Counted from the stretch's first letter, positions 1 through 36,439 are shown. The stretch: DNA of 36,439 nucleotides from Actinomycetota bacterium (GCA_003152275.1 PLZU01000054.1:5162-41600); one strand, 5' to 3'. Numbers and translations are program-made. The notes: generated from the letters alone by a model not told the origin.

Positions 1-419
1 CGTTCGTCGAGATCTTCCAGAACTGTCCGATCTTCAACGACGACGCGTTCGACTTTGTCCGCGACGACAAGGAAGGCGTGAACCGGATCGTGCTGCGAAG
101 CGGCGAGCCGATCCGCTGGGGCGCGGATCACGAGAAGGCGTTGCGGCAGAAAAGCGACGGGTCGATCGAGGTGTGCGCGGCCGGCGATCCGGACGTGTTG
201 GTGCACGACGTCGCGCACGAGTCGCCGTCGCTCGCATTTGCGCTATCGCGCGTGACGCAGGAAACGCACGGTGGCACGCCGGTCGGCGTCTTCCGCGACG
301 TGCAGCGCCCGGTCTACGACGACTTGATGGCCGAGCAGATCGCGACCGCGACCGAGAAGCAGGGCGCCGGCGAGCTCGAGGCGCTGCTGCACTCGGGCGA
401 GACCTGGACGATCTCCTAG
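1..419 (+). CDS. korB: 2-oxoacid:ferredoxin oxidoreductase, beta subunit (C-terminal part)
   Basis: Only the last ~138 residues are in the window; the frame is open from base 3 and the start lies to the left. The fragment begins FVEIFQNCPIFND, a signature of the thiamine-diphosphate beta subunit of 2-oxoglutarate/2-oxoacid:ferredoxin oxidoreductases. It continues through the family's C-terminal region, including a stretch reading SPSLAFALSR, and ends GETWTIS. In the family this subunit decarboxylates a 2-oxoacid and passes electrons to ferredoxin with an alpha/gamma partner, which should lie just upstream. The stop overlaps by four bases the stop of the convergent HesB-like gene. The GTG at base 78 is an internal valine, not a start. 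The exact 2-oxoacid (2-oxoglutarate or pyruvate) cannot be told from this end. Confidence 0.85.
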   Translation, partial: FVEIFQNCPIFNDDAFDFVRDDKEGVNRIVLRSGEPIRWGADHEKALRQKSDGSIEVCAAGDPDVLVHDVAHESPSLAFALSRVTQETHGGTPVGVFRDVQRPVYDDLMAEQIATATEKQGAGELEALLHSGETWTIS

Positions 420-712
420 GCGGCGCCTTCTTGCTCGTCGAGCGAGAAGTGAAAGTGGTCGCCGTGCGAGTGCGCGTCGAGCGTCATGTCGGCCAACAGC
501 TCGGCCGCGGTTTGGTCGAGAAAGACGACGGCGGTGCCTTCGCGCACGACCTCGTCGCCCTCGGTGGGCTCCGGCGCCGGTTCGAACTCGAACGCGGTGT
601 CGCCGTCCCCATCCGTCGAGCCGACGATCCGTAGGCCGCCGTTCGGTCCGACCTCGCTCTCTTCGACGATCTTGCGGATCGCCGCGACCGCCTCCTCTGT
701 CAGCACGAGCAT
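416..712 (-). CDS. HesB/IscA-like (Fe-S biogenesis fold) protein without cysteines
   Basis: A 98-aa protein with the layout of the HesB/IscA A-type carrier family: N-terminal MLVLTEEAVAAIRKI helix, a GGLRI strand near residue 25, a VFLDQTAAELLADM segment in the middle and a C-terminal FHFSLDEQ. A-type carriers bind iron or Fe-S clusters through three conserved cysteines. This protein has no cysteine at all, so it probably does not carry a cluster by the usual mechanism; cysteine-free relatives are known in Actinobacteria. A histidine-rich HSHGDHFHF stretch near the C-terminus could bind a metal, but that is speculation. It is convergent with the oxidoreductase gene, and a strong hairpin separates it from the next gene upstream. 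Confidence 0.7.
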   Translation of the reverse strand: MLVLTEEAVAAIRKIVEESEVGPNGGLRIVGSTDGDGDTAFEFEPAPEPTEGDEVVREGTAVVFLDQTAAELLADMTLDAHSHGDHFHFSLDEQEGAA

Positions 713-737
713 GAAGCCGACCCTAGACGACAGAGAG

Positions 738-773
738 ATAGACCGGGCGCGCGCCGCAGCGCGCCCGGTCTAT
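738..773. terminator. Perfect 14-bp stem hairpin, probable terminator
   Basis: Arms at 738-751 and 760-773 are exact reverse complements (atagaccgggcgcg and cgcgcccggtctat). One more C-G pair extends the stem inward, leaving a 6-nt loop. It lies 5 bases beyond the stop of the receiver-like gene at 779-1129 (minus strand) and upstream of the HesB-like gene, so it should end leftward transcription. No good T-run follows, so it may depend on stem strength alone. Confidence 0.7.
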
Positions 774-778
774 GCCGT

Positions 779-1129
779 CTACCGAGCTTGGGCCGCTTCG
801 GCCGAAGGGATGAGCGCTTGCTCGAGTGCACGCTCGAGCTGCGTCCGGCGGAAGGGCTTCATTACGTGGCCGACCGGGCCGAGCTGACGAGAATCGTCGT
901 TCGGACCGTCGATGCTCACGCAAAGGATCGGCAGCTGCGGAAAACGGCGTCGCACGCCGCGGGCGAGCCGCACACCCGGGCGCGATGCCGGTTCCAGCAG
1001 TAGGAGGTTGGGCTCCTCGCCGTCGACCCACTCACGAGGGCCGATCGGGGCGTGACCGAGTCGCAGGCACAGAAGCTCCAGCAGCGACCGGGTCGCGGGG
1101 TCAGGATCCACGATGAGGATGGTCGCCAC
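779..1129 (-). CDS. Degenerate response-regulator receiver domain (pseudo-receiver)
   Basis: A 116-aa single-domain protein with the receiver fold: ATILIVDPDP at the N-terminus (acidic pocket Asp8 and Asp10), a NLLLLEP strand and a C-terminal VMKPF with the conserved lysine. The residue at the usual phospho-accepting aspartate is Glu46. Glutamate there often mimics phosphorylation, so the protein may be locked on or act as a docking module (inference). The GTG start at 1129 was chosen because homology to receivers begins there; the frame stays open upstream without a better start. It is divergent from the OmpR regulator at 1187 with only 57 bp between starts, so the promoters probably overlap. 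A strong hairpin follows the stop. Confidence 0.75.
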   Translation of the reverse strand: MATILIVDPDPATRSLLELLCLRLGHAPIGPREWVDGEEPNLLLLEPASRPGVRLARGVRRRFPQLPILCVSIDGPNDDSRQLGPVGHVMKPFRRTQLERALEQALIPSAEAAQAR

Positions 1130-1186
1130 AGAGGAACCTTCGGCCCGAAACGAGGGAACCAAGGATGCTCCTAGTATGAAAAGGGT

Positions 1187-1885
1187 ATGAGCGAAACCCG
1201 GGTCCTCGTAATCGACGACGACGACGATATTCGCGGCCTCGTCCGAGCCCTGCTCGAGCGTGGCGGCTCGACCGTCCGGGACGCGCCGAACGGGCGCGAA
1301 GGACTCCGCGAATTCCATTCCTGGCGGCCTGATCTCGTCATCCTCGACGTCTCGATGCCCGAGCTCGACGGCTGGAACGTCCTCGAGCGAATCCGCGACA
1401 TGTCCGACGTCCCCGTGCTCATGCTCACCGCCCGGGGGGACGAGCTCGAACGCGTCCGGGGGCTCCAGGCCGGCGCCGACGACTACGTCGTCAAGCCGTT
1501 CGGCAAGCAGGAGCTCGCTGCCCGCGTCAGCGCGCTCCTCCGCCGCGCCTCGCTCGGCGGCGCGCGAGAGCAGGAGTCCGACTCCTACGCCGACGCGTAC
1601 CTCGCCGTCGACTGGGCGCAGGCGCGGGTGACCGTCGGAGAGCGGGAGGTGCAGCTGACGCCGCTCGAGTTCCGGCTTCTGTCGACCTTTGTCCGCCACC
1701 CGCGCCAGGTGCTGAGCCGGGAACAGCTGCTCGAGCTCGTCTGGGGCGACGCGTACGGCGTCGGCGGCGACCAGGTGAAGCTCTACGTCGGGTACCTGCG
1801 CCGCAAGCTCGAACCCGGCGCACCCGACGACGTGCCGATCGAGACCGTACGCGGCTTCGGCTACCGCTACAAAGCCCCGAGCTAG
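1187..1885 (+). CDS. OmpR/PhoB-family response regulator
   Basis: A 232-aa DNA-binding response regulator. The receiver domain occupies residues ~4-120, with an acidic cluster at residues 10-14, phospho-acceptor Asp54 in VILDVSMP, the TARG switch region and VVKPF. A C-terminal winged helix begins at ~135 and contains QLTPLEFRLL, a recognition segment around VKLYVGYLRRKLE and the wing end FGYRYK. ATG at 1187 is preceded closely by a purine-rich aaaaggg. It should bind tandem direct repeats and control transcription when phosphorylated. The kinase at 2259-3998 is on the other strand but only a short distance away, so it is a likely though unproven partner. The stop overlaps the convergent receiver gene by 4 bases. 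Confidence 0.92.
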   Translation: MSETRVLVIDDDDDIRGLVRALLERGGSTVRDAPNGREGLREFHSWRPDLVILDVSMPELDGWNVLERIRDMSDVPVLMLTARGDELERVRGLQAGADDYVVKPFGKQELAARVSALLRRASLGGAREQESDSYADAYLAVDWAQARVTVGEREVQLTPLEFRLLSTFVRHPRQVLSREQLLELVWGDAYGVGGDQVKLYVGYLRRKLEPGAPDDVPIETVRGFGYRYKAPS

Positions 1886-2262
1886 GCTCCGGCCTCGTCC
1901 AACAGCGCGCGAACGCGCGTCGAGAGCTCGGCCGGCGAGAACGGCTTCTTGATGTACGCGTCTGCGCCCGAGTCGTAGCCTCGACGCACGTCGGACTCCT
2001 GCGCCTTCGCCGTGAGGAGGAGCACGAGCATCCCGCGCAACTCCTCGTCGGCGCGAATCTGCTCGAGCACCTCCAGGCCGTCGAGGCCCGGCATGCCGAT
2101 GTCGAGCACCGCCAGGGTCGGCTTGTGCTCGCGCGCAAGGTCGAGCGCCTGATCGCCGCGTGACGCAGACACGACGTTGAACCCGTCGCGCCGGAGACGT
2201 GTCGTCACGAGGAGCAGGATGTCGTCGTCATCGTCGGCGACGAGAATGAGCGGCTCGCTCAC
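1882..2262 (-). CDS. CheY-like single-domain response regulator
   Basis: A 126-aa receiver domain without an output domain. It has the full set of active residues: an acidic cluster at 10-14, phospho-acceptor Asp54 in AVLDIGMP, the T of LLTAK and Lys in IKKPF. The GTG start at 2262 overlaps the stop of the upstream kinase gene (GTGA), which implies translational coupling and makes the kinase its probable phosphodonor. Without an output domain it presumably signals through protein-protein contact or relays phosphate. It is convergent with the OmpR regulator. Confidence 0.9.
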   Translation of the reverse strand: MSEPLILVADDDDDILLLVTTRLRRDGFNVVSASRGDQALDLAREHKPTLAVLDIGMPGLDGLEVLEQIRADEELRGMLVLLLTAKAQESDVRRGYDSGADAYIKKPFSPAELSTRVRALLDEAGA

Positions 2263-3998
2263 GCGACGAGCTCCTGGCTCGCGGGCTTCGGCACGACCAG
2301 CGCCGGCAGCTCGATGCGGAACGTCGTGCCACCGACTTCGCGACTCGACGCAACGATTGTTCCGTTGTGCGCTTCGACGATCGCTCGCGCAATGAACAAT
2401 CCCAAGCCCGTTCCGGGCACCTGCTGCGCGACGACGCGCGCCGAACGGAAGAAGCGGTCGAACACGAGCTCAGCTTCATCCGGGCCGAGACCGATTCCTG
2501 TATCGACCACTTCGAGCACCGCGTTGCCCCCTGAGGAGGCGGCACGCACTTCGACGCGCCCACCTTCGGGAGTGAACTTGATCGCGTTCGAGACGAGATT
2601 GTCGAGCAACTGAAAGAGCCTCCCCTTGTCGCCGTCGATCAGCACAGGGGAGTCCCCGATGAACTCGAGTGCGAGCTGTCTGGCTTCCGCCCGCGGCCGT
2701 GCCTCCACGACCGCCTGCGCAGCGATCGTGCACAGATCCAGGTGGGACCGCTCGAGGACGAGCCGCCCCGCCTGCAACCGCGCAACGAAGAGCAGGTCGT
2801 CGACGAGACGCAACAGCCGCTCGGAGCTCCGCGACACGATCTGCAGATAGCCACGGCGCTCCGCATCGAGCGGTGGCTCGACATCCTCGAGCGAAAGCTC
2901 GACGTATCCGATGATCGACGTCAGCGGCGTGCGCAGATCGTGCGAGATCAGGGCGACGAACTCGTCCTTGAGCTTGTCGGCCTCGACGAGCTGATCGTTC
3001 TGCAAGGCGAGCAGCATCTGCGCCTGCTCGGCATCCGCGCGCGCAGACCGCTCACGCTCCCGCGACTGTTCGAGTGCGCGCAGGATCCCGTACAGCCGCA
3101 AGACCACAAAGATCGAGATCGCCGTCGCTGCGATCACGAGCGGCGGAGCGCCGAGCGGCGCGTGGCGGAGGCGCTGCACGAGCAGAACGAACGGCGCGCT
3201 CAGAAGGGCAGCGGTCAGCAGCGCGATGCGCGCTGGGTGCACGTGCAACGACCGGCTGCGGTGCGGCTGCGAGAGCCGCGTCATCGACGGATGGAGTGCC
3301 GCTGCAGCCCAGAGGATGTAGCTGAGTAGCCAACCGAGATCGGTCCAGTCACCGCTGCGATACGAGTTCGAGCTGACGCCGTATACCTCGTCCGATACGA
3401 GGAGAGCCGCGATGCTCGCCACGAGAAGAAGGAACGCGGGCGTGCGCCATGCCGCCGTGACGAAGAAACCCGCCAGGCCGGCCAGCAGGACGACGTCCAT
3501 CGAGGGGTATGCGGCGTCGACCGCCCGCTGCGCGACGGAGCCGCTGCCGTCGACGATTCCATCGACGATCCACACCCACTGGAAGAGGGCGAACGCAAAG
3601 GTGACGATCGCGGCCTCGAGGAGCCCCGCCCGGCGGTGAAGTCCGCCGGCGTGAACGACCAGGAGCACGAGTCCGGCCGCGAGCACCGGGTAGCCGCCGA
3701 GGTAGAACCAGTCCGCGACCGACGGCACGGGCGGATTCACCAGATGGTTGAAGATGATGTCCGCGACTGCGAAGAAGAGGTTCCCCGCCGCGAAGAGCAG
3801 CCAGGGCAGCGGATACGCCGGGCGGTTGAGCCTGACCCCGAGGACGATCGCGAGTGACGAGCCGACGCCGATCAGGTCGTAGAGGTCGTTTTGCGCCGCT
3901 CCGCGGGGGATGGCGAAGTACGCGGCGGTTAGCGCAAGGCCGGCAGCGAGGAAGATCGCGTCGGCGCGGAATGCACGGGCGGCAGGTCGCAGGAGCAC
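2259..3998 (-). CDS. Membrane sensor histidine kinase
   Basis: A 579-aa kinase. Residues ~12-305 form a membrane sensor region with about eight hydrophobic segments and little extracellular sequence. A linker coiled coil follows (~307-342). The dimerisation/phospho-acceptor domain has ISHDLRTPL with His353. The ATPase domain has DNLVSNAIKF (N box), DTGIGLG (G1) and GTGLGLFIA (G2). A sensor made mostly of membrane helices suggests it senses a membrane state or a lipophilic or intramembrane signal rather than an extracellular ligand (inference). GTG at 3998 is taken as the start because hydrophobic sequence begins soon after it; the ribosome site is weak. It is translationally coupled to the CheY-like receiver. 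Confidence 0.9.
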   Translation of the reverse strand: MLLRPAARAFRADAIFLAAGLALTAAYFAIPRGAAQNDLYDLIGVGSSLAIVLGVRLNRPAYPLPWLLFAAGNLFFAVADIIFNHLVNPPVPSVADWFYLGGYPVLAAGLVLLVVHAGGLHRRAGLLEAAIVTFAFALFQWVWIVDGIVDGSGSVAQRAVDAAYPSMDVVLLAGLAGFFVTAAWRTPAFLLLVASIAALLVSDEVYGVSSNSYRSGDWTDLGWLLSYILWAAAALHPSMTRLSQPHRSRSLHVHPARIALLTAALLSAPFVLLVQRLRHAPLGAPPLVIAATAISIFVVLRLYGILRALEQSRERERSARADAEQAQMLLALQNDQLVEADKLKDEFVALISHDLRTPLTSIIGYVELSLEDVEPPLDAERRGYLQIVSRSSERLLRLVDDLLFVARLQAGRLVLERSHLDLCTIAAQAVVEARPRAEARQLALEFIGDSPVLIDGDKGRLFQLLDNLVSNAIKFTPEGGRVEVRAASSGGNAVLEVVDTGIGLGPDEAELVFDRFFRSARVVAQQVPGTGLGLFIARAIVEAHNGTIVASSREVGGTTFRIELPALVVPKPASQELVA

Positions 3999-4041
3999 GG
4001 CTTACCGTTCACTGTAGGCAACGCCAGGCCTTCCGCGCGCG

Positions 4042-4821
4042 TTAGGAGGCGATGAAATCGCGAATCGCCTTCGCCACCTCGTCCGGTTTGTCCTCCTGGA
4101 GGAAGTGGGATGCGCCCTCGATCAGCACCGGGCCCTGAGCGCCTGGAATGAGCTTGACGAACCCTTGCGCGTACTGCGGCGGGAGGACGGCGTCCTCCGC
4201 CCCCCAGACGACGAGCGTCGGCTTCTGCCAGTCGCGGAGCGCGTCTCGGACGCGGTTCATCGGTGCGGTGTTCGGGTGGTCGGGCTCGGTCGGGACGAGC
4301 TCTGGGAAGGCGAGCGCCCCGGCCTTCGACTCGGGCGTCGGGAAGGCTGCGTCGTACGCCTTGCGGACCTCGTCGTCGAGTCCTTGCGCCGTTCCGGCCT
4401 CGACGAGGCGCCCGATGTCGAGCGCGCCTCCGAGCTCGCGCACGACGGCACGGAAGCGCAACCAGGTTTCGCTCGGCGGCCGGCCGCCGCCGATTCCGGT
4501 GTTGAGAATGACGAGCCGCTCGACCCGCTCCGGCTGCTCGACCGCGAAGCGCAGTCCGATCGGGCCGCCCCAGTCGTGCACGACGAGCGTCAGCTCCGTC
4601 AGGTCGAGCTCCTCGACGAGCCGCGCGATCGAATCGACGTGGCGGTCGTACGAGTACCAGCCGATCTCCGTCGGCTTGTCCGAGCGGCCGAACCCGATCA
4701 GGTCCGGCGCGACCTTTCGCCCGGGCAGCAGCGGGATGATCTTGCGCCACAGAAACGACGACGTCGGCTCCCCGTGCAGCAGCAGGGTCGGCTTGCCGTG
4801 GCCTTCGTCGACGTAACACAT
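4042..4821 (-). CDS. Haloalkane dehalogenase-like alpha/beta hydrolase
   Basis: A 259-aa alpha/beta hydrolase whose motifs match haloalkane dehalogenases: LLHGEPTSSFLW (oxyanion region), PDLIGFGRSDKP, the nucleophile elbow VVHDWGG with Asp83 in place of serine, an acid in VVWGAEDAVLP and His239 in GASHFLQ. In the family the aspartate attacks a carbon-halogen bond and the tryptophan after it helps hold the halide. The natural substrate is unknown, and an epoxide-hydrolase-like role is possible. ATG 4821 is the only standard start, but the in-frame upstream sequence reads FAPHWLDLDGCR, which looks like the missing first strand of the family, so the true N-terminus may be 15-20 residues further up. 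Confidence 0.8.
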   Translation of the reverse strand: MCYVDEGHGKPTLLLHGEPTSSFLWRKIIPLLPGRKVAPDLIGFGRSDKPTEIGWYSYDRHVDSIARLVEELDLTELTLVVHDWGGPIGLRFAVEQPERVERLVILNTGIGGGRPPSETWLRFRAVVRELGGALDIGRLVEAGTAQGLDDEVRKAYDAAFPTPESKAGALAFPELVPTEPDHPNTAPMNRVRDALRDWQKPTLVVWGAEDAVLPPQYAQGFVKLIPGAQGPVLIEGASHFLQEDKPDEVAKAIRDFIAS

Positions 4822-4961
4822 GCGGCATCCGTCGAGGTCGAGCCAGTGAGGGGCGAACGTCTCGATCCGCCTATCTTGAGCGAATTGGGCCGGACGGGCT
4901 GCGGCCCACCGCCCGGCCCAGGGATTAGAGATGCCGGGGGACGCGAAATCTTGCGTTGAGC

Positions 4962-6212
4962 TCAGGCGGGCGTGCGCTCAGGCACGCGCAGCTTCGGCAC
5001 GGTGATCGACGGCGCCTTGCTGCGTAACTGTTGCGCGGCAACTCCCGTGCCGGCCAGGCCGATGATTCCCGCGACGAGGAACGCCGCCTCTGTACCGCCA
5101 GTCGCGCAGAGCCAACCCGTGAGCAGGCCGCCGAGCGGGCCGGTGCCGTTGAACGCGTAGAAGTAGATGCCGATGATGCGGCCGCGCAGGCGGTCGGGCG
5201 CAGCGAGCTGCATCGAAGTGTTCGAGTTCGCCGACCAGACCGTGAAGCCCGCGCCCGTGAAGAAGAGGAGCGTGCCCACGAGCACTGCTCCATGTAATGG
5301 CGCGAGCAGGAGCTCCGAGCTCGTGAAGACGAGCGCGCCGATGATCATCACCTTCGCCGACGCGCGCCCGCGTGAGGCGGCAACAAGCGCCCCCGCGAGC
5401 GCACCGGCGCCGAACACCGCCGACAGAATGCCGAACACGAAAGCGTGGGCATGCAGCGTCGTGTACGCGAGTACCGGCAGCGTCACGTTGAAGTTGAAGC
5501 AGAACGTGCTGAGCACGAGCGTCAGCCCGAGCACGATCCGCATCCGCGGCTGCTTGCGCACGTACGAGAGCCCTTCGCGTGTGCCGCGCAGAATCGCCGG
5601 GCGATCGAACTTCTCGACCGGGAAGAACTCGCTCGTGCGCATCGCGAAGAGCCCGAGCAGGACGGCGAGGAAGCTGATCGCGTTCACCGTGAAGCAGACG
5701 CCGACGCCCGCAAAGCCGATGATCATTCCGGCCAGCGATGGGCCGAAGATGCGCGATGCGTTGAACAGGCTCGAGTTGAGCGCGATCGCGTTCGGCAGCG
5801 CTTCGCGGCCGACCATGCGATAGGTGAGCTGCTGGCGGGACGGGACGTCGAGAACAAGGATCACCCCGTTGACGAACGCGATTGCGTACAGCATCCACGG
5901 CTGCGCGAAGCCGCCGAGGGCAATCCACGCGAGCGCGACCGCGGTGACGAGCTGCGAGACCTGCGTTCCCATAACGAGGCGGCGCGCGTCCATGCGGTCG
6001 GTGATCACGCCGCCGAAGAGCCCGAACAGGCTGAACGGAAGGAATTGCGCGACGGCCATGATTCCGACCGCAAACGAGTCGCCATGCGTCAGTTGCAGTA
6101 CGAACCAAGCGAGCGCGATCCGCTGCATCCACGATCCCGACTGCGAGATCGCTTGTCCGAAGAAGAAGAGCCGGTAGTTCCGGTACCGGAGACTCGAGAA
6201 CGTCCGCCTCAC
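4962..6212 (-). CDS. MFS exporter (EntS-like family)
   Basis: A 416-aa major facilitator with about 12 membrane segments. It begins RRTFSSLRYRNYRLFFFGQ, typical of the EntS/MFS_3 exporter group, and carries the loop-2 motif GGVITDRMDARRLV and a second-half motif around DRLRGRIIG. Start GTG 6212 overlaps the stop of the MarR gene (GTGA); a longer N-terminal reading inside marR is arginine-rich noise. Exporters coupled to a MarR repressor usually expel the compound that relieves the repressor, such as a phenolic or a drug; the substrate here is not known. Downstream 4822-4961 is a short gap before the dehalogenase-like gene. Confidence 0.88.
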   Translation of the reverse strand: MRRTFSSLRYRNYRLFFFGQAISQSGSWMQRIALAWFVLQLTHGDSFAVGIMAVAQFLPFSLFGLFGGVITDRMDARRLVMGTQVSQLVTAVALAWIALGGFAQPWMLYAIAFVNGVILVLDVPSRQQLTYRMVGREALPNAIALNSSLFNASRIFGPSLAGMIIGFAGVGVCFTVNAISFLAVLLGLFAMRTSEFFPVEKFDRPAILRGTREGLSYVRKQPRMRIVLGLTLVLSTFCFNFNVTLPVLAYTTLHAHAFVFGILSAVFGAGALAGALVAASRGRASAKVMIIGALVFTSSELLLAPLHGAVLVGTLLFFTGAGFTVWSANSNTSMQLAAPDRLRGRIIGIYFYAFNGTGPLGGLLTGWLCATGGTEAAFLVAGIIGLAGTGVAAQQLRSKAPSITVPKLRVPERTPA

Positions 6213-6655
6213 GGGCGCTCGTCCTCGCCCAGGAGATGCCAGAGCGGTTCGACGGCCGCCTCGACGGCGTCGAGCTCCTCGGGCGAGAGGCCGCGCAGCC
6301 GTGTCGCAAGCCATGCAGTGCGGCGCGAACGCACGCGACGGAGCACGCGCTGGCCCTCGTCGGTAAGCGTAAGGCCCACGCGGCGCCGGTCGGTGGCGCT
6401 CGGAGTGCGGCTGACGAGCCCGTCGCGTTCGAGCCTGTCGACGTGGTTCGACAGCGCGGGCGGCGAGACGCGCTCCCGCGCCGCAAGCTCTCGGACACCG
6501 ATGCCGGGCGTGTACTTGATCGCGACGAGGAGCGAGACCTGCTCGGGTGAGACCCCGACCTTGCGCGCCTCCCGGCGGAGCTCGCGGCCGACCTGGAGCA
6601 GAACCGGCCTCAGCCGGTCGGCGATGGTCAGCGTGTCGGTGTCGGTCTTCGGCAT
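6209..6655 (-). CDS. MarR-family transcriptional regulator
   Basis: A 148-aa winged-helix repressor. The helix-turn-helix lies around GIGVRELAARERVSPPALSNHVDRL (residues ~55-80, quoted in part of the domain), followed by the wing with DGLVSRTPSATDRRRVGLTLT containing the family's D-x-R-R-x-x-x-x-x-T pattern. It is first in a two-gene operon with the MFS exporter. A perfect 9-bp inverted repeat abuts its start codon, so it almost certainly represses itself and the exporter. There is no Shine-Dalgarno sequence between the palindrome and ATG, so the mRNA may be leaderless. Confidence 0.92.
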   Translation of the reverse strand: MPKTDTDTLTIADRLRPVLLQVGRELRREARKVGVSPEQVSLLVAIKYTPGIGVRELAARERVSPPALSNHVDRLERDGLVSRTPSATDRRRVGLTLTDEGQRVLRRVRSRRTAWLATRLRGLSPEELDAVEAAVEPLWHLLGEDERP

Positions 6656-6677
6656 ATCGTTAACTCGGTTAACGATA
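6655..6677. promoter_or_regulatory. MarR-type palindromic operator
   Basis: Arms tatcgttaa (6655-6663) and ttaacgata (6669-6677) are perfect reverse complements separated by ctcgg, giving a 23-bp site. MarR proteins bind palindromes of this size. It touches the A of the marR start codon, so bound repressor would block the promoter or transcription start. Confidence 0.85.
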
Positions 6678-6692
6678 GCTGAAGCACGCAGG

Positions 6693-7043
6693 TCACTGTG
6701 GAACGGAGTAGACCGTTCCGTGGCCGGCGATCCGATCCCCGACGAGCACCGTGTAGGTGTAGAAGCCGCCGCCGCTCAACTTGACCTCGAAGCGGTACAC
6801 GCCGCCGCCAAGCTCCTTGGCGCGGAGCTGCTGGGTTCCGCGCGGCCCGGTGATCGTCACGACGGCGTTGTAGCCGTCGATCCCGCGCCCGCGCCGGGTC
6901 ACCTTCACGATCGCATCCCACGGCTTCGTCGCGGCGACGACCGGCGGTGCCGTGGTCTCGATCTTCAGATGGTCAGACCAGGCGCCGACAGCCGCGACTG
7001 CAGCCACGACGACGAGGAGCAGAGGGATTGTCCGGAGCCGCAT
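6693..7043 (-). CDS. Small secreted beta-rich protein (YtkA/FixH-like fold suspected)
   Basis: A 116-aa protein starting MRLRTIPLLLVVVAAVAAVG, a signal peptide or N-terminal anchor, then a domain of about 80 residues with alternating strands: WDAIVKVTRR, AVVTITGP, GGVYRFEVKLSGGGFYTYTVLVGD and a C-terminal GTVYSVPQ. The pattern resembles YtkA/FixH-like immunoglobulin-type domains found in copper or redox contexts, but no metal ligands stand out. ATG 7043 fits the signal peptide; the frame is open upstream without meaning. It follows the ABC operon on the same strand after a 125-bp gap, so it may be a separate unit. The function is unknown. Confidence 0.7.
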   Translation of the reverse strand: MRLRTIPLLLVVVAAVAAVGAWSDHLKIETTAPPVVAATKPWDAIVKVTRRGRGIDGYNAVVTITGPRGTQQLRAKELGGGVYRFEVKLSGGGFYTYTVLVGDRIAGHGTVYSVPQ

Positions 7044-7168
7044 TCCGTGAGTCCTTGACTCAGTAAAGACGCAACGCGAGCGCGGAGGTTGCGCTCGAGC
7101 GGAAAGATCCCCCGGAAGGGTCAGACGGCCGTACAGACTCGCCAGGACGAGCGCGAGACGATCACGCT

Positions 7169-7768
7169 TCAGAAACCGGTGCTCGTCGGGACGCCGCCGG
7201 TCGCGAGCTCGGGGGGAGGCGGCGGCGGTGGAGGCACGATGCCACGGCGGCGGCGCACCTCGAGCAGCGCGAGGATCGCCAGCGCGGCGGCGGCGATGGC
7301 GATCGTCGCGATCCCGAGCTGCTGGGCAGTGTGTCGCGCGGTTCCCTCCCACTCGCCGCGGAGATAGATGTCCTCCGATCCGGCTGACGGCGGGATGAGG
7401 TCGACGCCGACCGGATAGCGCGCCGTGTGGTCATGAACCCAGCCGTCGAGCGGGACCAGGAGCCCGACCGTCAGAGCGATTGAGGTGAGAGATGTGAGGA
7501 TCACGCCACGCCGCCCGAGATACATCGCGCCCGTGCCGACGACGACGAGCGCCACGACCGGCACGAGGGCGAGCAGCCAGATCTCCGCTTCCGTCGTGCC
7601 GGACGGGTCGCCGAACGTCGTCAGCGACTTCCCGTGCTTCACGATGTGGTGGACGGTCGGCTTCTCAACGGCGAGTGACATGGCCATTAGCGCGACGAAG
7701 AAGAGAGGCGTCGCGAGGATGCCCGCGACAGCGAGCGGCGCCCTGGGCGCGGTACGCAGGCGGCGCAC
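7169..7768 (-). CDS. Four-helix membrane protein of unknown function
   Basis: A 199-aa protein with about four hydrophobic segments (near residues 15-35, 65-90, 95-112 and 150-172). A hydrophilic loop contains HHIVKHGKSL and a later one GSEDIYLRGEW. The C-terminus has a run of eight prolines before a short tail. GTG 7768 was chosen because GGGAAGG sits 7-8 bases upstream. The start lies two bases past the stop of the ABC ATPase gene, so it is the last gene of that operon. I do not recognise the family. An accessory role in the transporter is possible from position only. Confidence 0.7.
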   Translation of the reverse strand: MRRLRTAPRAPLAVAGILATPLFFVALMAMSLAVEKPTVHHIVKHGKSLTTFGDPSGTTEAEIWLLALVPVVALVVVGTGAMYLGRRGVILTSLTSIALTVGLLVPLDGWVHDHTARYPVGVDLIPPSAGSEDIYLRGEWEGTARHTAQQLGIATIAIAAAALAILALLEVRRRRGIVPPPPPPPPELATGGVPTSTGF

Positions 7769-7770
7769 GG

Positions 7771-8526
7771 CTACAACCTTCCCGCCTCGATGATCCGCGA
7801 GAGAAACTCGCGCGTTCGCGGCTCCTTCGGCGCGGTGAAGATCTGCTGCGGCGGCCCCTCCTCGCAAATCACCCCGGCGTCGAGGAAGCACACCTTGTCG
7901 GCGACTTCCTGCGCGAAGGACATCTCGTGCGTCGCGAGGATCATCGTCATCCCCGTCTGCGCGAGCTCGCGCACGAGGTTGAGGACCTCGCTCACGAGCT
8001 GGGGGTCGAGGGCGCTGGTGATCTCGTCAAGCAGCATCAGCTTCGGCTCCATCGCGAGTGCGCGAACGATCGCTACACGCTGCTGCTGGCCGCCGGAGAG
8101 GCGATCGGGAAACTCGTTGGCCTTGTCGACGAGGCCGATACGATCGAGGAGCTCACGCGCCTCCGCGTCGGCCTGCGCCTTGGTCAGGCCTCGGGCCTTG
8201 CGGGGTGCGAGCGTGATGTTCTGCAGCACAGTCATGTGGGGAAAGAGATTGAACGCCTGGAAGACGATCCCGATCTTCCGGCGCAGGACGTTCACGTCCA
8301 CAGGCCCGTTCGTGATCGTTTGGCCGTCGATGACGATCGTTCCGGCGTCGACCGGTTCGAGCAGGTTGAGGCAGCGAAGCAGCGTCGACTTCCCGGAGCC
8401 CGAGGCGCCGATCAAACACACAACCTGGTGCAGGTCGACCGAAAGGTCGATGGTGTGCAGGACCTCGTTGTTGCCGAAGCGCTTGCTCACACCGGCGAGG
8501 GTGACGAAGTGGCCGTTCTCGGTCAC
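7771..8526 (-). CDS. Polar amino-acid ABC transporter ATPase
   Basis: A 251-aa nucleotide-binding subunit. Walker A is GASGSGKST, the Q loop lies at FQAFNLFPHMTVLQNI, the signature is LSGGQQQRVAIVRA, Walker B is LMLLDEITSALD and the switch His lies in ATHEMSF. The sequence is of the GlnQ/HisP type that drives import of amino acids such as glutamine, arginine or histidine. GTG 8526 overlaps the permease stop (GTGA). Gene order is binding protein, permease, ATPase, membrane protein. Confidence 0.95.
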   Translation of the reverse strand: MTENGHFVTLAGVSKRFGNNEVLHTIDLSVDLHQVVCLIGASGSGKSTLLRCLNLLEPVDAGTIVIDGQTITNGPVDVNVLRRKIGIVFQAFNLFPHMTVLQNITLAPRKARGLTKAQADAEARELLDRIGLVDKANEFPDRLSGGQQQRVAIVRALAMEPKLMLLDEITSALDPQLVSEVLNLVRELAQTGMTMILATHEMSFAQEVADKVCFLDAGVICEEGPPQQIFTAPKEPRTREFLSRIIEAGRL

Positions 8527-9230
8527 GCGAGCTGGGCTCGCTCGCGCCGTTCCCGCTGTTTGATCAGGTTGTCGGTGAAGCGGGCGAAGGGGATGGTGAG
8601 GAGCACGAAGAAGATCGCGGCGACCATGTAGCCGGCGTACGAGAAGAAGTCGTTCGAATAGAACCCGGCTTGCGCCAACGCCTCGGTCACGCCGACGACG
8701 GTGATGATCGCCGTATCCTTCTGGAGGCCGATGAAGTCGTTCAGAAGCGGCGGCACGACCCGCCGAATCGCCTGAGGCAGGATGACGTAGCGCAGTGTCT
8801 GAGCGTAGTTCAGCCCGAGCGAACGGGCGGCCATCCGTTGACTGGGATGGACGGATTCGATCCCGGCTCGATAGACCTCGGTGACGTACGCGGTGTAGAC
8901 GAGCGTCAGGGAGAGGACCCCGTAGACAAACAGCGACTGGTTCGAGACAAACGAGAGTTGCAGGGAGGGCAGGCCGAGCGCCGTCACGTATGCGACGAGA
9001 ATCAACGGCGTCCCCCGGAAGAAGTCGGTGTACGCGATTGCGAGGGCTCGGAGCGGGAAGGTCGAACGCCCTGGAAGCCCGCGCACGATCGCGATCAGCA
9101 GCGCGAGGGCGAGGACGAGCACTTCGGCGACCACCATCAGCTTGATGTTGGTCTGGAAGCCGTCCCAGACCTGCGGGACGGCTCGGCGGAGGCCGAGTGG
9201 GCTGAAGAAAGCGTGCAGAAACCTCCCCAT
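8523..9230 (-). CDS. Polar amino-acid ABC transporter permease
   Basis: A 235-aa inner-membrane subunit of the His/Glu/Gln/Arg/opine family with about five membrane helices. The EAA coupling motif is seen in EVYRAGIESVHPSQRMAARS, and FIGLQKDTAI near residue 170 is typical of the family. ATG 9230 has GGAGG nearby. It pairs with the ATPase and binding protein of the same operon. With only one permease gene the transporter would use a homodimer. Confidence 0.94.
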   Translation of the reverse strand: MGRFLHAFFSPLGLRRAVPQVWDGFQTNIKLMVVAEVLVLALALLIAIVRGLPGRSTFPLRALAIAYTDFFRGTPLILVAYVTALGLPSLQLSFVSNQSLFVYGVLSLTLVYTAYVTEVYRAGIESVHPSQRMAARSLGLNYAQTLRYVILPQAIRRVVPPLLNDFIGLQKDTAIITVVGVTEALAQAGFYSNDFFSYAGYMVAAIFFVLLTIPFARFTDNLIKQRERRERAQLA

Positions 9231-9261
9231 CTCGACCTCCGCCGTCCGGACTAGGAGCGTC

Positions 9262-10062
9262 CTACTTCAGGATCGGCACCTTGGTGAACGGGAGCCACTT
9301 CTTCTCCAACCGACCGAGCGTCCCGTTCGCACGGAGGGCCTTGATCGCCTTGTCGATGAAGGGCTTGAAGGTGCTGCCCTTGTCCATGACCGCTCCATAC
9401 GACTCGTGCGTGACGATCTGCCCGATCACGCCACCGTAGGCGCCCGTCTTCTTTTTGCTCTGCGCGACGACGATGGGCACGTCGAGGATCAGGGCGTCGC
9501 ACTTCCCCGCCTCGACCGCGTCGAAGGCTGCGCTCGACGATGCCGAGTAGACGAGCGCGGTCTTCGAGGGCCTGAGCGTGTGCTGGATGTAGGCGAGCCC
9601 GGTCGTGTCCGCCTGGGCGCACAGCTGGAGGGACTTCAGAGCGGCGATGCTGGCAGGCTTCGCCAGGCCCTTGCGGATCAGGACGCCTTGGTTCGCATCG
9701 AAGTACGGCCCGGAGAACGACACGACCTTCGCGCGCTGCGTGGTGATCGTGACCTCCTCGAGCGCGAAGTCGTACTTCTTCGGAGCCGGCGAGAACAGCC
9801 CGCCGAACGGCGCACGGACGTAGACGATCTTCGGGATCCCGAGCTGCTTGGCGATCGCCTGTGCCAGCCCGGCCTCGAACCCCGTCGGATTCCTGATCGT
9901 GGTCCCGGTTACTCGGCCGTTCCAGAAGCCGACGGCGGGGACGTCGAAGCCCACGGTGAGAGTGCCGGCCTGCTTCGTCGGAGGCGACGACACGGCGCCG
10001 AAGGCCACTGCCGTCGTTGCGACCAGGCCGACCACGACCGCGAGCGTCAGTAGTTTCTTCAC
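9262..10062 (-). CDS. Polar amino-acid ABC transporter substrate-binding protein
   Basis: A 266-aa secreted binding protein. A signal peptide starts VKKLLTLAVVVGL, then a type-2 periplasmic-binding domain from GTLTVGFDVP. Family landmarks are GFEAGLAQAIAKQLG, the FSGPYF turn and CDALILDVP, whose Asp normally contacts the ligand's amino group. GTG 10062 is placed eight bases after a perfect AGGAGG; longer readings upstream are shadow sequence. No lipobox is clear. The ligand is a polar or basic amino acid or derivative. The divergent neighbour, a guanidine-modifying hydrolase, hints at arginine or a methylated arginine (inference). Confidence 0.92.
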   Translation of the reverse strand: MKKLLTLAVVVGLVATTAVAFGAVSSPPTKQAGTLTVGFDVPAVGFWNGRVTGTTIRNPTGFEAGLAQAIAKQLGIPKIVYVRAPFGGLFSPAPKKYDFALEEVTITTQRAKVVSFSGPYFDANQGVLIRKGLAKPASIAALKSLQLCAQADTTGLAYIQHTLRPSKTALVYSASSSAAFDAVEAGKCDALILDVPIVVAQSKKKTGAYGGVIGQIVTHESYGAVMDKGSTFKPFIDKAIKALRANGTLGRLEKKWLPFTKVPILK

Positions 10063-10077
10063 TGTGACCCTCCTTGA

Positions 10078-10101
10078 GAGCTTTCGCGGGGAGCTTTCGC
10101 G
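10078..10101. repeat. 11-bp direct repeat in ABC operon leader
   Basis: gagctttcgcg occurs at 10078-10088 and again at 10091-10101, a 13-bp period. The pair lies in the short intergenic region between the binding-protein gene and the divergent hydrolase, a few bases upstream of the Shine-Dalgarno of the former. It may be a regulator site or an RNA leader element; no known motif was recognised. Confidence 0.5.
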
Positions 10102-10145
10102 ACTGGCGCAACTGTAACCCTCGCCCGGCGATAAAGTCGGCTGAC

Positions 10146-11033
10146 ATGTCGGAGCCACGCGACGGAGCCGGAGCAGTCGGTGTCGAGGCGACTTACGGCT
10201 GCCAGAGCATGACGGCGAAGCTGCGCCGAGTGCTGCTGCGCAACCCCGACGAGGCGTCGTGCGCTCTCTGGGGCGACTACGGCTGGCGCGCTGCACCGGA
10301 CTTCGCCCGGTTGCTGCGCGAGCAGGAGGGGCTGTGCGAGCTGCTCGCATCGTCCGGCGCCGAGGTGATCTTCGGCGAGCCGGTCGCAGGCGGTCTCGAC
10401 GCGATCTACACGTTCGATCCTGTGATCGTGTCGCGGCGGGGTGCGATCGTCCTGTGGCCCGGCAAGGAGCTTCGCCGGCCGGAGGCCGCGGCGAGTGCTC
10501 GGGACATGGCTCGGCTGGGGATTCCCGTCGCGTCGACGCTCGCGCCGCCTGCGACCGCCGAAGGCGGAGACCTGCTTTGGCTCGACGAGCACACGCTCCT
10601 CGTCGGCCGCAGTTACCGAACGAATGCCGCCGGAGTCGATGCGCTGCGAGCGGCACTTCCCGACGTCGAGGTCGTCGAGTTCGACCTCCCGCACTACCAC
10701 GGCCCCGCGGAAGTCATGCATCTGTTGTCGCTGATCAACCTCGTCGCGCCCGACCTGGCGGTCGCGTACCTCTCGCTGATGCCGGTTCGCCTCGTCGAGC
10801 TACTGCACGAGCGAGGCATTCGGATCGTGGACGTGCCGGATGACGAATTCGAATCGATGGGGCCGAACGTGCTCGCGCTCGAGCCGGGCGTCGTGATCGC
10901 GCTGGAACGCAACCGCGAGACGCAGCGGCGGCTGGAGAGGTTCGGCGTCGAGGTGCTGACGTACGAAGGCACCGAGCTCTCGAAAGGAGACGGAGGCCCC
11001 GGCTGCCTGACCCGGCCGTTGCTCCGAAGCTAA
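10146..11033 (+). CDS. Dimethylarginine dimethylaminohydrolase-family enzyme
   Basis: A 295-aa member of the amidinotransferase/arginine deiminase superfamily. Landmarks are DAIYTFDP (~85-92), TAEGGDLLWLDE (~137-148), GRSYRTNAAG, catalytic His192 in VMHLLS, MGPNVLAL, and the catalytic Cys287 in GGPGCLTRPLL at the end. Family members attack the guanidine carbon of arginine derivatives through the cysteine, giving citrulline and an amine (DDAH) or related products. ATG 10146 keeps the ATYGCQSM stretch, which is conserved in relatives; a second ATG at 10209 would remove it. No ribosome site is evident. It is divergent from the amino-acid ABC operon and its stop overlaps that of the Rieske gene. 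Confidence 0.85.
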   Translation: MSEPRDGAGAVGVEATYGCQSMTAKLRRVLLRNPDEASCALWGDYGWRAAPDFARLLREQEGLCELLASSGAEVIFGEPVAGGLDAIYTFDPVIVSRRGAIVLWPGKELRRPEAAASARDMARLGIPVASTLAPPATAEGGDLLWLDEHTLLVGRSYRTNAAGVDALRAALPDVEVVEFDLPHYHGPAEVMHLLSLINLVAPDLAVAYLSLMPVRLVELLHERGIRIVDVPDDEFESMGPNVLALEPGVVIALERNRETQRRLERFGVEVLTYEGTELSKGDGGPGCLTRPLLRS

Positions 11034-12094
11034 TCCGCCGGCTGGGGCTCGACCGCCAGCGCCTCGCGGGTCAGTTCCTGGAAGTGCCCGATCAGCTGTT
11101 CGCTGTGCCCCATCAGGTAGCCATGCTCGAGGGCCCCGCTCGCGATTCCGCGGTGGACGCCCTCGACGAGGGCCCGATCCTCGATCCCCACCTGCTCGTC
11201 GAACGCCATCAGCTCATCGATCCATGGTTGGTCGACGTCGGAGCCGAAGAAGTAGTCGAGGAACCGGTGCGTCCGGTCGGGTGAGAGCGGCACGATCGGC
11301 CCGATCGAGATGTTCGGCCTCCCGGGGAAGATGTTCACGCCGAGGTTCGGCCAGAGGAAATGGAACTGGCTGCGCGGGAGCTCGCCGTCGAGATGCATCC
11401 TCGTGGTGGAGGTCTCGCGGGTCGGGCCGTGCTGGCTCGACAGCCGGCCGTCGGTCGAGAGCGCGTACGCAGCCGCGGATACGTCGAGCATCTGCGCGAG
11501 CTGCGGATGCGCGACGGAGCAGTGGTAGCACTCGAGGAAGTTTTCGCAGACGACTTTCCAGTTCGCCTCGAGCTCGGTCTGCCAGCGCGTGTAGAAGACG
11601 AGCTCGTCGACGTCGAGGCCGAGCTCGGCGACCTGGGCGGGCATCGAGCCGAGCGCGTCCTCGAGCGGCTCCGGATCTGGAGCGATGTTCACGAACACGA
11701 ATGGGCCCCACGTATCTACAGCCACGCGGCAGAGACCGAGTTCGCTTTGGTCGAAGTCCGCGAGCTCCTCCGCGCGCGGTGCTGTGCGCAGCGAGCCGTC
11801 GAGACCGTACGTCCATGCGTGATAGGGGCATTGCAACGTCTCGCGCTTGCCTGCTCCCTCCACGACCGGGAACCCGCGATGGCGGCAGACGTTGAGGAAG
11901 GCGCGCAGCTCGCCGTCGCGTGCGCGGGTGACGACGACCGGCGTGCGGCCCGCCTGCGTCGCGAAGAACGTTCCTGGCTCCGGCGCTTCTCCGACGTGGC
12001 CCGCGTACTGCCAGGCTGTGCGGAAGATCCGCTCTTGTTCGCGTCGCAGGATCTCCGGATCGACGTACCAGCTGTACGGGAGCGTCTTCTCCAT
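11030..12094 (-). CDS. Rieske non-heme iron oxygenase, alpha subunit
   Basis: A 354-aa oxygenase. The N-terminal Rieske [2Fe-2S] domain has CRHRG (residues ~70) and CPYHAW (~88). The C-terminal catalytic domain has the mononuclear iron site in NFLECYHCSVAHP, with a further acidic ligand expected downstream. Overall it resembles the choline monooxygenase, glycine-betaine and stachydrine demethylase branch more than ring dioxygenases. Such enzymes oxidise N-methyl groups using electrons from a reductase, which is not in the window. The actual substrate is unknown. It begins 22 bp from the divergent membrane-protein gene and converges on the DDAH-like gene. Confidence 0.88.
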   Translation of the reverse strand: MEKTLPYSWYVDPEILRREQERIFRTAWQYAGHVGEAPEPGTFFATQAGRTPVVVTRARDGELRAFLNVCRHRGFPVVEGAGKRETLQCPYHAWTYGLDGSLRTAPRAEELADFDQSELGLCRVAVDTWGPFVFVNIAPDPEPLEDALGSMPAQVAELGLDVDELVFYTRWQTELEANWKVVCENFLECYHCSVAHPQLAQMLDVSAAAYALSTDGRLSSQHGPTRETSTTRMHLDGELPRSQFHFLWPNLGVNIFPGRPNISIGPIVPLSPDRTHRFLDYFFGSDVDQPWIDELMAFDEQVGIEDRALVEGVHRGIASGALEHGYLMGHSEQLIGHFQELTREALAVEPQPAD

Positions 12095-12116
12095 AGCCCG
12101 AATCTACCGGCGTACC

Positions 12117-13100
12117 ATGGACGGTGTGAAGACCGTGCGGCGACTCTTCGCCTTCGCCAAGGCTCACCCGCGGGTCGTGATCGCGACACAGCTCGTGATT
12201 CTGGCGGTGTTCTTCGTGTCGGTCGGCTCAGCCCTGCAAGGCTCGTTCAAGGACGCGGGCAACGACCTGCGGAACGCGAACCCGGTGCTCTTCGTGCTCG
12301 CATCTGCGGCGCTCGCGGCCTACTACCTCGTGTTCGTCTTCGGTTGGATGCGGATCCTCGCCGACTGGGACATCCACATCTCGTATCCGGCGGCGCTGCG
12401 CGCGGAGATGGTCTCGATGCTTGCGAAGTACGTGCCGGGCGGCGTCTGGACCCCTGCCGCGCGCGTCGTGGCAGCGCGGCGCGCCGGCGTCACGAACGCA
12501 GCGCTCGTGACGGTGTCGATCATCGTCGAGGCCGGTATCTCCGCCGTCGCGGGCGTCGTCGTGTTCGTCGTGTCGCTCGCCTGGGTGGACGGTGTCGACG
12601 CTCCGATCGCCCCGCTGATCGCGTTCGCGGTCGTCGTCACGGTGCTCCTGCATCCGAGGATCTTCTGCCCGGTTGCCTCCCGGGTGCTCCGCAAGCTCGG
12701 GTACGGGTCGCTGCCACCCCTCCGGACGTCGACGATGGGCTTCCTGCTCCTTTTCTACAGCGGGACGTGGGTGCTCGGCGGCGCGGCGCTCTGGCTGCTG
12801 CTGCGTTCGGTCGGCGCGCATCCGGGCCCGGAGTCGATCGTCTACCTCGGCGGCGTCGCCGCCGTGGGCGCGATCGTGGCGGTGCTCGCGGTCTTCGCGC
12901 CGTCAGGCCTCGGGCCGCGAGAGGCGACGATGTACGGCCTCATGCTTGCGATCACGTCGCAGGGCGCGGCGCTCGGCGCGACCGTGCTGAACCGCGTCGC
13001 GATCACCATGGTCGAGCTGTTGCTGCTCGTCGTCGGCGGGTTCGTGCTCCGGCGATCCGAGCGTGAGCTTGAGCCGACGGCCCAACCGATCGAGGGATAG
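12117..13100 (+). CDS. LPG-synthase-TM/UPF0104-type flippase-like membrane protein
   Basis: A 327-aa protein with about eight membrane helices. It matches the membrane domain shared by lysylphosphatidylglycerol synthases and archaeal AglD-type proteins: VSMLAKYVPGGVW (~97-110) and the conserved C-terminal motif PSGLGPREATMYGL. In the family this domain is thought to flip lipids or lipid-linked sugars. No aminoacyl-transferase domain is attached, so a pure flippase-like role is likelier. ATG 12117 is used; GTG 12126 is an alternative. The space to the Rieske gene start is only 22 bp, so the promoters must overlap. Confidence 0.82.
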   Translation: MDGVKTVRRLFAFAKAHPRVVIATQLVILAVFFVSVGSALQGSFKDAGNDLRNANPVLFVLASAALAAYYLVFVFGWMRILADWDIHISYPAALRAEMVSMLAKYVPGGVWTPAARVVAARRAGVTNAALVTVSIIVEAGISAVAGVVVFVVSLAWVDGVDAPIAPLIAFAVVVTVLLHPRIFCPVASRVLRKLGYGSLPPLRTSTMGFLLLFYSGTWVLGGAALWLLLRSVGAHPGPESIVYLGGVAAVGAIVAVLAVFAPSGLGPREATMYGLMLAITSQGAALGATVLNRVAITMVELLLLVVGGFVLRRSERELEPTAQPIEG

Positions 13101-13152
13101 CCAAACGCCGCGGTCTGTGGGACGATGCCCGCAGCAATACTTGGGGAGGGCC

Positions 13153-13272
13153 ATGGGGATCAATCCGAATACGCGCGCGTTCGTGCTCGCGACCGCGTTC
13201 ATGACGTCACTCGCGTTCGCGATCTTCGCGATGAACGTCATCGCGCTCTGTCTGTACTACTACGACAGCTAG
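13153..13272 (+). CDS. 39-aa single-span membrane peptide
   Basis: Starts MGINPNTRAF, followed by a single hydrophobic stretch of about 25 residues, and ends CLYYYDS. A strong purine-rich ggggaggg lies just before ATG 13153, which supports translation. It follows the flippase-like gene by 52 bp on the same strand, and its last four bases overlap the stop of the convergent protease. No family was recognised. It could be a small membrane regulator of a neighbour or an independent membrane peptide. Confidence 0.55.
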   Translation: MGINPNTRAFVLATAFMTSLAFAIFAMNVIALCLYYYDS

Positions 13273-14033
13273 CAGCTGCGGAGCGAGATACAGAGCTTCG
13301 CGATCGGTACCGCGAAGTTGAGGTTCTCGCCGCCGCCCGACACGAGGATGCCGACGACGCGACCCTGCTTGTCGACCGCGGGGCCGCCCGAGTTGCCGGG
13401 GTTCGCCGCGGCGTCTGTCTGGATCGTCTTCGAGGTCACGCGGCTGACGACACCCGTCGTAACCGTGCCCTCGAGCCCGTAGGGACTGCCGATCAGGAGT
13501 AGCTGGTCGCCGGCCTGCGGCTTCGGCGGGAACGGCTTTTGCCAGAGTGCGCGCGCGCCGGCGGGATGGCCGGAAACGCGAACGACCGCAAGATCGTCGT
13601 GCAGGTCGGTCCCGACGACCTCGCCGCTCCACGATCCGCCCTTGCGCATGACGGTCACGGCGTCACCGGTTCCCGACCCCGCGATCACGTGATTTGCGGT
13701 GACGAGATACGTGTTGCCGCCGGAGAACCAGCCGACGAAGCCGGCGCCGAGCTTTCGATCCGTCTCGATCGTGAACACACTCTTCAGGACGCGCGAGGCC
13801 AGCGGCGCGAATCCAGCGTCGCGCGAGCGCAGCTGCTTCTGCGCGGCCTCGACCGACACGGCCAGCGACTTGTTGTCCTTCGCCACCGCCTGTACCTGCG
13901 CGCTCAGCGTCGACACCTTGTTCATCGCCGCAGCGACGTCGCTCACGGCTTTCAGTGCGTGTGTGTGCGCATTCCAGGCGAACGCGAGCGATCCCGCGGC
14001 GATGAGCGCCGCGACGACCGAAACTGCGCGCAT
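13269..14033 (-). CDS. Membrane-anchored trypsin-like (HtrA-type, no PDZ) serine protease
   Basis: A 254-aa protein: an uncleaved-looking signal or anchor (residues 1-20), a heptad-like stalk (~25-70), then a trypsin-fold domain. The triad is His115 in TANHVIA, Asp147 in HDDLAVV and Ser215 in NPGNSGGP. HtrA proteases usually carry PDZ domains after the protease; here the chain ends at the protease domain, so substrate choice must come from the stalk or from partners. Its start overlaps by one base the stop of the secreted beta-rich gene, making it the last gene of the long Tad operon. A role in trimming or quality control of exported pilus parts is inferred from position alone. Confidence 0.85.
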   Translation of the reverse strand: MRAVSVVAALIAAGSLAFAWNAHTHALKAVSDVAAAMNKVSTLSAQVQAVAKDNKSLAVSVEAAQKQLRSRDAGFAPLASRVLKSVFTIETDRKLGAGFVGWFSGGNTYLVTANHVIAGSGTGDAVTVMRKGGSWSGEVVGTDLHDDLAVVRVSGHPAGARALWQKPFPPKPQAGDQLLLIGSPYGLEGTVTTGVVSRVTSKTIQTDAAANPGNSGGPAVDKQGRVVGILVSGGGENLNFAVPIAKLCISLRSC

Positions 14034-15016
14034 CAGGCTCCCGGAGCTTTGTACGTCGGCACGATCGAGATTCCCGCCGTCGTCGCCTTTTCGGTCGGGA
14101 CCGACTGGAACCCAAGACTCGCACTCATGTATGAACGAGTTCCCGGGGGAAGCGTCGCAAGCAGGAAGCCCGAGCCGCCCCCGACAACGTTGCCTGCCGA
14201 GTCGAAGAGCACGACGAAGACCTGCGCGCTTGTCAACGTGTCGGTTGGGTCGTCGTTGATCACGTCGCTGTCGACTTCACCGACCCAGTCGGGCTCGAAC
14301 GAGCTCGGGACGATGTGCACGTTCTCAACGGCGGGCTCGTGCGTCGCCGCCTTGACGTACGCGTCCGTCTGTACGACAACCTCGAGCTTGACGACAGGCG
14401 TCTGCGACGGCAGCGTTTCATAGCCGCCAAGATTGAAGGTTGACGCCGCGCGCACCGACCCGATCCGAGTCGTCGTGGTCTCAAGCGTGTGATTGTTCGA
14501 GTCGATGAAGTTGACCTGCACGCTCACGTTCTGCGCGTCCTCCGTGTTCGAGGGGTTGTCGAGGACGACGCCGTAGCTCACCGAGCTGCCGGAGCCGTAA
14601 CTGGCCGGCCGCTGGGAGTAGCCGGTGTTCACGATCGACAGTTTCGAGTGGCGGACGGTTCCCCCGACTACGGTGAAGATGCGCGACAGGCTGCCGGAGC
14701 GGCCGCACGCGACAACTGCACGAGCTGGGCCGGCGGGAGCAGCCTGCGCGAGGCTCCACTTCCACGAGGCGCTACCCGACTTGGCGCGGAGCATGCCGAG
14801 ACCGCTCTGGAGCGAGCCGTCGACGTACTTGACGCTGAGCGAGCAGCGCGCGCTGGACGGCTTCACGAGCACGGACACGGCAGCCGGCTGGCCTTGGTAC
14901 GCCCGCTGCGGCACGAAGCTGAAGCGAAGCGTCCACTGACTCGCGGCCGAAGCCGAACCGGCCGCGATCGCCGCGAAAGCGACGACGACGGCGATGAGAC
15001 CCCTGCGGTTGCTCAT
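14033..15016 (-). CDS. Secreted beta-rich protein (FxLYD/CARDB-like), Tad operon
   Basis: A 327-aa exported protein with a signal peptide (MSNRRGLIAVVV to SASAA). The N-terminal beta domain contains two cysteines about 50 residues apart (SARCSLSV and VVACGRSG), possibly a disulfide. A second domain has VSYGVVLDNPSNTEDAQNVSVQVNF, quoted here only as a landmark, and later FVVLFDSAGNVVGGG, the pattern of FxLYD/CARDB-like extracellular beta-sandwiches. ATG 15016 has GAGGAG upstream; longer readings are not coding. It sits 16 bp after the coiled-coil gene and overlaps the protease gene. It could be a pilus-associated or cell-surface adhesion protein; the function is unknown. Confidence 0.75.
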   Translation of the reverse strand: MSNRRGLIAVVVAFAAIAAGSASAASQWTLRFSFVPQRAYQGQPAAVSVLVKPSSARCSLSVKYVDGSLQSGLGMLRAKSGSASWKWSLAQAAPAGPARAVVACGRSGSLSRIFTVVGGTVRHSKLSIVNTGYSQRPASYGSGSSVSYGVVLDNPSNTEDAQNVSVQVNFIDSNNHTLETTTTRIGSVRAASTFNLGGYETLPSQTPVVKLEVVVQTDAYVKAATHEPAVENVHIVPSSFEPDWVGEVDSDVINDDPTDTLTSAQVFVVLFDSAGNVVGGGSGFLLATLPPGTRSYMSASLGFQSVPTEKATTAGISIVPTYKAPGA

Positions 15017-15032
15017 ATGCTCTCTCCTCATC

Positions 15033-16430
15033 TCAGGCCGCAGAGACCGTTTCCTCGGAACCGAGCTGCTTCGCCCACCACTCGCCTTCGTTGGCGAACT
15101 GGTTCTGCAACTGGCCGACATACGTCTGCAAGTGCGTCTCGCGCTGGCTCAGCCGCTCATCGCGGTCCTGGCCGTCGCGCTCCCGGTCTTCGAGGCGTTG
15201 CTCGCGGATCTCGTGCTCGGCGATGAATCCCGCTTCGCGGCGGTCGAGTCCAAGCTCCTTCTCGTCGAGCTCTTGAAGTCGCAGCTTGAACTGTTGCTCG
15301 AGCTCTTCGCTTCGCCTCTCCTTTTCCTCGAGGCGATGCCGCGACGCGTCGGCAAGCGCCTCGAGTTTCTCGAGCCGCGCCTCACGCTCCACGAGAGCGC
15401 GCTCCTGATCGTGTAATCGACGTGCGGCCAGCTCGTCAACCGGCCGTACGGCGGCCGGTTGAGCCGTCGCGAGCTCCTGCTCGGCACGGCGCAGAGACGC
15501 TTCGAGCCGGTGTAGCTCTGCCTCGTGCGCTGCCAGCTCGAGCTCGCGCTTGTCGAGATCGGCGTAGCGGGGCGCCTCTGCGGCGACGGCCGCGTTCTCC
15601 GACTCCAGCTCGAGCCCGCGCGCCTGGAGGCGTGCGGTCTCCTGTTCGAGCGCTGAGGCTTGCGATGCGACATCGTCACTTCGCGTGGAAAGCTCTGCCT
15701 GCGCGGCGGAAAGCGCGCGCTCGGTCTCCGACAGCGACTTGCGCTTGTCGTCGAGCGACTTTTCGGCGACGTCGACAGCGCGCTCCCGCTCGACAACTGC
15801 GAGGTTCGCGGCTTCCGCTTGCGCCTGCAACTCCTTGACGCGGGAGGCGGCCTCTGCCTCTGCCGTCGCGACAGCCTTTTCGCGGTCGGCAATCGTGGCG
15901 ACCTGCTGCGCGAGCTCGGCCGTCGCGGCTGCGCGCTTGTCGTCTGCCGATTTCAGCTCGTGCACCTTCAGCGCGACGGACTGCTCGCGCTCGGAAACGC
16001 GGACGGCCGTCGCGTCGATGTCGACGCGAAGCCGCTCGAGCTCCGCATGGCGCTCGTCGAATTCGGCCAGGCGCTCGTCGACTTGACGCTCGTGCTCGAC
16101 GAGAGCCCTTTCGCGCTCGTCGAGCTTCGAAGCTCGCTGTTCGAGCGCCGCGAGGCGCGTGCCGATCTCGTGCTCGAACTCGACTTCGCGCGCGGACGCG
16201 TCCAGCTGATCGCCGAGCGATTCTCGCAGCGCGCGCTCGCGCGAAAGCGAAGCCTCGAGCTCTGCGCGGAGCTCAGCAAGCCCGGCGTCTGCCGGCGGCG
16301 ACGGCGTCGCCAGGGCGACGGCTTCGCCGGGTGAGCGTGGGGACTCCTCGACCGCGTTGTGCGCTTCCATCTTTGCGCGCAGGCCGCTGCCGAAGCCTCC
16401 CTCCATCTGTTGGCGTTCCTCGGCCGCCAT
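15033..16430 (-). CDS. Long coiled-coil protein, Tad operon
   Basis: A 465-aa cytoplasmic-looking protein: no signal peptide, a low-complexity N-terminus (~1-50, proline and alanine), then an almost continuous heptad-rich coiled coil from ~50 to ~445 with many ERERAL, LDERE and REARL units, and a short C-terminal tail containing GEWWAKQLG. It contains no recognised enzyme domain. Its ATG directly follows the tadC stop, so it is made with the pilus machine. It may be a cytoplasmic scaffold that positions or gates the assembly platform, or a structural filament; both are inference. I know no standard Tad component of this kind. Confidence 0.75.
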   Translation of the reverse strand: MAAEERQQMEGGFGSGLRAKMEAHNAVEESPRSPGEAVALATPSPPADAGLAELRAELEASLSRERALRESLGDQLDASAREVEFEHEIGTRLAALEQRASKLDERERALVEHERQVDERLAEFDERHAELERLRVDIDATAVRVSEREQSVALKVHELKSADDKRAAATAELAQQVATIADREKAVATAEAEAASRVKELQAQAEAANLAVVERERAVDVAEKSLDDKRKSLSETERALSAAQAELSTRSDDVASQASALEQETARLQARGLELESENAAVAAEAPRYADLDKRELELAAHEAELHRLEASLRRAEQELATAQPAAVRPVDELAARRLHDQERALVEREARLEKLEALADASRHRLEEKERRSEELEQQFKLRLQELDEKELGLDRREAGFIAEHEIREQRLEDRERDGQDRDERLSQRETHLQTYVGQLQNQFANEGEWWAKQLGSEETVSAA

Positions 16431-17348
16431 CTAGAACCCGAACAGCTTTCCGAGGCTGAGCAGTGCCGGCCCGAGGATGACGATGAACATCGCCGGGAAG
16501 ATGAACGCGACGGTCGGGAAGAGCATCTTGATCGGCGCCTTCATGGCGCGCTCTTCCGCGGTTGCCTGCCGCTTGAGGCGCGTGTCGGTCGCCTGCACGC
16601 GCAGGATTCGCCCGAGCGACGTGCCGAGCTGATCCGCCTGCACGATCGAGCGCACGAACGCCGACACCTCCGGGGTCCCTGCGCGCAGGGCGAGTTTCTT
16701 CAGTGCGTCTGCGCGGCTTTCGCCGATCCGCATCTCGCCGAGCGCCAGCTCGAACTCCTCGGAGAGCGGGCCGGCCATGTACTGCGTCAGCTTCGCGACG
16801 GCTCCGTCGAAGCCGAGGCCGGCCTCGACGCTCACCGCAAGCAGGTCGAGCGCATCGGGGAGCTGCCTGACGATGGTCGACTGCCGTCGCTTCGCGCGAT
16901 GCGAAACGACGAGTGCCGGTGTGATGTAGCCGATCGCGCCCAGGACGCTCGCGTACACGAAGACCGCCGCCAGGGACGAGAAGGCGCCGAGCAAGACGCC
17001 GAGCAGAATCCCCGCGCCGGCGGAGATCCCCTTCGCCGCAAGGAATGTCTGCGCCGACGTGGTACGCATACCGGCCGACATCAGCAGGAGCGAGAGCGAC
17101 TCGAGGTTCTGCTTTGCGTTGAGCCGGAGCATCGCGCGTGCGAGCCACGTGATGAACGGACCGATGACCCGCTCCTGGAACCGCGCACGTTCCGGGCCCG
17201 ACGACACACGAACGTTGCCGTACGTCGCCGCCGCGCGGATGCGTGCGCGCCGGTTGCGTGCCGGGAGTGTTGCCACGTTGCCGACGCAGAGCGCCGAGAG
17301 CGAGAGGCATACAGCAGCAAGGATGAGCAGCATGGGCATCGGTATCAA
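16431..17348 (-). CDS. tadC: TadC-like pilus assembly platform protein
   Basis: A 305-aa type II secretion F-domain protein. Membrane helices lie near the N-terminus, in the middle and at the end. The F domain shows LPDALDLLAVSVEAGLGFDGA (residues ~145-165 region), GTPEVSAFVRSIVQADQLG and RAEERAMKAPIKM-like sequence before the last helices. TadC with TadB forms the inner-membrane platform on which the CpaF ATPase acts to build Flp pili. The ATG overlaps the stop of the VWA-TadB gene (ATGA). Confidence 0.92.
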   Translation of the reverse strand: MIPMPMLLILAAVCLSLSALCVGNVATLPARNRRARIRAAATYGNVRVSSGPERARFQERVIGPFITWLARAMLRLNAKQNLESLSLLLMSAGMRTTSAQTFLAAKGISAGAGILLGVLLGAFSSLAAVFVYASVLGAIGYITPALVVSHRAKRRQSTIVRQLPDALDLLAVSVEAGLGFDGAVAKLTQYMAGPLSEEFELALGEMRIGESRADALKKLALRAGTPEVSAFVRSIVQADQLGTSLGRILRVQATDTRLKRQATAEERAMKAPIKMLFPTVAFIFPAMFIVILGPALLSLGKLFGF

Positions 17349-19216
17349 CCTTTGAAGGAGACGATCTTCTGGAGGAGCGCCGAGCCGACGACCATCATCG
17401 CCAGCCCGATGCCGAGGAGCATGTGTCCCGTCGACGAGTGCAGCAGCGGATGGAGATAGCCGGGGTTGAGGACGCTGATCGCAAGTGCGAGAAAGAAGGG
17501 CAGACCGATCAGGGTGTAAGCCGACATGCGCCCCATCGCGGTCAGCGAGCGGATCTTGCGGGCGAACTGCTGTCGCTGGCGGACCGTGTCGGCCACCATG
17601 TCGAAGAGGCTTGCAAGCGAGCCGCCGACCTGGCGCTGGATTGTGACCGCGGTGATCGCGAACTCGAAGTTGTCCGAGCCAACGCGATCGGCCATGTCGG
17701 TGAGCGCGTCGTCCATCGAGCGGCCGAGACCGGTCTCGGTCAGGACGCGGTGGAACTCCGACGACGCGGGCGGCGCCCCTTCGTCGACGACCGCCTGCAG
17801 GCCCTGCTTGAACGAATGGCCGGCCTTGAGCGACGCGGCGACCGTGATCAGCAAGTCCGGAAGCTGCGTCTCGAACGCGCCGAGACGCTTGCGCATCCGG
17901 TACCAGACGAAGCCGAACGGTACGAGCGCACCGATCGCCATCGCCGCCAGGATCACGAGTGGAGCGGAGCCGGAGACTGCCGTCAGCATCCCGAGCAGCA
18001 GTGATGATCCGAACACGATGTACGCGAACTCGGCCGCCCGCAGAGGTGTCTCGCCCCGTTCGAGCATCTTTTGCACCCGCTTCCAGTGGCGCAGGTGGCC
18101 GAACGCGTGCTCGGTGGCGCGGAGCAGGCCGGTCAGCGCGGCGAGCCGCTGCTCGCGGGACACGCGCTTCGTGCGCCGCGCGCCTCCTGTGTGCGCCTCA
18201 AGCCGCACGCGCAGCCAGTTGCTGCGGCGTGACCCGAGGAGCAGGAGGAACGCAACGAGCACGAGCACGCCCGCGACGAGTCCGACGACGATCGACCCAG
18301 CCGCTCCGTAGACGAACTTCGGCAAGAAGCGCGACGGCGCGGGAGGCGTGCTGACGTCGCCCGGCTGCGGTGGAACGACGAGTGAGAACGAGGATGATCC
18401 CGCGCCGGGAACGGAGGCCTCGACGTTGAGGTGGTCGCCAGGCCGCGCGGCTGTGACGTAGGAGATCGTCCACGTGTGGCCGAGGCGCTTCGCGATCGAG
18501 CTGTAGACCCCGGCGAACGCTGCGGTCGAAGCGGCGCCGTAGTACCGGCCGCCTGTCTCCCTTGCGAGCTGCTCGAGCGGGCCCGGATCGAAGCCCTTGC
18601 TCTCGATTCCGATCGCATAGATCGAGACGGCTGCTTCACGCGCGATTGCGACCGCATTGGCGAGCGTCGCTTTGCTCGAGACGTCGCGTCCGTCGGTCAG
18701 CACAATCAGCACGCGGCCGACGAGCGGGCTTGCGCGCAGTTGGCCGGCGCCCGCCACGATCGCGTCGTAGAGGGCAGTTCCCGGGCGGCCGGCCAGGGTG
18801 ACGTTTCGCAGCGCGGCGTCGGTATCGATCGTCGCGGTGGACAGGCCGCTCAGCGAAACGGGGTGCGGGCCGAAGGCGAGCACGGCAACGGCATCTGCGC
18901 GCGGCTTCGAAGCGATGAAGCTGGCGGCCGCTGCGACGGCGGCCTTGAGCGGCCCGCCCACCATTGACCTCGAATCGTCGATCGCGAGCACGACCGCCTT
19001 GGCATGACCCAGGTTCTGGGCGATGAGGCCGGCGACGGGTCGGCCGTTCTCGGTCACGCTGGGGGTAGCAGTCGGTCCACCCGACGAGACGACGGTCGCG
19101 TGCACAGTCGGGAAGCCGCCGGTGTTGACCGACGTGATGGAGACTCCCGCCGCCGCCGGCGCCGCGACAACGAGCGCAGCGACAGCGATGGCGAGCGGCC
19201 GGATGAAGCGGATCAT
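17345..19216 (-). CDS. tadB: VWA-TadB fusion protein
   Basis: A 623-aa fusion. Residues 1-24 are a signal peptide. Residues ~72-250 form a von Willebrand A domain with a complete MIDAS metal site: Asp80-x-Ser82-x-Ser84, Thr147 in PGTALYD and Asp175 in LTDGRD. A beta-rich linker follows, then a membrane helix at ~301-328, and a TadB-type type II secretion F domain at ~395-620 (ETQLPDLLITVAASLKAGHS and ALTDMADRVGSDNFEFA as landmarks) with two terminal helices. TadB is the platform protein of the Flp pilus; the VWA part would lie outside the membrane and could bind a ligand, pilin or TadG in a metal-dependent way. Start ATG 19216 overlaps the cpaF stop. Confidence 0.9.
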   Translation of the reverse strand: MIRFIRPLAIAVAALVVAAPAAAGVSITSVNTGGFPTVHATVVSSGGPTATPSVTENGRPVAGLIAQNLGHAKAVVLAIDDSRSMVGGPLKAAVAAAASFIASKPRADAVAVLAFGPHPVSLSGLSTATIDTDAALRNVTLAGRPGTALYDAIVAGAGQLRASPLVGRVLIVLTDGRDVSSKATLANAVAIAREAAVSIYAIGIESKGFDPGPLEQLARETGGRYYGAASTAAFAGVYSSIAKRLGHTWTISYVTAARPGDHLNVEASVPGAGSSSFSLVVPPQPGDVSTPPAPSRFLPKFVYGAAGSIVVGLVAGVLVLVAFLLLLGSRRSNWLRVRLEAHTGGARRTKRVSREQRLAALTGLLRATEHAFGHLRHWKRVQKMLERGETPLRAAEFAYIVFGSSLLLGMLTAVSGSAPLVILAAMAIGALVPFGFVWYRMRKRLGAFETQLPDLLITVAASLKAGHSFKQGLQAVVDEGAPPASSEFHRVLTETGLGRSMDDALTDMADRVGSDNFEFAITAVTIQRQVGGSLASLFDMVADTVRQRQQFARKIRSLTAMGRMSAYTLIGLPFFLALAISVLNPGYLHPLLHSSTGHMLLGIGLAMMVVGSALLQKIVSFKG

Positions 19217-20667
19217 TCGTAGCCTCCGAACTTCGGCGTCTCCTGCGTGTCGCGCATTCCGGGAGTCGCGTCGTCTTCCGGCGTGAAGAAGGCCGAGTGC
19301 AGGGCGACGCCGTTTGCAGCCATCTTGTCGAGGAACATCGGCTTCAAGCCTGTGCACGTCAGGGGCGACATGAGCCGGTTGCGATTGCCGAACTGATGCG
19401 AGTCCTCGTCCGGTGGCTTCGCCACGAAGACGTCCTGGAGCGTGATCACATCCGACTCCATGCGTAGCACCTCGGTGATGTGCGTGACGCGACGGCTGCC
19501 GTCCACGAGCCTCGAGATCTGCACCAGCAGATCGAAAGCGCTCGAGATCTGTTCTCGGATCGCTCGCAGCGGCAGGTCGACGCCGGCCGTGAGTACGAGC
19601 GTCTCGAGGCGGCTGAGCGCGTCCCGCGGCGAGTTTGCGTGAATCGTCGTCAGCGAACCCTCATGGCCCGTGTTCATCGCCTGGAGCATGTCGAGCGTCT
19701 CGCCGCCGCGAACCTCGCCGACGATGATCCGGTCGGGACGCATGCGGAGGGCGTTGCGGACGAGCTCGCGGATGCGCACCTCGCCCTGGCCTTCGATGTT
19801 CGGCGGGCGCGACTCGAGTGTGATCACATGCTCTTGCTGGAGCTGGAGCTCGGCTGCGTCCTCGATCGTCACGATGCGTTCGTCGTCCGGCACGAACGCC
19901 GACATCGCGTTCAGCGTCGTCGTCTTACCGGTGCCGGTACCGCCTGAGATGAGAACGTTCAGCTTGCCCTTGACACAAGCGGCAAGGAACTGTGCCGCCT
20001 TCGGGGAGACGGACCCGAAGGTGATCAGGTCGTCCATCGTGTACGGATCGCGTGAGAACTTGCGGATTGTGAGGGTCGGGCCCTTGAGCGCGAGCGGCGG
20101 AATGATCGCATTGACGCGCGAGCCGTCGGGCAGGCGGGCATCGACCATCGGCGACGCCTCGTCCACACGGCGTCCGACCTGGGACACGATCTTGTCGATG
20201 ATGCGCAGCAGGTGCGCGTTGTCGACGAACGCGGCGGTCGTTCGCTCGAGTTTGCCGGCCCGCTCGCAGTAGATTTGGTCGAACGCGTTGACCATGACCT
20301 CCGTGACGGAGTCGTCGCGGAGAAGCGGCTCGATCGGGCCGTAGCCGAGGATGTCGTCGGTGATCTCGCGAACGATCTGCCGGCGCTCTTCGCGCGTCAG
20401 CGGTGTTCGGTCGAGCACGAGTTGCTCGGTGACGGCGCGGAGGACGCGCTCATGCAGGTCCTCCGTCATCTCCTGTTTGAAGAGCTCCACGCCGACAGTC
20501 GCGATGACCGCGTGATGGATCCGTGTCTTCAGCTCGGCATACGGATCGACCGCGCCGGAAGCACGTGGTGCCCGCTCTCGCGGCGCGGCCGGAGTCTGGG
20601 CGTCGGCATCCGCGACGGCGAGCGATCCGTTCGTGGCTGGACGGTTGAGGCGATCCTGGAGACCCAT
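19213..20667 (-). CDS. cpaF: CpaF/TadA pilus assembly ATPase
   Basis: A 484-aa secretion ATPase. The N-terminal ~50 residues are low complexity, then come the family N-domain ([20 protein letters not shown]) and the RecA-like motor with Walker [15 protein letters not shown], an Asp box at [10 protein letters not shown], Walker B around [11 protein letters not shown] and the His box [14 protein letters not shown]. It hydrolyses ATP to drive Flp pilus assembly through TadB/TadC. ATG 20667 was chosen because the earlier in-frame stretch overlaps cpaE and is arginine-rich. It lies 4 bases past the cpaE stop. The C-terminal 60 residues extend beyond the usual motor. Confidence 0.95.
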
Positions 20668-20671
20668 CGCC

Positions 20672-21865
20672 TTACGTCCTCGCCAGCGGCCGGAGCAGGC
20701 TGCGCTTCTTCGGTGCCTCCGGCTTCGGCAACACGCCCTTCGCAAGCTCGCGTAGCGCCCGGGCGAAGTCGGAGTCCTCGTCGTAGAGGACGACCGGCTT
20801 ACCCTTGTTCACGCCGAACGGAACTGCTCGGTCGGAGGGTATGTGGTGACGGATCTTCATCCCGAGCGCGTCCTCGACCTCGCTCGGCTTCATGCCGACC
20901 TTCGAGTTGGCGCGGTTCAGGACGATGCGGATGCGATCGCGTGGGAACGAGAGCATCTCGAGCGTCTGCAACGCGAGCTTCACGTTCTTCAGCGTCGGGA
21001 CGTCGAGTCCGCACAGGAGGAACAACTCGTCTGTGCGGTCGAGCGTCGCGAGCATCGGCCCGTGGAAGAACGGCGACGTGTCGACGACGATTGCGTCGTA
21101 CGATTCGCGCGCGACTTCCAGCAGTCGTGCGAGCTTCGCTTCCGTCACGAGCTCTGCATCCTCCGGGCGCAGCGGCGCCGGCAGGATCTCGAGACCGCAC
21201 GGATGGTGGGTCGTATAGCCGGAGAGCTTTTCCGAGTCGAGCTCGCCGGGGGCGACCACGAGGTCGAAGATGGTCTTCTCCGGCTCGACGCCGAGCATGA
21301 TCGCGGCGTCGCCGAACTGCAGGTCCAGGTCGAGGAGCAGCGTCTTCTTGCCGGCGACCCTCACGAGGGCTGCTGCGAGGTTCGTCGCCATGACGGTCTT
21401 GCCGGTCCCGCCTTTCGGTGAGAAGACGGTGATGATCGTCCCCTGCCGGCCGCGGACGCCATCGCTCCGCCGCGCGGTGTGCGCGGCCTTGCGGAGGGCG
21501 AACACGACGTTATCCGCAAGCTGCGGGAGCAGCAGGACGTCGGAGACGTCTGCGTCGAGCGCCTCGTCGAGCAGGCGCGATGCCTCACCCGATGCGACGA
21601 GCACGATCGGCGCGCGCGTGTGCTCGCGGATCGAGGCGAGCTCGTCCGCGGGCAGTGACGACGCACGCGTTGCGTGGAGCACGACCTGCAGATGTCCGCC
21701 GGCGAGTGCCGCTGCGGCATCCTTGATCTCTTCGCTCGCTCCGACGAACTCCACATCCGGGTGGGAGGCGAGAGCCGCACGAAGCGTCTCCGACCCGTCA
21801 CACCCGCCCGTCATGTAGACGCGCAGAGCGGGGCGGTCGTTCGTGTTGTCGTGGGAGGTCATCAT
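20672..21865 (-). CDS. cpaE: CpaE/TadZ pilus localisation ATPase
   Basis: A 397-aa protein with an N-terminal receiver-like domain lacking the normal phospho-acceptor (residues ~15-125) and a C-terminal ParA/MinD-type ATPase: deviant Walker A FSPKGGTGKTV, LLLDLDLQFGDAA and VVDTSPFF. In characterised Tad systems it marks the pole or site where the pilus machine is built. ATG 21865 overlaps the cpaB stop. Two adjacent ATGs (21865 and 21862) are possible. Confidence 0.94.
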   Translation of the reverse strand: MMTSHDNTNDRPALRVYMTGGCDGSETLRAALASHPDVEFVGASEEIKDAAAALAGGHLQVVLHATRASSLPADELASIREHTRAPIVLVASGEASRLLDEALDADVSDVLLLPQLADNVVFALRKAAHTARRSDGVRGRQGTIITVFSPKGGTGKTVMATNLAAALVRVAGKKTLLLDLDLQFGDAAIMLGVEPEKTIFDLVVAPGELDSEKLSGYTTHHPCGLEILPAPLRPEDAELVTEAKLARLLEVARESYDAIVVDTSPFFHGPMLATLDRTDELFLLCGLDVPTLKNVKLALQTLEMLSFPRDRIRIVLNRANSKVGMKPSEVEDALGMKIRHHIPSDRAVPFGVNKGKPVVLYDEDSDFARALRELAKGVLPKPEAPKKRSLLRPLART

Positions 21866-22656
21866 TTACCCCCGATCACGCGCGCCCGCTCTGCCGGGCT
21901 CAACCCGTCGAGCAGGATCGTATTGATGCTCTCGATGTTCTCAGGGCTGTCCGCCGCGTTCGTCACGGGGCGCAGCTGGAGTGTCCAGCCGCCGTCCTGC
22001 GACGCGTTCGGATCTGCGTTGTCGGTAACGAACAGCAGCTTCGGCGCCTGCGAGTCCGTGACGGCGAGCATTACGCTGTACTTCTGCGTCGAGCTGAGAC
22101 TCGCGCTGTTCGCGTTCGGCGGAGTCGGTGCGCGGAGCACGAGCAGGTCGCGAAGCACGACACGGTCGTAGTGCACCGAGCTACCGCTTGCGCTCGACTC
22201 CACCTTCATGTTTCCGACGACATCGACATGATCGCCCGCCCGAAGCGTGCCGGCGAGGATCTGGTTCGGATCGGCGGCGATCTGGATCGCGCGGAGCGTT
22301 CCCTTCAGCTGTGCGCGGACGCCCAGCTCGTTGGCGCCACCGAAGCGCGACTTCGTCACCTGCTCGCCGACCATGACCTCCTGCGTCGAGACGAGGCGGG
22401 CGATCTGGTCAGGGCTCGAGATCGCGCCTGGAACGAGCGCGGTGCGCGGAATCGTCTTCTGCACGAGCATGTGACCGGACACGATCGCCGCACCCGACGT
22501 CCCCGCCGGGATGTCCTTCGAGGCGACCAGGACGCCTACGTCCTGCTGGCCGTGCTGCACGTTCTTCCTGTAGTTCGTGACATACACGGTCGTGAGCACC
22601 GCGGCGAGCAAGCCGAGCACGACCGCGATCACGACGTTTCTCAGTTGGTAGGTCAT
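21862..22656 (-). CDS. cpaB: CpaB/RcpC Flp pilus assembly protein
   Basis: A 264-aa protein: an N-terminal membrane anchor (residues 7-30) and a SAF domain (VASKDIPAGT near 45, then the family's VMVGEQVTKSRF and LRAGDHVDVVGNM). CpaB/RcpC links pilus machinery to the cell wall or to the secretin in Gram-negatives; no secretin gene is present here, as expected in a monoderm. ATG 22656 has GAGGGA upstream. The gap to tadG is 31 bp. Confidence 0.93.
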   Translation of the reverse strand: MTYQLRNVVIAVVLGLLAAVLTTVYVTNYRKNVQHGQQDVGVLVASKDIPAGTSGAAIVSGHMLVQKTIPRTALVPGAISSPDQIARLVSTQEVMVGEQVTKSRFGGANELGVRAQLKGTLRAIQIAADPNQILAGTLRAGDHVDVVGNMKVESSASGSSVHYDRVVLRDLLVLRAPTPPNANSASLSSTQKYSVMLAVTDSQAPKLLFVTDNADPNASQDGGWTLQLRPVTNAADSPENIESINTILLDGLSPAERARVIGGK

Positions 22657-22687
22657 CAGATCCCTCGCGTCGTTAGTGGACTGGTCG

Positions 22688-23596
22688 TTATTGGACTAAC
22701 TGGATCGTCCGAACGCCGTAGTTCGGCTCGTTCGAACCCGGTGCTGCCTGAATGCCTTTGGCGATGTACTCCGTGAAGTAGCCGGTCAGCGTCGCGGTGT
22801 TGCCGTGGACGACGTAGCCGTCCAAGTGGAAGCCGACCCAACCGATGATCAGGTACTGGGCGTTCTGTCCGCTGCCGGTCAGTGTGTCGAACACCGGAAA
22901 CAGGAGCACCGTCCCGATGCGGTCGTCGAGCGCTCCGCGCACGTTCGCGGAACTGAACTTCGCCCCCGGATCAGACTTGTAGTAGCCGAGCGGGAGGTAC
23001 TGGTTGAACCCCTGGTCGATCCACTGGCCCTCTGTCGAGGCGCCGACGGTTCCGCTGCCACCGTCGAGGTTCAGCATGCCGAAGGCTCCCGGTGCGCCCA
23101 TCGACCCGTAGTCGAGCGACGTCTCCTGGCCGAAGCACGGGCAACCCGTGCCGCCGAGCAGCGGGTGCAGCTTGCTCACGACCATGGGCGCGACGTACAT
23201 CGCCTGCGCAGCCACTGCTGAACGTGCTGCGGCGGACGCGCCGACGTTCACGGTGTTGATGCCGAATAGCTGGCTGAAAAAGCCCGGCGCATTGGAGTGC
23301 GCCTGCACGGTGATGGTGTCGTTCGAGCTGAGATCGCTCGAGATTGCGACGTCGTTCGCCACGAGCGGGCGACCGTTCGTCGTCGCGTACTGGAGCGCAA
23401 CCGATGTCGCGCTCGAGGGGCTGTCGGGCAGCGACTGCGCGCCGGCAAGCGCTGCTGCATCGGCTGTGAGCTGGAGCTGGCGCTTCTCGCGGAACCACGA
23501 CCCAACGTCGAGCACGAGTGCCGCCATCCCGAGCAGGCCCGCGAGGAACAGGACCGTCAGCACCATGGCCTGGCCGTTCTCTCGCTTGGTAGTCAT
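22688..23596 (-). CDS. TadG-like pilus assembly protein
   Basis: A 302-aa protein that starts with the Tad-type segment ENGQAMVLTVLFL, with one membrane helix at ~10-33 followed by VLDVGSWFREKRQLQLTADAAALAGA-type sequence typical of the TadE/TadG N-terminal domain. The remaining ~200 residues are extracellular and include a CPC pair near residue 150 (GGTGCPCFGQE). No VWA domain is fused here, whereas many TadG proteins carry one; in this locus the VWA domain sits on TadB instead. ATG 23596 overlaps the tadE stop. Confidence 0.85.
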   Translation of the reverse strand: MTTKRENGQAMVLTVLFLAGLLGMAALVLDVGSWFREKRQLQLTADAAALAGAQSLPDSPSSATSVALQYATTNGRPLVANDVAISSDLSSNDTITVQAHSNAPGFFSQLFGINTVNVGASAAARSAVAAQAMYVAPMVVSKLHPLLGGTGCPCFGQETSLDYGSMGAPGAFGMLNLDGGSGTVGASTEGQWIDQGFNQYLPLGYYKSDPGAKFSSANVRGALDDRIGTVLLFPVFDTLTGSGQNAQYLIIGWVGFHLDGYVVHGNTATLTGYFTEYIAKGIQAAPGSNEPNYGVRTIQLVQ

Positions 23597-23994
23597 TCGA
23601 CTGCCTCCGTCGTCTTGGTGGTGAGGCTGCCCGAGCTGATGACCCAGCCGAGCAGGTTGATCGAGTACGGGTAGGTCGCCGTCACGGTCACCGGCGCGCC
23701 CGGCGTCCACGCCGAGGAGACGCTGACCCCGAGGTTCGCCTGGGTGAGATCGCTCGCGGACGACCGCACGGCCGCGGTCGCTGTGCCGGTCGGATCCGTG
23801 GCTTGGCGTGAGACGGCTGCGGCGCGCGCGCCTGCGCGCACGGCGTCCGTTAGCGTCACGTAGTTGTTGAACAGGATCCCGAACTGCACGATGCCGAACA
23901 GCAGCACGACGAGAACCGGCAGGACAATGGCGAACTCGGTCATCGCCTGACCGCGTTCCTCTCTGATTCGGTTTCTCTTCGTGTTCATCTTCAT
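23593..23994 (-). CDS. tadE: TadE-like minor pseudopilin
   Basis: A 133-aa protein. After a short basic leader comes the prepilin-like site ERG/QAMTEFAIVLP with Glu at +5 and a single hydrophobic helix, then an extracellular beta-rich domain. TadE proteins are minor pseudopilins processed by the TadV peptidase. ATG 23994 has GGAGG eight bases upstream. A stem-loop separates it from the pilin genes. Confidence 0.92.
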   Translation of the reverse strand: MKMNTKRNRIREERGQAMTEFAIVLPVLVVLLFGIVQFGILFNNYVTLTDAVRAGARAAAVSRQATDPTGTATAAVRSSASDLTQANLGVSVSSAWTPGAPVTVTATYPYSINLLGWVISSGSLTTKTTEAVE

Positions 23995-24016
23995 CTCGGT
24001 TCCTCCGAGCCGGGTT

Positions 24017-24050
24017 CGGGTGGAGCGCAGAGAGCTGAGCGCTCCACCCG
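24017..24050. terminator. 12-bp perfect hairpin between pilin and tadE
   Basis: Arms cgggtggagcgc (24017-24028) and gcgctccacccg (24039-24050) pair perfectly around a 10-nt loop. It lies 10 bases past the stop of Flp pilin 1 on the minus strand and before tadE. It is probably an attenuator or mRNA-stabilising stem that keeps pilin mRNA more abundant than the assembly genes. It has no T-run. Confidence 0.65.
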
Positions 24051-24060
24051 ATTCCGACCG

Positions 24061-24234
24061 CTAGGGCAGGTAGCCCACCACTTGAGTGAGCACTTCAGTG
24101 ACACGGCCGCCGAGCTGGGCCAGGAGAAACGCGGAGCCTGACGAGACGACGGCGAGCACAACTGCGTACTCGGGCATGGTCTGCGCCTGGTTGCGGCGAA
24201 AAAAGTCTTTCGCGCGGCTGATGGTGCGGCTCAT
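24061..24234 (-). CDS. Flp pilin 1
   Basis: A 57-aa prepilin: basic leader MSRTISRAKDFFRRNQA, then QTMPEYAVVLAVV. The Flp cleavage site normally has Gly before the cut and Glu-Tyr at +5/+6; here the residue before the cut is Ala (NQA/QTMPEY), a mild variant. The mature chain is 40 residues and ends YLP. ATG 24234 is preceded by ggggga; a TTG at 24249 is less likely. It is more divergent than pilins 2 and 3 and could be a minor pilin. Confidence 0.85.
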   Translation of the reverse strand: MSRTISRAKDFFRRNQAQTMPEYAVVLAVVSSGSAFLLAQLGGRVTEVLTQVVGYLP

Positions 24235-24284
24235 TGCGTTATCCCCCAATCCGGTTGCGGCTTCCGGTCTGCCATCCGACGTCT

Positions 24285-24464
24285 CTACGGAAGCAGCTTC
24301 GTCACGTTTCCAATTGCCGCCGAGATCCCGCCAGAAAGCGCGGTGAAGGCGACGATCGCGCCGATGGTGATCACGGCGAGAACAACGCCGTACTCCGCCA
24401 TCGTCTGGCCGTCATCCTTGCGCCAGTTCTGGCGCGCGAAATCGAGCCACCAGGAAATGAACAT
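24285..24464 (-). CDS. Flp pilin 2
   Basis: A 59-aa prepilin with site DDG/QTMAEYGVVLAVIT, the full Flp motif (Gly -1, Glu +5, Tyr +6), a mature chain of 40 residues with one hydrophobic helix and the end KLLP. ATG 24464 lies just after gaggaggtgaataagcac; a GTG inside the Shine-Dalgarno region is rejected as a start. It is probably the major pilin because it has the best ribosome site and comes first in the operon. Confidence 0.9.
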   Translation of the reverse strand: MFISWWLDFARQNWRKDDGQTMAEYGVVLAVITIGAIVAFTALSGGISAAIGNVTKLLP

Positions 24465-24476
24465 GTGCTTATTCAC

Positions 24477-24788
24477 CTCCTCTCGCGTGTCCGGCCCGCC
24501 CTGTGTTCGGGCGCGCTGCTGCCGAATGAACTACGAGAGTCGTCCAACCGAATGCGTCAATCTGCGCCACGCGTGCAATCCCCCGATACATCTTTGGCGT
24601 GGCCGAGACGCCAGTTGGTCGTTGTGCGCTGATGATCGAACCGTTCCGCCTCTAGCCGAATCCCCCGCGTAGGTGATTCGAGTCTCAAATCATCCGTTCG
24701 AGTGACACCGATACGCACGACACGCCGATATGCGGGTCACAGAGTTCACGCTCGGTGTTGCGGCCACCGCTACGACAGGAGTTCCACG
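24477..24788. other. Divergent intergenic region, pilin 2 / DUF192
   Basis: 312 bases with no convincing gene. It must hold the promoters for the leftward Tad operon and the rightward DUF192 pair. The only structure seen is an imperfect 19-bp palindrome at 24674-24692 (tgattcgag t ctcaaatca, one mismatch per arm), a possible regulator site. A TTGACG at about 24555-24560 on the minus strand could be a -35 but has no good -10. Confidence 0.45.
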
Positions 24789-25154
24789 GTGGCAACGCAC
24801 GGTTCGGGCGAACGAACGCTGGTGACGGCGGACGGCACAGTCGTCTGCCCCCGTTGCCGCATCGCGAAGGACCCGTGGTCGCGGATGCGCGGCCTGCTCG
24901 GGCGCAGGCAGCTCGACGACGGCGAAGGCATCCTGTTGCGCCCCGCCTCGTCCGTGCACACCTGGTTCATGCTGTTCCCGATCGACGTGGTCTTCCTCGA
25001 CCGCGATCTCTCCGTGCTGCGCGTGGTGCCCCGGCTCCGTCCGTGGCGCGCCGTCTGGCGGCGCGGGGCCGTGGCCGTGCTGGAGCTCGCCGCCGGCGAG
25101 TGCACGGCACGCGGTGTAGGAGTCGGCGACCGCCTCGATTGGGTGACTGCGTGA
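24789..25154 (+). CDS. DUF192 family protein
   Basis: A 121-aa protein of the DUF192 fold: MRGLLGRRQLDDGEGILLRP, the strongly conserved VHTWFMLFPIDVVFLDRD, VVPRLRPWR and the end ELAAGECTARGVGVGDRL (landmarks). A CPRC pair near residue 19 may bind a metal. The function of the family is unknown. GTG 24789 was chosen because caggag lies 9 bases upstream; earlier in-frame sequence is arginine-rich noise. It is coupled by GTGA overlap to the methyltransferase-like gene and lies between pilin genes that run the other way. Confidence 0.85.
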   Translation: MATHGSGERTLVTADGTVVCPRCRIAKDPWSRMRGLLGRRQLDDGEGILLRPASSVHTWFMLFPIDVVFLDRDLSVLRVVPRLRPWRAVWRRGAVAVLELAAGECTARGVGVGDRLDWVTA

Positions 25155-25783
25155 GTGCGGTCGCCTTCGCGACGCGCCGCCCGGTGGCAACTCGCATCGC
25201 GACGTCTGCGCCTGTCGCCGTGCTGTGGCTCCTCTTTGCGGGGGCGAACTTCGAAAACTGGCGCGCAACCCATCGGCCGACCGGGCTAGGGGCGACGGCC
25301 CTCGAGCTCCTCGTCGCAACGCTCTTCGTCGTTCGCCGCTCCCCGTGGGTCGTCAGCCGTTCGCTTCGTGCCTGGGGGGCGGCTGCCATCGGCACCTTCG
25401 GGATGCTCGCCGCTCGGCCTGCCTACCACCCGATCGGGGGCCTCGGACCGCTCTACGGCGGTATGCAGGCGTTCGGGGCGCTTGTCGCCGGCGCCGCGAT
25501 TCTCTCGCTCGGCCGGTCCTTCGGCATCGTCGCCGCCAACCGCGGCATTCGGACGCGTGGTGCCTACCGGTTCGTCCGGCATCCGCTCTACAGCGCTTAC
25601 ATCCTTACCGAGACGGGCTATTTGCTCGAGAACCCGTCCTTGCGGAACTGGTGCCTCTTCGGGATCGTGATGGCGTTCCAGGCGGTACGGATCGTCGAGG
25701 AGGAGCGGACGCTCGCAGGGGATCCCGCGTATCGGGACTACTGCCTGCGGGTGCGAAGCCGCGTCGTGCCTTACGTGTTCTGA
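25151..25783 (+). CDS. ICMT/phospholipid-methyltransferase-like membrane protein
   Basis: A 210-aa integral membrane protein of the isoprenylcysteine carboxyl methyltransferase family. The C-terminal catalytic region has RGAYRFVRHPLYSAYI (the G-x-Y-x-x-x-R-H-P motif), then a helix and EEERTLAGDPAYRDYCLRV, where the E-x-x-L pattern completes the SAM site. About five helices are predicted by eye. Family members methylate membrane-bound substrates. GTG 25151 overlaps the DUF192 stop. A link to pilin or pilus methylation is only suggested by location. Confidence 0.85.
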   Translation: MSAVAFATRRPVATRIATSAPVAVLWLLFAGANFENWRATHRPTGLGATALELLVATLFVVRRSPWVVSRSLRAWGAAAIGTFGMLAARPAYHPIGGLGPLYGGMQAFGALVAGAAILSLGRSFGIVAANRGIRTRGAYRFVRHPLYSAYILTETGYLLENPSLRNWCLFGIVMAFQAVRIVEEERTLAGDPAYRDYCLRVRSRVVPYVF

Positions 25784-25790
25784 GTGACGG

Positions 25791-25970
25791 CTACGGCAGG
25801 ATCGACGTGACGCTGTCGATCGCGTTCGTGATCCCGCCGGAGAGCGCTGCGATCGCGACGAGAATCCCGAGCGTGATGACGGACAGCACGACGCCGTACT
25901 CCGCCATCGTCTGACCCTCCTCGAACCGGAATCGCGCACGGATGCTCGCGCACAAGGTTGCGAACTTCAT
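25791..25970 (-). CDS. Flp pilin 3 (isolated from the operon)
   Basis: A 59-aa prepilin: leader MKFATLCASIRARFRFEEG, site EEG/QTMAEYGVVLSVIT, mature chain of 40 residues ending SILP. Counted by hand, 28 of 40 mature residues match pilin 2. Its start has gagggggt upstream, and a small stem-loop (25984-26000) overlaps the edge of that site. It stands apart from the main operon, with the DUF192/ICMT pair between, and is convergent with ICMT (7-base gap). It probably has its own promoter in 25971-26153, so it could be expressed under other conditions. Confidence 0.88.
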   Translation of the reverse strand: MKFATLCASIRARFRFEEGQTMAEYGVVLSVITLGILVAIAALSGGITNAIDSVTSILP

Positions 25971-25983
25971 AAGGTTTTACCCC

Positions 25984-26000
25984 CTCTCGCAGGCCGAGAG
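25984..26000. promoter_or_regulatory. Stem-loop at pilin 3 ribosome site
   Basis: ctctcg (25984-25989) and cgagag (25995-26000) form a 6-bp stem with a 5-nt loop directly upstream of, and touching, the gagggggt Shine-Dalgarno of pilin 3. It may tune translation. The rest of 26001-26153 shows nothing I recognise except a loopless palindrome at 26130-26143. Confidence 0.3.
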
Positions 26001-26153
26001 CTCCCTGCCAGGGAACGGGCTGGAAGCGATGGAAACGACGGGTGCAGCACGCCTGAGCTCCTTTGCGTCCGGCGTGCCGCGCGCCAGGATCGTTTGATCC
26101 ATCATCGTCGCGATGGCGCGAACTGTCGCCCCTCGGCCGAGGGAATGTACGTC

Positions 26154-26522
26154 CTACTTGACGGTGAGCGTGCCCTTCATCCCGGCTGCAGCATGACCGG
26201 CCACGGTGCAGAGATAGGCGGCTTTGCCTTTCTTCAGCGTGACGGTGAGCTTCGCGCTCTTGCCAGGCTTGATGAGCGGCGTCTTCTTGCCACCGATCTT
26301 GAAGTCGTGCGGCAGCTTGCCCTTGTTCACGACGGTGAACGTGACCGAGCCGTGTGGGACGCTTGTCTTCGAGAGCTTGAAATGAAACTCGGTCGCCGTG
26401 ACTGTCACCGCGGTGCCGGTGGCGTGGGTGCGCGCGCCGAGCGCGGGTCCTGCGACGACGCCGACGACGGCGAGGAGTGCGGCGGCCGAGCCGAGGCGGG
26501 CCGCGAGAGAGAGCGGAAGCAT
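26154..26522 (-). CDS. Secreted cupredoxin (plastocyanin-like)
   Basis: A 122-aa exported protein with a signal peptide (MLPLSLAARLGSAAALL to GPALG) and one cupredoxin domain. All four type-1 copper ligands are visible: His in LPHDF, Cys in YLCTVAGH, the following His and Met in AGMKGT. Such proteins shuttle electrons outside the membrane. ATG 26522 follows aaaggggg. It sits next to a PQQ-type propeller gene on the same strand (107 bp apart), a plausible electron-transfer partner, though this is inference. The domain is lysine-rich. Confidence 0.88.
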   Translation of the reverse strand: MLPLSLAARLGSAAALLAVVGVVAGPALGARTHATGTAVTVTATEFHFKLSKTSVPHGSVTFTVVNKGKLPHDFKIGGKKTPLIKPGKSAKLTVTLKKGKAAYLCTVAGHAAAGMKGTLTVK

Positions 26523-26629
26523 GTGTGAGACCCCCTTTTCAGCTGGCCAGGGGCGCGCCCTTGACCCGGTTTGTGACAAGGCAACGTTCTCGACTCTTCT
26601 ACCTTAGCCTCGGGCTGAGCGCTGCGGCA

Positions 26630-28114
26630 TCAGTCGGCGTCGCGTAAGCCAAACGCAACGAGCTCCGGCAGCGGTCCTCCGGGTCGCCTGATCCCGGAAC
26701 CGACGATGAGCACGTCACCGACGACCGTCGGGCAGGCGTTCACATCCGCTCCCATGCGAGCGTGCCAGAGGAGCGCTCCGTTCCGCGCGGCGAACGCATA
26801 CACCGTTCCGTCGAGCGTGGACGTGAAGACGACATCGTTCGAGACCGTCGCACAGCCGAAGTCGGGCGACGGAAGCCGCCGTTCCCACAGTGTGCGGCCG
26901 GTCGCGGCGGCGAGTGCGACGAGCCTCCCCTTTCCGGTCGAAGGGTTGAGGGCGGCGGCCTCCTCCCGCGAGTCGGCGCTGCCCCAGCCGCAGAGGTCGA
27001 CGACCGGCACGAAGAGACGCCCGTCTGCGTAGGCCATCGGGGTCTCGACCCCGCCGAGCAAACTGGGGCAGACGGTTACGCGGCGCGGCGGCAGGAGGCC
27101 GATGTCGTTGCGATGCACGCCGACGGCGACGTTCCAGAGGCGCCGCTGCGTTTGGCGATTCCACGCGATCACGTGGCCGGCTTTGCCCGCGCCGAACACG
27201 ACGCCGGCGCCGTCGAGTGTCGCGAGGATCGGCGTCGCGTCGAAGCCGTAGTCGCGGACGTCGTGCGGGGTCACCTGGTCGTGCCACAGCAGCCGGCCCG
27301 TGCGCGCGTCGAGCACAAGCAAGGAGTCGGTGTACGGGACCGGGCCCGGAAACGCGGCGCCATTCGGCAGCTCGGGCGTTCCGCCCCACGGCGTCGGATT
27401 CGAGTTCCCGGCGTAGAGTCGGCCGCTCGAGTCGACCGAGACCGGATACCAGAGCCCGCCACCGCCGGCCCCCAACGGATGCGCCCACGGATGCTCGATC
27501 GTCACGAACTTCCAACGCACCGTGCCCGTTGCGGCGTCGAGCGCGTAGATCGTTCCACGTCCGGACGGCGTGTCGCCGATCGTGCTCAGGAAGACGAGCC
27601 CGTTCCACGCCACCGGGGCGACGTCCACGAACTGCTCACTGTCGCTTCCGAGCTGCCGCTGCCACAGCTTTCTGCCGTTGGACGCGGAGAGCGCGAACGC
27701 GTCGGAGCCGCTCTCGCCGTACACGCGCCCACCGTCCACGGCGAGCCCGTTCGGGCCGTCGTCCCGCGTGCGTAACCGCTGCGCCCAGCGCAGCGCCCCT
27801 GTTTTGCGGTCGAGTGCGAAGACGTTGCTGCGAAGGTCTTGCACGTACACCGTCGTGCCGTCGGACACCGGAGTCGAAGCAAAGACGCCCGAGAAGCTCG
27901 GCTTCGCTTTGAACGTATACCGCCAGCGCACGCGGAGCCGGGCAACGTTACGCGCGGAGATGGCCGAGCCGGCCGCGGCGCGTGTCCCTTCGAGGTTGCC
28001 GCTCGACAGGGGCCAACCGGGTGGTGCGCCGTGCCCTCCGCAGCCGCAGAGCACGCTCGCAACGAGTGTTCCGGCCGCCGTGAGGGCGATGCCCGATCCC
28101 GGTTTGGAAGTCAC
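26630..28114 (-). CDS. PQQ-type beta-propeller lipoprotein
   Basis: A 494-aa protein with an N-terminal export signal ending LCGC, a possible lipobox, then about seven PQQ-like blades, each closing on a Trp motif: GALRWAQ, GRKLWQR, GTVRWKF, GRLLWHD, RRLWNVA, GRTLWER and GALLWHA. It may be a PQQ-dependent dehydrogenase relative or a BamB-like scaffold; catalytic Asp and metal ligands cannot be assigned by eye. GTG 28114 is the start, without a clear ribosome site. Divergent from the small ORF at 28135. Confidence 0.82.
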   Translation of the reverse strand: MTSKPGSGIALTAAGTLVASVLCGCGGHGAPPGWPLSSGNLEGTRAAAGSAISARNVARLRVRWRYTFKAKPSFSGVFASTPVSDGTTVYVQDLRSNVFALDRKTGALRWAQRLRTRDDGPNGLAVDGGRVYGESGSDAFALSASNGRKLWQRQLGSDSEQFVDVAPVAWNGLVFLSTIGDTPSGRGTIYALDAATGTVRWKFVTIEHPWAHPLGAGGGGLWYPVSVDSSGRLYAGNSNPTPWGGTPELPNGAAFPGPVPYTDSLLVLDARTGRLLWHDQVTPHDVRDYGFDATPILATLDGAGVVFGAGKAGHVIAWNRQTQRRLWNVAVGVHRNDIGLLPPRRVTVCPSLLGGVETPMAYADGRLFVPVVDLCGWGSADSREEAAALNPSTGKGRLVALAAATGRTLWERRLPSPDFGCATVSNDVVFTSTLDGTVYAFAARNGALLWHARMGADVNACPTVVGDVLIVGSGIRRPGGPLPELVAFGLRDAD

Positions 28115-28119
28115 GTCGT

Positions 28120-28128
28120 TGCTACAAT
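28120..28128 (+). promoter_or_regulatory. Extended -10 promoter
   Basis: tgctacaat fits TGn-TACAAT, an extended -10 box, on the plus strand. Its end lies six bases before GTG 28135, so transcription should start at or near that codon and give a leaderless mRNA. A clear -35 is not seen. Confidence 0.55.
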
Positions 28129-28134
28129 AAAGAC

Positions 28135-28203
28135 GTGAAGTCGCGCCACTTCGCGCTCGCAGCAGTATCGGTTGTCGCTACTTCAGCAGACACCGACGGG
28201 TGA
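28135..28203 (+). CDS. 22-aa leaderless upstream ORF
   Basis: A GTG-initiated ORF (begins VKSRHFALAA, ends ADTDG) whose stop overlaps the GTG of the next gene as GTGA. It starts where the extended -10 places the transcript start. It could couple or regulate translation of the next gene, which has no Shine-Dalgarno of its own. Confidence 0.4.
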   Translation: MKSRHFALAAVSVVATSADTDG

Positions 28204-29132
28204 AGCCCGCCGCGGCGCTCGCGGCAGTCGCGCTCGTCGGCGGCTTGATTCTTGCGGCTGTCCTTCTCCGTCCAGGCGTGAGTGCGCCGGCTGCAACCGA
28301 CCTGTCGACGGTGCCCGCGTCCAAGCGTGCCGGGTTTCCGGCGCCGCCGCGAGGCGCTGTCGTCTTCAGCCGGGAGCTGGGAGGGGACGCACTCGCCCTG
28401 GGCGTCGTCGCGCAGCACAGGCAGGTTCTGCTGCAGGCGTCCGTCGTCGGCCCGCAGGGTGAGGGTGTCCCGGGTCTCTCGGTCGACTTCACCGTCCAGA
28501 GCGCTGCGAAGAAGGCAACGGCCTGCGGCGCGGGATGCTACCGAGCGACGCTCTCGACAACCGGCCGCCCGTCGAGCGTTGACGTGGACGTCAGCGGCGG
28601 CCCGGCGATGCACTGGCGCGTCGCGCTGCCGGTCACCTGGCCTCCGCGTGACGCGAGCGCGCTGCTCTCCCGGGCCGGACATGTGTGGCGCTCGCTGCGC
28701 TCGCTGAGCTTCAGCGAGACGCTCGCCTCCGACACGCGCCACCGGGTCGCGAGCACGTGGCGGCTGCAAGCGCCCGACCGGCTTTCCTACCAGGTGAAGA
28801 GCGGTTGGGCCGGCATCGTCGTCGGAGACCGCCGGTGGGACCGTTCACCGAAGGGCGGCCGCTGGGTACCGTCCGCGCAGTCGCGACTGACACAGCCGAT
28901 CCCGTTCTGGATCTCGGTCGTAGACGCCCACGTCCTCGGAACCGCGATCATGCGCGGCCGTTCCGTCTGGCTCGTCTCGTTCTTCGATCCGGGAACGCCC
29001 GCGTGGTTCAACGTTGCGCTCGACCGGCAGACGCTGCGCACGCTCGACCTACGCATGGTCACGACGGCGCACTTCATGCACGACGTCTACAGCTCGTTCA
29101 ATACGACCCCGGCGGTCTTGCCGCCTGGCTGA
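28200..29132 (+). CDS. Exported LolA-like protein with YtkA-like domain
   Basis: A 310-aa protein with one N-terminal membrane or signal segment (AAALAAVALVGGLILAAVLL), a beta domain (~60-150) with a Cys pair (ACGAGC) resembling YtkA/FixH-type folds, and a C-terminal region (~160-300) with repeated strands such as RVASTWRLQAPDRLSYQV, a pattern of LolA/LppX lipoprotein-carrier folds. It might bind a lipid or hydrophobic ligand at the surface. The assignment is by pattern only. GTG 28200 has no Shine-Dalgarno and overlaps the small ORF. A strong hairpin follows. Confidence 0.65.
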   Translation: MKPAAALAAVALVGGLILAAVLLRPGVSAPAATDLSTVPASKRAGFPAPPRGAVVFSRELGGDALALGVVAQHRQVLLQASVVGPQGEGVPGLSVDFTVQSAAKKATACGAGCYRATLSTTGRPSSVDVDVSGGPAMHWRVALPVTWPPRDASALLSRAGHVWRSLRSLSFSETLASDTRHRVASTWRLQAPDRLSYQVKSGWAGIVVGDRRWDRSPKGGRWVPSAQSRLTQPIPFWISVVDAHVLGTAIMRGRSVWLVSFFDPGTPAWFNVALDRQTLRTLDLRMVTTAHFMHDVYSSFNTTPAVLPPG

Positions 29133-29169
29133 GCCAACGGACGAAGCAGTTCCTCTCGAAGATTCTCGA

Positions 29170-29200
29170 GACGAGGGGCCCCGGCTTGGGGCCCCTCGTC
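29170..29200. terminator. Bidirectional terminator hairpin
   Basis: gacgaggggcccc (29170-29182) and ggggcccctcgtc (29188-29200) form a perfect 13-bp stem with a 5-nt loop, exactly between two convergent genes (stops at 29132 and 29211). It should terminate in both directions. T-runs are weak. Confidence 0.85.
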
Positions 29201-29210
29201 ATTGACGCTG

Positions 29211-30998
29211 CTACGGGAGCAGCGAGTTGTAGCTCGGTGGCGCCGAGTCGATCGGCACCGAGCCGGCGCCCTGGTCGTGCGGGACGCCGACAGTGACGAA
29301 GCCGGTGCACGTAGCGCCGTGGGTATCGGTCGCGGTGAAGTGCAGCCGGTAGACCCTGCCGTCGCCGAGGCCGCTTCGCTCGGCACGAACTTGGGCCGTG
29401 TTGGTGAGCGGCGAGGAGAGGAACCCGTCCGGGCTCGTGTCCCCGTCGCCGAGGCCGTTGACCAACTCGTCCTGCGTGATCCCGTCGACCACGAGGGTGG
29501 CCGAGTCGCCGATGTCCGAATCGGTAGCGCCGGACACGGTGATCGTCCACAGCTTGTGGTTCGGCGGCCAGAGCGTCGTGATGTTCGCCGTGACGCCGGA
29601 GCAGACCGGCGGCGAGTTGTTCCACGTCTTCGACGCTGTCGCCGACAAGCTTCCGTCGGTGGCCGTGATCGTGTTCGTGCCCGGGTTCGGCGGCGTGTTC
29701 GAGAACGTGAACGTCGCGTTGCCCGAACCGTCGGTCGTTCCGCTGCCGCTCGACGGCACTGCGACCGGACCGCCGGCAACCGAGAAGTTGACGGTGTCGC
29801 CGACATATGGGCCGAGACTGTCGAAGACCTGCGCGGTCACGGTATGCGACACCCCGATTGGGTTCGTGCTCGTGGCCGGGGTGAGCGTGAGCATCTTCTG
29901 CGGCACGATGACAGTGATCGTCTCGTGGCCAATGTCGATGCCGTCAGCTTTCGCGACCAGGTCGAAGGAGTACGTGCCGGCGGGCGTACCGCCGGGGACC
30001 GCAATCCCGATCGGCCCGAACGTGTACGTGCCCGGCGCGGCCACCGGCCCGAGTGCAGGCGGCAACGTGATCCAGGAGGCGTTCGCCGGGGCCGGGCTCT
30101 CGGCGGCGACCTCGAGGTGGATGTTGTTCACGGTCGCGAACGCCGCGTTGATCAGGGTGATGATGTCGGTCGCGAGACCACTGCCACCGGAGTCGACTGC
30201 CGCGCCACCCGAGAAGGCTTGCGCGGCGAGCGTTTGGTAGCAACCCAGCGACGTGCTGTTTCCAGGATCGGTCTCGTGGATCATCAGCAGCGTGCGTTCT
30301 GCCGCTGCCATCCCGGCGAGCTCGGTCGAGGTGACGAGGCCGTGGGGATCTGCCGTCGCGTCAATGCACGGGCCCAGGCCCTGGGTCGCGAGATCGCCGT
30401 GCGGCTGAGCGTCGCCGATGACGACCACGAACTTCCGCGTCCCGGTGCGCCACCCGATCGATGGATCGGTGACGCTGTTGTGGAAGACGAGGTTGTACGC
30501 TTCCGGTGCGTCGCCCCCGCCGTTCGCGGAAAGGGTGCCGAGTGCGCCCGAAACTGCGCCGGCACTCGGTGTCATCGCTTGCACGACTTGATACTCCGGG
30601 TAGTCGCCGGCGAAGACACTGCCGCCCGGATACGTGCAGCCGGCTCCACTTGTCGGCGACGTCGACGTGCAGAAGTCTTTGAACTGCACGACCGCGAAGT
30701 TGGTGTCTGGCACCGCGCCCTGGACACCGGTGACGATCGCGTTCGCCTCGCTCGTCGCGTCGTTGATGTCGCCCTGCATACTGCCCGTGGTGTCGATCGC
30801 GATCTCGACGTCCGCGCTCGGCGGCGTCGCGGGGACGTTCACCTGCTTGCCGATTTCTGACGTGCTCGTGCCTGCCCTGAGCGTGAACGTCGCGCTCGAG
30901 GGTACGAGGATTGCGCCGGTAGATGCTACGAGCACCATCGCCGTCGTTGCCGCGCCCATCACGAGCGCTACGGCGGCGCTGAAGCGCCTCTTGGTCAT
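29211..30998 (-). CDS. Extracellular VWA / Ig-like protein
   Basis: A 595-aa exported protein: signal peptide (1-30), then a von Willebrand A domain with MIDAS DTTGS at 69-73 and an insertion carrying a Cys pair (FCTSTSPTSGAGC), then bacterial Ig-like/invasin-type repeats (TVTAQVFDSLG, GSGNATFTF) and a C-terminal module with PPNHKLWTI and TDTHGATC. Such proteins act as adhesins or in cell-surface contact. ATG 30998 follows agggaggt. It is divergent from phaB with a 165-bp gap holding both promoters. No sortase or other anchor signal is seen at the C-terminus. Confidence 0.85.
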   Translation of the reverse strand: MTKRRFSAAVALVMGAATTAMVLVASTGAILVPSSATFTLRAGTSTSEIGKQVNVPATPPSADVEIAIDTTGSMQGDINDATSEANAIVTGVQGAVPDTNFAVVQFKDFCTSTSPTSGAGCTYPGGSVFAGDYPEYQVVQAMTPSAGAVSGALGTLSANGGGDAPEAYNLVFHNSVTDPSIGWRTGTRKFVVVIGDAQPHGDLATQGLGPCIDATADPHGLVTSTELAGMAAAERTLLMIHETDPGNSTSLGCYQTLAAQAFSGGAAVDSGGSGLATDIITLINAAFATVNNIHLEVAAESPAPANASWITLPPALGPVAAPGTYTFGPIGIAVPGGTPAGTYSFDLVAKADGIDIGHETITVIVPQKMLTLTPATSTNPIGVSHTVTAQVFDSLGPYVGDTVNFSVAGGPVAVPSSGSGTTDGSGNATFTFSNTPPNPGTNTITATDGSLSATASKTWNNSPPVCSGVTANITTLWPPNHKLWTITVSGATDSDIGDSATLVVDGITQDELVNGLGDGDTSPDGFLSSPLTNTAQVRAERSGLGDGRVYRLHFTATDTHGATCTGFVTVGVPHDQGAGSVPIDSAPPSYNSLLP

Positions 30999-31163
30999 AG
31001 CGTACCTCCCTGTCCTGCCGCAGGGTTTCCTGACCGGATTGGAAGGGTCCTAACGCAATTTGGGGGCCGATACAAGTGGCGGGCGCCCCTGGCGAGAGGT
31101 TGGCAATCGCGTTCGCGGGTAGAACGGACAAAACAGCCCAGCCGATCGAGAAAAGGTGACGCC

Positions 31164-31973
31164 ATGACGACTTCCTCAACGCTTTCCCGTGGCGCGCTCC
31201 GGGATGAAACCACACTTTCGGGCGTGAGCCCGACGCCGACGCTCGCCGGGCGGGTTGCACTCGTCACCGGCGGTGTTCGCGGTATCGGGCTCGCGATCAG
31301 CCGCGATTTCCTCGAACGGGGCGCAACCGTCGCGGCCGGCTACTCGCGAAACGAAGAGGCAGCGGGGGCGTTCCTCGCAGAGGCGGACCCCGACCGGGTC
31401 AGCGTTCACCAGGGCAACATCTCGAACCACGCCGACTGCGAGCGCGTGATTGAAGAGGTGATCGACCGCTACGGGCGCCTCGACATCCTCGTCAACAACG
31501 CGGGGATCACGGTCGACAAGAGCGTCCGTCGTATGACGCCGCAGGAATGGGACCACGTCATCGAGGTCAACCTCAACGGCGCCTTCTACATGTCGCGCGC
31601 GGCGCTCCAGCACATGATCGACCGCGGCTACGGCCGGATCGTGAACATCAGCTCGGTCATCGGCGAGACCGGGAACATCGGGCAAGCGAACTACGCCGCC
31701 GCGAAGGCGGGATTGTTCGGGCTCACGATGACGATGGCACTCGAAGGCGCGAGATCGGGCATCACGGTCAACTGCGTCGCACCCGGCTTCATCGCGACGG
31801 AGATGGTCGCCGCGGTCCCCGAGGAGATCCTTGCGCGGATCGTCGAGCAGATCCCTGCCGGCCGGCTTGGGACGCCGGAGGAGGTCGCGCGCGTTGTCGC
31901 CTTCCTCGTCGACCCCGACTCCTCGTACATCACCGGACAGGCCTACTCGATCAATGGAGGGCTGTACATGTGA
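31164..31973 (+). CDS. phaB: Acetoacetyl-CoA reductase (PhaB-type SDR)
   Basis: A 269-aa short-chain dehydrogenase. The cofactor site is TGGVRGIGLAI (after a ~27-residue N-terminal extension); NNAGIT and the catalytic Ser-Tyr-Lys lie in NISSVIGETGNIGQANYAAAKAG (landmark), and the end INGGLYM strongly resembles PhaB. It reduces acetoacetyl-CoA to (R)-3-hydroxybutyryl-CoA with NADPH, the monomer for PHA. AAAGGTGA precedes ATG 31164. It is coupled to phaC by a GTGA overlap. FabG activity in fatty-acid synthesis is the alternative. No phaA (thiolase) is in the window. Confidence 0.88.
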   Translation: MTTSSTLSRGALRDETTLSGVSPTPTLAGRVALVTGGVRGIGLAISRDFLERGATVAAGYSRNEEAAGAFLAEADPDRVSVHQGNISNHADCERVIEEVIDRYGRLDILVNNAGITVDKSVRRMTPQEWDHVIEVNLNGAFYMSRAALQHMIDRGYGRIVNISSVIGETGNIGQANYAAAKAGLFGLTMTMALEGARSGITVNCVAPGFIATEMVAAVPEEILARIVEQIPAGRLGTPEEVARVVAFLVDPDSSYITGQAYSINGGLYM

Positions 31974-33709
31974 CTCGCGCGACGCAGCAGCGCGACGCGA
32001 GCATGAACGGCAGCGACACGACGGCCGCCGGACCCGGGCCTGACGCCGTCGGCCCCGAGCCTGAGCTGCTCGCGGCGGTCGACCCGCTCGCGCTCGGCGA
32101 GGCAACTGCGCAGCTCGTCGCAGGGCTCGCTCGGAACCCGCTCGGCGCGCTGCAGGCCCTCGGCACCTACGCGTCGGGCCTCGCCGCCGCGACGTCGGCC
32201 AGCGTCGCCCGCGCGCTTGGCCAGGATGCGCCGGGGCCCGTCGAGCCGGGGCGGAAGGACAAGCGCTTCGCCGACCCGACGTGGCAGGAGAACCCGGCCT
32301 ACTTCTGGCTCCAGCAGAGCTACCTGCTGTTTGGCCGGCTGGCGCAGGATCTCGTCGAGGTGGGCGCAGGGTCAGGCCCGGAGGCGAAGAAGCTGCGGCT
32401 TGCGGCCGAGATCCTCGTGGACGCCATGGCGCCGACGAATGTGCTTCCCGGCAACCCGGCCGCACTCAAGCGCGCATTCGAGACCGGCGGCGCCTCCTTA
32501 CTCCGCGGTGCGCGGAACTTTGGGATCGACCTCGCGACCAACAAGGGGATGCCGCGGCAGGTCGATCGCAGTGCGTTCACGATCGGGAAGAACCTCGCAG
32601 CGACCCCGGGGAAGGTCGTGTTCCGCAACGACCTGATCGAGCTTCTCCAGTACGCGCCGCAGACCGAGACGGTCTACGAGGTGCCGCTGCTTTGCAGCCC
32701 GCCGTGGATCAACAAGTACTACGTGATGGACCTCGCGCCGCAGCGGAGCTTCATCGAGTGGGCAGTGCAGCATGGTCACACGGTCTTCGCGATCAGCTAT
32801 CGCAACGCCGATGCGTCGATGCGCGACGTCACCCTCGACGATTACCTCGTCAACGGGCCGAGCGTCGCACTCGACGCGGTCGAGGAGATCACCGGCGCCG
32901 GCGAGGTCAACATCGTCGGCCTCTGCCTCGGCGGCACGCTCACCGCGATGCTGCTCGCCCACCTCGAGAAGACGGCTGCGCACCGCGTTCGTTCCGCGAC
33001 GCTGCTGAACACATTCATCGACTTCAGCGAGCCCGGCGTCCTCGGCGCGTTCACAGACCCGGCTGCGATCGACCGCCTCGAGCGCACAATGCGCCGGAAA
33101 GGCTTTCTTGCGAGTGACGATCTTGCGCGCACCTTCACGTTCCTGCGCAGCAACGACCTTGTTTGGAACTACGTCGCCAGCAATTGGCTGCTGGGCGAGC
33201 CAGTGCCGAAGTTCGACATCCTCGCGTGGAACGACGACGCAACGCGGATGCCGGCGGAGATGCACGCCTTCTATCTGCGCTCCTGCTACGGGCGCAACGA
33301 GTTCGCACGCGGGGAGCTCGAACTCGCAGGCGAGCGAATCGGCGCCGGCGACATCCGGACCGACACGTTCATCCTCGCGGCGGTCGAGGACCACATCGTC
33401 CCGTGGACATCGTCGTACGCGTCTACGCGGCTGCTCTCCGGCAACGTCCGGTTCGTCCTCTCTTCCGCCGGTCACATCGCCGGGATCGTCAACCCGCCGA
33501 GCCCGAAGAGCCGCTACTGGACAAACGACGAGCTGCCATCCGATCCCAGCGCCTGGCGGACCGGCGCCGAGCTGCACGAGGGGTCGTGGTGGGAGGAGTG
33601 GACTCGCTGGGCGGCCGAGCGCAGCGGCGGGCAGCGCGAGCCGCCGCCGCTCGGGAGCGAGCAGCATCCGGCGCTTGGCGAGGCCCCCGGGAAGTACATC
33701 CTCACCTAA
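31970..33709 (+). CDS. phaC: Class I poly(3-hydroxyalkanoate) synthase
   Basis: A 579-aa polymerase. The variable N-terminal domain (~1-200) is followed by the alpha/beta-hydrolase core with PhaC box GLCLGG containing nucleophile Cys319, Asp474 in AVEDHIVPW and His502 in SAGHIAG; GSWWEEWTRW near the end is typical of class I. It polymerises (R)-3-hydroxyacyl-CoA into PHA granules. Length fits class I, which needs no PhaE or PhaR subunit. GTG 31970 overlaps the phaB stop. A promoter and palindrome follow before the phasin gene. Confidence 0.95.
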   Translation: MTRATQQRDASMNGSDTTAAGPGPDAVGPEPELLAAVDPLALGEATAQLVAGLARNPLGALQALGTYASGLAAATSASVARALGQDAPGPVEPGRKDKRFADPTWQENPAYFWLQQSYLLFGRLAQDLVEVGAGSGPEAKKLRLAAEILVDAMAPTNVLPGNPAALKRAFETGGASLLRGARNFGIDLATNKGMPRQVDRSAFTIGKNLAATPGKVVFRNDLIELLQYAPQTETVYEVPLLCSPPWINKYYVMDLAPQRSFIEWAVQHGHTVFAISYRNADASMRDVTLDDYLVNGPSVALDAVEEITGAGEVNIVGLCLGGTLTAMLLAHLEKTAAHRVRSATLLNTFIDFSEPGVLGAFTDPAAIDRLERTMRRKGFLASDDLARTFTFLRSNDLVWNYVASNWLLGEPVPKFDILAWNDDATRMPAEMHAFYLRSCYGRNEFARGELELAGERIGAGDIRTDTFILAAVEDHIVPWTSSYASTRLLSGNVRFVLSSAGHIAGIVNPPSPKSRYWTNDELPSDPSAWRTGAELHEGSWWEEWTRWAAERSGGQREPPPLGSEQHPALGEAPGKYILT

Positions 33710-33737
33710 TTACCCAGTCGCTCGCTCGATAGCCCAT

Positions 33738-33761
33738 TTGCGTGGTATAGTTACCAAGCAA
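33738..33761 (+). promoter_or_regulatory. Phasin promoter with palindromic operator
   Basis: ttgcgtggta (33738-33747) and taccaagcaa (33752-33761) form an inverted repeat with one mismatch and a 4-bp spacer. It covers an extended -10 box, TGG-TATAGT (33743-33751), so a bound regulator would block transcription of the phasin-XRE-phaZ unit. The likely binder is the XRE protein at 34088 or a PhaR-like repressor elsewhere. Confidence 0.7.
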
Positions 33762-33779
33762 CCATCGAGAGGAGCACCA

Positions 33780-34073
33780 ATGTCCACCGTTACCGAGCTC
33801 ACCCAGACCGCGCAGGAGCAGACGCTTGCCGGGATTCGCCAGAGCCAGCAGTTCGTCGTCGACGCCGCCCGCACCTGGGCCGAGGCCGTCGAGAAGGCCG
33901 TCCCCGCGGTTCCCACCATGCCGTTCGCGGAGGAGCTTCCCACGCCGAAGCAGCTCATCGAGTCGAGCTTCACCTTCGCCGAGCAGTTGCTGAAGGCGCA
34001 GCGCGAGTTCGCCGAGCAGGTGCTCGACGCCGTCGCGCCGGCAGTGAAGACGAAGGGCCCCAAGCAGGCCTAA
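33780..34073 (+). CDS. Phasin-like granule-coat protein
   Basis: A 97-aa amphipathic helical protein: QEQTLAGIRQSQQFVVDAARTW, then a proline-rich bend (PAVPTMPFAEELPTP) and a second helix FAEQLLKAQREFAEQVLDAV (landmarks). The last stretch is typical of phasins (ANSFEFAEKLLAAQREFA-like). Phasins coat PHA granules and control their size. gaggag precedes ATG 33780. Its position right after phaC supports the call. Confidence 0.85.
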   Translation: MSTVTELTQTAQEQTLAGIRQSQQFVVDAARTWAEAVEKAVPAVPTMPFAEELPTPKQLIESSFTFAEQLLKAQREFAEQVLDAVAPAVKTKGPKQA

Positions 34074-34087
34074 GCTGGTTTCCCGCC

Positions 34088-34456
34088 TTGACTGAGAACA
34101 CCTGGAAATCACAAGTCGAGGCGCTGGGCGAGGTCATCCGGACTCAGCGCAAGCTCGCGAAGCTCTCGCTTCGCGAGCTTGCGCATCTCAGTGATCTGTC
34201 GAACGCCTACCTGAGCCAGCTCGAGCGCGGCATGCATGAGCCGTCGATCAGGGTCGTCAAGTCGCTCGCTGCTGCCTTCGACCTGCCCGCCGAGGTGCTG
34301 CTCGAGCGCGCCGGCCTCTTCGAGGAGAACGCGAACGACGGGCCGCAGCCCGACCCGATCGAAACCGCGATTCGCGCAGACAAGCGGCTGACCGACACCC
34401 AAAAGCAGGCGCTGCTGGGCGTCTACCGCAGCTTCGACGTTTCGCCGTCCGCTTGA
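34088..34456 (+). CDS. XRE-family regulator of the PHA cluster
   Basis: A 122-aa protein with an N-terminal XRE/Cro helix-turn-helix (LGEVIRTQRKLAKLSLRELA and LSNAYLSQLERGMHEPS as landmarks, residues ~10-70) and a short acidic C-terminal tail without a ligand domain. TTG 34088 is the only start that keeps the helix set complete. It lies 14 bases after the phasin gene and is coupled to phaZ (TTGA overlap). It probably senses PHA state and regulates the palindrome at 33738-33761, possibly by competing for granule binding as PhaR does (inference). Confidence 0.85.
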   Translation: MTENTWKSQVEALGEVIRTQRKLAKLSLRELAHLSDLSNAYLSQLERGMHEPSIRVVKSLAAAFDLPAEVLLERAGLFEENANDGPQPDPIETAIRADKRLTDTQKQALLGVYRSFDVSPSA

Positions 34457-35343
34457 TCAGACACGATCTGCGGGTGCCTGCGACAGCGGAGGCTGGGCGA
34501 ACGGTTTCGGTCCGCGGGCTCGAGATCTTCGTGCGCGAGCGCGGCGAGGGCTTCCCGCTCCTGATGATCAACGGCATCGGCGCGAATGTCGACATGCTCG
34601 ATGCCACGGAGACGGCGCTCGCGCGGCGGTCGCGAACGATCGCGTTCGACGCGCCGGGGACGGGCCGCTCGTCGACCCCGATCTTCCCGTTGCCGATCGT
34701 GTCCATCGCAAAAGTCGCCCGCGACCTGCTCGACGAGCTCGGTTACGCGCAGGCCGACGTGCTCGGGTTCTCTCATGGGGGTCTCGTCGCACAGGAGCTT
34801 GCGCGCATTGCGCCCGAGCGCGTCCGCCGGCTTGCGCTCGTCAGCACCGCGTGCGGCTGGGGCAGCTGCGTCGGTGAGCCTGCTGCGCTGTCGGCGCTCG
34901 CGACGCCGTTCCGCTACTACTCGCGGTCGTTCAGTGCGAAGACGAGCGAGCTTCACGGCGAGCGCGACCGCATGGTCGACGCATCACTGCGTGAGGCGCG
35001 CCTCGGTTCGCCGCCGTCGCTGCTCGGCTACGCGTACCAGCTGCTCGCAGCGGCGACATGGTCGAGCCTCCCCTGGCTCGGGACGCTGCCGCAGCCGACG
35101 CTCGTGATCGCGGGCGACGACGACCGGGTGACCGTGCCGGCGAACGGCGTTCAGCTCGCGCGACTGATCAAGAACAGCCGGCTGCACCTCCTTCCGGGTG
35201 AGGGCCACCTCGCCCTGTTCGACCCAACGAGCGGTGCACAACCGCTGCTGGCCGACTTCTTCTCGGCTCGTGACCTCGCGACGGCGATGTCGTGGGAGAG
35301 CGGGCAGCGGTTCGGCGATGACGCCGACACGCTGGCTGCTTGA
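34453..35343 (+). CDS. phaZ: Intracellular PHA depolymerase-like alpha/beta hydrolase
   Basis: A 296-aa alpha/beta hydrolase. It carries features of Pseudomonas-type intracellular PhaZ: LLMINGIGANVDML, IAFDAPGTGRSSTP, nucleophile elbow GFSHGG (Ser107), QPTLVIAGDDDRV (Asp) and GEGHLALF (His252). PhaZ of this type cleaves stored PHA to 3-hydroxyalkanoic acids, usually of medium chain length. TTG 34453 overlaps the XRE stop. The genetic link to phaC, phasin and XRE supports a PHA role over a generic esterase. Confidence 0.85.
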   Translation: MIRHDLRVPATAEAGRTVSVRGLEIFVRERGEGFPLLMINGIGANVDMLDATETALARRSRTIAFDAPGTGRSSTPIFPLPIVSIAKVARDLLDELGYAQADVLGFSHGGLVAQELARIAPERVRRLALVSTACGWGSCVGEPAALSALATPFRYYSRSFSAKTSELHGERDRMVDASLREARLGSPPSLLGYAYQLLAAATWSSLPWLGTLPQPTLVIAGDDDRVTVPANGVQLARLIKNSRLHLLPGEGHLALFDPTSGAQPLLADFFSARDLATAMSWESGQRFGDDADTLAA

Positions 35344-35360
35344 GCGCGCGGGCCTGAGCG

Positions 35361-36439
35361 TCAGACGTCGAGTGCGTACGCGGACTCGCCGTGCATCGCC
35401 GCGTCGAGCCCTTTTTCGGCCTCGGTCCCGACGCGCACGGGAGTGATCAGGTCGATCACCCGGAGCATCGCGTAGGTGAAGCAGAACGCGTAGGCCGAGC
35501 AGCCGACGCCGGCGGCGAGTTGCTTGCCGAAGAACGTCGTTGAGCCGTGCACCAGGCCCTGGGCCCCGTTGGGGTTGATCGCCGTGCCGGCGAAGACGCC
35601 GAGCAGCACGATTCCGAGGAGCCCGCCCATTCCGTGGACGCCCCAGACGTCGAGCGCATCGTCCCAGTGCAGCCGGTTCTTTAGCTGGATCGCGTAGTAG
35701 CAGACAAGCCCCGCGGCGATCCCGATCACCACCGCGGCGTAGATCGGCACATAACCGGCGGCCGGTGTGATCGTGGCGAGGCCCGCGACGGCACCGGTGA
35801 GCAGGCCGACGAAGTGCGGCTTCTTCGCGTACCACCACTCGACGAACAGCCACGTTACGGCCGCGAACGAGGCCGCGATGTCGGTGTTGAGGAAGGCGAT
35901 GGCGGTGATGTCGTCGACCTTGAGCTCGCTGCCGGCGTTGAACCCGTACCAGCCGAACCAGAGCAGGCCGGTGCCGAGCGCGATGAACGGGATGTTGTGC
36001 GCGGAGTCGATGAACTTGCGCTTTCCGACGTACAGCACCGACGCGAGCGCGGCCCAGCCGGCGCTGGCGTGGACAACGATGCCGCCGGCGAAATCGCGGG
36101 CGCCCCAGTGCGCGAGCAGACCGCCGCCCCAGAACATGTGCACGAACGGGTAGTAGACGGCGAGCTGCCAGACGACGAGGAACAGCAGGTACGCCTTGAA
36201 GGTCACGCGGTTCGTGAACGCGCCCGTGATCAGCGCGGGCGTGATGATCGCGAACATCATCTGGTACGCGATCAGCACGACTAGTGGGATCCCCGACGGC
36301 TTGTACAGCGTGTGGACGCCCACGTGGCGGAGGAACGCGAGATGGAAGTTGCCGTAGATCCCGTCCGCCCCGCCGTTGAAGCAGAGCGAGTAGCCGACCG
36401 CCCACCAGAGCACGGTCGTGATCCCCATCGACGCGAAGC
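35361..36439 (-). CDS. amt: Ammonium transporter Amt (N-terminus missing)
   Basis: The visible 359 residues cover most of an Amt/Mep transporter; the frame remains open at the right edge (FASMGITTVLWW), so the start lies outside and the ATG at 36428 is internal. The two pore histidines are in GGIVVHASAG and VWGVHGMGG. About nine of eleven helices are seen. It imports ammonium. GlnK, often adjacent, is not in the window. It is convergent with phaZ, 17 bp apart. Confidence 0.93.
   Translation of the reverse strand, partial: FASMGITTVLWWAVGYSLCFNGGADGIYGNFHLAFLRHVGVHTLYKPSGIPLVVLIAYQMMFAIITPALITGAFTNRVTFKAYLLFLVVWQLAVYYPFVHMFWGGGLLAHWGARDFAGGIVVHASAGWAALASVLYVGKRKFIDSAHNIPFIALGTGLLWFGWYGFNAGSELKVDDITAIAFLNTDIAASFAAVTWLFVEWWYAKKPHFVGLLTGAVAGLATITPAAGYVPIYAAVVIGIAAGLVCYYAIQLKNRLHWDDALDVWGVHGMGGLLGIVLLGVFAGTAINPNGAQGLVHGSTTFFGKQLAAGVGCSAYAFCFTYAMLRVIDLITPVRVGTEAEKGLDAAMHGESAYALDV

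Follow-up and report, generated by a model that had tools for sequence, protein, structure and literature searches.

The gene immediately behind tadC in the window (the whole stretch of 36,439 nucleotides analysed here) codes for a coiled-coil protein of an undescribed family that is linked to a particular kind of Tad pilus. The two genes that follow it, for a beta protein and a protease, simply adjoin the tad unit locally and are no conserved part of it. Near its N-terminus the coiled coil carries a short invariant motif that resembles the ParA-binding peptide of ParB, and we propose the CpaE encoded in the same operon as its possible partner.

The tad operon and the genes behind tadC

The window is part of contig 91 in the draft genome (3.25 Mb, 86% complete) of an uncultured soil bacterium. 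Its Tad pilus operon lies on the minus strand throughout and runs from the Flp pilin through TadC to three further genes downstream. The Flp pilin (24476-24285), a second Flp pilin (25970-25791) and TadE (23994-23593) were identified by sequence recognition only. The other components are TadG (23596-22688), RcpC/CpaB (21862-22656; Pfam RcpC, 2.4e-11), the CpaE/TadZ-type ParA/MinD-like ATPase (20672-21865; CbiA/AAA_31), the motor ATPase TadA/CpaF (19213-20667; Pfam T2SSE, 1.6e-67) and the platform proteins TadB (17345-19216; T2SSF, 2e-16) and TadC (16431-17339; T2SSF, 4e-17). By Pfam matches and gene order the set expected of a Tad/Flp operon is complete (TadA, TadB/TadC, CpaE/TadZ, RcpC/CpaB, TadE/G and Flp). 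TadB has a secreted VWA domain at its N-terminus (VWA, 1.5e-10), a fusion that gives it about 600 aa in the tad type of the window versus 315-340 aa in the other tad type.

Directly behind TadC, with a gap of 0, comes the gene of the coiled coil (15033-16430, minus strand, 465 aa). It is followed after 16 bases, with an RBS-like AGGAGAG, by that of the exported beta-sandwich protein (14033-15016, minus strand, 327 aa), and this overlaps by 1 base (TGATG) with the gene of a PDZ-less trypsin/HtrA-type serine protease (13269-14033, minus strand). The measured spacings of 0, 16 and -1 bases bear out an earlier note on this DNA, in which the three genes were described as packed behind tadC. Its statement that none of them is a standard Tad component is right as well, neither the coiled coil nor the beta protein having a Pfam match above the cut-off. 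No promoter-like or terminator-like sites were found among the three genes on the minus strand, by a scan that is weak at such G+C, and the beta protein and protease genes are probably co-transcribed with tad in this genome. Tight gene spacing in a single genome is insufficient to declare a three-gene module.

A coiled-coil family inherited with one type of Tad pilus

The open reading frame and the long helices of the AlphaFold2 model (residues 51-280, 289-322 and 333-455) agree with the 465-aa coiled coil that had been read from the sequence; a second ATG at 16406 would give an alternative product of 457 aa. Residues 1-50 are of low confidence and presumably disordered, apart from a short helix at 16-21. 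This N-terminal tail includes the motif GFGSGLRAKM (residues 12-21; 16368-16397, minus strand), the proposed docking peptide. In the alignment F-G-[TS]-G-L-R is invariant in the 33 homologues (33/33) whose start could be placed, mostly with E-x-G before it and with A-[QK]-L after it, then often a basic run. A C-terminal segment, TYVGQLQNQFANEGEWWAKQLG (residues 436-457; 15060-15125, minus strand), is present in most homologues as well, with Q442 invariant and V438 nearly so. Overall the homologues are low in identity (26-44%) and range from 416 to 685 aa in length. Neither Pfam nor NCBIfam has a model for this protein. Assignments as SMC, FlbB, RNase Y or HmpF were rejected, the matches to these models being at the level of coiled-coil background, probably so in the case of HmpF.

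Within the family to which the window belongs, the coiled-coil gene stands immediately after tadC and on the same strand in 34 of the 42 loci of the window's tad type (a count built from a tadC search, gene maps and motif positions), mostly with gaps between -4 and about 40 bases. Among the eight exceptions, four have it 3 to 7 kb off and on the opposite strand, two on another contig, and one, a locus at a contig end, on a different contig; in only one was no coiled coil found. The coiled coil and this tad type agree in 98 of 103 genomes (both in 42, neither in 56; p = 9e-23), and at the level of genera the association is still found (p = 1e-6), in tests that ignore finer phylogeny and where operon linkage alone yields co-inheritance. 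Discordance was limited to two genomes with the coil only and three with tad only, two of the latter being 64-66% complete; the genomes compared are mostly draft MAGs, in which absence may reflect incompleteness. These figures support the earlier suggestion of a link between the coiled coil and the pilus, indicating that members of the family are passed on together with the tad operon.

At the DNA level, a strict pattern encoding E-x-GFG[TS]GLR matched 40 genomes out of 399 in the class, and 39 of these 40 belong to the window's family; the reversed control gave five matches. Of 48 sites, 29 stand 17-90 bases past tadC on the same strand, with 5 further sites within 7 kb. A looser pattern returned mostly noise beyond the known carriers, the new cases being one protein with an MshEN-type domain (L241) and one orphan coiled coil (L243). 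Furthermore, a scan of genome_contigs (84,980 species) retrieved 36 coiled-coil homologues, with tadC adjoining in 26. Their hosts are labelled as uncultured Actinobacteria/Actinomycetota or Thermoleophilia, with one Gaiellaceae and one Acidobacteriota that is possibly mis-assigned. Sister families f2-f4 have tad loci that lack the coiled-coil gene, so the CpaE machine can run without it.

The beta protein and the protease

For the beta protein the start is at 15016; one at 15121, giving a 362-aa open reading frame, was judged the less likely. The protein had been described as an exported protein of two domains. Export is upheld by a Sec signal recognised by eye, while the AlphaFold model (mean pLDDT 87) has about three beta-sandwich modules instead of two, the first with two conserved cysteines (C58 and C104). 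The fold search gave only generic Ig/macroglobulin/arrestin-like sandwiches with low TM. Relatives were detected in 22 of the order's 129 genomes, a distribution that comes from the order-level search only, as the scan of genome_contigs gave no match. None of the fetched neighbourhoods of these relatives adjoins tad, and unrelated genes are found instead. Only in one genome (G100) are the beta gene and tadC near each other on one contig, and there about 3.5 kb and unrelated genes separate them. In one locus (L038, genome G022) the relative stands behind a PilB-like ATPase gene that belongs to a different type of pilus or secretion system, and several relatives have a sugar-transferase-like gene downstream.

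The protease matches Trypsin_2 (Pfam, 5.7e-22) and, in the PDB, HtrA-type proteases at about 3e-17 (AlgW, 2.7e-17). The triad H115/D147/S215 is intact, no PDZ domain was matched and the chain stops right after the protease domain, all of which confirms its previous description as a PDZ-less HtrA-type protease. The N-terminus consists of a signal or anchor plus a short stalk; the protein is likely anchored, with a cleaved signal as the alternative. Orthologues (E < 1e-40) were found in 10 genomes, the window's own included, and in each of the six whose neighbourhoods were read, the contig carries neither tad nor the beta protein. In three of these six an ABC transporter gene lies divergently beside the protease.

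It had been proposed that the three genes form a pilus-linked module of scaffold, exported partner and processing protease, which now appears highly unlikely. The short gaps do imply co-transcription in the window's genome, and the window's tad type is found in 12 of 13 genomes bearing the beta protein (p = 1e-4) and in 7 of 9 bearing the protease (p = 0.03). However, these associations fade by genus (p = 0.12 and p = 0.09, respectively), half of the one for the beta protein comes from a single genus, and the co-occurrence of beta protein and protease among genomes is below significance (p = 0.09). In 20 loci the gene that comes after tadC and the coiled coil can be seen, and a beta or protease gene within three genes of the coiled coil was found in one of these, the window itself; the nearest TadC relative found for the window has about 59% identity. 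The trio as a conserved cassette was rejected on the count from these 20 loci. The genes downstream of the coiled coil actually differ among loci (sigma-factor-like, membrane proteins, subtilisin-like). Relatives of the beta protein and of the protease thus occur mostly away from tad, which the earlier note had named as the outcome that would refute its module, whereas those of the coiled coil do not. A functional tie of the beta protein to Tad is possible, and in our reading the genes of these two exported proteins joined the end of the operon in the lineage of the window.

A ParB-like motif and CpaE as proposed partner

The ParB of the window's own genome reads RRGLGRGLEVLV, and its L-G-R-G-L-E-V-L-V can be aligned in register with F-G-S-G-L-R-A-K-M of the coiled coil. 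The likeness covers about 9 residues and the comparison was post hoc, so we take it as a lead and not as a test. The common pattern (hydrophobic-G-x-G-L-xxx-hydrophobic) was found within the first 48 residues in only 2 of 999 other proteins of these loci. In Myxococcus xanthus the ParB motif (residues 11-19) binds ParA at the dimer interface, and the change R13A retains binding and loses stimulation (PMC12462528). At the position of this R13, a basic R/K centre, the coiled coils have T or S (33/33), with an Arg three positions later. PomX provides another case of a short N-terminal activating peptide on a coiled-coil scaffold (PMC7993993).

The CpaE of the window has a deviant Walker A (SPKGGTGKT, residues 149-157), and its structural matches include ParA and MinD (1e-18 to 1e-16). 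In Caulobacter CpaE, of the ParA/MinD family, surrounds the motor CpaF and is required to place the secretin (PMC13170226). The coiled coil has what would be expected of a partner of such an ATPase: a ParA/MinD-like protein encoded in the same operon and, by model and alignment, a disordered N-tail with a short conserved motif attached to a scaffold domain. What it does not have is the basic central residue of the ParB motif, and it is not classed as an ATPase-activating protein. Because T/S replaces this residue, docking on CpaE with little stimulation of its ATPase is predicted, and from the sequence docking appears likelier than activation.

Our preferred reading, which we put forward tentatively, is that the coiled coil is a lineage-specific Tad accessory whose N-tail docks on CpaE and whose coil scaffolds or positions the pilus machine. 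The disordered tail of about 50 residues would present GFG[TS]GLRAxL to CpaE, and would dock there without strongly stimulating ATP hydrolysis. The coiled coil of ~400 residues, ending in YVxQLQ...WWxKQLG, would serve as a scaffold, bringing the CpaE-TadA-TadB/C machine together or positioning it at its cell site. Gene order, linkage, motif conservation, the modelled disorder with its short helix and the MshEN fold match described below are what the analysis shows, while CpaE as target, scaffolding, positioning and a tie to c-di-GMP are inferred from them. Against this reading, the resemblance is short and was noticed afterwards, the coiled coil lacks the central basic residue that known activating peptides have, the sister families have tad without the coiled coil, and in 8 of the 42 loci it is not directly behind tadC. 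When CpaE proteins were compared according to whether the locus has the coiled coil, just two came from loci that lack it, too few to be informative.

The same motif on MshEN-type proteins

GFG[TS]GLR is also found behind an MshEN-type domain in six genomes (the window's own, on contig C87, and G035, G039, G068, G076 and G116), with two copies in one protein of G039. The assignment of the domain comes from PDB profile matches to the c-di-GMP-binding domains of MshE (5e-15) and PilF (1e-13), with no MshEN model listed among the Pfam matches. MshEN domains that bind c-di-GMP contain tandem 24-residue motifs, RLGxx...LxxxLxxQ (PMC5013675). Two of our proteins (L183 and L186) have such tandem motifs at 10 and 39, a spacing of 29 residues, the first of them beginning with PLG where RLG is expected (the first Arg is Pro); the remaining copies have fewer strict matches. 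Of these six genomes, five also have the coiled coil (p = 0.05, or 0.09 when counted by genus).

The presence of the motif on both kinds of protein suggests a common binding partner and, as part of our preferred reading, that c-di-GMP receptors may dock at the same place as the coiled coil. It is conceivable, although we regard it as rather unlikely, that GFG[TS]GLR is a shared Tad docking code of this family. Coiled coil and MshEN-type proteins would then compete for or share one CpaE site, a ParB-like system positioning the pilus and c-di-GMP gating it.

Other explanations for the coiled coil

By sequence and analogy CpaE is the candidate that we put forward, yet the partner could also be TadA, the membrane or something else. 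The motif might bind TadA and/or the cytoplasmic domains of TadB/C, the coiled coil being a Tad accessory that tunes extension directly, which we consider possible if doubtful. There is a precedent in the type IV pilus of cyanobacteria: its regulator HmpF, a coiled coil similar to SMC proteins, interacts with PilT, the motor for retraction (PMC12288463). The position of the gene directly behind the platform genes would fit, and so would the recurrence of the motif on MshEN domains, a type of domain that pilus motor ATPases have at their N-terminus. The HmpF model itself (NCBIfam NF038350) is weakly matched by 10 of 28 members (best E 6.5e-5), but alongside SMC and Rad50 models and probably as coiled-coil background, and the motif resembles the ParA-binding peptide of ParB and no known motor-binding peptide.

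Quite unlikely, in our opinion, is that the motif and the basic run (as in GLRAQLERRR) make an amphipathic membrane-binding helix and the protein a tethered spacer or curvature reader by the pilus base. Many homologues do have basic residues after the motif, and a short helix is predicted there, but the invariance of GFG[TS]G exceeds the needs of membrane binding, the copy in the window (AKMEAHNAVEE) has few basic residues, and in the MshEN-type proteins the motif comes behind a folded domain. Finally, the low identity and variable length of the homologues would suit a mere passenger, a fast-evolving low-complexity protein held beside tadC by operon structure and with no role in the pilus. The invariant N-terminal motif and the conserved C-terminal segment make this very improbable, as does the co-occurrence with tad, which holds where the gene has moved 2-7 kb or onto another contig.

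Significance and comparison with known systems

How CpaE/TadZ of Tad pili gets directed to its site is largely open, and no description of a ParB-like partner for it was found in the open-licence papers searched. Present across the family and encoded in the operon, a coiled coil with a ParB-like peptide would be a concrete candidate for such a partner, offering a target of 10 residues. If true, the sharing of this peptide with proteins of the c-di-GMP receptor type would mean that a simple common tag connects this second messenger with Tad pili.

The protease resembles the HtrA/DegP family in its trypsin-like domain and intact triad, but differs in having no PDZ and in being a mere local neighbour. 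The MshEN c-di-GMP receptor domain is found here on other proteins with GFG[TS]GLR, in two genomes with the tandem at a spacing of 29 residues; the change of the first Arg to Pro sets it apart, c-di-GMP binding is putative, and the domain is absent from the window itself. With HmpF the coiled coil shares being a cytoplasmic, SMC-like coiled coil of one lineage tied to a type IV-family pilus, although of another pilus class and with a model match at background level only. PomX of M. xanthus similarly joins a short conserved N-terminal peptide to a long coiled-coil scaffold and partners a ParA/MinD ATPase. It positions cell division, however, and its peptide needs basic residues (PMC7993993); the likeness meant here is one of layout. 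Compared with ParB/Spo0J, the coiled coil has T/S for the central R/K and no ParB/Srx or DNA-binding domain, but the disordered N-tail, the 9-residue hydrophobic-G-x-G-L-xxx-hydrophobic peptide, the short helix and the co-encoded ParA/MinD-like ATPase are alike. As to the pilus itself, the window has the CpaE, CpaF/TadA, TadB/C, CpaB/RcpC and Flp of the Caulobacter Tad/Flp (type IVc) pilus, and differs from it by the extra coiled-coil gene past tadC and by the VWA domain fused to TadB.

Homologues of the three genes at other loci

Besides the window, the only neighbourhood seen that joins a beta protein and a protease is L050 (loci are given as L-numbers, with genome:contig in brackets; G121:C74). 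There a distant relative of the exported beta-sandwich protein (14033-15016, minus strand) is divergent from a longer trypsin-like protein with a multi-pass region at its N-terminus, the two being separated by 67 bp. At L038 (G022:C102) the gene of a PilB-like ATPase (34% to the TadA of the window) is followed, after about 0.5 kb, by a relative of the beta protein, and because of this position the beta-protein family may be associated with pili in more than one way. Orthologues of the PDZ-less protease (13269-14033, minus strand) adjoin a divergent ABC transporter ATPase gene at L198, L199 and L201, in three genera; this may be their usual context.

The GFG[TS]GLR motif of the coiled-coil protein (15033-16430, minus strand) was also found on MshEN-like domain proteins, one in the same genome (L183:6121-6951, G000:C87) and others at L186, L188, L189, L192 and L241. 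In this set of proteins a coiled coil often comes next; the L188 protein carries the motif twice in tandem. Motif-bearing orphan homologues of the coiled coil occur at L187, L190, L191, L193, L194 and L243, with no tadC adjacent within the sequenced DNA examined, some of these loci being on short contigs. At L285 / L100 (G117:C34) the coiled-coil gene appears as two overlapping ORFs, as if split by a frameshift, either real or an assembly error.

Composition of the tad loci

Two separate Flp-type pilin genes (24285-24476 and 25791-25970, minus strand) are located upstream of the tad operon. A gene labelled DUF192-like by resemblance is found beside tad genes at several loci (24885-25154, plus strand, in the window; L113; L293). 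The TadB of the window (17345-19216, minus strand) is a fusion, with a secreted VWA domain N-terminal to the platform domain. In four families, TadB proteins of this tad type are generally large enough for such a fusion (about 585-660 aa), whereas in the other tad type TadB has 315-340 aa, leaving no room for a VWA domain.
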